Shown here: positions 1-64,000 of the stretch, piece after piece | Numbering within the stretch: position 1 is the stretch's first letter | Layout: each line of letters begins with the position of its first letter | Origin: Litoditis marina | Taxonomy: Eukaryota > Nematoda > Chromadorea > Rhabditida > Rhabditidae | Length of the DNA stretch: 64,000 nt | Direction: 5' to 3' | Assembly: GCA_964036275.1 (NCBI GenBank) | Contig: OZ038437.1 | Coordinates: forward strand, 15,160,090-15,224,089 | Notes under the pieces: generated by a model | The model's input: only the letters and a program-made list of their open reading frames with translations | Databases searched by the model: none | What the model was told of the DNA's origin: nothing | Translations under genes and position numbers: made by a program

Positions 1-218
1 TATATCGGGTAAAAAGTCGCTTTGGTTGTTCTTTATTTGTTTCAAATGGTTCGTTCACTTTTCATAGGTCTTCTAACCTGTAAAAATCGTAATTTCAGTT
101 GTCACATATATTAACTCTATTTGACATTTACTACTCATGTTATTTTGCTCTGTGAAAGTTATTTGTTCGACTAACACTTAAAAAAGGGTTTTTGTTATAT
201 ATCGGGTAAAAAGTCGCT
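1..218. repeat. 21-bp exact direct repeat
   Basis: Positions 1-21 and 198-218 are identical (starting TATATCGGG and ending AGTCGCT). The second copy ends just before the ATG at 223. The first copy reads into a stretch encoding FFICFKW, which resembles the start of the paralogous first exon at 4941 (CFFKW). I infer that another partial duplicate of this first exon lies at the window edge; the left part cannot be seen. Confidence 0.5.
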
Positions 219-222
219 CAAC

Positions 223-3200
223 ATGGTTGACCTTAACATAGATGAATGCGATCATCTGATGGACATTTGGAAGATTTGTTTCAAATGTGAAATCACCATC
301 AAAAATGGTGAGTATCAATTTAATCTGCACCTTATTGATCTCTCTTAAAATCGAAGAAGTAGGAAAAAAAGTTGTTACATTTTGTGTAACTTGAGCACTC
401 TGCTTCTGTTGTAGTAGGAATATTTATTCGGACAAGAAATATAAAATAATCACAGTACTTTACCAAAATGGTACAAAGGTAGTAGAACAATGCTTTTTTG
501 CAACTACAATTTTCTTCGCCTGCGTTTTTTTTGTTGCATTGCATTGTCTAAATGAGTTCATGTGGATTCATCCTAAATTGTTGAATTGTGAATAAATTCA
601 TTCAAACTTATGAAAATGAGAATTGCTGATTTCACTTCCCTGAACTATTTATTCGGACAAGAAATATAAAAATGCAATTTGAATTCCAAAGAAAAGTTAT
701 TGCATGTCAGCAATAATTTTTTCATACTTCGCAATTTGAAATACATTATTTGCAGAGTGTGAGTTTCTATACAAACATTTTTCTGTTCTCTGAGGTAATT
801 CATTGGAAATAATCCTCAGGTTTGAATCTTCATAATGTTATCGTTGTCACAGGGGGGTTCATCTATGGCTGCAAGTGTCTCTTTCATTTTCCCAATTGTC
901 CCGTCCCTCGTGTACGGGAAGACCACCCTTGCTCTCTGGAATTCAGTAAGTCATTCAATGATTCAATATTTATTCAACACGTTCATGTACTCGACATATA
1001 GTACAAACACGAACTAATCTATCTCATGGTGTTCTCTCAACTTCTTGTTCCATGTGCATTTTGAACGAGGAAAAGCCAACTTTCGGAGCGCAACGGAACA
1101 ATGTTAGAGTTGACGTGAAGTTGAGTTTATGGCAAGTCATAAATACTATGAAAACTGGAATAGGAATGGATGCTGCTTATATTTCAAAAAAGTAAAAGAC
1201 AAAACTCTTAGAAAAGATAATGGAGGTCTTTTATGGTGATTTAGTTGCAAACAGCACTTGGTTTTCATCACGTAGAACTCTTTTCAATTGCTGAGTGAAG
1301 TTCTGAGAACATGTATTTTGCACTATTTAACTGGGTGTTAACAAACCATTTAATTCGGTATTTATATGCAATACCAGTGTTTTTTTGTTAGTAATTCTGA
1401 AATGAACTTGATTTTTCCTTTTCTAACTTACATGGAACAGTTTTTTTTCAGAGCAACAAGTGATAACAAACTATGTGAAGAAGACATTTTCTACTGGTGG
1501 GTGACTGTCAGTGCACCCATCGCGCACAATCAACTTTTATTTTTTTCAATCAAACTTTTATTTTTTTCAAAAATAAATGTTTGGTTTGCGTTTCGCGCGC
1601 GACGTCAGGTTGCGGACTCTGCCCGGCGACACGACAAAGCACACGAGAAAAATCTATTTTAGCTCGGTCGTACATTTAGACGAGCTTTTATTATTCTGTT
1701 TATTATCACGTGTGTATGATGGTTTCACATTCCATATTGAGTATTGTTAAGGTAAGGGGTAGGGACTGGGTTTCTTTTTCATCCCACCTTTCCATATTGC
1801 TTGGGTAGTCTGACTTGTCCGATAACTTTCTTATTAATAGTATTTATATTATTTGAACTCGTTTTTGAATGACCCTCAGTGTTCAGGGTTCATCCGGGTT
1901 TGTACTCGTCATGCAAATGTACGTCTGCCACTCCCCTTCACACTCAAATTGTCACACGCTGTGTTTTCCTTACCGGTCATTACGAATAACTGCAATTTAT
2001 TTTGAATGATGAGGGAAAGAAGGATGCAGCGTAGTTTCTTTAGTTAGGCTATTAGAAATGACAATATCCGAGCTGTAATTCGATCTGTATGCATGAAACG
2101 GTATCCAAATTACGACTGCTCAAATATAAAAGAATTAAGGATCAAACTAAAAACACAGCGATTGAGAGCTGGATCCTAGATGTACAGTATCGAATCGACC
2201 CCCTAAGAAAACACTCCGTGATTCCTCTGTTGGATTGATCTTCATACTTCATCACTTCCTTCGTTATCAATCGTCTATTTAATGCAAGTTTCATCTTTCA
2301 GCAGCAATATTGCAAATATTGCTAACGACGACCGAACAAGCAGCCGATTACTGGTTGGTCCTGGCTGTTTCGCCGAAGTGAAGTTACATGGTCGGATCAC
2401 GCCGAATTTCATCTTCTGGTCTCAGGTATATCCACTTTTTGAAATACTAATACGAATGGTCGCTTACTTGAAAATTCTAATTTGGAACAAGCTGCTCTGG
2501 AGACTGGACAGCTGAGTAACCCCAATATTGACAGATCCATCTATCCAACTATTTGGAAAGGGAGCCCGTTTTTTTCTTATTAGCCAATTCAAGTTTTTTT
2601 ATTTCCCAATGAAATGGTGAATCAGTAGTTAGCTGTATTATTAAGTGTTTTCAGAAACTATAGTGCATTCATTCTCAATCTGTCAATCCTCAGTAACTAT
2701 GTTCAGAAAAGTCGAACCTATTCACACATAGATTATAGGTTGTAGCTAAATACGAGTTGATTGAAAATAGAGTATGAAGCTCTCACGTCTCACAGTCACA
2801 CACTAGTGCAGTGTGACTGTTCACTGAGAAAGAGATACAATAGCCATAAATACATCAAAAACGGGCTCCACCCTGCACTTTTGTGGCACGTGGGAAATTT
2901 GGCATTCGAGCAGGGTTCAGTTTTTAAAGTATAGTTGGAAAAAGTAAATTCGTAGTAAGAGTAGCACTACTGAATAGTGTTGTTGCATTTTGTAGATCGG
3001 AGCTGAGTCATAGAGATAGAGTATGGCGAGAGTTATGTATTAGTATTGCCTAATTAATATGAAATTTCAGGTTTCGCCGTACAGCAATTGTATATGCTTC
3101 TTCCGGGACGAACCGTATTTCTTTCGTCTCAACTCAGTGATGATGAGACAGCTACTTCGATGAAAAGGTGAGAGATGTGTTTTTAACATTTCAAAGTGAG

Positions 3201-4514
3201 AAGGTAAATTAACTTTTTTGGTGAAAAGTAAATTTTGCGAAAAGAACAACACTCAACTGGTTCGAATTTCTGTATACACCAGGCGGTTACTTACTACTTT
3301 CTACTTTACACGAGTGTGGCTTGTATGCTGTGTACAATTATGCTGTCACTATGCTCATAAACTTAACTTTTTCATTCTAGTTTGTAACGAAATGAGAGTG
3401 ATTTTGAGCCAGTTTTAAAATATGAAATCGGACAGTGACAAAGTTCATGTCGGTCGAGGGCTTGAGGTCAAGGTATTCAATGTCACCTTTCCTGTATACA
3501 TCTCATGCTACGTTTTATTACAGAGTATGTGATTTTCTCACTACGAATACGACCACCCTGATCAGACGGACTTTGCTTCTACAAAAGACTCTGATTCATT
3601 TTTATGATATATGCTTTTATTCATGTCCGTATAAACTTATAAATGCCATTTAAATGGTTTACAATCTTCTATTCCAACATTGTTTTATTGTTTGTTGCGT
3701 CAGTGAAAGGAAAACTGGAAAATTCAAGATTATATGTTTGCAAATATATTGGGCGAACTATACTAATCGTGAAGATGTAAGCGTATGTGTTCTAAAGGTG
3801 TGGTGACAGTTCACCCCGTTTTTTTCCTAATCGCATTTTTATTATCAGGAAGTTAGGAAGTTACATTATGTTTGAAAACGGGTACCCTTGACGTTCATGT
3901 GAAGTAAGCCGGATATTTTTGGCATGATGCTGGCTATTTATACTTCCCCACACTCTTTCCGAATGATACAAATCAAATTATATTTACCCAAGCATTCCTA
4001 GTTCAGTTGGCGCTCGCCAGACATAGCTGCGAAACTGCGAAACAGGCATGACCAACAATGATGTGAATTATGGCTTGTAGATATAGATATGTCACATTGG
4101 TCTCAGCAACATACCATGACGAATTTACACAGCAGAAATAATGACTTTTAGTCGTTTCAAAGCTCGAGCAGATTCGAATATTCGATTAAAAATATTTTCG
4201 TACGTAATCTGACGTGTCGCTGAGAGCGCAAACCAAACATTTGTTTTGGAAAAAAATAAAAGTTTGGTTGAAAAAAACAAAACTTGATTGTGCGCGATGG
4301 GTGCACTGACAGGTGACAATGATTCTTACTTTTCAAACCAAAATTCATCAAATGCTTTTCTGTAGATGTGTATTGTATCTTTCGACTGTACTCCGAAGTT
4401 GTTGAGTTTAAAAAGAAAATCGTGATTTTTTTTCCAAAAAAACCAATTTCAGACGACGTAAGAGGCGCCTATAAATGTTACATGGAAGACTGTTTTCTCA
4501 GTCTCATCAATGGA
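223..4514 (+). CDS. Truncated tandem paralogue of the kinase gene's N-terminal region
   Basis: Three exons can be supported: 223-307, 853-945 and 4453-4514. Their phases agree (1, 1, 0), and each matches an exon of the downstream gene (4941-5073, 6688-6792, 7596-7654) in reading frame, splice phase and key residues. The first exon carries W-K/R-I-C-x-K-C-E, the second IYxCxC followed by a spaced Cys, Pro-Val-Arg and SLE/QF/L, the third R-x-A-Y/F-K-x-Y-M. The family is not one I recognise; the Cys pattern may bind zinc. No kinase exons follow before the next copy starts at 4941, so this copy is cut short. It is either a decayed duplicate or a short separate protein. The 3.5-kb second intron holds repeats and open fragments (2282-2425, 3072-3170) that do not splice in frame. 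Confidence 0.55.
1499..1660 (+). repeat. Interspersed repeat, copy 1 of an inverted pair
   Basis: Starts GTGACTGTCAGTGCACCCAT, continues with T-rich tracts and ends in a CG-rich stretch. A diverged copy lies in inverse orientation at about 4150-4320. Both are in the same large intron of the truncated paralogue. Confidence 0.7.
4150..4320 (-). repeat. Interspersed repeat, copy 2 (inverted)
   Basis: The reverse complement matches 1499-1660, sharing the GTCAGTGCACCCATCGCGCA block, the T-tracts and the GTTTGGTTTGCG block. The two copies could base-pair in a pre-mRNA covering this intron. Confidence 0.7.
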
Positions 4515-4940
4515 GTGAGTTTCTGTTCTGTTGATTCTTATATTTGTTTTCTGTTTGTACTTGAAATGAAAATTGAATTTGAATGTAGCTTGTGTAATCA
4601 ACCCAAACTTATTTGCTATACACTAGAAAGATTAGTTTCTCGCCCACAAAAAGCAAAAAACATACTAGCGTTAATTCACTAAACTTTTCGATAAAACTAT
4701 GCTGTATAGAATGACAAACTCTCGTTGAGTTCATCTCAGTTGTAATAGCTCATTGAGAGAACTGACGCTAGCCAAATTTCACAAAGCGGGTTTGATTCCA
4801 CGTCTAGCAGTTATTTCGGAATAGAAAGCCCGTTGAAAAATAAATTATTAGAATATTTTGCCAATCTTTTTCTAGACATCTCAATACAAAAAGTATGTGG
4901 TCACTGGTTAATTCATCCTTTCTTCTAGAGCAGAAAATCA

Positions 4941-5236
4941 ATGCCACTCGTGTGTTTTTTCAAATGGTCACGTTTCACAAAAGAAGAATGTAATCTTTTG
5001 ATGATGTGTTGGAGAATATGCCATAAATGTGAAGCGAAAGTGGAGGGAAAAACTGACCAATCAAATACCGAAGGTGACTCTTTAATATAAGATGCAAATC
5101 ATCAAATAATTGACTAAACCGTTTGAAACATGAAAAATACATCTGTCGAAAATCCTTGAAATCATCAACATCTGGCTAGGACAAAATTCCGAATTATCTG
5201 TTACACTCCCTGTCTTTCTCTATCTCCCTCTCTGTA

Positions 5237-5312
<76 letters not shown>

Positions 5313-8300
5313 TCTCTCTCTTTCTCTCTCACCATCTCTCTCATTCACTCTCTCTCTTTCTCTATCTATATTGAATGAATTTATTACGCAAGTGAAGCGT
5401 GTGATAAAACTGAGACATAATTGGAAAAAGATAATTTCAAAGATGAGAAATTAAACTGTGGAGATAATATTGTACATGTACGTTACGAATTGGGGACAAA
5501 AATCACAGAATGGAACAACAGTTAAGTATAGTAGAAGTAACACAGGAGTATAACACAAAATTCAAATTGTTATGATATAAAACGTTTAAAACTAGCAACG
5601 GAAAATGGCAAACTCTTCTTTTTGGACAGTTTCAGATATTTCGATCCTGCTCGCACAGACAAAAATTGTTGACGCAATTTTGGGAAAACTCAGAAAACTC
5701 GGTATGGGAAAACTCAGTTTCAAAGTTGTTCTTCTAGTTTTAAATTGGAAAAAAAACTATAAAAGCCGGAGGATTTCACGGTAACGATTTTATGTACCAT
5801 GAGTAGATCGAAATTATCTCTGCGACCGAAGAGAGATTTCAGTCCTAGGATTCTATTACGTATTTCAGATGAGGGCACCCTGCAATGAGTATATCCACCT
5901 TTTCTCATTAACAACTTCCTAGTGAAATCGTTTTGAACCGATTCAAGTGACTTGACAGAACCTCTATCCGTGTTAAATACGGTGGTTACAATAGGGCGTA
6001 CATAAGTCTTGTACAGCTTGACAAGAACCTCTTGTTTCTTGACCTTCAATGTTTTGAAAATATTGAAGGTTCTTCTCTTAGCAAGTCTTCATATCTTCTT
6101 ACAATGGTCAGGGAATTTGAGTGATTCATTCACAATATATCCTAGATCTCCCATAGTGCTGGTCTTTTCTATTTCGGCTCCAAAAACTTTACAGTCTCTT
6201 CTCGGATTATGTTTACCTATGTGCAGCACTTTTGTTTTCTCCACTGATAACGGTAATTGCCAGTCTTGTGATCACTGATACATTTCATTAATGGCTGTCT
6301 GAAGGTAATCTGTAGTTTGATTGGGTGAAAAGCTCTGATAGATTTTGATATCGTCCGCGAACACTTTGCAACTGACTGCACCAACCGAGAGCGAATCGGG
6401 CACTTCGCGGGTGTGAATGCTAAATAGGACGGGGGAAAGTACACCGCCTTGAGGAACTCCACTACTTATTCGGTGAACCTTAGACTCTGCTTTTCCGATT
6501 GTCACTTGAAACGTTCTTTCAATTATGGAAGATGCGATCCAGTTGACAATGGGACAGTGAAAACTCAGAATTTCCAGCCGATGTAACAGTTTCGCATTAG
6601 AAACACGATCAAAAGCTTTCGGAAAATGAAAAATATTGATACTTAAGGTTTTATTATCCATCTTCCATAATTGTGTTCTTTTCACAGTTGGGGTCATCTA
6701 TGACTGTCAGTGTGTCGGCCATTACAACGGCAGTTGTACCGTCCCTCCTGTACGGAAACATCATTTCCCTTATGCTTGTTCCCTCCAACTCAGTGAGTCC
6801 CTCAAATGAACAGATTCCAATGTGATTCACTGTTTTTTCATTGAAAACATCTGAATATTCTTTGGAACAGCGACTTTGAAGTCTTTAAATTCATTTTGTT
6901 TTAGACTGTCCGTGGGATTATATTTTTAGTCACCCCGAGAATGTCTCGAGCAGATTACCGAAATAGTCCTTACTTTTGCAATAGCAATGGCGCAGTTTAT
7001 TCACAATCTCGAAACTTAAGACTCCGTGAAATAAACCTATTCTGAGAAAACAAGCACGACAATTGAAAAAAATACAAAGCTTGTCCATGAAGCGAATTTT
7101 GTATTGAAACAACGTATAATTTGCAAACTCTGTCTGGTATCATTGTTACACGAAACATACGGATAGTTCTCAGAGCTTCCCCGTAAATAATTTTTTAGTT
7201 ACATTTTGTTTACCTTGACAACTTTTTTCAAATTTCAAAAATTAAATCAAATTATACTCAAAATAACTTCTTTTTCAGAAACGAAATTAGTGACCAATTA
7301 TGGAAGAAAAACATATCAAACTGGTAAGTGAAACTCCATGCCGACTGCAATTTTGTTATAAGTCTGATTAGATAACTGTAATTGATGCGCACTTCGCACC
7401 TGACAATGGCTCAGGATATATATTCTAACCCCTATTCGTGTCACATTATCTCATTGCGCGAAAGAATAGTCATTCAAAATACGAAAGCACAACACAATAC
7501 ATTTGTTTTATGATTTTTTACAGTGTTTAAAACATTTAAAAGGAATTGGTAAATTCGAAACTGTAATGAAATGTTTCTACCTATGACCTTTTTAGACAAT
7601 GCAAGAAGAGCATTCAAGACATACATGCGTCAGAATCTTCCGGGTCTGCTTGATGTCAGTTACCAACTTATCCAGTACAACTTTCAAACATTCAATAAAG
7701 TTCGTCCAACGAAAACTTTCATCGATCCACTCAGAAAAAAAAATAATCTGAGTTTCACGAAAAATTTGGAAAGCTTGAAAAAGTTCATAATTGTCTCTCC
7801 ATAAATCATGGAGAACTCACTGATTGAAAGTTAGCAAAATTCGAATAATATCAAGCAATAAAACGACCACATGGAAATTTTTACAGTGCCGAAACCCGAC
7901 CTGGTTCCGTTATCATGAAGAACTATTCATTTTTCGTAGTTTACAAACGTATTGTCGTGATTGACATTTACAGGCCGTGAAGCAGATCTCAAAACTAGTC
8001 TATTCTCTACCGTCTTTGCCAATTGGTGGTGTCGACTTGGAACCTTCTTCTTTAACTTCGACACCTATTCCCCCAAAACAGGAAGAACACAATGAACAGC
8101 CTCAGCCCGTGAAACAAGTACGTGTTACGCGTTCGAACCAAAGAGCTTGTGAATTTTGTTCAAAGCTCGCAGCACGACGCTCTGTGCGTTATCTGTCCGA
8201 GACTGAAGAAAACATTCCAATGATGATAGCCAGCACTTGCACGACAACATTGAGTACTGTTTCCATTGCAGTTTTTAACTGGAGAATTTCTCAGATATTG

Positions 8301-9823
8301 AACGGAGTTTCTTTGTGTTTTGACGTCGACCCTCTCTCTAGTATTGATATTGTCTACCTATCTGACTTGACAGTTGACCGCCGTTTGGGAAACGGGAGTT
8401 TCGGAACAGTGGATCTCATGTCCGATGAATTCAACAGGTTAGTTTTCTCCTGAATGTTTTTCAATGGGTTGAAATAGACAACAACATTATCCCATTCGCT
8501 CCGAAACAGAACTTGCAAAACAGAACTGAAACACTTACCATCATCTGGACAAGAGAGAAAAAATAATGACAGTAGCTCGCTTCCATTTCAGTGCACAAAC
8601 GTGCTATGAAGCTATGAAAACAATCAGGTCAGGTTCATATCAGTGTTACAGTCAGATGGTCTTATCTTGGTTTTCCAGTAACAATTTTTCTCTCAGTTAT
8701 GAATGCATTTTCAGAGTAGCTGTGAAACGGTTGAACCAAGGAGTGTTTCCATCAAGTGATGTGCTTAGGATGGAGCTGGAATACTTGGTTATGGTAATTA
8801 CTTGCATTTTTCATTTTTCGTTTAGCTCCATGTTCAACAATTATCATGCATGTGTTTACGCTTGGGAACTTTGAAAAGTGATTTTTTACAGGTCTGTCGT
8901 CACTCTAATCTGATACAAATTCGAGCCATTTTGTACGAATCGCCCGAAGGATCCACCCCAATCGGATACTCCATGGAATACATGCCTGAGGGAAGTCTTG
9001 ACAGCGGTAAATCGCTACATTCCTCAAATACGCTCTTCCACGATTTATTCACTGTCATTGACTGTGGATGTGAAAGTTTCACGCGATTATTGACGCGGAA
9101 ACCCTCAAAGTTCAATACTTGTCATTTTTTGCTAACTGAAACGTGACCACAAAGAAAAAATCACCGATTGAATAGACATAATTAATTTCCAATTACCTAC
9201 CATTATTGGGAGGTATTCAATGAAAACTGTTTTGGAACGTTTTATCACAACCTAGTTTGTTGCGAAAAAGTCGACAAATAAAATTCTTGATGACTGAAGT
9301 AAGTATTGGAAATGTTTTGCTTCTGTTTCAGTAATACATAGCTCACCCCGGACAGAGTTCGGATACCCTCAAATACTTATCTGGATCAAGCAAGCCACGT
9401 GTGCGCTGCATTATCTACATCAGAAAAGGTTGATTCATCGTGATGTGAAACCACAGAAGTAAGTTTGAGCGAGAAAGTTGACTTTTGCTCTCAGTCCTTG
9501 TTCGTATGACTTGAATAACACATCAACTACTTGAATTCATCGTTCATCCATATTATTCATGGTGGACTTCTTGAGCTTTCTGAGAAGCACACTGGTAAAA
9601 GAAAAAACCAAGAGTGCAGGTGACTTGTAGCATTGCCAAAATTTTGATAATCGTCTCAATTCTCGGAAATGTTGGATGAAACAAAATGTGACCAAACACT
9701 TTCTTAAATCTCATGCATAGGTAGATTTATTAATTTCAGCATGTTATTGGACCGTAACCATCAAGTTCTAAAGATTTGTGATCTGGGGGTATCCTGCATA
9801 GCTCGGCCAGTCAACACTGCAGT
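4941..9823 (+). CDS. TAK1/MOM-4-like protein kinase with Cys-rich N-terminus, cut off within the kinase domain
   Basis: Exons 4941-5073, 6688-6792, 7596-7654, 7974-8437, 8715-8793, 8892-9006, 9332-9458 and 9740-9823 splice in consistent phase to about 388 codons. The start is the first in-frame ATG (MPLVCFF). Roughly the first 100 residues are the Cys-rich region shared with the upstream copy. A Pro/Gln/Ser-rich linker follows, then a kinase domain: GNGSFGTV glycine loop, VAVKRL lysine, MELEYL (helix C Glu), MEYMPEGSL hinge, HRDVKPQN catalytic loop and KICDLG in place of DFG. Order and wording are closest to the MAP3K7 (TAK1)/MOM-4 family, which is established to act in MAPK signalling. An in-frame stop (9825-9827) or a donor at 9824 ends the last exon. 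No C-lobe is visible before the transposon at 9897. I infer an interrupted, probably non-functional gene; the N-terminal exons could belong to a separate gene. Confidence 0.75.
5232..5356. repeat. (CT)n microsatellite
   Basis: About 125 bp of almost pure CT dinucleotides with a few interruptions, in the first intron of the kinase gene. Confidence 0.95.
5720..6660 (-). mobile_element. Broken non-LTR retrotransposon (LINE) reverse transcriptase fragment
   Basis: On the minus strand, about 6650-6275 encodes reverse transcriptase motifs in order: PKAFDRVSN, the turn SSGVPQGGVLSPVLF and the catalytic FADDIKIY. The frame then breaks, and 6049-5720 in another frame encodes the typical downstream region (LYKTYVRPIV, ESVQNDFTRKL, LGLKSLFGRRDNFDLL). 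This is the jockey/CR1-type C-terminal layout. The endonuclease, the N-terminal part and the 3' tail are absent. It lies antisense in the kinase gene's first intron, between exons 5073 and 6688. It is a dead insertion; the exact clade is uncertain. Confidence 0.85.
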
Positions 9824-9896
9824 GTAAGATTCCGGATGTTCATTTGCTCTCAGGGTCTCCCTATTGACTCAGTTTTCGTGTGATGTTCACTGTTAA

Positions 9897-9920
9897 AGGG
9901 GGACTGCATTGAATGCTCAA
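9897..9920 (+). repeat. Left terminal inverted repeat of the Kolobok-type element
   Basis: Begins AGGGGGACTGCATTGAATGC directly after TTAA (9893-9896). Pairs with 18999-19022. Just inside, GACTGCATTGAA and TCCAATGCAGACC (about 9902-9956) form a further imperfect inverted repeat. Confidence 0.78.
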
Positions 9921-10214
9921 TACAGAATACGCGCTCCAATGCAGACCACTAAAAGGCAGCAGACGAAAAGTGGCAGAGAGCTGCGCAATCAATATCACGG
10001 CGCTCGATCAAGCCATTTCAATTTTACTCGTCTCTGTGTGATGTTTTCATAGTTTTCTTATTTACTGTGAATGTTTATGTTTGTGGAATTCTGTTACACG
10101 TTTCTTGCTTACAACTCTAGTGGTTTTTCACACAACTGACAAATATTACACCATATTTTCTTTGTTCTTTTTATAGAGCTCATTTTGAACACTGCTCATG
10201 ATGATGTTTTTTTC
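9921..10214 (+). other. Left arm of the transposon, upstream of the P2X7-ICD gene
   Basis: Non-coding: no credible ORF. It starts with subterminal inverted repeat sequence and ends in a T-rich run into the splice acceptor at 10215-10216. By position it should hold the promoter of the P2X7-ICD gene; no motif was identified. Confidence 0.5.
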
Positions 10215-10222
10215 AGAGTATG
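10205..10222 (+). promoter_or_regulatory. Splice acceptor 3 nt before a start codon (likely SL trans-splice site)
   Basis: TTTTTTTCAG ends at 10216, followed by AGT and then ATG at 10220. No donor-bearing upstream exon within the transposon was found, so spliced-leader addition is the simplest reading. The transposase gene in the same element has the same layout (16996-17001). Confidence 0.55.
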
Positions 10223-11069
10223 CAGGTTCCTCTGCGTGCTGTACGAATGGTTGAACCATTTTTGTACGAGCCGGACAAAGAAGAAATGGAAAAACAGAGA
10301 GAGGAAAAAACCAACAAACGTGTGGCTCTCCTTTCGAAAAAACAACCGTGCATTTTCGGAAACGATGTGCAGGGTGAATTACACCCATGTACTTGTGGAT
10401 GTTGTCAAAAGACAGCCGGCTCAAAATTTGACTGGTGTTGTAACTCTCTGTGGAATTACGAAAGTGATCTCACCGAAATAGGTGCACATTTCAAAACTGT
10501 TCTGGAGGAGATGTTTTTCGCGGAAGGACATCCTAACACATGTGTGACGGAATCGGATGAATTCAAGCAACAGTTTCTCAACCTGCCGGTGAATAAGGCT
10601 ATCTTGTTTTCCACTTATAGTTTTCACGTTTCGCGTCAATTTCAATTTTATACTTCAACTTTACAGGTTATCAATAGTTTTGCGTGGGGACAGCATGTAA
10701 AGCAGAACTATTTAGAGCGGTCTACGGCTATATATGAAGTTGATCAGCTGACAAACAGGTATACAACATAGGTATCCTCACGTATATGTGTTCCTTTTTC
10801 GGGTTCATCAGTTTTGTCTGAATAACATACGCATGCTTCGTTCTTTGCACAACATGAAATAGTGATGTTACAGAGAACGTCGATTCCATCTCTACTCTCT
10901 TTTGGCCTATCGTCTTTTCCCGAAATTGGGACAGGGTTTCCGAATGGAGTTTCCAGTGTGTATCGTAAACGCGGTCAGAAAATTGTGTCCTTCTCCGACC
11001 AATACCTACGTTGGCTTTCTACCCCAACCAATAGGAAATGTGAATTCCCTCTTGAACACCGATATGTGA
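10220..11069 (+). CDS. P2X7 intracellular (ballast) domain protein encoded by the transposon
   Basis: Two exons, 10220-10758 and 10874-11069 (TGA 11067-11069), join in phase to a 244-aa protein. The N-terminus has VEPFLYEPD, then a Lys/Glu-rich stretch. Next come a Cys cluster (HPCTCGCC, then WCCN), CVTESDEF about residue 111, and in exon 2 RRFHLYSLLAYRLFP, FPVCIVNAVRKLCP and TYVGF. The same order is found in the cytoplasmic C-terminal domain of P2X7 receptors (CC, CITxxxxF, HCAYRCYATW, LPSCxxxxIRKEFP, YSGF), which in the receptor binds zinc and guanine nucleotide. There are no P2X channel helices, so this is a stand-alone domain. Here it lies inside a transposon and convergent with the transposase, so it may be an accessory protein for transposition; that role is inferred. 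A short intron at about 10608-10666 would break the frame, so I left it in. Confidence 0.85.
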
Positions 11070-12220
11070 CTGCTAAGGTAAGACAATGATTCAGGTTTCC
11101 TCTTAGTAATTTAAATATTTTCGTTGTTATGAGAGATGTTTGGCATTCACTGATACAAAAGCTGTTATTCATAACGGCATCAGATTTCGTTCTCTTTGTT
11201 CTATGGTTCTCTCAGACGCGATTTTGCGTCCTATCGATTTTCGGCTGTTCACCCGTTTGTTGAGGCGCGGCCCGCCGCTTGTTTACACGTTTATTGAGTC
11301 TCCGCCCATTGCTTGTTTACACGTTTAGTCATGTGCCGCACGCCCGCCGCCTCCTATTGATTTTCTATTCAGTGTAATTTAATATTTGATATGTTCATTT
11401 GATAATTTTACGCGTTCACTTTCAGTTTCGCTCATTAGAAGACTACCGGCGGTTCCTACTCTTTATTCTAAATTTATTCAACTGTTTGCGATTACTCGTC
11501 TGATCCCTTCATAAACTTGAGGTAAGCAGCATTTGCTCAAGCGAGCCTCAAGCTTTCAAAAAAGAAACATTCTAACTATTCGTGTCTGAAGAAAACAAAT
11601 TTTGTTTCTGTCTGATACTTTTTCGTACTTGCCGGCTTGCCCTATCTCACTGGCTCACCTTCACCTCCCTGATAGTACTATATCTAAGATGTTTGCTTGA
11701 TTTCGTATACAGTAACATGTGCAGCGTATCAATTTTCGATCGTTGACACTTTTTGTGACCTTCTGTCCCTACCTCCTAAATTGAGCATGATATCGTCTCC
11801 GTACTATTTTGAATCGTTGCTATACCATTTTGACATTGTTTCGTTATGTTTCTGGAGCTATCTCTTTCAGATATCCGAAGTTTTTCGTAGTCCCTCAATA
11901 AACACACGTGCTATCAGTTTTCCCATAATGCAGTTTTTCGCTTTTTCCAATATAACCACAATAATTGCTAATAACTGTGATGTATTTTACAGATTGTCTT
12001 GTTCTTTCCAAGATGAATCATTGCATACTGGAATATGGTCTCATATGTCTAATTTGGAAATTTTTTACATGGTGAGTACTTTTATTACATATACAGCTCT
12101 TTGGTCCAGCTATTTAGTGGGACGGTTCACGGTTTCAACCTGAGGATATTGTGAATTCTTGTCCCGCTACGAGTAGATCAAAGTTAATGTACATTTGTAT
12201 TCGAGGAGGATGTAAGATGT
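11070..12220. other. Spacer between the two convergent transposon genes
   Basis: About 1.15 kb. It holds the two 3' UTRs. A GC-rich patch at 11,215-11,370 carries a repeated GCTTGTTTACACGTTTA block and is flanked by TCCTATCGATTTTC / TCCTATTGATTTTC. An open frame at 11697-12143 has unremarkable hydrophobic composition and no recognisable motif; I do not call it a gene. Confidence 0.5.
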
Positions 12221-15200
12221 TCAGAATTCTGCGGATAATTCGTCTTCCAAGTCCTCGGGGCGGAGACCTCTTCTTTCCTGTAGTTCAATCCACTCTCGGA
12301 AAACCCGTTCCAACATCTCATCTACCTGTAATCTTGTAATTCGTAACTACAACTGTCCAACTGGTTAGATCAAAATTGAGTTGATTTCGATGCAAAATCA
12401 CGAATATTTTATTTCAAGAACACTTGCTAGAATAGTCACGCCTTCCTAGTGTGAGCAGCGCGTGGAAACAGAGACTTTGGAAGTTTAGCAGGTTAAAGTT
12501 AATAATGTATGAAAACGATGATGAACATACGACTTCATTTCCAGGCCTCTCGTAATCCTCGAAGTCGCTGTCCTCAGGGTCGCTGAGAGTCTCTTCTGAT
12601 GGGACCGTTTCAACCTTGGCGGTGGGGGGACAGTCCATGTTGGTACGGATAGCGCGTGCCCTCTTCTTCAGCGCAATTCGCCAGCTCATGTCAGGTTCGG
12701 TTTTCAGCGTTCTTTCCACAATCTGAAGAAATGTTGCAACTAATAAAACTATCCTGCTTTTCGCTAGGGACGATCATGAATTGTGCAAACTGCCTACTAT
12801 GCTACAAGTTTCTCTGAATGTTCGGTGGTTGTGGTGCCTAGGAAATGATATACTTTAGTATTCTGAAAGTATTTGACCGACCAATTACCAGCTTCATTGT
12901 CAGTGGGCATATATTTTTGAACAACTACCTCCTTTCGTGTCTTGTTCCAATATTTGCGCGTCCCGATGACTTTGCGTGTTCCCGAAACGAATTCATCCCA
13001 CTTCTTCGAATTCCAATCCACTATTGCCAACTTTGTGCGCATTTCATGTCCCTTTTGCGAGCTGAAAAGAAATTTTTATTGACACGGATCACGGAATGAG
13101 TAAGAGTTAGGCCAGGTACCCATATAATTTTCAACCTTTCCCCCTCCCTTCATCTAATATCTTTGCGTAACTCAGAACTCACAAAAATAGATCCTTCGGG
13201 GCGTAGTAGCACGCTCGAGCGTGAAATGACTCAAGGTCGCTAGTGGCGAAGATTGGAGAGCACTGCAATGATTTCAGTTGCAAACGTGAAAAAACTGTTT
13301 TAGCCGTAGCCGTATCTTATTACTTGCAATAATCACCTTTTTGATATCTTCAAGTCTGGTTCCCGCAGTGAGGATTTTCTTCAAACGATCGTGTGCTTTT
13401 CTGTCGTCCTCGTCGGCGAGATTGAGATAGTCAGGACATTTTCGCTGGGGATCCAAGGGGCCGTGTACACACTGCTTGTAGTGTTCAAAGTTGAATACCG
13501 TTGAGTTCTGAATTACTTGTTTCATGCGAATCTCTACATTTTAATTTTCTGTACGATTCAAGTCTTATATATCCTAAGTGAGATAGTTCTACGTACTACG
13601 TATCCCCCCCCCCCTCCCCCTCACGCCAAATAGTTATTCTCCTATGGCCACTTTTGCCCACCTATGCACAACTTCTGTATTTTCGACACCCACACAAAGC
13701 TACAGTGGCGCCTGTATAAATGACAGCTGCTACATATAAGTGACTGCTGACATTTTTTATTATTGCTGCCCTTACCAATATATGAAAACGTATATTGCAT
13801 ACTTAATCGTACCGAAAATTCATGACGGTTGCATACGTGCTCCAGTATACTAAGATACTTTTCCTGGGTCAGTGGTCCATCTCCGTCAGATGAAGCTATT
13901 GCCCACCACATCTGGTTGATAATGTGGCGTATCCACTCCTTGATGGGTTCACAGAATTGTAGGCTCATGGTCTAAATTGTGTGAGTTGGATAGTTTACCC
14001 GAATGTCACGTTTGCGAAACGACTATTATTTTAGATCTAAACTAATGTATACACTAATTTAGGTTTCATTGAGAACCAAATAAGGTATCACGGGCGCTCG
14101 CAAAATACAACATATTACTCACCGCTAATAGATCCATGGTGACGTTCCTACTGTAGTGCCACGTATCAAAAAAATGCTCGATATCAGGGAACAATGTCCG
14201 CATCACCTCCGCAATCTTTTTGCATCTATCAGATGTGAAGCTCCCCACAGGATGCTCGTCCTGAATATGTTAAAGTCATACGTTAAATATCCCTCCATTT
14301 TGATGTTGCCTGATGCTCACTTTTGCCTGATGTTGACTGTATCATGCTCACTTAGTGTTACAGTTCTGGGTAAAATTTGAAACAAATATGCTGTTTTTGA
14401 ATGACATATGCTCACCTTTTCGGGATGCTCATGCTCACTTTTTTCGACCTGATGCGAACCTTTTTCACGTATGATTAAAGTAGAAATAACGGAAAAACCT
14501 CTCAGTTTCCTCTATTGCACGCTATTCTTGAGAGATTTTCTGTTTTACAACACTTTTCGTTTCGATCGTAACAGCTGTATCCACATTACTCACATCACAC
14601 ATTCCTCTCAGTTCTTCCAGCAGTTTTTCCAAGGTCCTTCTGTGTCCGTCTATTTCCAGTTTTGGAGATGAACCTGAATGGCGTGTGTTAGTATTGCTAA
14701 CCCGTCTTCCGTTTTGTGAAAACAACCATGAAATCATCACTGACCTCCCCGTTCCTTACGCAGAACCTCGAAATCGAGAACCATTCTGTAGGCCATCTCC
14801 ATCAATGTGTACCGTCCGTACACTGCACTACGTCCCCTCGAGTCGAATTGAGCATCGCCCGCTAGATCCACCTTCTCCCCCTGGAAAGTTCCATATTCAT
14901 ATGTGCAATTAAACTAGTCATTGTCAGCGGTTTCAATATCATAATTTGAAGTTTAGTAAGGTCAACTGAAAAGAGAACACTGTGAGAATCCTTTAAAATA
15001 TAGTTTCAGTGTGTACAGTGTACAATATCAAATAATGTGCTCACGTTATCTAGCTTTGTCTTCATTAGGCCCATGACTTTCTCTCTCTGGTGTGTGTATA
15101 TCTCGTTGACAGCTGGCTCCACGTAAACTTCCTTGTGTCCGTGGTAAGCTCTCTCACCAATAATGGGCATCTCGAGACTTTTGAATAACGCTTCCGTCTT

Positions 15201-16996
15201 CTGAAACACTACAACATCGCAGGGGAGGGCAGATATGGCTCGGCAAACCAAAAAAGTCAGGGAGGGAAGGGTCATTCGTGTTCTGAAGGGGGTTGAAAAT
15301 TTCACGTTTTTAGCAACCTGGACAAAACTTCACTCGAAATTTTCCGTTTATTTATTGAAATTTGACTTTTTGATGTTTCAAATTGGAGGGGGTCCTATTG
15401 GACTCAAAGGCAAACTCTTTTCTGCCCGCCTCCACATGAACCGTGAAATTGTGTCATAGAACTACAACTTGTAACTTTTGAAGCGCGTATTAGGTAGTGC
15501 ACCTTGTAAGAATTTCCAGTGGAAGTGATACATGTTGAAATGTCAAGGTCCATTTGTGTGAGCTTTTCCTTTGGACCATTCGCCTTCGTCCGTAGTACTT
15601 TAGAGCTAGACCACGGGGCAATAGGATGTCCGTCGCGGCAAAACCGGTACACCTAAAAATGGCATGAGAGAAAGTTTTTACAAATAATAATAGTGTCGCC
15701 TTTGTGGTTTGATCTCGATACTTGTAATAATTGCGAATTTGGGATAGAAAAGTCATAGGATCAAACTACAAACCCAGCAGTATATACTACATTACCACAT
15801 ATGATTGATTAGAAAAACCGTGTAGGTTGAGCAGTACGCGAAAACTGTCATCCGCTTTCTGTGGATGAAATGTGTAAAGTATGATTTTCACATAGCATTG
15901 CGTATGAAATGTGCACTACGCTTACCTTGAGCACACTTCCAAGAACGTTCGTCACTATACGACATTCCTGATCACACGTGGGGCAGTGATTCAAAAGCTC
16001 GAGAATGGATTCTTTTTCTACAAGAAAAACTGCATAATCATCTATTGTTTTTGTTCTCGACGGAGCAGACTTGTTATTTGTCAAATCCGCAACCTCAGAA
16101 GGCGGCACCGAACTCATGGGTTCTGAGTTAGCATCAGACTCTCCACTCGCGGGTAGATACTGAAAAATAAAATAGTAGAAGTCTAACGGTTCGCCTACAT
16201 GCCTGATAAACGTGAAGAATATGTAATTCGTATATTCATTTAGTGAGTTTTTTCAGCTATTCTCAGCTCACCTCAGACGCATCAGAGTTGGTTGTATCTT
16301 GACTCGATTCACTGCTCACTCCATTCGGCTGAACGCTCGGTGGACTCCAACCTTGAGGCGGAGAAGCTAGCTTCCATATCGGCTGAAACGTAAGTTCGTA
16401 ACAACTGAATATTTTTTTCATTTCTTTTTATTCCACGCGTATTGCATTGAATTCTTTACCTTATAAACCGTTACGCTTAGCATAGGATCATAGGAATGTT
16501 AAATTTACCTCAGTAGATCAATGAACGCACAATATTCGTACTTCTGGGGAAATCCTACTTCTCACCCTATTTTGTAGTTTGGTGTTCCCTAATGAAACAC
16601 CTAATTCCAAGCAGCTTATGAACACCAAAGTCCCCTCATGTATGAAATTGTGTATACCTCAAAACAGCAATGTGTTACCTTACTCGGCACCCGGTCTTTC
16701 AAAAGACGCTGTCTGTTGTTCCAACCATCTGTCGCGAAGTCATCGGCGTTGAAATGTAGGCGGCAGAGCAACTGGGATGAAACCGGCCTGTTCGCCAATT
16801 TGTTTTCTAATCTCTTGTAGTCCTCCTTGTCTTTCGTCAAAGCGCGTATCCAATTATGCCTATCCTGTTTCTTTTTGGTAAACGCAATCATTGCACCCCT
16901 ATCAAGGCGCTCATCGCAAACTACGCACGTGCCGAATTTGTCACGCAAGTTGACCCGCATAACATTCGGAGGAGCGATATACGTGTGGTCTCCCAT
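12221..16996 (-). CDS. THAP-domain Kolobok-type DDE transposase, 761 aa, 14 exons
   Basis: Minus-strand exons: 16996-16679, 16382-16272, 16159-15926, 15652-15503, 15200-15045, 14880-14745, 14673-14594, 14260-14123, 13971-13813, 13507-13337, 13262-13183, 13061-12806, 12722-12531 and 12325-12221. All phases agree and no stop intervenes. Residues 1-106 are a THAP zinc finger: C24-x2-C27, HNWIRAL, C78-x2-H81, RVPSK. Next is an acidic/Ser linker, then HCPTCDQEC with CRDGH, a second Cys/His module. The catalytic region has GDAQFDSRGRSAVYGRYTLM (first Asp), TSDRCKKI (second Asp) with FFDTWHYSRNV, and SDLESFHARACYYAPK (Glu). The C-terminus is acidic and ends ELSAEF. It should bind and cut the element's ends in the nucleus. 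The weakest boundary is the donor at 12805 (GTAGCA). Domestication is possible, but the matching TIRs argue for a transposon gene. Confidence 0.9.
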
Positions 16997-17003
16997 TATC
17001 TGA
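16996..17003 (-). promoter_or_regulatory. Splice acceptor 3 nt before the transposase ATG (likely SL trans-splice site)
   Basis: On the minus strand TTTTCAG ends at 17000, followed by ATA and then ATG at 16996. This is the same 3-nt spacing as in the P2X7-ICD gene of the element. Confidence 0.55.
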
Positions 17004-17611
17004 AAAGTCAACTTTTTGAACATGGCAGTTTTCTAATAACGAAATTAGATGTAAAAATAAAAGAGAAAGCGCAGATTTTTTGGAGCTGGGGCGGAGACTA
17101 ATTTTTTACGCTGCCTTCATTACGTTTCCACGCGGGCGTGCTCGCGTGGCGTGCGAATCGGCGCGAAGTGTCGCGTATGAATTACTGCGTGACATTCACA
17201 ATATCTCCCTTAGTTCAATTCAGTTCAAGCTTCAATCGTTATTCTTTTCCAACTACAGTTATCACGCAGCACATTTACATATTATATCCATTTCTTCGTG
17301 GGTAGAAAGGTAATCAACGATCTTTTCGTTTATTTTCATACACATATACACAGTCTCCCTCTCCTATTCTTTTCTCCCCTCCTCACTTTCTGACACTTTT
17401 CCGTATAACATCATATATTTTCGTGATTATGCTTTCACTCCAAATTTATGTAATGATGCTCAAAACCTACCACACACTGGCTGTGTTTATTTGCGTAGAT
17501 TCACTTCCATGGAACTAAGAAGAATTATCATCACTGAAGAGTCATGCTCCCACACTATGTGGATTTATAATATCCTCTCCCGACATCTCTCTGAATTGTA
17601 CACATAAATTC

Positions 17612-17860
17612 TATAGTTTGTTCCAACCTATTAGAACCCTCTACAGTAGAAGTCTTCTCAAGCTTCTAGGCCAGATTTTGGCATATTGATTGGCAATTTG
17701 TATTTTCTCCAAATCCTGGTAGTGGCTTGTGGCTTCTGCATGTTTACTATTGCATACGATCAAAGTTTGAAATCAAAACAATAAACTATTTATTGGACAC
17801 CGCCTCCAGAATATTTGACAGATTACGGTAGAAGTTCATTTATTGGTGAAACAGACTATA
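17612..17860 (-). mobile_element. MITE family A, diverged copy inside the transposon
   Basis: Begins TATAGTTTGTTCCAACC and ends GGTGAAACAGACTATA. It resembles the copies at 19509, 21286, 39487 and 49793 but is more diverged internally. Confidence 0.75.
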
Positions 17861-18477
17861 AAACAAAGCTAATTCCGTGTTTCTATCATAGCTTTATTTA
17901 TGGAAAACCAAATACTACAAACCGAAATAGATAAGATAAGTGAAATAAAGTTTTATTTTGCTTCCCTCATTTTCCAGTGGCGTGCGATAGTGCTGAAACA
18001 GATAAAGTGTAATAGTGTAACAGGTTACTGTCCTGATATCGTCTAGATACATATTGACAGTCGGTTTAGGCTGTCGCTTGTCTTTTCAACTAGTGAGAGA
18101 ACATGCGGCCTGTAATACGGTTATCGTATCTTATTGCTATGCAGTTATCATCTTTCGTTTCAGGTCGGTCGAAGATGGGTTCTTTCACTGTTCTAGTCAA
18201 CACTCGGACGAACCAGCGTATCCAAATTTCTTTTTGTTTTATCCTTTGCACATTACTTTTGCTAGGCACCAATCGTTCCATATACTAGTTTTAGATACTC
18301 GAGAACATATCTTATCTGCTCAATTGCAATACTAGAATCATCATGTATTTGTTATTTATTTTCGTTGTTGCCTTCATGTTGTTTATGTACATTTTAGTAC
18401 AGAGTCATTATATTTCACCTAGTTTTGGTACTCGTTAGTGTTTCTAGTTGTTTGGTTTTGTTGTTGTTATAGTTTTG

Positions 18478-18575
18478 CGGTCGTTAGTATTTGTAGGCGT
18501 TAGTGTATGTAGGCGTTAGTGTTTGTAGTCGTTAGTGTTTGTAGTCGTTATTAGTTCTAGTCGCTAGTGTTCCTA
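18478..18575 (+). repeat. Tandem array of about 18-bp units
   Basis: Units of the form GTCGTTAGTGTTTGTA and GGCGTTAGTGTATGTA repeat about five times inside the transposon's right arm, with looser copies on both sides. Confidence 0.75.
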
Positions 18576-18998
18576 GTTCTTAGGTTGTTTATTCACAAAC
18601 ACAGTGGTGTTTTGCTCAGTTTTCTTCACGTATTCATGTATAATTTCTAGTTGATTACTCCACGTGACCAGTTGTCTCATCTTTTGCGAGACCGTACACC
18701 GTGCAATGAAAATGTGCAATATATTTTATCAACGATCTTCCATCATTTACAGACACACATATATTTTTAACTTTTTATTATACATCTTGCGAAAATTAGA
18801 CACAAATTGTCCATCATCGGGCATCAGCGATCCTCTCCCGATCGATATCTGCAAATGCACCATTTTAGATGGTTGTCGCCTTCCTCTGCGTCTCTCGCAT
18901 GCTTCGAAAAAAACTTACGTGCAAGAAACGTGGACTTTCCCGTTAAAATTTTACTACAACAAAAACACAGATCATGTTCTCTTCACGAATAGCTCCAT

Positions 18999-19022
18999 TT
19001 GATCATTCAATTCTGCCCCCCT
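18999..19022 (-). repeat. Right terminal inverted repeat of the Kolobok-type element
   Basis: Ends GCCCCCCT immediately before TTAA (19023-19026). Its reverse complement begins AGGGGGGCAGAATTGAATGA and pairs with 9897-9920 at about 20 of 24 positions. Confidence 0.78.
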
Positions 19023-19394
19023 TTAAACCGCAATTCATTTTTCTATTGCAGTTTGAAGGGCCGCTGGGATTAGTCCACAAAATCGTATTGCTCCAAACAC
19101 GTGATTTCACCTAGTATGTGACAAATGGGCGAATGCTATAGTTCCGGTCATTCCTACTGAGACTTGGCAGGGTGCCAACTAATTTTCCAGGCTATTTCTC
19201 ACCACTTTGTAGTTTTCCGAATAACTACAAACTCATTCAAGTCTTAAACTTACCAATGCATCTTGGATAATCAAAATTTATCATTTACACTGGTTTTGAA
19301 CTCTTCAGCACAATTTTTAGAACAACTGACTTCAAAAAATATAAAATATGGCCGTGAGAAGCTTCCAGAGTTTTCGGAACTTGAAATATATTAC

Positions 19395-19505
19395 CTGAGC
19401 TAATAATTCCCCATCGGTGTTCGAATAGTAGAAAATACGTCCTTGCATACTGAAGTTGTCATCGTCGATAGCTTCGAACAAACCTTCCTTGACATTGTTC
19501 GTTTG
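19395..19505 (-). CDS. Possible isolated exon, product unknown
   Basis: The minus strand is open across NVKEGLFEAIDDDNFSMQ and RIFYYSNTDGELLAQ and ends at a plausible donor (CAG before GTAATA). The composition looks protein-like, but it starts at the edge of a MITE and I find no partner exon. It could be a remnant of a gene displaced by the repeats around it. Confidence 0.25.
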
Positions 19506-19508
19506 GTA

Positions 19509-19745
19509 TATAGTTTGTTCCACCCACTTATAGCCCTCTACAGTAATCCGCTAACACTTCCAGGTCAAACTTTGGTATATTAGCGTATTCAGAAGTCCTC
19601 AAAATGTTGATAGTGTCTTCTGCATGTTTACTACTACTAACTCTGAAAATTTGAAACCAAAGTAATGACTTTTTCATTAGAAAACACCCCCTTGAATAAT
19701 TGACGGACTACTGTAGGAGTACATCGATTGGTGAAACAGACTATA
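19509..19745 (-). mobile_element. MITE family A copy
   Basis: About 237 bp with ends TATAGTTTGTTCCACCCA and TGGTGAAACAGACTATA, which are inverted repeats of each other. It reads opposite to the copies at 21286 and 39487. TA ends suggest mobilisation by a Tc1/mariner-like enzyme. Confidence 0.85.
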
Positions 19746-20339
19746 GCTTGACACGATTATTCCTTATTCTACTGAAATGATGATGATGAATCGCGAACTG
19801 ATGGTCAGATTTACAATGTATTCTCGCAAGATAAAGTGAAGTCCGTAGTATACCTAAAATTGAAGCTTTACACCGCTTAAGATATTCAATTTGTTGAGAA
19901 ACTTGCAATTTTAAAAACTCAAGTGCTAAAAAGTTCGCGTACGGAAACAAAAGAATCTCATACTCCTTTCTATTCCGTCTCAGACTACTACAGTATGATT
20001 CCTGATCTCATAAAACTGTTCCATACACGTATATTTGGCGAAATAGGCTTTGGGGGGGGGGGGGAGAAGTATCAGAAAAAGCATGAAAACTAACCTTCCA
20101 GTCGAGTAGATTCGAAGAAAAAGAGAAAAGTGGTGTATATGACCTCTTTTGAGAGAGATAAAAATGAATACTATTCTGGTCCAAACCAAGTTTACTCAAA
20201 CTCCGCCCATAGTTAATTGACTATCTTCAGGTTCGCGACCCAAAACCCTATATTAATTAGTTATCCCATTGATTTTGGGCTGAATTGTTGTGTATTTATG
20301 AGAAATGTAGGATACCCAATAAGTTTTTTGATTGGTGAT

Positions 20340-20515
20340 TCAGAGAATTAGCATGAGAGATAGATGGAGAGAGCAATATAAAAGAGAGAGAGATTAAGAT
20401 AAAAAGAGAGAGACAGAGAGAGCAAGAGAGAGAGAGGAGAGAGAGAGAGAGAGAACGAGAGAAAGGAAAAACAGAGAGAAATATAGGCAAAGAGAGAGAG
20501 AGAGAGAGGAAGAAA
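20340..20515. repeat. (GA)n-rich microsatellite
   Basis: Imperfect GA repeats over about 175 bp. It creates a spurious Ser/Leu-rich open frame on the minus strand. Confidence 0.9.
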
Positions 20516-20664
20516 ACGAAACTATACCAGATTATTTCTTGTTTCTTATTTTCAAATCCATAACCGGTTATCAAAAGCTGAGAGAAAGAAGCTGTCACAA
20601 ACTTTTCACTGATAAATTCATACCTCATCCTTTCCAAACAAAAATAACAATTTGAACTGAATAT

Positions 20665-23600
20665 TTAATGTACTCGATCAACTGAATTATCTATCGTTGA
20701 AGTATTGATTTCTGTGTCGCGACTATCGATTTCTTGTTGATCTACTTCACAATATGGAGGCGGATCGTCACAGACGTCATCTTGTATTTGGCTTGGTCCC
20801 AAATTCGAGCTGATGACGTCATCTTGTACTTGACTTGGTTCCGATTGAGAGCTGATGACGTCATCTGGTCTTAGGCTCGGTTCCAAACTGGACCTGATGA
20901 CTTCGTCATGTATTTGGCCCCGTTCCAAACTGGTCCTGATGACGTCATCGTGTATTTGGCTCGGTTCCAATCGAGAATTGAAGACGTCATTTTGTGTTTG
21001 GCTCGGTTCCAAATGTGGGCTCATGACGTCATCTTGTATTTGGCTCGGTTCCAAACTGGACCTGATGACGTCATCTTGAAGTTGGCTCGGCTCCAATCGA
21101 GAATTGAAGACGTCATTTTGTGTTTGGCTCGGTTCCAAATGTGAGCTGATGACGTCATCTTGTATTTGGCCCGGTTCCAAATCACCAGATGAAGTTTGTT
21201 GCAGACTATTCACATTCAATTCGTCGACATTCGGAGAAACGGCAAAGCTGTAGCTAGGGGGCTTGGTGGGCAACGAGTCTGAAAGTATAGTCTGTTTCAT
21301 CAATCGATGTACTCCTACAGTAATCCGTCAATTATTCAAGGGGGTGTTTTCTAATGGAAAAGTCATTAGTCATTACTTGGGTTTCAAATTTCCAGAGTTA
21401 GTAGTAGTAAACATGCAGAAGACACTATGAACATTTTGAGGCATTCTGAATACGCTAATATAGTGAACTTTGACCTGGATGTGTTAGCAGATTACTGTAG
21501 AGGGTAATAAGTGGGTGGAACAAACTATACCTATATAAAACTATATAGTGCTCACATTTCCCAACTGGACTCATTGGCAGCGCGCCAAAAACTTCGGAAG
21601 ACTTTTATTTAGAGAAGACATATATTTGACAGAAAGTTCCCCTGGATGCGAATTACAACTAAGGGGTAGAACCCTTTACGTGAATCTCTTTTGTTTTGAA
21701 GGATTTCAACATGTTCAAAAACTGCCTTGAAATTTCATTGACAAGCTGCCCAAGTTCAGTTGGAAAATGTGCAAACTATACCCGCTCCCCCTCTTTTGTT
21801 TTCTTTTCTAAACTATCGCTGGATAAGGTCATACAAACTAGAGCCCTAACATCATTATTACGGGTTACTGTAACGATGAAATATGTTCTCTGTGCAGCTG
21901 TTAGAGTGTACTGATACTAGCACTAGAACATGCAACGTATAAGCTTGCTCTTCGCTCTCGCCAAGAGCAAGCCTATATAGTCTTTTTCATTCCTACTGAG
22001 ACTCCTACAGTAAGAATTCGAAACTACCAAACTGTTTTTCTCATTCACTTATGATCGGAAAGGTTTAGGACTCTGGCACCCCATTCTCGTTCTCAGGTAC
22101 AGTAATTACACGAGAGGATTCTCGATAAACTAAGTTTTCAGCTTCACAACAGCCTTCGAAAAGTTTGTAAGGTTACTGTAGGGGTCTCAGTAGAAATGGT
22201 GAAAACTATACAAATGTTTATATTTGGCCATCAGTATTGTTCTACAAACTTCCTGGTACAATCATCGTTTCAATTGTGCAGTACTGCAACTGCAACAATG
22301 CGTATTATACAATCAGCGCGTAACAGAGTAAACAATACTCTACATTTTATTCTTTCTCCTAAATCTACAATCATAGTTTGTAGTGCCACATATACCAATG
22401 TGGAAAGACACGTGTTCAATCGCGAATAAACATTCTATTCTATTCTATTCTATTCTATACGTTGTATGCTCCCTACACTGCTGTGTTATGGTTTGATCCA
22501 GCTGTTTTCCGGGAAAGTGCGTGAATTATGGCGTGTCTCGTTCTCAAACCACAACAAATATCTAGTCACCTTATCTGAAGTCTGGGTCCGGGGTTACTGT
22601 ATCTGTGTATAATTTCTCTGTGAGTGTTGAAGTAGATAAGTATAGACTAAACCCTACCATGCTCCCCTGGGGTTACTGTAGCGGAAGACACTGTCTGTGT
22701 ACTAGTGGGCGTGTATCGAGGAGGCGCCATCATTCTGATACGCTGTCTATTGTAGTAGGACACAGTTGTCGTGGGGCGAGGACTGAAAAATTTGATTACT
22801 GATTTTAGAAAAATCAACGAAAATTATTGAAGATCGGAGCACGCGAGCACATCCGTGCAGGTCTGCTCTCACTTCTGGCAACGGAGCATTCCGTCCGAAC
22901 TCATGAGAAGTTCGTATGATTTTGCATGAGAATCTCATAAACACATCATAAGGTGTGTTTGTGAACTTCTGATGTTTCAGCACAGCAATCAAAAGAGTCT
23001 CACGAGAAGTTGATGGGATATTTCTCGCGAGATACTTCATGAGGTTTTCGAGAGATTACTACAGCGTCTAAACGGGATGCAGGTTCGCCAAAATAGACTG
23101 CATAGCCTACGATAGCCTAGCGCATAGCTTAAGCATACTCAGACAGAACCTGGGGTAGTTAGAGGGGGACATAAGGGGGCGTGGCCTATCGGTTCTGGCC
23201 TGGCTCGACAAATCGGAACCGCGCGCCACTTTTTAAGTTTTAAATGCGGAAAAACTGCTGTTTAGAGTTGATAAAATATAATTTTGAGGTAAAAAATGAG
23301 AATTAGTTAGAAAGTTCGATATAAATGCATATAATGTTTTTTATTTGGTTGGAAGATGAAGAAGTTTCGTTTTTAAAATCTGGGACATAGAGGGATACTT
23401 AGTCCGGAGTTACCGCAAGACTTGGTACCAGATTTTCCACGGCTAAGTTCCCCGAGATTTGTCATAGTAGCCTAAGCACACTTTGCACAGCCTAAGCACA
23501 CTCTCAAAGTGTGACGGTGTAGGATGAAAATTGGTCGCAACTTACGGTCAATCATGAGCTGTGGTTTCTCATCAACGCTAACAAGATCGAACATGCAATA

Positions 23601-26600
23601 AACTTGATATGTTTTCTGTTGATGAACCAACCGTGAATCGTTTATTCTCAGAAAATGGTAGAATATGAGGCAGTAGCGAACTTGGACGACACCGACAAAC
23701 ACATTGAGAACGGTGGTGAGAATTCCAGTTATGAGCACGGCTAATTCTGAAAATTACGTTTTTTTTATTTCAATTCATTGGGTAATTGATTGAAGTTTAC
23801 ATGAGGTTTTCTCCCTTTAAGTGACTTTAGAAACAACTAAGTAACTGAGTAAGTGAGTTCTAAAAGAAGAGGTTAGAAGTACTTCAAAACTTTCAATAAT
23901 GCATCAAAGGTTTATTTATTTCCGATTTATCATAAGCGAGTGCCACCTTCTCTGAATACATTCAAATGAAAAATGATAATCACTATCAGATCATACTAAG
24001 TAAATAATGATATAATCATTAGAATGAAGATGGTATCTTATGATACTCTGAAGTTACAAACCGAGTTGTTTACCAAGGTTCGCCGAAAACCCAAGTTGTA
24101 AATCAAGGATCGGACTTTTTACCGAGAACTTGGTGCACAATTGTACACCAATCTTTGATTTCACAACTCGATATCAACTAGTGACCAATTTGGTGGGGCG
24201 AACCTTGGTAAACAACTCGGTTTTTAACTTCAGAGTAACACATAGAGAGTTCGGTTTGAGTACATGCTCTCGATTTATGGTGTTCATCACATAACGTTTC
24301 TTCATAAAGTTTATGCTGTTGAGTTGAGCATAAGTGAGTTTAACTACAAATGAACTTACCGGTTCCGTTCAGAACGATATTTCTGCAATCAAGATCATCT
24401 GAAAAAAGGTAAAAAATCGTGAACCAATAGAAATTGGTATTGCTGAGAGCACATTTATTTAGTCCTCGCCCAATTATATGTGGACTTTCACACTATCGAC
24501 AGAACTTTTTAAACACATTGGTTTTTGGGAGAAGTCAATTGAATAGTCACGAAAAGTTAGCATTCTAATGAACCATCGTGCACTTTGTCATTGCATAATA
24601 ATCATAATAATCTTTTACGGCAACTATTTCAGCCGTGTGTTACTTTATTCATACAGTTACAACATTGATCACATTGTAGTGTCCGTAGAGAGAGGGGTCC
24701 GTAGAGAGAAACTAGGCATGGATGAGCGTTATCACCAGCTCATGCGGTCCACCATGAAGATACCGCGCCGAGTGGGATCGAACCATGGTGTTTTAAGTGC
24801 TAGCGCGCACACAACCATTCGACCACTCGGCACGTCTCTAAATTCTGCTGTGTTTGAAATGTTTCACGTCCCTGTGCAACTGACTAACAGTATATTGGGA
24901 GAGGTTCATGATGTTTGTATACTCCGTTTCACCAGTCGAGTTTCAAATCGATAACTACGATTCAGAGCTCTCTTCAATCTATTGCCATTGACACAAACGG
25001 ATAATAGATTATCATAAAAAAACAGACAGAGCACAAAGTTGAAAGAACTTTTCTAGCCAAAAGTACAGGCTTGCACACTGTGACGTTTGAAAAAAAGTTT
25101 GCTCATAAAACTGAAAAAAATTATCACAATTGACTCATCATTTTATGAATAAAACTAGTTGAAAGTTGTGAAGTTCGGGAAAAGTTGCGTGAAATAAGCG
25201 AGCTCACCACCATCACTGTCAGATCCAACTGTAGTACTGTGTGCAGTTGTTGTTGTTTCTATTGTAGGACATAATGGTAGTTCGGACAAATAAATATAAC
25301 CAAAAGTTATTCCAACGATCATTGAAACTCTCCAAATGCAGAAAAGGGCCTGGAAAACGCATGAAACCATAGTTTGAATTCGTTAGTTATTGAAGCATAG
25401 TTGTAGTTCGATCTATCACTGAAGTGCACGATGTCATATAGGTTTGGTCAAACCGTTGTGGACACCGTACCATCGATTTTGTAAGGGGCGGGGTTTGGCG
25501 AGGGGCCAGCCAGTCTGCGTATCATTGATCTACACACTCTCTCGCCTGTTGGCAAATAATCAAAGACCGCTCGCCCCGCTTCGCTCAATCAATCGAACCC
25601 TCTGCTGTCTTTTCAGGGAAAATGGTGACTATACGAATGTCATACTGTAAAAGAATGGAACCAAACTACACAAACAGCGAGATATATCAACAAACACCGT
25701 ATGAGCCTGTTTCAAAAATGCAAACCATATATGCTAGAAGTAAAATGAATATTCCGTAAAGATAGCATTCTAATGAGGCATCGTGCACTTTATCATTGCA
25801 CGTTTTTGAGTTATGCTGTGCTTAATATGTTTCACGTGAAAAATTGACTAACAGTATAAGATAACACTTCAAACTAGTGCTCAGAATAGAACAAATTTCG
25901 TTTAATCATGTCAGCAGGCTGTAAGTTTGGTTGAAAGCGAACCCTCGTTAACAGTGAAATAAGTAGACTGAAAGTTTTGTAATCTTACTGTAGGAGTCTC
26001 TATAGAAATGGAAACGACTATATAGGAGTGCCAAATTTATAAATTTTCGCCTCTCACCGGAATCGAACCTGCGAGCAAAAAACTGGTAGCTGTGCTCTCA
26101 CCACTGCGCTACAGGAGTACAGAATCGGCGCGCTTTCGAATCAAAGACAAGTGTTCGTACACAGTGAAAATAGAGATATACAGTACTCTCTTGTCTTTCC
26201 GTTGGCAACGACTATACTTACCAGATATATGAGATAAATAGTCAACGGTGTGGTTATTCGTCTTTTTACTGCCAATGAAACGCAGTGCATCATGATTATC
26301 CCAACAAATATAGTAATAATATATGATAATACATAGTAAGTGGAGAGAAGGAGAGAAATAGTCTGGCAGACCAGAAAAATGACACTCAGAGCACGAATGG
26401 CTATCTGAAAATAGTTATGATCGAAAAGTGGAAGAAATTTCAACTCGAACTCTCAATAATCATACTTTTCATTCCAATGTCTAAAAGAACCACTTTACAC
26501 GTGTAACTGGTTGACTCTAGCTTCTGTAAGGGTTATTTTACAGAGAGTAAACTTAAAAATAGTCAAATAACTCTAATTTATACACATATTTGGAACACTT

Positions 26601-26805
26601 GGGTTTAGTTGGCGTTTTCTTGGAGAAAATTTTATCAGAAGACAACCTTTCTTCCACGCTATATTCAATAACTTACCCCGACAGAAACTTTACAAGTAGT
26701 TCTTGGCTCCTCCATCATTTGAATATTTCTAGAACTGAAGAGTAACATAAGGGTAGTGGACAGTACTAATGTAACAGTCAATAAAATGCAGAATAACTTC
26801 TCTAG
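20665..26805 (-). CDS. Multi-pass membrane protein with a PPxY-bracketed repeat tail
   Basis: Minus-strand exons 26805-26677, 26404-26222, 25349-25208, 24398-24360, 23746-23546 and 21278-20665 splice in perfect phase to about 435 residues; the N-terminal exon with the start was not found. Hydrophobic segments: one in the first exon (ILLTVTLVLSTTLMLLF), a pair in the second, one across the second/third junction, then a Thr/Ser-rich loop containing NGT, and a last one (LITGILTTVLNVFVGVV). The tail has PPSY, ten copies of a 14-residue repeat (type LEPSQIQDDVISS) and PPPY. PPxY motifs bind WW domains of Nedd4-type ubiquitin ligases (established); LAPTM proteins combine four membrane helices with PY motifs, so a LAPTM-like endosomal or lysosomal role is possible but unproven. 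Two mobile elements abut its splice sites (21286, 26216). Confidence 0.75.
20765..21185 (-). repeat. 42-bp coding tandem repeat, about ten units
   Basis: Each unit encodes 14 residues of the type LEPSQ-x-Q-D/N-D-V-x-S. Six units carry an exact TGACGTCA palindrome (near 20814, 20856, 20940, 21024, 21066, 21150). The variants alternate (LQDDVIRS, TQNDVFNS), suggesting that blocks of more than one unit were copied together. Confidence 0.9.
21286..21529 (+). mobile_element. MITE family A copy against a splice acceptor
   Basis: Starts TATAGTCTGTTTCATCAAT and ends TGGAACAAACTATA. On the minus strand the element ends right before CTTTCAG, the acceptor of the last exon of the membrane-protein gene. 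Confidence 0.85.
21976..22210 (+). mobile_element. MITE family C copy
   Basis: About 235 bp. Starts TATAGTCTTTTTCATTCCT, with CCTACTGAGACTCCTACAGT near the left end and its inverse (ACTGTAGG..CTCAGTAG) near the right, and ends ACTATA. A second full copy is at 28567-28800, and diverged pieces lie at 25975-26020 and 36037-36262. Confidence 0.8.
22211..22458 (+). mobile_element. 3' end of a LINE-like element with (TATTC)n tail
   Basis: Ends GTTCAATCGCGAATAAACAT followed by repeated TTCTA units. The block GTGCCACATATACCAATGTG plus the same tail recurs at 40509-40582. A short tandem-repeat tail is typical of 5'-truncated non-LTR retrotransposons. Confidence 0.6.
22840..23060. mobile_element. TCATGAG palindromic repeat family, copy
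   Basis: Contains several CTCATGAGAAGTTCGT-type blocks in both orientations, together with the block ATTGCTAAG/CACAGCAATC typical of this family. Better copies are at 37266-37449, 41844-42127 and 51938-52130. Confidence 0.55.
24044..24237. mobile_element. MITE with about 41-bp terminal inverted repeats
   Basis: The left end TACTCTGAAGTTACAAACCG continues GAGTTGTTTACCAAGGTTCGCC; the right end is its near-perfect inverse. It lies in an intron of the membrane-protein gene. Confidence 0.85.
24530..24894 (+). mobile_element. MITE family B copy split by a tRNA-like SINE
   Basis: Left part 24530-24595 and right part 24830-24894 together match the intact roughly 130-bp family B elements (for example 37627-37756). 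The foreign block is listed separately. Confidence 0.8.
24596..24829 (-). mobile_element. tRNA-Ser-like SINE nested in a MITE
   Basis: On the minus strand the insert starts with a tRNA-like head (GCCGAGTGGTCGAATGG, an A-box-like block, then GGTTCGATCCC, a B-box), continues with an unrelated body and ends in an AT-rich tail (GATTATTATGATTATTA). GCA is repeated on both sides (24593-24595, 24830-24832). This is the layout of a tRNA-derived SINE. Confidence 0.65.
25437..25633 (-). mobile_element. 197-bp MITE (family with CCATTTTC end), copy 1
   Basis: Ends with GGAAAATGGTGACTATA; the other end is TATAGGTTTGGTCAAACCG. Matches 32019-32215 in inverse orientation at the same length. Confidence 0.75.
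25728..25858 (+). mobile_element. MITE family B copy
   Basis: Starts TATATGCTAGAAGTAAAATG and ends GACTAACAGTATA. About 131 bp, somewhat diverged internally. Confidence 0.75.
26021..26216 (-). mobile_element. Chimeric tRNA-MITE element, copy 1
   Basis: 196 bp with TATA ends and an internal tRNA-like body read on the minus strand (B-box GGTTCGATTCC; ATAGCGCAGTGG-type A-box diverged). Its end forms position +6 onward of the splice donor of the membrane-protein exon ending at 26222. Confidence 0.75.
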
Positions 26806-27871
26806 CTGAACGTTTTATCGAAAAAGCTGCGCACGAATCGATTTTCAATAGTATAAGCAAAGTATTCATTCGTATTCAATGAAGAAAATACTGTTTTCTT
26901 TACATTTTACAGTATTTGGGGCAACAAAGTGAAAATAGTACTTACATTCACAATGACCGTTTTTTTAAAAATGCAAGGTTTGTAAAAGTTTTGACGTAAT
27001 ACGTGAGAGTTTCTAAATATTCCCTAAAAAACTTTTTGAAAACAAAATCCAACGTTAAAAACACCACAACACAACATAGAACAACAACACACAATACAAC
27101 AACAACGAAACAACGTTAATAACCTTTTTAGGCGTCAAAACATATTTGTCAGCCTCTAGAAAAAAAAATGACGACAAGTCAGCTGAGCCCTTACTACACG
27201 TAAATGTTCTGATAAGAACGCCTAAATGGGGAATAAACAGCTAAGAGAAGTAAAACAACTGAATTGTAGTTTGATCGGTTTCAAAATAGCAAAACCACCA
27301 AAATACAATGGGTTCAAACTACAAAAACAGCTGATCAGCATGTACGGTTTCACAGTTCCAGACAAGATCAAACTACAAACACATGGAAACATAAGGTGGA
27401 ATTACTCTCACGGTGATTTCTGATTCGCTAGTAACATAGTGGTTTAGGGAGTAGCTTTAGTTTGTTTTGAAACTAAAACTCGGTTAGAACTGTTCGGAAA
27501 TTTTAAAATATAAAATGTGCTACGTTCAAATTTAAATCCTCAGCACTCCAAGATCACAAGCACGAGATAACTTATGATAATAATTTGTTAATAAAACTGA
27601 AACTTTGAATTTTGGTTTGAAAATAGTTTGTGAAAAAAAAATGAGAAAATTGATATTAATCCAAATTGAGAATCCAAAATCGTGACACTGCTTATGAGAC
27701 AGTTTTCTTATCGATTACATTTTGGTGCAGCTGATAAGGTTTCCATTTAACATATAACAGATGTGCGACATGGAAAACAACCAAAGTACATGGAAAGAGA
27801 ATGGAAAAGTTGTAGTTTGAACCCAATACACGTCGTCATTTACAAACTTTAACCAGAAAGTAACATCAGAC

Positions 27872-28079
27872 TATAACCATGGCGCGATAGAGAGCCAACG
27901 GAAAGGCGAAAGGGTACTGTATATCTCACTTTCCGCTGTGTACGCACACATATCTTAGTTTCCAAGCTGGTCGCTTATGTTCTCTAATAGCGTAGTGGTT
28001 TGCGCTCTGCTACAAATCTTTTGCTCGCAGGTTCGGTTCCGGCAAGCGACAGAAATTTATAAACTTGGCACTCACTATA
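27872..28079 (+). mobile_element. Chimeric tRNA-MITE element, copy 2
   Basis: The body runs GCCAACGGAAAGGCG, TACTGTATATCTCACTTTCC, then a tRNA-like part (TAGCGTAGTGGTTTGCG, GGTTCGGTTCC) and ends ACTTGGCACTCACTATA. The left end is degraded. Confidence 0.75.
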
Positions 28080-28566
28080 GCTTGCTATGGAACAAACAAA
28101 CCCTACAGAGTTCATTGAACACGCAATGAATGGGTCTCTTTTTTTGAAAAGAAAAACCACAACTGTTTATTTTATGTTTTGAAAAACGGAAGTGTAGTAT
28201 TTATGAACGTTTTCAAACCGTTCTCCATATTGTCGAGAGAAAAATTACTTTTTCAAAAAGTTCAACGAACCGTAGTTATTCTTGAAAAACATGTACGGAA
28301 CGATATATCTTGGGGTTCATCTCATCTTTCAAACAGAAAACATTAACAACAGTATGATTTTAAAATTTATTCGAAACACCACATTTTAAATACAATATAC
28401 ATGCGAAGTAGGAGTATATAAGAAAAACGAACGGTAATGTGAAATTTTTAAAGATAGCAGGAATGAACTATGTTACTAGAGACCAAAAAACAGAACATGA
28501 AAATGAACTCAAAAAACATAGAGTATGGGATGGGTGCCTCACGGTATTTGGAGTTATTCACGGAGT

Positions 28567-28800
28567 TATAGTATTTTCCATTCCTACTAAGACTCCTACA
28601 GTAGGATTTTGAAACTTTCAAGCCATTTTGCTCACTTACTTTCGATCGGAGAAGTTAAGGATTTTGTACCTCGTTCTCCTTCTCAGGTAGAGTAAAAATA
28701 CGGGAGCATTTTCCATTAACTACATTTTCAGCTCCACAACAGCCTTCGGAAAGTTTGTAAGGTTAGTGTAGGAGTATCAGTAGGAATGGTGTGAACTATA
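28567..28800 (+). mobile_element. MITE family C copy
   Basis: 234 bp. Starts TATAGTATTTTCCATTCCTA and ends GGTGTGAACTATA. The interior is co-linear with 21976-22210. Confidence 0.8.
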
Positions 28801-29212
28801 TGTAACCTTTTTATTGACTATATGACAGCAACAAATATGTAAAAACGATAAAGTAGTGTTGAAAATGGAAATAATATATTTTGACATTACTTTACAAATA
28901 CGAATATCGCATTGCCCGGCGGGAAGACTCAACCGGTAGATTAGAGATCCTAGATGATATGTGCGAACACTTCTGGAAAAAAGAGATATTAGAAAAGTCA
29001 ACCTGAACGTAGCGTTGCGCGCGCCGAAACAAACTAAAACATGTGAATCGTGTGCAACATAGGTTGCTTAGTTTGAATAACAAATAGTATTTGTGTGTCT
29101 CTCTCGAGCAGTTCTTTCGTAATAACTTTCCTCTCTGTCCCCCTTTAAAGCACACGCTAAACACGTTCCTATGTACAGTAACACAGTTACACTTCTGAGT
29201 ACGTATGTATGT

Positions 29213-29354
29213 AAGATCCCGGCACCTTCATCTCATCCTGCGTCTCTAGCTCTGCCTCACTATTTCTCGTCTCTTACATCCTGGCGGGATGTAAGAGCAG
29301 AGAGATAGCGTATGTTTGAGGAGACGCAGGATGGGATGCAGGTGCGGAGATCTT
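29213..29354. mobile_element. 142-bp inverted-repeat element
   Basis: Left end AAGATCCCGGCACCTTCATC continuing CATCCTGCGTCTC; the right end is its inverse with a few changes. Fragments with CATCCTGCGTCTC recur at about 40275-40345, and GAGACGCAG pieces at 53150 and 54415. Confidence 0.75.
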
Positions 29355-30285
29355 CTAGACTCTGTTCACGTTCGAAACTCTTGGTTATGAAAACTACTAG
29401 CTATGTGAATAGTCATTTCATCTACTTCGTTATACCAACCACGGTGAAGTTATGGCACAAGAGAGGTTCGTACATATATGGAACGAACAATAGGTTGTAA
29501 ATATTATCTTTGAAACTCACGATAACATGTTTTTAGGTAGAATAATGGTGTGCCTCAAAGGAGAGTTCGGTGTTGTTCACTGCTACACGGCGGTCGCTGA
29601 AAAACTACATTCCAAAGTATATTAGGTCGAAATAGATAGTTCAAACTACAAACAACGCTTTTATTTCCGGGAAAAATACCGTGAAAAACCACATTCTGAA
29701 GTGTTTCGGGTTGAAATCGATAGTTCAAACTACAGCCCACATTTGTTTTTCAAGTAGAAATCACGTGAAAAAATACATTCCGAGGTATAGTAGGTTACTT
29801 ATTTGAACAACATAATTTGTGACACTGGTACGTTTTGAATGTTATAGTTATATCACAATCCTCAGTGAAATGTAAACTCAAAAATCCTTAGACCTTGATT
29901 AAAGACGATTTTTGGGTTTTCTCAGTGGGGTGAGTCTTTATAAGTTGGACCCCTCGGATAAAATTAAAAAATCGTATTGAATCAGGGCCCAAACGCTTTT
30001 CAAGTGTTTGGGGTTCGAATCGTTGCTACAAACTAAAAATTATGTTAGTGTTATTTTTTGAGAAAAATTAGTAAATTCATGTCAAAAGTCTTCCAAGCTG
30101 TTACCCTCCAAAGATTACTGTGGCCTTTGTTATGCTGTGCTATTCACATGAGAATGTAACACCAGTACCTAGAAGATCGGATGTGTGTCGGGTTTCTCGG
30201 CCCCATTACCGGCCTTCTTCAAAGGTTACTGTAGCTTACATTTTTATGTGTTTTTACATAGTACTACATATATCATAATATAACA

Positions 30286-33200
30286 TTAGTACCTCATTAG
30301 TATATCGGTTGTATGTGGTTTGCAAGAAATGGCGCGAACCAGCTGATTTCTGTTGAAATTGAACCAAATCCAGGGATTCATGCAACTGTTCAGGTTGCCG
30401 AAGAACATGATATACGTGGCGAAGGTTGGGTCTGGAATGAACACGTTTTTGACGTGAAAAAAATAAGTTCTCACGTGACACAAGAAACTGTACATTGGTG
30501 AGAGTCAAAAGACTTTTCAAAGTTTTGCGCCGATTTAGGGTTGCCGAGATGTATGAAAAAAGCTGAACAAAACCGATAAAAGAAATACGCTGATTTATCG
30601 ACTACTTTTGAAAAAAATATCCCATATACTGGCTCGAGAGTGAGTGCATTTGCTCTCAAACTACTCAGTTGTTCTTTACACTAAGTCGGTTATGTTTGTT
30701 CATTTACTTTTCACTCACTAATAAGCTCCGGGATGATCGCATCTACCACCGATGTAACGCAAAACGGCGCCCATAGGATGAAGTTGGCCGCGACAATAGT
30801 CAGAGTCAACTTCACGGTTAGAACGCGACGGCGATCCAGTTCCACACACTGAACAGTGTTACCTAAAACGGGTCAAGGTCTAAGTACAAAGTACAACCTG
30901 AAGGGTGTTTGAGAGACTGAAGTCAAAGTACAAGTAATAACTGTATGAACTGATTGAATGTTAAGTTTTTCTAATGTGTAAATTCATGTTGGTACAGTGT
31001 AGGAACTGGGATAACCAAAAACTGGTCGAGTGTGTTGGAAAGACTAAGGTCAAAGTACAGAGTACAAATAACAGTAGCAATTGGTCTGGGTTTCTAGAAA
31101 CGGTAGTTTGTGTGTTTTCCCAGAAGCAGAGTAGAGTTGAGACTATAAACTACATCGATACCATGATATGATACGCAGATGGTTTGTTTTTCTTGTGATG
31201 AGATCAAAATAGAGAGTGAGAAATACAATATACACTCAAGCAGTTTGCAAAGTACACACTAATTTAACCAAAAAGTTTAAATTGACATAATAAAATTGTT
31301 TTTTTTTCGTAATTAACTGTCAATTTATTGCTTATTATAACATATTTAAAATACAATTTTTTATATATTTGCCTACCTTGATGGTGTAGTGACATTCCGT
31401 TGGAAGAACTGCGCAGTAGAGTGTCCTGGTTCGGTGCGGAACTGAAAGTATGGAAACATTAAAAACACAATACATGTTCTTGAAACGAATACCAAATTTC
31501 AATAAACGGGTGTGATTCTCAATAAAAGTTTCCACTACCAACCTCTTGTTTTTGTTGCAGTTGGTTCTCTTTCACTCTGCCTTTTCCCTCTTTCTCTCTC
31601 GTTTTCAAACACGTCATGTACATGATAATATGTAAACGTTTTATGTTAGTATTTTCACGGACCTCCCCTCCTTGTTGCAGTTAGTGCTGAACTTGACACT
31701 CTGCCAAACCGCCTGACAGACTCCATAGTAGAGGTATCCGGCTATCGCGGAGGGCAGCAGCCATACCACGGTGTTGAACACTATCACGTAGGTTATGTAC
31801 TGAAACAATATAACAATATAGAACATATTCATGAAAAACATTCAATCATCAACAGAATGTGTACATGTACGCGTACTAAACAGGGAATGACGTAGGTTGT
31901 GTACTGGAAAGACGGGATATAGTCGTTGTCAAACCTAGGCTAACCCCTACAGTATGATGTTGGACTTTCGTGCGGTTTTTGAATATCAACGTGTTGAAGA
32001 TCGACAGAAGCAGACACATATAGTCGCCATTTTCCCCATAAAGACAGCAAAGGGTTCAATTGATTGAGCGACGCGAGGCGAGCGGTCGTTGATTATCTGC
32101 CAGCAGTTGAGAGAGTGAGTAGATCAATGATACGCAGACTGACTGGCCCCTCGCCAAACCCCGTCCCATACAAAATCAATGGTACGGTGTCCCTAACGGT
32201 TTGACAAATCCTATACTATGCGAAGCTTTCCGAACACCACATAACTAAGTACCACTTGTGAATCCAGGTCTCGTAAAGGTCACGTTTACTTTCACGTATA
32301 AAGTTAAAGTTTCGATTTTTCTCGCTGTGTTTGTAGTTCGATGCCGTTGTTTTTCGGGAAGAAAACAAAAAAGAAAATATCACGTTCACGTAAGGTTAAC
32401 GTTACCTGGTAAGGACTAGTGTACGATCCCAGACAGTCTCCATCCATCTTGTGGAACAGTGCCAACTGGGGAGTTGAGAAGAGGAAAGCGGCGGACCAGG
32501 CGGCGGCGGCATACAGCGACGGACGATTGTAGGCGGAAGAACGCATCGAGGCCAGGGGACGACAGATGGCCTGGAAGAGGTCAAACTATAAAGTGCACAC
32601 TATAGACTACAAATTATGGTTGTTAATCGAGTTCAAATTTTCGAGTTTTAGAGTTTTAGAGTTTTGAGAAATTTCGAGTTTTCGAGTTTCGAGTTCGACT
32701 CAACTCGAAAATTTTCGAGTTTTTTCGAGTCGAGTCGAGTTTCGAGTTGAACAAGCCTACTACAAATCTCCGTGCCGCAATGGCCTGGAGAAGAGTTTAG
32801 ACTACAAAGTACACATTATGTAGACGACAGATGAGTGGAAGGGTCCAAACTACAAATCACAGATATGAATGTGGTTCATCCATGTAGTTCTCAAGCTGAT
32901 TTCAGATTGGTCTTCTGATTTGGTTCTAGTTGAAACAACTATTCTTCAAAACACGAAATTCTATTATAATATACTTTGTATTGTTTCTGATTTTTCCGTA
33001 GCTATTTGTTAGTAGGTTCGTCCAAATATCAGACCCGGACATATTGCTTAATAACAAAATGCGTGTGATGAAATGCGATTATCTCCATGGTGCTTTATTA
33101 GATTTTACCAGTAAATTAATATTCTTCGGTGTTTTTGGCTTCTTATAAACGTGATAAAAAGGAAGAAACGAAAGATGTATTCCTAATAGCTTTGTTACTG

Positions 33201-34792
33201 AGATTTTATTAGGATAAACGCAGAGGCACAATGACACTAACGACTAACAGAATGAAAAGAAGCGCAATCTTAATGCTTTCAAAAACTTTGATTTGCATGC
33301 TGTGATGTGTACGTGAGACGAATCATCGGATTCACTGATAGTATTCCGTACACAAACTACAAATAGCTTGAAAAATTGAATAATAAACGCCAGTTTTCAA
33401 AGAAAAACGGAAATCAATAAATTATTTATAATATCCAACCTGGTATCGATCGGCACTGATGGCGACCAGGAGGAACGAGCTAGCGTACATCGGGAAAACC
33501 TGGAAAAATTATCATTGATTACAAAACTCAAACCATGGTATTCAAATACGAAAACTATTACTCATCCGTGAAGCTAAATAGCTCAGCAATAATTTTGTGT
33601 GTTCTGTATCAGCATTACTGCAGATGTGACGCGAAAATTACCGAATCACGGGAACTAATAAAGTGCTATAAACAAACGTTTTTCTGCTCACCTGTAAACA
33701 TTTGACCGTCTTGTAAAGTATAGAGGGTCCGTAGAAAGTGATATAGGATTTTAGGTAACACAAGCTCAGTTTGATAGCTTTTTTGAAACGTTTGCGTGTT
33801 AATTTGGCCTATCTGTAGAACATTAAGTTTTACAACGTATATAGCATTTTGAATTATCTAGACACCTTTTGATCGATTATTGCTCACCTGAAGGAATTTC
33901 ACTGTTTTGCATAGTATATCGGGTCCGTAGAAGTTGGGTACTGTGGCGGTTATCAGCATTGTCGGAAACACGGTTATTACTGCGAAGAGAACGTCGGCGG
34001 CACACATGTGTAACATCAGAATCTAGAAAAACGTTAAGAAAATAGCACTGAAACCTTATAAGAATATGTGTAATGCAAGTTAAAACCAAAGTTTTGTTAA
34101 TATTTGTGTGTTTTTTCTGTTCTGGAACTACATTCTCACTGTAAAAGGCACGTCCGCTGCACACATGTGTAATATTAGGATCTGGGAAGCAAGAAAAGTT
34201 AACGTAGAGTCAATATTTTCTGTTATTGTCAGCGCGCTCGCTGATATTAACACTGTAATCTACAAGGCGCGCAATCAAAACATACGTTTCAATTCGAACT
34301 ATATAATCTGGAAAAAAGGCAAATTATCACTAAATTTTCGGGCAGCTACCGTGTTGTTAAGGCAACTGATGAGTTCTGCTCACAAGGCACTATTTCGCGC
34401 GATGAAACCCGCTACCAACCTGCACGGGCGTGACCCTTCTCCTCTTCTCCACGCGATTGTGCTTCAGAATTACGAAAATCCACAGCATTACATTCATTAC
34501 TTTTCACTGGGTCACCTTTTTACAAGGCCACTTTTTACAAGGTCACTTTCTACTAGGGCTCTCATGAGATCGACTCATGAGAAATCTAGATATGTTTCAA
34601 TTTTGCAAGAAAACCAACCTGCACTGGGGTGACTCTTCTTCTCTTCTGCACGCGATTGTTCTTCAGAATGACGTACACTAGAAGTACGTTTCCGAAAAGT
34701 GTCATCAGGATGGTCAGACAATGATGCAGAATCATCCATTCTACCGCGGGCGGCTCACCGAGCGAGGGCTCAAAAACCGTCGAGTTGTTCAT
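30286..34792 (-). CDS. Vasopressin/oxytocin-type (nematocin) receptor, class A GPCR
   Basis: Minus-strand exons: 34792-34619, 34022-33888, 33499-33440, 32570-32406, 31799-31659, 31441-31377, 30849-30719, 30431-30286; about 338 aa. The N-terminus has NNST (glycosylation). All seven helices show: GNVLLV (TM1), CAADVLF (TM2), FYGPDILCKTVKFLQVF leading to ADRYQAIC (TM3), AAAWSAAFLFSTPQ (TM4), LLPSAIAGY (TM5), ILWAPF (TM6) and NSCMNPWIW (TM7). GPDxLC-KxxxxLQVF, STPQ and LNSCxNPWI are marks of the vasopressin/oxytocin receptor family; its nematode members NTR-1/NTR-2 bind nematocin. It should sit in the plasma membrane and couple to G proteins. The third intracellular loop (31659, 31441-31377, 30849) has alternative splice choices; I chose the only combination that keeps frame. 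TM7 ends NPWIW, not NPxxY. Confidence 0.92.
32019..32215 (+). mobile_element. 197-bp MITE, copy 2, in a receptor intron
   Basis: Starts TATAGTCGCCATTTTCCCC and ends AACGGTTTGACAAATCCTATA. It is the inverse partner of 25437-25633. Confidence 0.75.
32625..32755. repeat. TCGAGTTT-type simple array in a receptor intron
   Basis: About 130 bp of irregular TTTCGAGTT / AACTCGAAA units on both strands, able to fold back. Lies between exons 32570-32406 and 33499-33440 of the receptor. Confidence 0.85.
33692..33760 (-). pseudogene. Duplicate of the 3' half of receptor exon 2
   Basis: Encodes FYGPSILYKTVKCLQ before a GTGAGC donor, against FYGPDILCKTVKFLQ in the true exon (34022-33888). The conserved disulphide Cys is lost (C to Y). 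It has no acceptor or 5' half here. Confidence 0.8.
34137..34182 (-). pseudogene. Duplicate of the 5' half of receptor exon 2
   Basis: After a CAG acceptor it reads ILILHMCAADVPF, against ILMLHMCAADVLF in the true exon. It runs to a stop soon after. Confidence 0.8.
34411..34475 (-). pseudogene. Duplicate of the 3' half of receptor exon 1
   Basis: Reads VILKHNRVEKRRRVTPVQ before GTTGGT, against VILKNNRVQKRRRVTPVQ in the true exon. The frame and donor are intact, so it could still be spliced. Confidence 0.8.
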
Positions 34793-34811
34793 GGAGGCTA
34801 GGAGCTGAAAG
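34789..34811 (-). promoter_or_regulatory. Splice acceptor 12 nt before the receptor ATG
   Basis: CTTTCAG ends at 34805 on the minus strand, with a 12-nt leader before ATG at 34792. This fits a spliced-leader trans-splice site or a 5' UTR intron. Confidence 0.5.
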
Positions 34812-35423
34812 TAGTCAGATTAAGATTTACGTGAATTTTCACGTGAAAAATCACGTAAAAAGTGCTAAAACGTGTTAGTGAGTTCACGTGAAATGTCGCG
34901 TGAAGCGGAGACGTGATGAAACGTTTAGCAAAACTCGGCGGAGTTGTTCTATGAGATCAAAACTTGGAACAGAGTGATGTGAATGAGTCACGTGGGATTC
35001 ACGTGAAGTTTACATGCGTTTATGTCACGTGGAGTAGAAACACTCACATGAAAGTACACGTGAATCGTGATAAAACGTGACGAGAACTTGAAAAACATGC
35101 CATGACAGCTAAGTGTTTCGATATGATGAATGTGAAACCTGTTCAGTGGCCTCTGGTAGGTCAAATTCAAACTGAAAGGAAAACTTTTCCTCCGGCTAAA
35201 TGTCAAGGTAAAAACGAACGGAAGTCACACCCCCGATCCCCCACCCCTCAACCAGTGTCACATTAGATATGCAACCTGACAAGTAACCTGACAAACATCA
35301 GGATTGAAAACTTGGAAAAAAAAACTTGGGGGGCAACTTTTTTTTCCAATTTCAATTGTTCCTTTCTCAAACCTAATCAATAATAATTTTTGAACCTAAA
35401 ACCTAAAAGCTTTCAAAGACAGA

Positions 35424-35535
35424 TATGCTAGAAATCAATTGAATAGTCACGTAAAGTTAGCAATCTAATGAGGAATTGTGCACTTTGTCATTGCGCGTAT
35501 CTGAGTTCTGCTGTGTTTAACATGCTACTTGTTAT
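35424..35535 (+). mobile_element. MITE family B copy, truncated
   Basis: Starts TATGCTAGAAATCAATTGAA and matches family B to AACATGCTACTTG, then breaks off about 20 bp short of the usual end. Confidence 0.7.
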
Positions 35536-35720
35536 AATAGTTTTTTTATAATAGTTCTAAACAGTGATAAAACTACATTTAGGCAGAAATGAATGCGAAT
35601 GATGTTCGCTTTTCTAATAGCTCCGCCTTTAGAGAGAAAACCAAGAAGTCTCCTACACACTCTGATTTCATTATGAAGTCACCGCAGAAAAACAATTTAT
35701 CGCACGAATACTTTTATGTT

Positions 35721-35721
<1 letters not shown>

Positions 35722-35752
<31 letters not shown>

Positions 35753-35765
35753 GAGAGAGAAAAAA
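35722..35765. repeat. (GA)n microsatellite
   Basis: GA dinucleotides with few interruptions. Confidence 0.9.
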
Positions 35766-36036
35766 GATACATTTTCCGTTCTTGTTCTAGGTTATTCATT
35801 GCTTTAATATGCATACAATGACCCACTTTTCACGCATCTAATGTACTACAACAATACAAACGAAAAAAAAGTGAAGTAAATAGTCAACGTATTTGTTTTT
35901 AGTGTTTCCAACCGAAGATAGTTTGAATATAAGTTGTTCATCGGACCTAAACGTAAACATGTAAATCGTCAGAAAGTGACATTTGATGATATCTTCGGAA
36001 ACCTTTTTGGCTAGAGAAAGGGTATAATCCGGAAAT

Positions 36037-36262
36037 ATAGTCTGTTTCATTCCTACTGCGACTGCTATAGTCAGATTACAAAACCTCAAGCCTGTTTCAG
36101 TATCGTGAATATCTTCAAAATTGTGTTTATAAATTTTACATTCGAATCTGATCCCTTCAAACAAGAAGTGTTCGAACTATCTTTTGATAAAACTGAAGTT
36201 TTTATTTCAAAGAAACGATTTGTAAATTCGAAAGTGTACTGTAGGAGTCTCAGTAGGACAGA
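36037..36262 (+). mobile_element. MITE family C, diverged copy
   Basis: Starts TATAGTCTGTTTCATTCCTA and ends near CTGTAGGAGTCTCAGTAGGA. The interior differs strongly from the two good copies. Confidence 0.55.
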
Positions 36263-37265
36263 TGGCTTCTGTTTCCAGGAGCCGCACTCACTTTCCCATA
36301 ATATCTTAATCATGCGACATTGAACTCGAGAATATTCCAAATACGCACGCATGTCCGAGCTTTATGTATGTGAGAGTAATAATCTAGGTGGGTTGGGCTT
36401 GTAGCTTCAGAAACGTGAAACACTAGCTGTTTAACTACTGAAATCAATAGTTTTAATTTGATAACAACACTGCTCAGTGATGAACTTGAACTAGGGAGCG
36501 AAAATCAGTAGACCCCACTGATAACCACTACACTACACTGAAAATTGACCAATAAGTGACGAAAATGTGCAAAAATACGTTTCGACTTGAATCACATGTT
36601 TTAGGCAAATCTGTAGAAGTATGAAGAGTCACAAGCGTTGCTAAGAGAGCCGCGATATATAATTTATACCGCAGATATACAGTATATAAATGCGCATTTA
36701 ATGACGAACATTGAAATTACTTATACTGTAAGATGTTAAATGTTAAAGAACCAGAAAAGAAGGGCACTTCTACAATTCTTTCCAAATGTCCAGGTCTTAA
36801 GATATTCCAAGTATATAAACCAAATAAGAACAACAAGTTTAAATTACGTGGAATTGCGTGAAATTACGTGGGAAGTGTCACGTATCTCATCGGCTGTCGT
36901 CAGAAACTGGCGCGATAACCAAATTAAGCTGCGGCTGGCCGGAAGTTATCGACAGCGCCAACTTTGATCTACCACAAAGAGAATTAGGACGACAAAGACA
37001 GAAACCCGGAAATAGCTAATAGTTGCCTTGTTAGCGTACTCGAAATTCGCAAAGCGCACATAGTCACAAAGTCTCGAGAGAATCATCTTTGTTGCAAAGT
37101 TGGTTTTTGGACTTTCCCAGGATTCGAACCAGGCGGCAACATTTATTTCCACCCAAGATCTTATGAAAATAGCGCAAACAGCGACCCTGTGAGATAGTTT
37201 AAGCCTTCATGTATAGGAATCAGGAGCAATCTCACGTCACTTTTATTACTAGTTACTTTATCACC

Positions 37266-37449
37266 AGGCCGCGTAGCAATCCCTCACAAATCTTATGAGA
37301 TAACTCATGAGCTATTTGCATGAGCTTCTCGTGAGATTCTATTGATTGCTAAGCTACAACGTTGAGAGTTCACGAGTAGCTCATGAGGTATCTCATGAGA
37401 AACTCATGTGAACTTCTCATGAGATGGAAGGGATTGCTACGTCGCCAGG
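37266..37449. mobile_element. TCATGAG palindromic repeat family, complete copy
   Basis: Ends GGCCGCGTAGCAATCC and GGATTGCTACGTCGCC are inverse repeats. Inside are several CTCATGAG palindromes. Confidence 0.75.
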
Positions 37450-37626
37450 AAATCACAACGTCGTGTGTTTACACGGTGTAGAGTAGTTAGTTCTCAGAGC
37501 GCGTATTATAGTTCTGACGTGTTTGAAGTGACCACCAATTTCAAGTACACGTTATAAGGTGACGTGAAAACTAAACGTTGCTAGTTGTAGTGATACAATC
37601 AATTATGGTAGCATTGAAACTTGACA

Positions 37627-37756
37627 TATACTAGAAGTAGACTGAATAGTCACGTAAAGTTAGCATTCTAATGAGACATCGTGCACTTTGTCAGCTTTTC
37701 TGAGTTCGGCTGTGTTTACCATGTTTCAGGGGACTGTGCAATCGACTGACAGTATA
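37627..37756 (+). mobile_element. MITE family B, complete copy
   Basis: 130 bp from TATACTAGAAGTAGACTGAA to CTGACAGTATA. The ends are imperfect inverted repeats (AATAGTCACGT against ACAGTCACGTG in better copies). Confidence 0.85.
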
Positions 37757-38732
37757 ACTAGTTGACGTGATCTAATAACTCTTGATTGTGTCTGCCAAGC
37801 AGTTACGATGGAATGCAGTGGTTGTACTGGGGAATCCCTACATTAAATATCGCTAAAAGCCATATTGAATAAAACTTCCGGCTGCAGAAAAAGTGATGCG
37901 GAAGATTATTTATTTTATTTGATCATACTTGTAGTGCGAAAAAGAAAATTTCAGAGAAGATAATCTTTTGAGTCAAATTTTGCGTGGGAATCACATTTTC
38001 AACGCCCTCTGAAATGCCTACAGTAGTAAGACAAAACTTTCGGGACATTTCAATTTTTCTATTCTATTGGGAACTTCTATCATAGAAAGTGTCGATAAAT
38101 AAATTTGGAAAAAGTTGTGTTTGCATTAGAAAACGGGCCTTGAGAAGTTCAGATGGGTACTGTAGACGTCATGATAGGAATGATCTGGACTATAATGAAC
38201 CCTTGAAGTTTGATAGAGAATCACATGACGACGGATTGATAAGTGAGAAGGAAGAGACAAATAAGAGAGAAGATAACAATTAAGAACGAATCAACCAACA
38301 ATTATCTTGAAACCGTTAGGTTGAAACTTGCCGTCTGAAATTAGACTTGCACTTAATAAAGAAAGTGATGATAATTATGAAAAGTGGGATAAAATGAAAT
38401 CGGTAGTACAGGAACTAATACAATACTCAAAATGCTCTGTCACCTCAAAACGTAATAAAAACGAGGTATGCTTTTTACCTGACTACTTATAAAACAAATT
38501 GTTGCAATTTTCAGGGTTTCTCAACACGCCCACATCTGACCATCAAATCTAACGCAAGTCAGTCATTCTTACGCTGGCAGCGCGCCAGCAAAAGTTTCAC
38601 AACGGTTCAGCGCCGCGTTGAAAGTTAAGTGTATGTTGAAACGTCTCGTAAACCTCAATTATTCCATAAAAATATTATATCTGAAATTTGGCATACCGCC
38701 AAAGTCTCGGTGGAAATGACTCAGACGATTCC

Positions 38733-39023
38733 CAGCCAATTAGCCAGCCATTTTTTTATCGGCTGAACGAGAGAGTGTGCAGGTCAGAGAGACGCAGACT
38801 GTCTTAGGCTGTCTGCGCGTCATTGACCTGCATGCTCTCTCGTTTTTGTAGCTGGCCAATTGCGGAAAATTGGCGCTAATCGTCCTGAGGACCTTTCTCA
38901 GCCAATTGGCCAGCCACTTTTGTAGCGACGAGAGAGTGTTCAGGTCCGAGTGACGCAGACTATCTCAGCCTGTCTGCGATCCGTTGACCTACGCGCTCTC
39001 TAGCTTCTGTAGATGATCAATCG
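38733..39023. repeat. Two tandem long hairpins
   Basis: 38733-38863 folds back on itself (AGCCAATTAGCCAGC against GCTGGCCAATTG, and CGAGAGAGTGTGCAGGTCA against its inverse). About 38899-39023 is a second, diverged copy of the same hairpin. Confidence 0.8.
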
Positions 39024-39486
39024 CATAGAGTTGGGACCAGTCGATCTGAGGCGAGAACTATAAATGCAGTCAACACTCTATCAGAGAACATTTTGTGAAC
39101 TAATCGCAGCTTAAGTCTTTAAGGAAGTAGAATGAAAATTGTATCCTTGTGAAATTGTACTTTGTGAGCGTTATATGGCTGTAGTGTATTCATAGTCGAT
39201 ATGAATGCAAAAGAAATGCAACGAAAGCTTGAAAACTTTCGCGGTTAGCACGTTTAATATTGCTAGAAACGTACCCACGTACGAGAGTTGAACGTGTGGT
39301 ACACACAAAAGTGGTGCACACGTTTTCTCACGTTTCTTCTCCTGTCACGAGTTTTCACCTATTAGTTAACTCACATCAAAGCCGTTATGACCAGCAAAAC
39401 TGTCACGTTTACCTACTGGAGTGAAGAGCATTGGAACAGTCTTTTTAGTATACGATATGAGTATACTCAATAACTACTTTCAAAGA

Positions 39487-39722
39487 TATAGTCTGTTTCA
39501 CCAATCGATGTACTCCTACAGTAATCCGTCAATTATTCAAGGGGGTGTTTTCTAATGAAAAAGTCATTACTTTGGTTTCAAATTTCGAGAGTTAGTAGTA
39601 GTAAACATGCAGAATACACTGTGAACTTTTTGAGGACTTCTGAATACGCTTATATAGTAAACTATGACCTGGAAGTGTTAGCAGATTACAGTAGAGGGTT
39701 ATAAGTGGGTGGAACAAACATA
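39487..39722 (+). mobile_element. MITE family A copy
   Basis: 236 bp. TATAGTCTGTTTCACCAATC at the left, GGGTGGAACAAACATA at the right. Closest to 21286-21529. Confidence 0.85.
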
Positions 39723-39803
39723 CACTAGAAGTGGAAACTTCACTGAAACGTGAACAACTATGAAGGTAAGTCACGTTCACGTGGATATTACTGTGATAGC
39801 CAG

Positions 39804-39939
39804 TATATACGGTTAGTCAATCGCACACTCACGTGAAACATGTTGAACACAGCAGAACTCAGAAACGTGCAATGACAAAGTGCACGATGTTTCATTAAAA
39901 TGCTAACTTCACTTGACTATTCAATTTACTTCTAGTATA
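39804..39939 (-). mobile_element. MITE family B copy
   Basis: 136 bp, from TATATACGGTTAGTCAATCG to TTCTAGTATA. Confidence 0.8.
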
Positions 39940-40508
39940 CTAGTGGGATGGATGGAAGTGTAGCAATGAGGCTGCCACTCTCGCTAAGCTAAGCCGAGCA
40001 ATCCGATGTTAATCCGCAATTCTAACATTTATTAATTTGTTCGGAAAATCTTATAATAATCTTTTGATTAACATTTCAACAATTCTTTTGGTTTTTTTGT
40101 TAAAATATATTAACTAGTGATGTATTTTTCCATAAGAAAGATCGGGAACAGTATCAAGCGCATGCATGAGTATTTTTTTATCAGCAAAATGAAACTAAGT
40201 TGAATCGAATTTAAATACGGTGGCTTTTTAGAATCTAGAACATTACGGGCCTTAAACCTGAATTCGCTACAGTTCCGGTCAGATACATCTCATCCTGCGT
40301 CTCTCACTATCTACGCTATTTGTCTGATCGCCGGGATGTAACTGCAAACCGTATCTGGGCAGCGTAGAAAGAAGCTTGTATAACGCTCTCATGAGCTACT
40401 CGTGAACTTGTGATGTTGTAGCATAGCCATCATTAGAACATCATGGGGGGGGGGGCTGATGAGATATTGTTCATGTGGTATCTGAGTGAGTGAGTGAGTG
40501 GGTGAGGT

Positions 40509-40582
40509 GGAGTGCCACATATACCAATGTGGAAAGACACGTGTTCAATCGCGAATAAACATTCTATTCTATTCTATTCTCA
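40509..40582 (+). mobile_element. LINE 3' tail with (TATTC)n
   Basis: About 70 bp identical in pattern to the end of 22211-22458, severely 5'-truncated. Confidence 0.65.
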
Positions 40583-41030
40583 TGGGGTTTTGAGGGGTTG
40601 ATAGCGCGCCTGGGGGTAATACCAGAACCAAACTCAGAGGTATTCAGTGTTTGAAGTGACTCTTAGCTCATAGGTACTGTTACATCGGTTATCACGGAAA
40701 ACGTTTGCATCCACGATGGTTTATTCATTTCACAACGTTTTTTGAAGGTTGCCTGGGAATTCTAAAGTAGGTCACGTCAAACCAGCACGAGTCTAGGTTT
40801 TTTCAATGAAAGATTAATGTGTGCGTTCAACATGATAGAAAAACGCGCAATTGACGCTGAGCAAAAGAGGTTCATTTCACCATTTTTGAAATGATTAGGA
40901 TTTAATGGTCTACATTACTGCAAAACTTCAAGTAAAGGAAAACGTACAGCAAACAGAGAATGAGTGATTGAATTTTGGGAAGCGATTTTCAGAGAAACTG
41001 CGCTGTTTCACAGAATGGCCTCAGGGATGT

Positions 41031-41160
41031 TATTCTGTTAGTCACACAGTCCCGTGAAACCTGTTAAACACAGCAGAACTCTGAAACGTGCAATGACAAA
41101 GTGCACGATTCCTCATTAGAATGCTAATTTTACGTGACTATTCAACTTACTTCTAGTATA
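41031..41160 (-). mobile_element. MITE family B copy
   Basis: 130 bp from TATTCTGTTAGTCACACAG to CTTCTAGTATA. Confidence 0.8.
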
Positions 41161-41843
41161 AAGTCACTTGTTTTTGCCACAATACCGCCTACAATCGTTT
41201 TGTATTCTCGAAATAGACTAATTCCTCACCGCTGCTAAGCAACAAAACTGGATTAGACGGGATTCGTGGTAAAATTAGCTGCAAAGTGATTTCGCGTGAT
41301 TTCTACGATTTGACGCTTACGTTGTGGGAAAATATGGGTTCTCGAGGGATAGAAATAATTTGAAGCCAAACTTCCGGAAAGTTCTCTCGAAGTTAGTAGT
41401 TCAGTGCTTTTTTCGCTACAAACCGAGAACTGGGCGTTGGTGTTGGCTTATTCGAAATTTCGTTTAAGAAATGTGGTGTTTCACTCAGAATAAGATGATT
41501 CTGAAATTTCAACAACCTTCGCAACGCACTTGACGTTTTGCTGTGCATATGTTGGGTCTAGAGCCTAGTGCCGAATGGAACAATTTAATCAATATGAAGA
41601 ATATGACATTTCTACTGTATTGAATAAGAAGTTTATGCGACCTACTAACTTCGGTAATCCCTTTGCAATTGCTCATTGTTATATTTGTGATTCAGATTCA
41701 CTATGGTAAAAATGTAGGGTAAAAAAGTGAATATTTTGTCCTTGAACTACTAAAAATTGAGAAAAAATTAGAAAATGTTGAATGAAAAGGTGGTTATTTA
41801 GTTCTAGAACTCTCTGACCTAACCTAGAGACTAGAAACAACAT

Positions 41844-42127
41844 AGGCGGTGTAGCGGACCGTCCGATCTTATGAGATCTTTATATGAGTTTATCATGAAC
41901 ACCTCATAAGCTACTCGTGAACTTCTTATGTGGTATCATAACAATCAATATAATCTCATGAGAACTTCATCTGATTTTCTCATGAGAATCTCATGAACAC
42001 CTCCTGAGGACTTCGTAAATTTCTAGTGTTGTAGCTTAGCAATCGATGGAATCTCATGAGAAGTTCGTGAGATATTGCTCACGAGATATGTAATGAGGTT
42101 TTTGAGGGATTGCTACGCCGCCAGGTC
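41844..42127. mobile_element. TCATGAG palindromic repeat family, long copy
   Basis: From GGCGGTGTAGCGGACCGTCC to GGATTGCTACGCCGCC, with repeated TCTCATGAGAA blocks. An extra internal block makes it about 100 bp longer than 37266-37449. Confidence 0.75.
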
Positions 42128-42534
42128 TCCTAAGTAAGCTTAATGAAGACCTATGGTTTAAACAAATGTAATTTATTTAAAAGAAGGCACTAAATAACTA
42201 ACTATCAAATGTTTATTTCCGAAGTATTATTTTATTCGGGACTAACAACTAGTGTGAGAGATATCAGACTGGTGAATAGTTGGAGAATAAGGAACTATGT
42301 TTCGCGGAAACAAAGTTTAAAAATACTCAAAAACCGACAAAACAACTTATTATTGGTTTTTAAAACTATTTGTTCCGCGTCACTAAAGCGTAAATAATTA
42401 AATGACGTTTTACAATTAATATATGGGGACCAATTAGGGAACCGTGATTGAATACCGAAGCAAAAACATGATTACTGGATTTCAGGGAAATATAGGCAGA
42501 AGTTAACCAAAAACGTAAAGTGATTGGTGGCTCT

Positions 42535-42667
42535 TATACTGTTGGTCAATTGCAAGTCACGTGAAGTATGTGAAACACAGCAGAACTCAGAAAAGTGCAA
42601 TGACAAGGTGCACTATGCCCTATTAGAATGCTAATTTTACGTGACCATTTAATTTCTTCTGACATAT
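42535..42667 (-). mobile_element. MITE family B copy
   Basis: From TATACTGTTGGTCAATTGC to TTCTGACATATA. Confidence 0.75.
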
Positions 42668-42748
42668 ATCTCCAAAACAGAGGTAGTAAATTCTCGAACT
42701 CCTAATTTTCCTCTGCGCACACTGTGGTTAACTCATATGCGGAATTAA

Positions 42749-42951
42749 AGGAGACCAGAGCACAACTTGAGCAGAGGTTTTGTTTCGGGCTGCTTTTAAT
42801 TCTATTGTGATCAAAGAGCAGAAATAACTCGTATATCAGTTTGATCAGTCCACGTGACATTCACATGACAAGGCCGCGCGACACGCAACGCGTCCAATCA
42901 AAAGTAGGATACAACAGCTTTACGAGAAACCAAGTTGCTCTCCGGTCTCCT
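42749..42951. mobile_element. TTAA-flanked MITE, 203 bp
   Basis: TTAA at 42745-42748 and 42952-42955. Ends AGGAGACCAGAGCACAACTT and (inverse) AGGAGACCGGAGAGCAACTT match at 17 of 20 positions. Kolobok and piggyBac elements duplicate TTAA. Confidence 0.85.
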
Positions 42952-42961
42952 TTAAACAACG

Positions 42962-43106
42962 AACACATCACGAGATTTTATGAACACCTCTTGACCTACT
43001 CGTGAACTTCTATTGTTCTAGCATAGCAATAAATAGAATCTCATGAGAAGTTCGTGAGAAATTGCTCATGAGGTATCTCGTGAGGTTCTCGAGTGATTTC
43101 TACCAC
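42962..43106. mobile_element. TCATGAG family copy, left end interrupted
   Basis: Right-hand two thirds of the family, adjoining the TTAA MITE at 42749-42951. Confidence 0.6.
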
Positions 43107-43674
43107 ATCTGATGAGAGAAAACTCTGGAGACTGGAAACACTACCAACTAATCACTCTTTTCACAGAGTTAGAGTTCTAAGCTTCACACTAAACGTTGCA
43201 AACATTTTCTCAGACAGTACACAGACTATTACGCTTCCGTGAGAAGTCTAGTCAATGACTCACAATAAAACGTGAGAACATTACTACGACGTAGTTTACA
43301 ACCATACATAATAATTTAATTCATCGTAGGTTGGCGTAGATTGCGAAAACTTGCAAGAACATAGATTGTAGACAGATTTAGTATTTTTAGTACTGATTTT
43401 AGAGTAACTATGAGTTGAAAAACTGTCAAATATATTAAACAGATTTTGTTAAGCACATTAATATTCTGAAACTGACTTTACCGAATTTGTGTAAAACAAA
43501 AACTAAGGCTTTTTGATAGTAAGTTAGACGCGAAATTTGTATTCAAAAGCGAGACACATTAGCATGCAAGAGGTGGAATAGAAAAATGGAAATTAGCACT
43601 AATTGTGGATTATTCTCAATTTCCAGATTAATTGAAAGATCTATCAAGTTCAAAGACTGGTAATGGGAGAAATA

Positions 43675-44040
43675 GAGGAGGGAGATTATGAGAAAGAGAG
43701 AGAAAGGAAGGAAAAAAGAGAGAGGAGAAGAGGAAGGGAGAGAAAGAGAGAGAAAGAATGAGATGGAATGAGAGAGAAAGAGAAAGAGAAAGAGAAAGAG
43801 AAAGAGAAGAGAAAGAGAAAGAGAAAGAGAAAGAGAAAGAGAAAGAGAAAAGAGAAAGAGAAAGAGAAAGAGAAAGAGAAAGAGAAAGAGAAGAGAGAAA
43901 GAGAAAGAGAAAGAGAAAGAGAAAGAGAAGGAGAAAGAGAAAGAGAAAGAGAAAGAGAAAGAGAAAGAGAAAGATAGATGGGATGAGAGGAGGATGAAAA
44001 TAGAGAGAGATACACTGGGAGAGACAAAGAAAGAGATTAA
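43675..44040. repeat. Purine-rich (GAGAAA)n minisatellite
   Basis: About 365 bp of GA-rich sequence. From about 43770 to 43975 nearly all units are GAGAAA. All long open frames here are low-complexity artefacts. Confidence 0.95.
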
Positions 44041-44046
44041 TGAAAT

Positions 44047-44106
44047 ACAGGAGAATCCGCTAGCCAATAACTTAGATTGTATATTAACCTATTATTTCTA
44101 CAATTT
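44047..44106. repeat. Interspersed block after the GA array, copy 1
   Basis: The blocks AGGAGAATCCGCTAGCCA and TATTATTTCTAC recur at 59238-59300, again a little downstream of GA-rich sequence. Element type unknown. Confidence 0.55.
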
Positions 44107-44378
44107 TATTCAAAGAGAGAGAAAGAGAGGGGGAGAGAGAGAGAAAGAGAGATAGAAAACAGAAGAGACTGCATCATAGCAAGCCACGTGCAGAAAGCAA
44201 TCCGCTCAACAGAACAAACCATGTGCTTTTGACATCTAAAGATATTACGAGTTGTATTACTAGTTGTAAGTATTCTCGGCGACGAGCGGGAATCCTTATA
44301 ATATTTTCTATATTAGTTGGTTGTTGGCTTCTTCGAGAATAGACCAAAGTTGGGTTGTATTTTCATCACGATGCACGC

Positions 44379-44515
44379 ATACTGCTACTGCTAGTCAATT
44401 GCACAGTCACATGAAACATGGTAAACCATCAGAACTCAGAAACGTGCAATGACAAAGTGCACGACACCTCACTAGAATTCTAACTTTATCTGACTATTCA
44501 ACTTACTTTAATATA
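44379..44515 (-). mobile_element. MITE family B copy
   Basis: From CATACTGCTACTGCTAGTCA to TTTAATATA. Confidence 0.75.
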
Positions 44516-44667
44516 GTCTACGAAATTGAAAGACGCCAAGGGGGGGGGGGGGGTGAAATATCATGCAGAGAGAGTGACCACAAGCCGTAGAATGCGAAGA
44601 ATACAGATATAGCGAAAAACTAAGATATGAGCTGTTTTTGTGAAGCATATTTTGCTAGTTATCTAGA

Positions 44668-44712
44668 GGTTACAATACAATACAATACAAACTTTATTTT
44701 TCTCCCGTATCA
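44668..44712 (-). mobile_element. LINE 3' tail with (TTGTA)n
   Basis: The minus strand reads AATAAAGTTTGTATTGTATT followed by more TGTAT units. The layout is that of a severely truncated non-LTR element, different in sequence from the (TATTC)n family. Confidence 0.45.
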
Positions 44713-44958
44713 CTGAGTGTGTTGTGTGAAGGTGTTGTTGGCGTCAAAAGGGCGCTGGGAGGTTTCACAACTATTTGGTCTGAATGCGTCCAACCGAGCA
44801 TTCCCACTTTATTACACGACGTATAGTAGATAAATTGGCAAAGTGTGGTCGAAACAGTTAGAAATCACACTCTTTAAGAGTCTGACCCGTATTCAGCTAA
44901 CAATTGCTAACACGTTCGTTTTTTTCATTTTCGTCCGAAACGCAACAATTGTGAGGAG

Positions 44959-45099
44959 ATGACAAACACTCGAAGTGATGATGAGATCATCAAAAACGCG
45001 AAGTTAGAAATTGTCCCGATCCGAGTTGTCACATGCAGGAAGAAGAACGGGGAACAATGGCGTCACTGTTATTCGTGTCGTAAACAATTTTTACACTAG
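44959..45099 (+). CDS. Small ORF with a Cys cluster, unrecognised
   Basis: 46 codons from ATG (MTNTRSDDEI) to TAG at 45097-45099. The last part has TCRKKNGEQWRHCYSC, a C-x10-C-x2-C spacing that could bind metal. There is no neighbour that supports it, and it could be chance. Confidence 0.2.
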   Translation: MTNTRSDDEIIKNAKLEIVPIRVVTCRKKNGEQWRHCYSCRKQFLH

Positions 45100-45354
45100 C
45101 TTGTCCACCTCGATTGGTTTAAAACAAACTGAGAAAAGTACATGGATACAGTTATACAGTTTTCCCAAACACTATTTTCGAACTGGGAGATACAGCAAAG
45201 GTGACCGATGCTATTATTTCATTTCTATCTTCCCCTTTTTATTGGTTCAAAATGAACACAGCAAATAATACCGACACATTATTTCCTCCATTTTTACAAC
45301 TCTATAGTTCTCACGAACTATCGATACTGTAATCGTTTAGGCTCTATTTCCAAC

Positions 45355-45454
45355 CTTTCTCAGTTCGGCGGGCATCTGAACATTGTCCAAATTGAAGGGA
45401 AACGGCTGTATGCGACCTCGCTCCACGGGACTCCACTCCATTTTCTCTCGAACA
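45355..45454 (-). CDS. Possible isolated exon, product unknown
   Basis: Between an acceptor (TTTGTAG) and a donor (AAG before GTTGGA) the minus strand is open and reads EWSPVERGRIQPFPFN and LDNVQMPAELRK, with an ATG at 45441. The composition is protein-like. No partner exon was found on this strand nearby. Confidence 0.25.
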
Positions 45455-45632
45455 CTACAAAATGTTTGTAAACTAAAATACAATAACACATTTTACAATC
45501 ATAATAACATTGAAAGATATCATAAAAACCACAACAACCAGGACCTAGTGATGGTTTGATCGTGCGTCATAAATAACGAACGACAGAAACGCAGCGGCAT
45601 CAAACTATAAAAACAGCGAAATAGAGTAATTT

Positions 45633-45834
45633 GAGTGGGTGACTATTAAGCCTAAACACATTCAGCGGATGTCTCTTAGTAAAAGCTGTATGAGTTGTTT
45701 CTCTTCAAACTTTCCTAAAGATTTCAGTTTATTCTTATAAACTACCCATTGTAACAGCTTGAACTTTCTGTTGATGGTTAACCTTGAGTTATAGGTCGTA
45801 GCTTAATGCCTTCGAGCTTAATCGTCACCCACTC
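45633..45834 (+). mobile_element. MITE with GAGTGGGTGA ends, copy 1
   Basis: Ends GAGTGGGTGACTATTAAGCC and (inverse) GAGTGGGTGACGATTAAGCT. 202 bp. Confidence 0.85.
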
Positions 45835-46208
45835 GTAATTTAGACCGTATAATCTTGCTTCAGACAGAGAAAAACTTATAGAGAGAAGGAAACGTTAGAA
45901 ACTGATGTACAATATGACAAAGTGAATTGCACATAAGGATAGTTATGTCCCTGTTCAGCAATATTCGAAGACAAAGAGGATTCACTTCCCTTTTGAGAAA
46001 TAAAAATGTCACTTTACATTTCGATCGCGTTGATAAGTGTCTAAATATTGCGAATTCCCCATTTAAGTGGGCGAGACGTGAAATTATTTCCATTCAAATT
46101 AGAGACGTCAAGGAAATTGCATCATAATTATACGTTTTGGGTGTTAATTCCGATACAAAGTGGAAAAAAAGAGCTGGAAAACTGTGAAAGGGCACGAGAC
46201 GTGAAAAA

Positions 46209-46400
46209 GAGTAGATGACGATTAAGCTCAAATGCATTAAGCTACAACCTATAACTCAATTTTGAACATCAACAGATCACAATGGATAGTTTACATCAAA
46301 AAACTATGTTTGTACAAGTTTGCAGAAAAAAAAACATTCGTACGGTTTTAAATAGGAGACATCCGCTCAATGTGTTTGAGCCTAATCGTCACCCACTCGA
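46209..46400 (-). mobile_element. MITE with GAGTGGGTGA ends, copy 2 (inverted)
   Basis: Inverse of 45633-45834, sharing GACATCCGCT and the blocks around ACCTATAACTCAA. One end is weaker (GAGTAGATGACGATTAAGCT). Confidence 0.8.
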
Positions 46401-46584
46401 AAAAAAAAGGATTGTCAAAAAATCATAACAGTTTCTTTTCGGAAAACCATGTATCCATTTCACTAGCAGTATGAACAAACTAATGAAAATAATGTTATAC
46501 GTCAGACGCCTACTTTTTTTCTGTGTTCACTTCTGATGTGTCTATAGAAAAATTGACTTTTGTGTTAAAAAAGTTGTATTTCAC

Positions 46585-46819
46585 TATAGTTTGTTTCATT
46601 CCCACTGAGACCAATTGGCGTTGTGCCGAGAATCTCGGATACTTATTTCTTGAAGAAAAGTTGAGTCTTGTAAAGACATTTTTCGTTCACGCTATCTTAT
46701 GGAACTGAACAATCGCTAACAGAAACTTGCGGTTTTTGAAAAGTTACAAATTGATGAACAATTGACTGGAATATTGATTGGCAGGCTGCCAATTCTCAGT
46801 GGGATTGATTGGAACTATA
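46585..46819 (+). mobile_element. MITE family D copy
   Basis: 235 bp. TATAGTTTGTTTCATTCCCA at the left, CAGTGGGATTGATTGGAACTATA in inverse at the right. A relative is at 61094-61324. Confidence 0.75.
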
Positions 46820-47070
46820 GCAGTATAGTTGTAAAGTTCTCAAGAAAGTTATGTTATGTTAAGTTAGACGCCTACTTCCGTGATTTTTTTCCGTGTTTAC
46901 GTAGAATGTTAGTCAGGTTATTGGGCTAATTTAGATAATTCAGACTCGGGAAGATGTGTGCCTGTCTTACTAGTAAAATGAACTTACATAAAACGTTTGA
47001 TACACAGTAGAACACGAACACGTGCAGAAATTCGTAATGTTTTTTTTTTCGCAAAACGTGCAATATAGCG

Positions 47071-47186
47071 TACATTGAATAGTCACGTGAAGTTATCACT
47101 CTAATAAGGCATCGTGCACTTTATCGTTGCACGTTTCTGAGTTCTACTGTGTTCAACATGCTTCACTGTGCATTGACTAACAGTAA
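47071..47186 (+). mobile_element. MITE family B copy
   Basis: From TACATTGAATAGTCACGTGA to TTGACTAACAGTA. Confidence 0.75.
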
Positions 47187-48351
47187 CATCCTTGCACTTT
47201 CAACCTATACTGCGTCTCTCGCTTTGGGCACTCTTTTGCGTGCTTAATAATATAAAGGTTCTTACGCATAGATTACATAACAAAAATTAGTAGAACCTAA
47301 CTAGTTGGGTTATTGTAATATTTTATGGCTATCCAAACCGATTGTATGTTGAATGTACAACCTAGGGTTGATTACAGACTACAAGGTACCAGCAAAGGTC
47401 GGCCGATCGAAAAAACAAATGAGTTGGCATAGAAAAGGTGGATGTTCCTGAATACCAAAGGTTCGTAAACTTTTTCACAAAGCTGCGTAGTGAACAATCA
47501 AATGTCTGCACAAAACAAACTGATTTCAAAAAATGCATTGCAGCTTATGTTAACATAAAAATAGATACATGCATAGTAGAATCATTGAACCTAATTTTTC
47601 TTTGAAGATTTTACCCCCGAGACCTGACCAAACTCCCTGAGGCTGTTTTCAAATGGGACTTTCTCGAAAATGCGCAATTAGTAACCGTGGTGCCATTTGC
47701 TAATTTGTTGTTTACTGAAATTTTCCAGACAACGGGTTGCAAACGTCCAATGGAAGATTCGCAAGTATCCAAAATTCTCGGAGATCAAAAACGGGGTCAT
47801 GTGGTAGTTTTATCTTAAACCTTGAACACAGTTCAAATTAAATAGCGCTGAAAGTTCAAAGGCTGAAAAACCGCAGGGTTCAAGCACATCACAAAAGGTT
47901 GCAGCACACTTTTTCACTAGAAATGAATGAAATTAGTCACGCGACACGTGTAAAATGTAAGTAATCATGCACTTATTGTGAGTGACCAAGTCTTTATTAT
48001 GTTTGATCTCATAGCATACCATAATTATCGAATTCCATCCCAAAAAGAAAGGGATCAAGCTACAAACACAGTGGAAAAGGACAAAAAACACCGTACAATT
48101 TTTTAGGCTAAAATGGCCGGGTAAGCTATTTGAACGGAATATCATTAACTAAATTCTAATTACGGTTATGATTATTTCATTGAATTTGCTAGTTTTACAA
48201 ATAGCAGAGTAATTATCTAAATGAGTAGGTGAAAACTTCGTAGTACACAGTTTGAGTTTTGCTCAAACAGTTTACCCAACTGTTTCAGCTTACAAAATAC
48301 GGCCACTGCTGTAGATAAACCTTTTAGTTGCACGTGCAGAGCAGTATGCTG

Positions 48352-48557
48352 GCGGCGTAGCAAATCGTCCAATCTCATGAGAAGTTCATATGAGTATCCT
48401 ACTTTTGATCGGACGCGTTGCGTGTCGCGCGGCATCGTCATGTGAATGTCACGTGGACTGATCTAACTAATAAACGAGTGATCTGTGATTTCTGATCTTA
48501 ATACAGTTAAAGACAGCGTGAAACAAAACTTCTGCTCAAGTTATGTTCCGGTCTCCT
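48352..48557. mobile_element. TTAA-MITE fragment inside a TCATGAG element
   Basis: 48352-48392 is the left end of a TCATGAG element (GGCGGCGTAGCAAATCGTCC). It breaks off into the right two thirds of the 42749-type MITE, ending GGTCTCCT before TTAA at 48558-48561. Confidence 0.65.
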
Positions 48558-49232
48558 TTAAGTTCGTTCATTTGTTCACAAAAATGTCAGAAACCTACTT
48601 CCGTGTCCGCCTTGATTACTTCGAATGTACGAACTACTTATTGAGCTCATTTGGGTCATTTGGCTGGAAAATAAGCTTGTTGTCAAGTCTTTGAGCTATA
48701 ATCAATTAATGCAGTTCAATTTGATCTTTAGAAATTTTAGGAAAGCGTTTTTTTTCAGTTATCTGCGTGAGTTTCATTCGTTTTGGATATTGCGCACCTC
48801 TCTGAAGTCTTTGAATAACAAAACAAGTTAGGGAAGAGTTAGAGTATCATAAACATTATCATGTGAAAATTTGAGTTTAATTGTATGATGTTCATCCAAG
48901 TTATGTTTTCGCGTAGGGGTTGAAAGTGAAGCGAAAAAAATACTCGCCAAGGCTCAATAAAGAGTAAACCACAAAAACGCGATATTTCCCAGCAAGTCTA
49001 TTCGTGAAATTGTTGTGGATGTACGTCAGACATCAAACACATTCTATTTCAATCTATTCTATTCTACCTGATGTTTAAATTGTAATTCACACTCGATTCC
49101 AGGCGTCACGTGGGAAAAACGTGATTGGTTTAAAGTTGCATGCTATAACGCGGAACATATATTGGTTACGTAATAGATTGATTACGTATAGAATGAATTT
49201 TTGTTATTATTGTGGATAACATGGAAAAATTG

Positions 49233-49303
49233 GTTGGAATAGAGTAGTGGTGAGTATCCGCGTCTGTCACATGCGAGACCCGGGTTCAATTCCCGGCTTC
49301 CCG
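49233..49303 (+). pseudogene. tRNA-Asp (GTC) pseudogene
   Basis: D-arm, anticodon arm (CGTCTGTCACATGCG, anticodon GTC at 49266-49268) and T-arm (CCGGGTTCAATTCCCGG) match a eukaryotic tRNA-Asp. The acceptor stem is broken: GTTGGAA against CTTCCCG gives about three pairs out of seven. Confidence 0.8.
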
Positions 49304-49516
49304 GCAGGGGAGTATTTTTGCTTTTCTGTGTTTTAAAATTAACCTTTTCAGTTTATTAAGTGGGTAGATTGAGCAAAGAGCTGTCACGTATGTTTTTCGG
49401 GTGGTAGAAAGTTGTTGTTTACAAACAGAAGTATGGATTTTGGTCATTTTTTGTTGAAACAGGGCTATAAACTATCCCCTGTGGATGTTTCGCTCGAGAA
49501 AGAGGACAAACGCTGG

Positions 49517-49644
49517 TATATTAGTCAATTGCACAGTCACGTGACACGTGTGAAATTTTGCAGAACTCAGAAACGTGCAATAAAAATGGATGTTACTCCA
49601 TAAAAATGCTAACTTTACGTGACTATTCAATTCACTCCTAGTAT
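49517..49644 (-). mobile_element. MITE family B copy
   Basis: From TATATTAGTCAATTGCACAG to CACTCCTAGTAT. Confidence 0.8.
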
Positions 49645-49792
49645 TTTCTTTGAAACTGCACTGAACGTTATATACTAGAACAACGTTATATACACGACGT
49701 GTGTGACTTTGTGAAGAATAAAAACTTTACTTCGGCCCAAATTCAAACTTGTTTCAGGAATACACAAAGTTGTGTATACTTTCAATCCTCTC

Positions 49793-50029
49793 TATAGTTT
49801 GTTCCACCCACTTATAACCCTCTACAGTAATCTGATACCTCTTCCAGGTCAAAGTTTGGTATATTATCGTGTTCAGAACTCCTCAAAATGTTCTTAGTGT
49901 ATTCTGCATGTCTACTACTAATAATTCTGAAATTTTGAAACCAAAGTAATGACTTTTTCATTAGAAATCACCCCCTTGAATAATTGACAAATTACTGTAG
50001 AAGTCCATCGATTGGTGAAACAGACTATA
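49793..50029 (-). mobile_element. MITE family A copy
   Basis: 237 bp with ends TATAGTTTGTTCCACCCA and GGTGAAACAGACTATA, the same length as 19509-19745. Confidence 0.85.
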
Positions 50030-50788
50030 GTCAAAATGTCAGCAATAGAGTGTACAGAACTCTTTGGTGTTTTAACCAGAACATTTGACAGAACCACAAT
50101 TGACATAAAAACATCTGGAGTAACACGTCAGTGTTCAGATTTTCAACGTGAAAAACATAAAATTTCTCCCTCGAGGCTTTTCTAAATGAGATTTTCGCGA
50201 AAGGGATCAATTAGTGTTTCCAGTAATACGATTTACTGAATTATTGTTCATTGAACCTCTTATCCACGAGAAAGCCCGATTTGCTCATCAAAACTCAGAC
50301 AATGGAAAATAAGTTTCAGGATTTCAAGCCAGCGCAAAGGAGGTTTAGCAGTATACTGTAGTTCTTAATTTCTGCTGTGTGAAAACCAGTATCTATTTTG
50401 TGGTCCTATGCTGAGAAAAGTGAACAATACGTTGAAAATATATATATATATTGCCGACGTTTTGTCTGAACAAGTGCTGCAAAATTTTCTGTTTCGAACG
50501 AAATAGAAAAGTAGGAGTTATTGTGGTACAGTTTATGTAATGAACTAGACGAGTCGTTAAGGTATTAAAACTACTTTAAATAGTCCATAATTGGCACTTT
50601 TGACGATAAACGTGTGATTTAGGGCAGTTAGATCACGTGAAAAGTTTGAGAATGACGTTAATTACATAACTAACTCTATAATTAGTTTCAAGTAACTTGA
50701 TGTCATAGAAAGTCTAGGAGATATGAAAAAGTACTTCGGACTTCTCAAACAAAACGTGCAATATACTAGGAGTGAATTGAATAGCCGG

Positions 50789-50899
50789 CTGGACGATTGT
50801 ATGGACCAATCCCGACGCCTCAGTCCTTTAAATTACAAGTGAAAAATATATTGCGCTTTAAAGGAGTGAAGCGTTGAAGTTGGTTCACATAATGGACCC
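50789..50899. mobile_element. Hairpin MITE (GGACCA ends), diverged copy
   Basis: GGACGATTGTATGGACCAAT at the left pairs with TTGGTTCACATAATGGACC at the right; the interior matches 57274-57387 (TTGCGCTTTAAAGGAGTGAAGCG). Confidence 0.65.
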
Positions 50900-51937
50900 T
50901 TTTCAAAGTGAATATTATATATAATTATCGAGTGAAAACGTGAAAGAAAAATATCAACTTCCTACATGCTTCTGAAGTGTCTTCTAGTGAGCACATTGTT
51001 AGTGGAAGATTGACTTGATTACAAGTCTCTCCCCTCTGTCTGGCACTCTCCCTCAATTACGTGCTCTCGCACTTTGAGACAACGGAAAAGTCTGGTTTGA
51101 AATGGAAGAAGAGAAGATATGGGAGAGATCAAATCTTAGTTGCAGTTTGATCTCGACTCACGCAAGAATTTACGAGTTCAAACTACAATATTCTGGTTTG
51201 TAATAGAGAGAAAAGAAATATCCTCAAATTCATGTAAATGTGAAAATTGAGGTCTCAAAGTGTAAAAACTGCGGGTTTCACAACCACCTACGCTTACCCA
51301 AACGCAGGGAAAGGTTACGGACTTCAAACTACTCGGAATACGACCAAAAATCAATAACTTTATTGTTTTTTAGTTCAAGTTTAAAACTTAAATGCGGACC
51401 ATTTCTGAAATTATTGGCGGTTTCATGCTCCAATTGGTAGTATTATAACTCGAACCGGAAACACTTTAGGTTTCGGTTCAAGAAGGCAGATTTCACAAGG
51501 AGCGAATAGACTCGCCACGTGACACGTGAAAACCCCCATCAAATAATTGAAACTTTGACTCTCTTTTTCAAATTATGATGTTTTCGATATAGGAACTGTG
51601 TTTTGTCCTATTCCGCAGTCCTGATCTGATCGCTTATCGGTTGCGATCAAACTACAATGAATATTATGTAACTTCCTCTTTAGTTTTATTGACTAGCAAA
51701 ATTATCGTTTGTACTACACAAAAATCTCACGAACATGACTCAGCTAGATTAACTTGGCATGATAAAGAGTTACAACTAGTGTACTGCGCCCTTCCTACAA
51801 GTGATTCATCCAGTCTCTATTGTTATGTCTAGAAACATATAAAAAGGAAGTAACTTCGATAAAAAACATTTTTAGTATTATCATAGATCACATGAACGTA
51901 TGAAATCATAATTGACTCACGGGTAACACTTGCAACA

Positions 51938-52130
51938 TGGCAGCGTGGAAAACCGTCAAATCTCATGAGAAGTTCATATAAGTTTCTCATGAGAAACTCA
52001 TGAACATTCTATAGGCTACTCGTGAACTTCCATTGTTGTAGCATAGTAATTGATAGAATCTCATGAGAAGTTTGTGAGATACTGCTCACGAGATATCTCC
52101 TTAGGTTTTTGATGGATTGCTACCGCCTAT
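51938..52130. mobile_element. TCATGAG palindromic repeat family, copy
   Basis: From GGCAGCGTGGAAAACCGTCA to GGATTGCTACCGCC. Confidence 0.7.
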
Positions 52131-52684
52131 GGTGTGAACTGTTTTACGGGGTTAGTTGTCACAATCCATGTTCCCACTGGTCTCATGCTTACTATAAAAT
52201 CAAAAAAGTAATGGAATCCTTAGTTATGACAAGTACAACGTTACGATACGTACGGTGCTACGTTACGTACGCAGTCACGTTAAACGTCACGTACATGTTA
52301 CAAGTACAAGAAGAATTAAGAAAAAGGACAATGTTGCGATGTTACGATGTTAATTTTTATCTATATGTTTAGTAAAATGTATACAAAACGGAAGTGAATG
52401 ATTTATTTGATGAAAAACAGGAAGTTCTCCGTGCGTCGTTTAGATGTTTAGTTTCCTCCTTTCAAGATTGGCCCAATCTATTCTCAACTTCTTTTTCCCA
52501 CGTTTTGTATACATAGTTTCCGAGAAATACAAAATTAGTCATAGTCAAAAGAGCAAACGTAGATGTCTCCAAACATTATACGAAAATATCCAAAAAATTT
52601 AAGATATCACGCAAACTTTGTCGCGCGTAATCATATAACTGCTAGTAAAACAAATGTTCACGTAAAACGTAGAAACATCAGGGT

Positions 52685-52884
52685 TATAGTGGTCGCTCAA
52701 AGAAAGGCGGTAGTATACTGTATATTTTACTTTGCGCTGTGTAAGAACACAAAAAAACGATTCATCGACAACGATAGTATTAGCTCAGTTGGTGTAGTGG
52801 TTAGCGTCCACGCCTCCCATTCTTTTGGGGCGTGGTTCGAGTCTCACATGAAGCGAATATTTTATAAATTTGGCAGGCACTATA
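52685..52884 (+). mobile_element. Chimeric tRNA-MITE element, copy 3
   Basis: 200 bp. Starts TATAGTGGTCGCTCAAAG and ends GGCAGGCACTATA. The tRNA-like body reads GGTGTAGTGGTTAGCGTCC and GGTTCGAGTC. Confidence 0.75.
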
Positions 52885-52935
52885 TATTCGGCGTTGAACA
52901 CTATTTTTCGAGACTCGTTGCGGGGCGGGTAGAAA

Positions 52936-53134
52936 TATAGTGGGTGCCAATATTATAAATTTCTGCCTCTCGCCGGAATCGAACCTGCGAGCAAAAGTTT
53001 TGTAGAAGGGCGCGATAACCACTGCGCTATAAGTGCACATGACCGGCAAGCTTCGGAATCAAAGACATTCGTGCGTACACAGAGGAAAATGAGATATACA
53101 GTACCCTCCCGCCTTTCCGTTGGCGACGACTATA
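52936..53134 (-). mobile_element. Chimeric tRNA-MITE element, copy 4 (best preserved)
   Basis: 199 bp. On the minus strand it starts TATAGTCGTCGCCAACGGAA and ends TTGGCACCCACTATA, whose inverse TATAGTGGGTGCCAA matches the start at most positions. The internal A-box-like TATAGCGCAGTGGTTATCG and B-box GGTTCGATTCC are about 33 bp apart. Confidence 0.85.
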
Positions 53135-54811
53135 GCACGTGTTTGAAGAGACGCAGACCGTGATGTTTTTGAACATTCGTCAGAAAACTGCTCTAAATTG
53201 CTGATAAGTTAGACATCTCACTGGTAGAATGACCACTCTAGCTAATCTCAGCAAATAAAGTTTATGAAGATGTGTGGGACATAGAAATTCCGAAAAAGAA
53301 TTTCTCATGAGAATCTAACTCCAACGTGAAGTTCATTTTTGTCCTAGATTTTGATAACTTATGGGATTTGCAGAATTTCACTCGGAACCAAAAAAAGATG
53401 AAAACAAGTTGGGGCTTTCCGTAAATTTGCAATTAGAAGACACACTTAGTAGCAAAACAAACATCTAAATTGGATTCTTCCGAAAAAACGTCATTAAATT
53501 ATTTGTTTTCACATTCACAGAGAAACACTTATTTTAAATTTGATTGACTACCGCATTTTGCTGCAAAAATGCACGATTATTCATAAGAGTGCTTTCTTTA
53601 CGTGACTAATCAATTTACTTCTGGTATATTTGTATTTTGGGGATTCAATACTTTCTAGTGTGCACATCTACAACATTATTTCACGAAGTTTTTAGCTGTT
53701 TGAACAGGTCTTGAAAAGAAGGTCTCAAAATTCCCGATTGTTTAAGGTTTCACTTGAAATCGTTTAAGATTTTTCGAAACCAGGCTTTCGCTGCTAAATC
53801 CAAGAATTTTGCAACTATAATGTAGCTAATTTATCACATTACACTAACTTCCTAGAAGTGCTAGATACATAATAGCTAATCTCCTTTTTCTCGCTTTTGT
53901 GTCTGAATGCTAGTGAAAATGCAAGTAGAAATGCTGCGCTAGACAAAGTATAACTATGGGTTTGTCAGATAACCCAATTATATAGGAAAAAGAGAAGAAG
54001 TGAGGGATGAGAGCTGAATGTACCAATTCACTTCCAACGGAAATTGAAACAAAAATAAAAGATACGAAGAGTATAAACCTTAATAGTTTGGCGGAAAGAG
54101 TACAAACATTGAGAAGGTGACATACAAACTACAAAATTTGAACTTTGAGCTAAATTTACCAATTTACTCCCGGCGAAACCGAGGTTCGAGATGGAAAACT
54201 GTGAAAAAAAAGAGTTGGAACTATATATTTTGCAAGGTACTAAGGTTTCAGTTGAAAACTGAGGAGAGCAAAATACAAAAGACAAGAAGATCATTTCTGA
54301 GCTGAACTGATCACAAGCTGACTAGATGATGGTTTGCAACACTTTGACCCCCTCCCCTCCTTTTGCGCACTATTTCGCCAGACTACCCAGATCGGGAAAT
54401 AGTGTATGTTTGATGAGACGCAGACTGGAAATTAATAGATGTCATATTTCTGATGATGGCCCAAAACACGTGTAATCGTTGTTTCGGAAATAACGAGGTT
54501 ATAACAGTGCACTTGGTGGATGATTCTGTTACCCAGGCAAATAATCCTTGAATACCAAACTCAAAAATGACTGAACAAAAAAGAAGAAGCCCCGCGATTC
54601 AAAGTTACTGTATGCTAAATGTCAGGTATCAACCAAGTACTCTCAAACTGAACTTCATTGCGACAAAAGATCAGATTTCAAGAACATGAAAAATGTCTCA
54701 AAAAAGTGGAGATTAATGAAAACCGTCAGGAGGTATTAATACACTGAGGTGCGAAATGAGATTGCAGTTGAAATGGGCAGTCAGGTGAAAGGAAGAGAGA
54801 TGAATAGATAG

Positions 54812-54814
54812 ATA

Positions 54815-54868
<54 letters not shown>
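54812..54868. repeat. (GA)n microsatellite
   Basis: 57 bp of pure GA, inside a wider GA-rich stretch (54780-54950). Confidence 0.95.
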
Positions 54869-54874
<6 letters not shown>

Positions 54875-55213
54875 TGTTGAATCCGGTGACTGAAAGAGAG
54901 AGAAAGAGACAGGTAGAGATTAAGAACGATAGAGAGAGATAGAGAAATAGCTGGTCAAACTGTAGTTTTCAGAAATTACATGTGAATCATTTGAGCAAGC
55001 AAAGCGTAGACTTTGATTTCTTTTTTTCAGCGTTCAAATTTGGGTGAAAAGTATAATTCGGAACGAACCGATGTAGTGCAAATGAGGCTATAATACATGG
55101 TTAAGAGATAGAAAATCATTCCGCTCGAAGAATGGGAGAAAAAGAACAGAAACTGTACGAAAACGCTAATTCACATGATCTCCCTTATGAGAAGTTGAAC
55201 AACTCATTAATCT

Positions 55214-55404
55214 GTATTGGATGCCAAATTTATAAAATTCCGTCTCTCGCCGGAACCGAACCTGGGAGCAAAAGTTTGTAGCAGGGCGCTAACCACTGCG
55301 CTATTAGAGTACATGACGGGCGTGTTTTGAAATCGAAGACATGTGTGCGTACACAGAGGAAAGTGAGATATACAGTACCCTCCCGTCATTCCGTTGGCGA
55401 CGAC
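55214..55404 (-). mobile_element. Chimeric tRNA-MITE element, copy 5
   Basis: About 191 bp, co-linear with copy 4; the tRNA-like body has TAGCGCAGTGGTTAGCGCCC and GGTTCGGTTCC. Both TA ends are lost. Confidence 0.75.
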
Positions 55405-57273
55405 ACCTTGTACTATTTTGTATGGCTGACTAGCCGGTCACGCGGCTCACGCCGCGTGCCCGTCTAGACGTGCATGTTAGCTATGTTTTGCAACTTTATT
55501 CACAGTGGTTGTCACGTTTCTTACTTTTTTTTGAACGTTTCAAACAGCTTCGAACAGTTTGACGACTTGACGTCATCTGGCCTTCAGAATCTTATCTGAC
55601 GTGATCGTCACTACGTGAAACAATGTATAAGTGATATTTTTGGACTCTTTTCTACTCGTTTTGAGAGTTTCAGAAAGTTTGAACGAAGTTCATGTTTGAC
55701 GTCTTCTGACATTCTGAATATTACTCGTCGTTGCTTAGAATTCATATAGTCTTCACATATGATTATACATTACGTGTTGCGATAGTTGGAAGTTCAAGAG
55801 ATACTTATTAAAAGAACTTGACTTTTTTTGCTAGTGAAATGCTTGGTATGTGACGTCATCAATTGATGGTTTGATCTTGAATTTTAAAACTACTGTAACT
55901 TGGTTCATTTTTTTCCGATGTATCCCGTGTTTCATTTTTTGAGTTGTTCATGAGTAGTGGAATACAATGACACTGAATTTGAAGTTACATCTATTTCCAT
56001 AGCAATTTTAGGCCAAAATCATATTTATTGCGCTAAAAAAATCAATAGTTGACCTTTGACCTTGATGCTTTGGCAGTACAATATTTATCCAATACTGGTC
56101 CTGTCCTATAAGTTTCAAGTCGTTCCCATCATTTAGACGGTCAGGGGAGGCGTGGGAAAATGTTGAGTTCGAGGTAGCTTAAAAGTGAGCCTATTTGCGC
56201 CGTATATAGTACGGGTTGGACTTTTAAAACTTGAATAACTCGAGAACGGCTGAATGGTTTTGCTTTATTTTACACAGTATTTGCCGGTCTACTGACCTTC
56301 GTCTATGGACAAAATTTGAGTCATACTGCATGAGTTTGGCTGTTTCACTTTTTTCTAAAAAAACGTCTTAAAAAATTATTTTTGAGAAATTCAAAAATCT
56401 GTCACATACAAATTGTTTCAATTTTTTATGCGCATCTTATACACAAATCTCAGAGATTCAATCACATTTTGAAGATATGCCCCACCGAAATGAATGAAAT
56501 TTTTTGTTGATTTTTAGCGACGCTTACAGAACACCCGTTATATGCGATAATGTTTATTACTCATGAAGTAGAGTACCTGACAATCAACTCTATACACTGT
56601 AAAAATTAGAAGACAAATAGTTCATGGGAACCTTCTTTTGTAGCCTCATTTATGAGGTACTACATTTCATGACGGAGATCACCAAAAATCGATACTTGAT
56701 CTCTGATCTTTCATATTACAAATGTATACTCAATAGGTCATGACACATCTTCTGTCACAATATGAACAGGCGAGGACCATTTTAAAACAGTTCGGAAATC
56801 TCAAAATGTTCCGGAAATTTCTCAAATCCGGAGGAAGTTGCGAAATTATCCACAATATTGAGCCAATAGAAGGGACTTCTGGAGAGTTCAACCAGTCAGA
56901 AATTTTAAGGTCATATCATCAACATGGGCGGTATGAGGAATTTTGTAGGCGAAATCACCATATTAGGGCTTAGGGTGTCATGTTTCGGCTCAAACACTAA
57001 ATTTAGTAGATATTCTCACTTGCTCACCCTAGCGTACGTACTGGAAAAATTGTGAAGCAACATAGAGTATTGCAACACACTTGCGCTCAAAACCGGACAG
57101 AATGAAAAAAGCAATCGGAATCGCTGCCCTTCTATTTGCGCCCGCGTTTGCTCGATTACCCTAAATCTCCCTTTTAGGGCCTGATAGTCCCTTGACTTTT
57201 CACCTGAGATCAAATTGAAGGAATATGAGCTGGTTTTCATGTGTTACCAAGTGAAAACGCACTGGCTTTTAAA
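55405..57273. other. Unassigned stretch with fewer repeats
   Basis: About 1.9 kb with few of the window's repeats. An open frame at 56740-56973 (plus, 77 codons) has no recognisable motif and no clear splice context. No gene can be supported. Confidence 0.4.
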
Positions 57274-57387
57274 GAAGGACGATTATGTGGACCAATCCCG
57301 TGTCAATGGTCTTTTAAACTGCAAATTAAAAATGTATTGCAGTTTGAAGGACTGAAGCGTTGCGATTGGACCACATAATTGTCCTTC
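57274..57387. mobile_element. Hairpin MITE (GAAGGAC ends)
   Basis: Left GAAGGACGATTATGTGGACC and right (inverse) GAAGGACAATTATGTGGTCC differ at two positions. 114 bp. Confidence 0.85.
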
Positions 57388-57394
57388 TCTGGAA

Positions 57395-57566
57395 TTTGAC
57401 GGCGACTCGCCGGCGGGACGGAGGGGTCGCCAGGATACCGCCGGCGAGTCGCCGGCGACACATCGAGGTCGCCGGCGGGTCGCCACTTGAATCAAAGCTC
57501 CCAAGTGGTCGCCGGCGAGTCGCCAAACATTCCGCATTGTCCCTGGGGTCGCCGGCAAGTCGCCGA
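57395..57566. repeat. GC-rich GGCGACTCGCCGGCGAC cluster 1
   Basis: Repeated GTCGCCGGCGAGTCGCC-type palindromes in an AT-rich setting. Isolated copies occur at 57714-57730 and 57856-57872. Confidence 0.85.
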
Positions 57567-58388
57567 AGCCAAAAAATATTTTTCATCGAGAACACCCAAA
57601 AGAAGTTTGAGTGCATTTTGTGGGTAGACTGAACGGCTATGACAAAAATGATACCGAGAGACGACTTTTCCCTGTATAACTCATATGAACCGTGGAAAAT
57701 AAACAGAGCTTGTCGCCGGCGAGTCGCCGAACTTGGAAACCTTTAGTAACACCAAGATTCTTATTCCAGTTTGTTGTGAGGTATAAACATGTGCGAAAGT
57801 GAAAAATGCGATTTGTGCGTTTTCAATAGTGATTTTGAGAAGAAGTTTGGAAACTGTCGCCGACGACTCGCCAAGTAGCGTGATTCGATAGCTAGTTAGT
57901 TGGAGCACGATTAAAAGGGAGTTTTGATCTAACCATGCTTGATAACAAAGTATAATGTCATAATTTGAGTGAGATAGAATGTTTACATAAACTTCCATTT
58001 CACTCAAATTATGACTAGAACTTATGAGATCGCATGTGAGAGCTGCCGGTGTAGTGCGTTTGGAACTTATCAGAGCAGCTGTTTAGCTATACATTCACTA
58101 AAAACCAACAGTCGATTAGAGAGGTACTATTTGATACTATTAAAGGTAGTATACATCTGTTACGAAACATACTCTCCATTTTGGCCAAAACATATCACTT
58201 TAGGAAATGAAATACTATTTTGAAGACAGTTTATTGCAATCGTGATATAACCGAAAAACAGTGGGATCTTCTTCAACAATCTCGGATTTAATTCGCAATA
58301 GAATCATTACAGTTTATTTGCAATCATTAGTTCCGGCCATTATTTTGAATGCTCTGGTTGCGCAATACTAAGCTCTTCGTTGCGCTCC

Positions 58389-58470
58389 TCATACCATAGC
58401 GGCATGGCCGAGAGGATGTGCGCGCCGCACTGCGCCGAAGGTCGTGGGTTCGATTCCGGAGAGTGACAGA
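58389..58470 (+). mobile_element. tRNA-like SINE fragment
   Basis: GGCATGGCCGAGAGGAT (A-box-like) and GTGGGTTCGATTCCGG (B-box) are about 35 bp apart. No foldable tRNA with a normal anticodon arm is seen, so it is a tRNA-derived repeat or a tRNA-Ser/Leu relic. Confidence 0.5.
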
Positions 58471-58616
58471 TGGATGTTTAAACAAGATAATGATTGTATA
58501 GTTGATTAGTACGCAATTATAGTTTCTCGACTCGTTAACAAGCAAATTTACTTTTGAAAAATATTTTCTGTTTCAGAAAGATCATTGCTAAAAAAGCGAA
58601 AGAATCACATTTGGTA

Positions 58617-58715
58617 ATTGGCGACTCGCCTCGCCGGCGACCCGAAAAGCGGCGACTCGCCATCAACCCCTTCCGGCGACATCGCCGGCGACTTCGCCGG
58701 CGACCCGTCACCGAA
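58617..58715. repeat. GC-rich GGCGACTCGCCGGCGAC cluster 2
   Basis: The same words as in 57395-57566, in the opposite order relative to a shared AAAAATATTT block (57574 and 58557). Confidence 0.8.
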
Positions 58716-59237
58716 TTCCATAGTTCTTCAAGAGAACTGAAATTTATCAAATAAATCAAGAGTAGACTTTGGTTTCAGAAAAGTACTAGCGTTTAAGTTA
58801 AGGTAGAACTTGTAATTAGTACTGAACTTAATCAGTCCAAATGAGGCTAATATATGGCTATTTGGTGATACATCATCCTGTCTGAATGAAAATGGGTCAA
58901 TTGTACAAGAGATGTACTAGAGTGGATTTCAACTATAAACTAAAAAAGCAAAGTTTCTACACGGAATCGGAGACAGAGAGAAAAGACGATAGAGAAAAAC
59001 AAGAAAAGAGAGGGGAAAGGAGAGAGAGGAAAAAGGGCATGGCAAGATAGAGAGATTAACGAGAACATACACTATGTCAGGGCTTATGTTAAATTACTAT
59101 CGATATTTAAAACGCATAACTAAAAATAGGTAAGAATAAATACTATTAATTTATAGAGTTAGCTATATTTAAAACAAGTGCAGTACGCTTCGGCTCTGAT
59201 TCGCTACGAAACTACACTGGCTGGCGGTCGAGCCTCA

Positions 59238-59300
59238 TCAGGAGAACCCGCTAGCCATAAATTTGGATTATATAATAAAGTAATTATTTCTACATACTGA
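59238..59300. repeat. Interspersed block after GA-rich sequence, copy 2
   Basis: Shares AGGAGAACCCGCTAGCCA and TAATTATTTCTACA with 44047-44106. Confidence 0.55.
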
Positions 59301-60086
59301 CATCAAAAAAGGAAAAGTTTCTAGAAACACCAACTAAATGTAGCTAATCTTATTCTACCTTACTCTTGTTAAATCCTATTCTAATATCTAACAAATGCTA
59401 TTCTTTGAAATTAAGGAGAAGAAAAATGTTGTCGAATGAGATATTAATTTTCATCCCTTCTATTTATATCCATAGAGAGAAACGAAGACAGAGACAGAGA
59501 GAACGAGAGAGAGAAAGAGAGAGAAGACACTTCCTAGTTCTCAACAGGATTAGGCTCTGAGAACACTTTGAATTAACGATTCGCTAAAAACATAGAAAAA
59601 CCACCAGAACACCAAACAACACACAAAATGAATATTTACAGTTTTTAAGTTTTTTATTTTCTTAGCAATTTGGCTGAAATATATAGAAACATATGGAAAA
59701 GTATCATAAATAGAATACAAATGTCAATACAAACTGAAATACAAATAAAAATCGATATTTGGGGTGGAAGCGAAACGTACCCGTTTTATTCTTCTCTGTC
59801 TTAGAGAACGTTTTACACTGTAACTATTTTTATTAGAACGTTCATTTGATTTTGGTATTACTTTAAGGTATACCAGTTTATGATCTATTTTCAGTTGTTG
59901 ACACAAAGTACAAAGATCACTCGCCTTTTAATTGTTAGAAGTACGGTAATTTTTAGTCGGGAATAATTATCCGAAATTGTAGAGAAATTATCCGAGTAAT
60001 TATCTTCAAAAAGTATGAAAGATGATCATGTGATTTGTATAGAAAAAATTAGGTTCTGGTTCCGAAAAAGGGAAATAGTCTCAATC

Positions 60087-60182
60087 TCTCTCTCTCGTTC
60101 TCTCTCTCCCTCACTCTCTCTTTTTCTCTCTTTCTCTCTCACTCTCTCTCACTCTCTCTCTCTCTCTTTCTCTCTCTCTCCT
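60087..60182. repeat. (CT)n microsatellite
   Basis: Imperfect CT repeats over about 95 bp. Confidence 0.9.
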
Positions 60183-61093
60183 CTATATTTATGTGGTATA
60201 ATTACTCTCATGACGTAAGCATCAGAATAAATAAACATAATATTTTCATGATGTCTCTCTTTTGAATGCAATAATACAGAGGGGAAGTTCGTTCTTTTAT
60301 AACAAGATTGATGATTGAGCGACAACCTCTAATTGGCATTCAGCTTCCAGAAAAAATGCAGAAAAAGAAAATGTTTGCAAAAATAAACCAACTTCGATTA
60401 CAAATATTAAACTTTATATAGTTTCGATAAAATAGTCAGTAGAAACTATTCTGAACTGAAAAAAGGAAAAACAAAAAAGTTGTTGCACAAACAAGATAAA
60501 CCCACCACAGGAAATAGTGACAAACTATAACTTTTTAGGTTCTACTTGAAAGTGGTTCTGGAACTTTTCTCTGAACTTTTTGATAATCATTGGTACAGTA
60601 AAAATATTAAGTTGAGTTCAAAATAATCCGACCAATCCAGACTCCGTAAAGCAATGAAGCAATGATAATCAGGAGTGTTTTCATAAGTATGAACCTTTGG
60701 ATCACCAAACTTTGCAACTCCACTCACTTTTTTCTGGTTCCAAAAAGTTGTTCCGGAACTTTTTCTCTAAATTGAATCAGTCTCAACGCTCCCTGCCGAC
60801 GTGCGCAATAGAATAACCTAGTTACAACATAGCTTCCTATTTAGGAGAATAAAAATTTAGTCACCAATATATTTACAAGTCAATATGGAAATATACAACG
60901 TGTGGATTTTTAATGTAAACATTGATAAACACGTTTCTATCACGTGAAATTAAGCAATTGATCTAGACACCATTCTGATCTGAACATTAAGGTACCTTGT
61001 ACTACTATTGAAATACAGTTCACAAGTAGTCAAATTTTGACATACGCACAAGTGGCAATCTAAGAAGTAGAGCAAGAACCCACAAGATCTAAC

Positions 61094-61324
61094 CATAGTT
61101 GCGGTCATTTCTACTGAGACTTGCGTGCTTATGTATATTCCAAGCAGTTTTTCACCACTTTGAAGTTTTTCCAAAAAACTGAAAATCTCTTCTAGCGGCT
61201 GTTCATTTCTATAAGAACATGTGAATAAAAAGTGTCTTCAGAATACTTATTGTTGCACTAAGAAATAGTCATCGGAAAATCTTGGCACGATGCCAATGGG
61301 TCTGTGGGAATGAAATGGACTATA
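61094..61324 (+). mobile_element. MITE family D, diverged copy
   Basis: Left CATAGTTGCGGTCATTTCTA with ACTGAGACTTG, right GTGGGAATGAAATGGACTATA. The block TTCACCACTTTG is shared with the partial copy at 19137. Confidence 0.65.
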
Positions 61325-63029
61325 AAAACACACAGAGACAATGCAACATTATAGGCCCGCTTTGCAAGGAGCGCACCACGATAACAAAAAACTCTCGCGA
61401 TCATTTCGTCACAAATCGCTGAGAATGACATTTTGTAGTGTGCTTTTGACGTTTCTTCGACTACAAAAAGGAAAAAAGGGATTGTCTAATTTTTCGGAAA
61501 CGTTGTTATTAGTCCCAGTGGACTACTGTCTTTTACAGATGTTGTTGCAGAAAAACTCAATTGTTCTCGGATCAAACATATTCTGAGAATTACGAAAAGG
61601 AAATGTCAGATGCAGTATAAAAATATTCAAGGGGTTTCCCTGAAGGTGTAAAAACTTGCCGTTCGTAAATTTCTGCTGTGTTTGTACTTTGATTTCACCT
61701 CACGCAAATTGCATATTGTACAATAAATACAGGTCAAACTACTACTCATATATGGTCACCGGAAATAGTGAAAAACTATAACTTTCCAGGTTCTACCTGA
61801 AAGTTTGTTATTAGTCCCTGTGAACTGCGCTCTCTTACAGATATTTATCAACGAAAAATTGTTCGCTGTTCAAACTAATTTTAAGAATGGCGTCTGGCAG
61901 TATTATAATACAAAATATACTAGAAGTATAATAACCGAATAAAGTTTACTCTGCGTCTCTCAGTCTTCCCTGCTCTCTCCGTCTCTTGATCCCAATTATA
62001 AAACGCATACTAAACCATGATAATTATCATAATTTCGAAGGGTAGACTAAGTTCAAAGATGCACGACTAATTATTCATAGACCAGGAAGACAATTTGCAA
62101 AATAACTAACTGACGCACATTCCCAGTGAAAAAACAAATTTGCAATATAAGGTGGATCAGCCAGGGATCGAGAAAATGAGCAATTGGCGAAGAATTATGG
62201 ACGCTACCAATTCATAAACCATGAGTTTTATAACAAATCCATTTCAGTCTTAACGTTCATGAAGAATACGATTGCAACGCTCAGATTCAGATTAAAACTA
62301 TTCCAGGAAGATCAAAAAACACTTTTTGGAAAAGAAAAAGAAAAAGGAACAAACAAAAAACACACAGAAGCGACAATGTCGTTGCCGTCTCAATTTTGAC
62401 TCAGTCGGCGGGGGCCGAGTCAGTGATTTCTCAGAGTGGATGTTAATTTAATGTGACTACTCAATTCACTTCTAGTGTATTCTCACTCTCTTCTCAGTAT
62501 ATTTTTGTTCTGGAACAAAGGGACAATGCTCTCAAGTAGCGAAATGAATCTCAGATCAGATTAGTGCATCGCACAAGGAAGTCTGGGGTGTTCAAAAGAC
62601 TTTCAAAGTCTGACAATTAGCAGACTTGCGAACACCACTTTCATAGGGTTATTAGTGTGAAACTAAGATGAGAATAACATGTTTTTCTTTCAATGAGTTT
62701 TTAGGTATTTCTTGTTGGATTACCCCGGATACGACAGTATGGTTCGGATATAAACAAGAGAACTTCAGGTTTTTTTCCAAAACAGTATTACCGGTAATGA
62801 TACTCAGTACAAAATGGACATTTTGAAACACAGTTTTCCCTGAAAGTTGCTGTTGCAAGTGATTCTACAAACATTCAACTTTTATCAAAATACACATAAA
62901 GTTGTTGAAATAGAAACATTTACATAATTTTATGAACATCTTCAATATTGATCATCGTGTGTGGCGGGTTTGCATTGATGAGAGCACGGGGGGTGGGGGC
63001 ATCCCTTGGTTTTCACCTCACAATACTGC

Positions 63030-63310
63030 TTAGAAGGACACTCGCCGCCACAATACGGAAAATCTGGAATAGAGTCACGTTTTTACGTGAAAGTCACGTG
63101 ATAAGTCACGTAAATCTCACGTGGAGCGACGTTAGTTGATGAAATTTCGATTTATGTAACTCTTAATATTCAACCTGATATACTGTTTCGAAGGACACTC
63201 GCCACAATATGGAAAATATGGACAGTTACACGTTTTCGTTCTTGCATGGTTCACGTGAGAGCCACGTGAAAAAAACTACGTGAATTGAAAGAGGTATTGA
63301 TTTTCACGTG
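63030..63310 (+). repeat. Imperfect tandem duplication with CACGTGA motifs
   Basis: Blocks starting GAAGGACACTCGCC and continuing through ACAATAYGGAAAAT occur at about 63031 and 63191, each followed by several CACGTGA words. A second repeated block (TCTTCCACAACT..GGCGTCT) occurs near 63355, 63465 and 63948. Confidence 0.65.
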
Positions 63311-63591
63311 AGCTCAAAGTGATATACACTTGAGAGTACCACATGCCACTTTTGTCTTCCACAACTCGGGAACTCATCATCTATTTATGAAAAAGTTCCA
63401 CTTTCCTGAGTTTTCTGATTTAAAAGTACGCTTTGATAATAGAATAAACGTTTGGAATCTTGCGTCTTCCACAACTTGGCGTCTGACGATTAATTTGCAG
63501 ACTTGTAGTCGGCCATTTGCAATACAGGAATGTACTACTGAGGCCGTATGCATGAAACACCGCGGGCCGTGTGGGAGGCGAATTCTTTATT

Positions 63592-63759
63592 TAACCCGGT
63601 ATTTTGTCAACCCTAGCAGTTAACCATTAACCGGATTACTTGGTGAACCCTTTTGTTAACCACTTGTTAACCCTAAATTTCCCCAAAAGACATTGTGAAA
63701 AAGGGTTAACCAAGTAACCCGATTAAGGTTAACTGATATGGTTAACGAAATACCCGGTT
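63592..63759. mobile_element. TTAACCC-rich inverted-repeat element
   Basis: Left TTAACCCGGTATTTTGTCAA and right ..TTAACGAAATACCCGGTT are inverse, with further GGTTAAC words inside. Confidence 0.75.
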
Positions 63760-63773
63760 CCTTGTGGAATTGG

Positions 63774-63837
63774 TCGGGTTGGGATGCTATTCCGAGCTCG
63801 GAACGGACCGATTCAGGTTGGATAACATCCCAACCCG
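63774..63837. repeat. Short hairpin
   Basis: CGGGTTGGGATG at the left pairs with CATCCCAACCCG at the right around a GAGCTCGGAACGG core. Confidence 0.75.
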
Positions 63838-64000
63838 GCTCGCGATGTTTAATGTACGGCATCTGGTACGCTTATTTCATTGTGTTTGGAGTAATCATTT
63901 CATGAACTTTGATAGATATTTGGGTGAAATATTTGAGAAAACCCACGTCTTCCACAACTGGGCGTCTCATCATCAACTTGTAGACATGTAGTTGGCCACT

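Follow-up and report, generated by a model that had tools for sequence, protein, structure and literature searches.

We are highly confident that the block at positions 9897 to 19022 of the window (the whole stretch of 64,000 nucleotides of Litoditis marina DNA that was analysed, positions 15,160,090 to 15,224,089 of contig OZ038437.1 in assembly GCA_964036275.1) is a Kolobok DNA transposon, structurally intact and probably autonomous, that carries, like Kol0-type elements, a KolX-type gene, and does so in a nematode host. The genome contains at least 150 matches to the N-terminal domain family of cuticle collagens, which marks nematodes (150 of 213 candidates scored), whereas 14 control genomes had none. 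The central idea that it illustrates, of KolX proteins with a ballast fold and an origin of P2X7 by fusion with one of them, is already in print (2022, PMC9587614, available text), and the window element is a well-preserved nematode example of the kind described. What is added here is the nematode host, beyond the Kol0 hosts named in the available text of PMC9587614; several elements of the same layout in one genome; a pair of such elements (C16 and C2) that moved recently; and an estimate of the selection acting on KolX, made from two others (C1 and C4).

Ends of the element and their relatives

The element is bordered by TTAA on the left (9893-9896) and on the right (19023-19026), the block from 9893 to 19026 being 9.1 kb long, and its terminal inverted repeats (TIRs; 9897-9920 on the + strand, paired with 18999-19022 on the - strand) match at 20 of 24 positions. 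The first-pass annotation had drawn the transposon from 9897 to 19022 with about 20 of 24 bases matching between its TIRs; those boundaries, each with a TTAA directly outside it, were right, and so was the degree of matching. The termini are AG...CT, which is the RR...YY pattern of Kolobok elements, and the TTAA at both borders has the form of the 4-bp target site duplication of that superfamily. The flanks offer 36 pairs of TTAA (9 x 4), of which the pair bordering the element had 16 of 20 bases matching, against 8 for the runner-up; with shuffled flanks, the best TTAA pair matched at 11.4 of 20 bases on average and at 15 at most (100 shuffles). Scored over 16 bases, the window TIR reached 13, compared to a shuffle maximum of 12 (200 shuffles). 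Taken alone, the ends of the window element barely exceed chance, and the stronger evidence for them is the left end that the element has in common with others.

The left-end module (9893-9994, + strand) is common to nonautonomous elements with identity up to 99%, and the left 94 bases occur at 78-100% identity in at least 28 places in the genome, the window included. Nine of the 27 non-window places were examined, and seven of those nine belong to one family, and all seven end on the right, as the window element does, with TTAA and a GGGGGG-type TIR starting AGGGGGGCAG; the left TTAA is present in six of the seven. Two members (L013 and L014) have identical flanks, which implies a single insertion in duplicated DNA, and thus the seven copies represent six insertions. 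No genes in long frames were evident in the three of the seven members that were inspected, and a right TIR was not found in the two more distant of the nine relatives (L017 and L018). The ends of the window element are real, and its left end is part of a wider group of elements. A chance TIR was rejected on the shuffle scores, the occurrence of the left end in many places and the existence of relatives with like ends. The 123 bases at the right end occur once in the genome. No empty insertion site for the window element was found in the assembly among the best 40 of 1393 candidates scored, and among 41 rows of that search the only matches over a whole half were the two window flanks themselves. 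Nested inside the element is a repeat of about 250 bp (17612-17860), for which the genome holds at least 40 other matches, 69-75% identical to it.

The transposase gene

The predicted transposase gene has 13 exons on the - strand, running from 16996 down to 12414 and encoding 741 amino acids; like that of the KolX-like gene, its exon model is a prediction from sequence. The THAP domain is in exon 1 (16679-16996), followed by exons 2 (16272-16382), 3 (15926-16159), 4 (15503-15652) and 5 (15045-15200). The first catalytic D (GDAQ) is assigned to exon 6 (14745-14880); after exon 7 (14594-14673), exon 8 (14123-14260) holds the putative second D (TSDRC) and a DxxH motif (DTWH), exon 9 (13813-13971) the first two histidines of an H2CH finger, exon 10 (13337-13507) the cysteine and remaining histidine of that finger, and exon 11 (13183-13262) the catalytic E (DLESFH). 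Exon 12 (12878-13061) has an uncertain 3' border, and exon 13 (12414-12722) ends in a stop codon with AATAAA immediately after it. Of the uninterrupted THAP-DDE transposase that had been claimed, the unbroken coding holds, in that a single frame is kept across the exons with no in-frame stop; the gene itself is interrupted, being spliced from 13 exons.

The five-way alignment, the whole-protein Pfam scan and the genome and protein searches used a transposase model of 702 of the 741 residues, which lacks C-terminal residues. The frame of the first exon alone scores 25.6 bits for THAP (cut-off 23.9) and the whole spliced window protein 21.3 bits, which is under the cut-off; a THAP match at E <= 0.1 was obtained for four of the five aligned transposases, the fifth having been entered without its N terminus. 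All five, which are from the same genome, share D332, D406 and D427-x-x-H430 without variation, as well as the H2CH residues H486, H491, C507 and H509. The catalytic E motif is present in four of the five alignment rows, and the fifth transposase, whose row omits the exon, has the E motif in its DNA. The second catalytic D is a candidate assigned from the published description and the alignment. These residues match the hallmarks that Kojima and Bao (PMC9587614) and a study in Xenopus (PMC6004289) give for Kolobok transposases, the latter study being the source for the H2CH zinc finger motif (available text of both). A protein database search with the transposase core returned none of 4310 candidates, a result that says nothing on rarity. 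With TTAA, TIRs, THAP, DDE plus DxxH and H2CH all found, the assignment to Kolobok made in the first-pass annotation stands.

The KolX-like gene

Convergent with the transposase gene within the element is a predicted gene of three exons on the + strand that encodes 218 amino acids. Exon 1 (10220-10588, with an ATG at 10220 or 10247) supplies six of seven cysteines, exon 2 (10667-10758) has counterparts in relatives, and exon 3 (10874-11069) has an R-x-E-x-P-x-C motif and the stop codon. A stand-alone gene for the P2X7 intracellular domain, convergent with the transposase, had been reported at first pass, and such a gene is indeed present with all seven cysteines, its score for P2RX7_C (PF20478) being 15.9 bits, under the cut-off of 23.5. 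The seven cysteines (C48, C50, C53, C64, C65, C99 and C174) are invariant in all six KolX proteins compared, namely that of the window and five relatives in the same genome. The P2RX7_C scores of the five relatives are 23.6, 20.1, 30.9, none and 38.7 bits, so that three of the five are over the cut-off.

A PDB search with the window KolX by itself gave no match at E = 10 or below, and a profile of five sequences (the window KolX and four close relatives) did not find P2X7 there. With six sequences, the profile had four matches in the PDB at E < 0.01, each to a P2X7 sequence, with a best E of 2e-5; the sixth row is the divergent, most P2X7-like KolX, and these matches depend on its presence. 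Matches in exon 1 (1e-18 to 3e-25) connect the window KolX to the four relatives; its link to the fifth is a weaker match of 2.5e-6, for which profile comparison gave a probability of 94%. The case for homology of the window KolX to P2X7 is good but indirect, running through the relatives and the seven cysteines. When the window KolX was searched against a protein database, none of 78 candidates reached E <= 0.001, which says nothing on rarity.

Other loci with both genes

With the window KolX as query, four other places in the genome were found, and with the transposase as query, DDE exons were found at three of those four, the remaining matches being to THAP exons only. A convergent KolX-like gene is present at all four loci that have DDE exons (the window, C1:16.66 Mb, C4:19.6 Mb and C57), and the KolX exons at C1, C4 and C57 are 38-58% identical to those of the window. 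The C1 element (C1:16659835-16667585; 7,751 bp) and the C4 element (C4:19605295-19613143; 7,849 bp) are both bounded by TTAA, with TIRs that match at 15 of 16 bases (shuffle maximum 13) and 16 of 16 bases (shuffle maximum 12), respectively, with 200 shuffles each. The C57 copy contains an in-frame stop. At C3:18.69 Mb, the KolX-like gene is open with three exons, and no transposase was detected in the 6.6 kb downstream of it. No TIRs were found in the stretches examined at C57 and C3:18.69 Mb.

A divergent type of element is present in two copies, at C16:32.41 Mb (7,944 bp) and C2:20.17 Mb (7,863 bp), both with the two genes in convergent orientation. The copies lie on two contigs and differ by 55 substitutions in 7,863 aligned bases (99% alike), and the similarity between them begins and stops at TTAA plus a TIR (13 of 16 bases). 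This pair shows that there has been recent movement of two-gene Kolobok elements in the genome, a statement that concerns the C16 and C2 copies and not the window's own. The first-pass annotation had called for a genome search for further loci with both genes between ends of the same type, holding that a lack of them would count against its proposal; the C1 and C4 elements and the C16/C2 pair carry both genes between TTAA-flanked TIRs, and thus no such lack exists.

Amino acid identity to the window KolX is 46% at C1, 45% at C4, 42% at C57 and 29% at C16, and identity to the window transposase at the same loci is 48%, 48%, 46% and 28%; the C3 KolX is 40% identical and has no transposase counterpart.

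Another pair of loci with P2RX7_C similarity, one at C17:3.83 Mb and the other at C4:20.10 Mb, shares 2.6 kb at 96.5% identity, and the translated similarity of this pair to the C16 element reaches the presumed last transposase exon of the latter. At C4:20.10 Mb, the 7.8 kb inspected showed neither a TIR nor a transposase core. The pair was not counted as support, its breakpoint being away from TTAA and TIR and transposase core being missing.

Selection and alternative explanations

Comparison of the C1 and C4 elements gave dN 0.053, dS 0.520 and dN/dS 0.10 for KolX (206 codons), and dN 0.106, dS 1.138 and dN/dS 0.09 for the transposase (498 codons from the matched parts of ten of its 13 exons, namely all but exons 2, 7 and 11). 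In this single pair, purifying selection on KolX is about as strong as that on the transposase. The dS of KolX is lower than that of the transposase, and recombination between elements is a possible source of the difference.

That the KolX-like gene belongs to the host, lying beside the transposon as a neighbour or inside it by chance capture and riding along as a passenger without a role, is very improbable. The gene at C3:18.69 Mb, for which no transposase was detected, is what such a passenger could look like, but the convergent pairing at every one of the four loci with DDE exons, the two near-identical copies of the divergent form, the parallel course of KolX and transposase identities to the window across C1, C4, C57 and C16, and the purifying selection on KolX in the C1/C4 pair all argue for a gene that belongs to the element. 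Slightly less probable again is that the two genes form a domesticated host locus that is kept for a host function and no longer moves. The single-copy right end and the intactness of both genes are consistent with domestication, as is the fact that Kolobok transposases have been domesticated in Xenopus (PMC6004289, available text), but the TTAA sites and TIRs are still readable at 20 of 24 positions, the catalytic residues are intact, and the left end is found in at least 27 other places, nonautonomous elements with like ends among them.

Membership of the piggyBac superfamily, with the remaining resemblances to Kolobok due to convergence, has the smallest probability of these alternatives and is close to negligible: TTAA is a target there too, but the window element has RR...YY ends and a transposase with THAP, DxxH and H2CH, and, whereas piggyBac proteins are without most of the seven cysteines according to the available text of PMC9587614, the window has all of them. 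A Kolobok element that carries KolX as its own second gene is the reading that we prefer.

Proposed mechanism and significance

By analogy with the superfamily, the THAP domain of the transposase would bind the ends of the element, and the DDE domain would excise the element and join it to a new TTAA, duplicating the TTAA in the process. The least certain step concerns KolX, which, judging from its linkage to the transposase and the selection on it, may act in transposition as a second protein, probably a domain stabilised by zinc that would enter the transposase complex or assist it and would be needed for spread of the element. Such a need is our proposed reason for the retention of KolX beside the transposase over a long divergence. 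The suggestion that the transposon has a functional second protein in the ballast protein, which draws on linkage and on purifying selection in one pair, is better than a guess. The stronger proposal is that the transposase depends on KolX as an obligate partner, and that the ballast was at first a zinc-binding, perhaps guanine-nucleotide-binding, part of a transposition complex that selection has kept in nematodes, which apparently lack a P2X receptor, and that was later reused as the tail of a vertebrate receptor; this we put forward tentatively, at somewhat less than even chances.

To our knowledge, the function of the P2X7 ballast domain is poorly understood. Structurally intact transposons that encode a free-standing ballast protein in a phylum that apparently has no P2X (PMC7016195, available text) would make the original role of the fold separable from the receptor. 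If the transposase does depend on KolX in this way, then the window element and its relatives are a near-intact system for the original function of the ballast fold.

Comparison with known systems

Kojima and Bao (2022, PMC9587614, available text) described KolX as the protein that Kol0-type Kolobok elements encode besides their transposase, with a ballast fold, proposed that P2X7 arose by fusion with KolX, and named vertebrates, annelids, cnidarians and sponges as hosts of Kol0; the P2X7 ballast itself has seven conserved cysteines around two zinc ions, according to the same text. The first-pass suggestion of a mobile source for the cytoplasmic domain of vertebrate P2X7 coincides with this published proposal, and it is sound though not new. 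According to Rump and colleagues (PMC7016195), the domain occurs in Haemonchus and Ancylostoma, and nematodes have apparently lost their P2X genes; the word stem "transpos" is absent from the available part of their text. The available part of a survey of nematode transposable elements (PMC11118728) names Kolobok-T2 and Kolobok-H and mentions neither KolX nor P2X7.

The window element resembles Kol0 (the Kolobok-1_XT type; PMC9587614 and PMC6004289, available text) in its TTAA, RR...YY ends, THAP-DDE transposase and second protein with seven cysteines, and differs from it in its nematode host, many introns and length of 9.1 kb, with its two genes in convergent orientation, the likeness being one of described features and not of position in a tree. 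Of the closest relatives of KolX outside transposons, P2X7 and fish Nanor, the C-terminal domain of P2X7 (P2RX7_C) has seven cysteines and a C-terminal P-x-C region in common with KolX, three relatives of which pass the Pfam cut-off, whereas the window KolX stands alone in a transposon and has no channel. KolobokP, KolobokE, KolobokD and KolobokH likewise combine a Kolobok transposase with an accessory protein. The window element differs from them in that its termini are no long direct repeats, the left one being present in many places and the right one once. The accessory protein of the four is a His-Me nuclease, a lambda-type exonuclease, a DEDDh exonuclease and a RecQ helicase, respectively (PMC9587614, available text), whereas the accessory protein of the window element is KolX-like.

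Termini and flanks of the Kolobok element

The left 102 bp of the window element (window 9893-9994) are up to 99% identical to the left ends of nonautonomous elements among nine (L010-L018) of the 27 other places in the genome with a left-end match. The interiors of these nonautonomous elements have no match to the window element, and at the right end the TIR is the sole part held in common. The seven copies of the nonautonomous family agree little better at their left end (98.3%) than over the adjoining 300 bp (96.8%). Two copies of the nonautonomous element, L013 and L014 (G000:C4:10.77-10.80 Mb), have identical flanks, the region around them having been duplicated locally and recently.

On the right flank, a repeat begins at the TTAA (window 19023 onward). 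In a search of the assembly for the empty site, with the best 40 of 1393 candidates scored, 31 of 41 rows started no more than three bases from the right TTAA, with 76-85% identity, as if the window element adjoined another repeat at the end marked by TTAA. To the left of the element, two frames were recognized by eye: a reverse-transcriptase-like frame (VPQGGVLSP...FADD; window 6275-6697, minus strand) that looks like a LINE remnant, and a second frame (window 7965-8450, plus strand) whose end resembles the glycine loop of protein kinases (LGNGSFGTV) and which is perhaps a host gene adjoining the element.

Related loci

An open KolX-like gene (L060, G000:C3:18689599-18691204) has three exons laid out as in the KolX-like gene of the window; no TIR was found nearby and no transposase in the 6.6 kb examined downstream, and this gene is a candidate for a stand-alone or domesticated KolX. 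A P2RX7_C exon is also present in a pair of copies that are 96.5% identical (G000:C17:3832927-3833070 and C4:20102321-20102455); the border of their similarity is not TTAA, and a transposase core was not found in the 7.8 kb examined at C4. The remains of a close relative lie at G000:C513:21456-29500, where matches to the THAP exon (66%) and to part of the right-end region (72%) follow the same order as in the window element.
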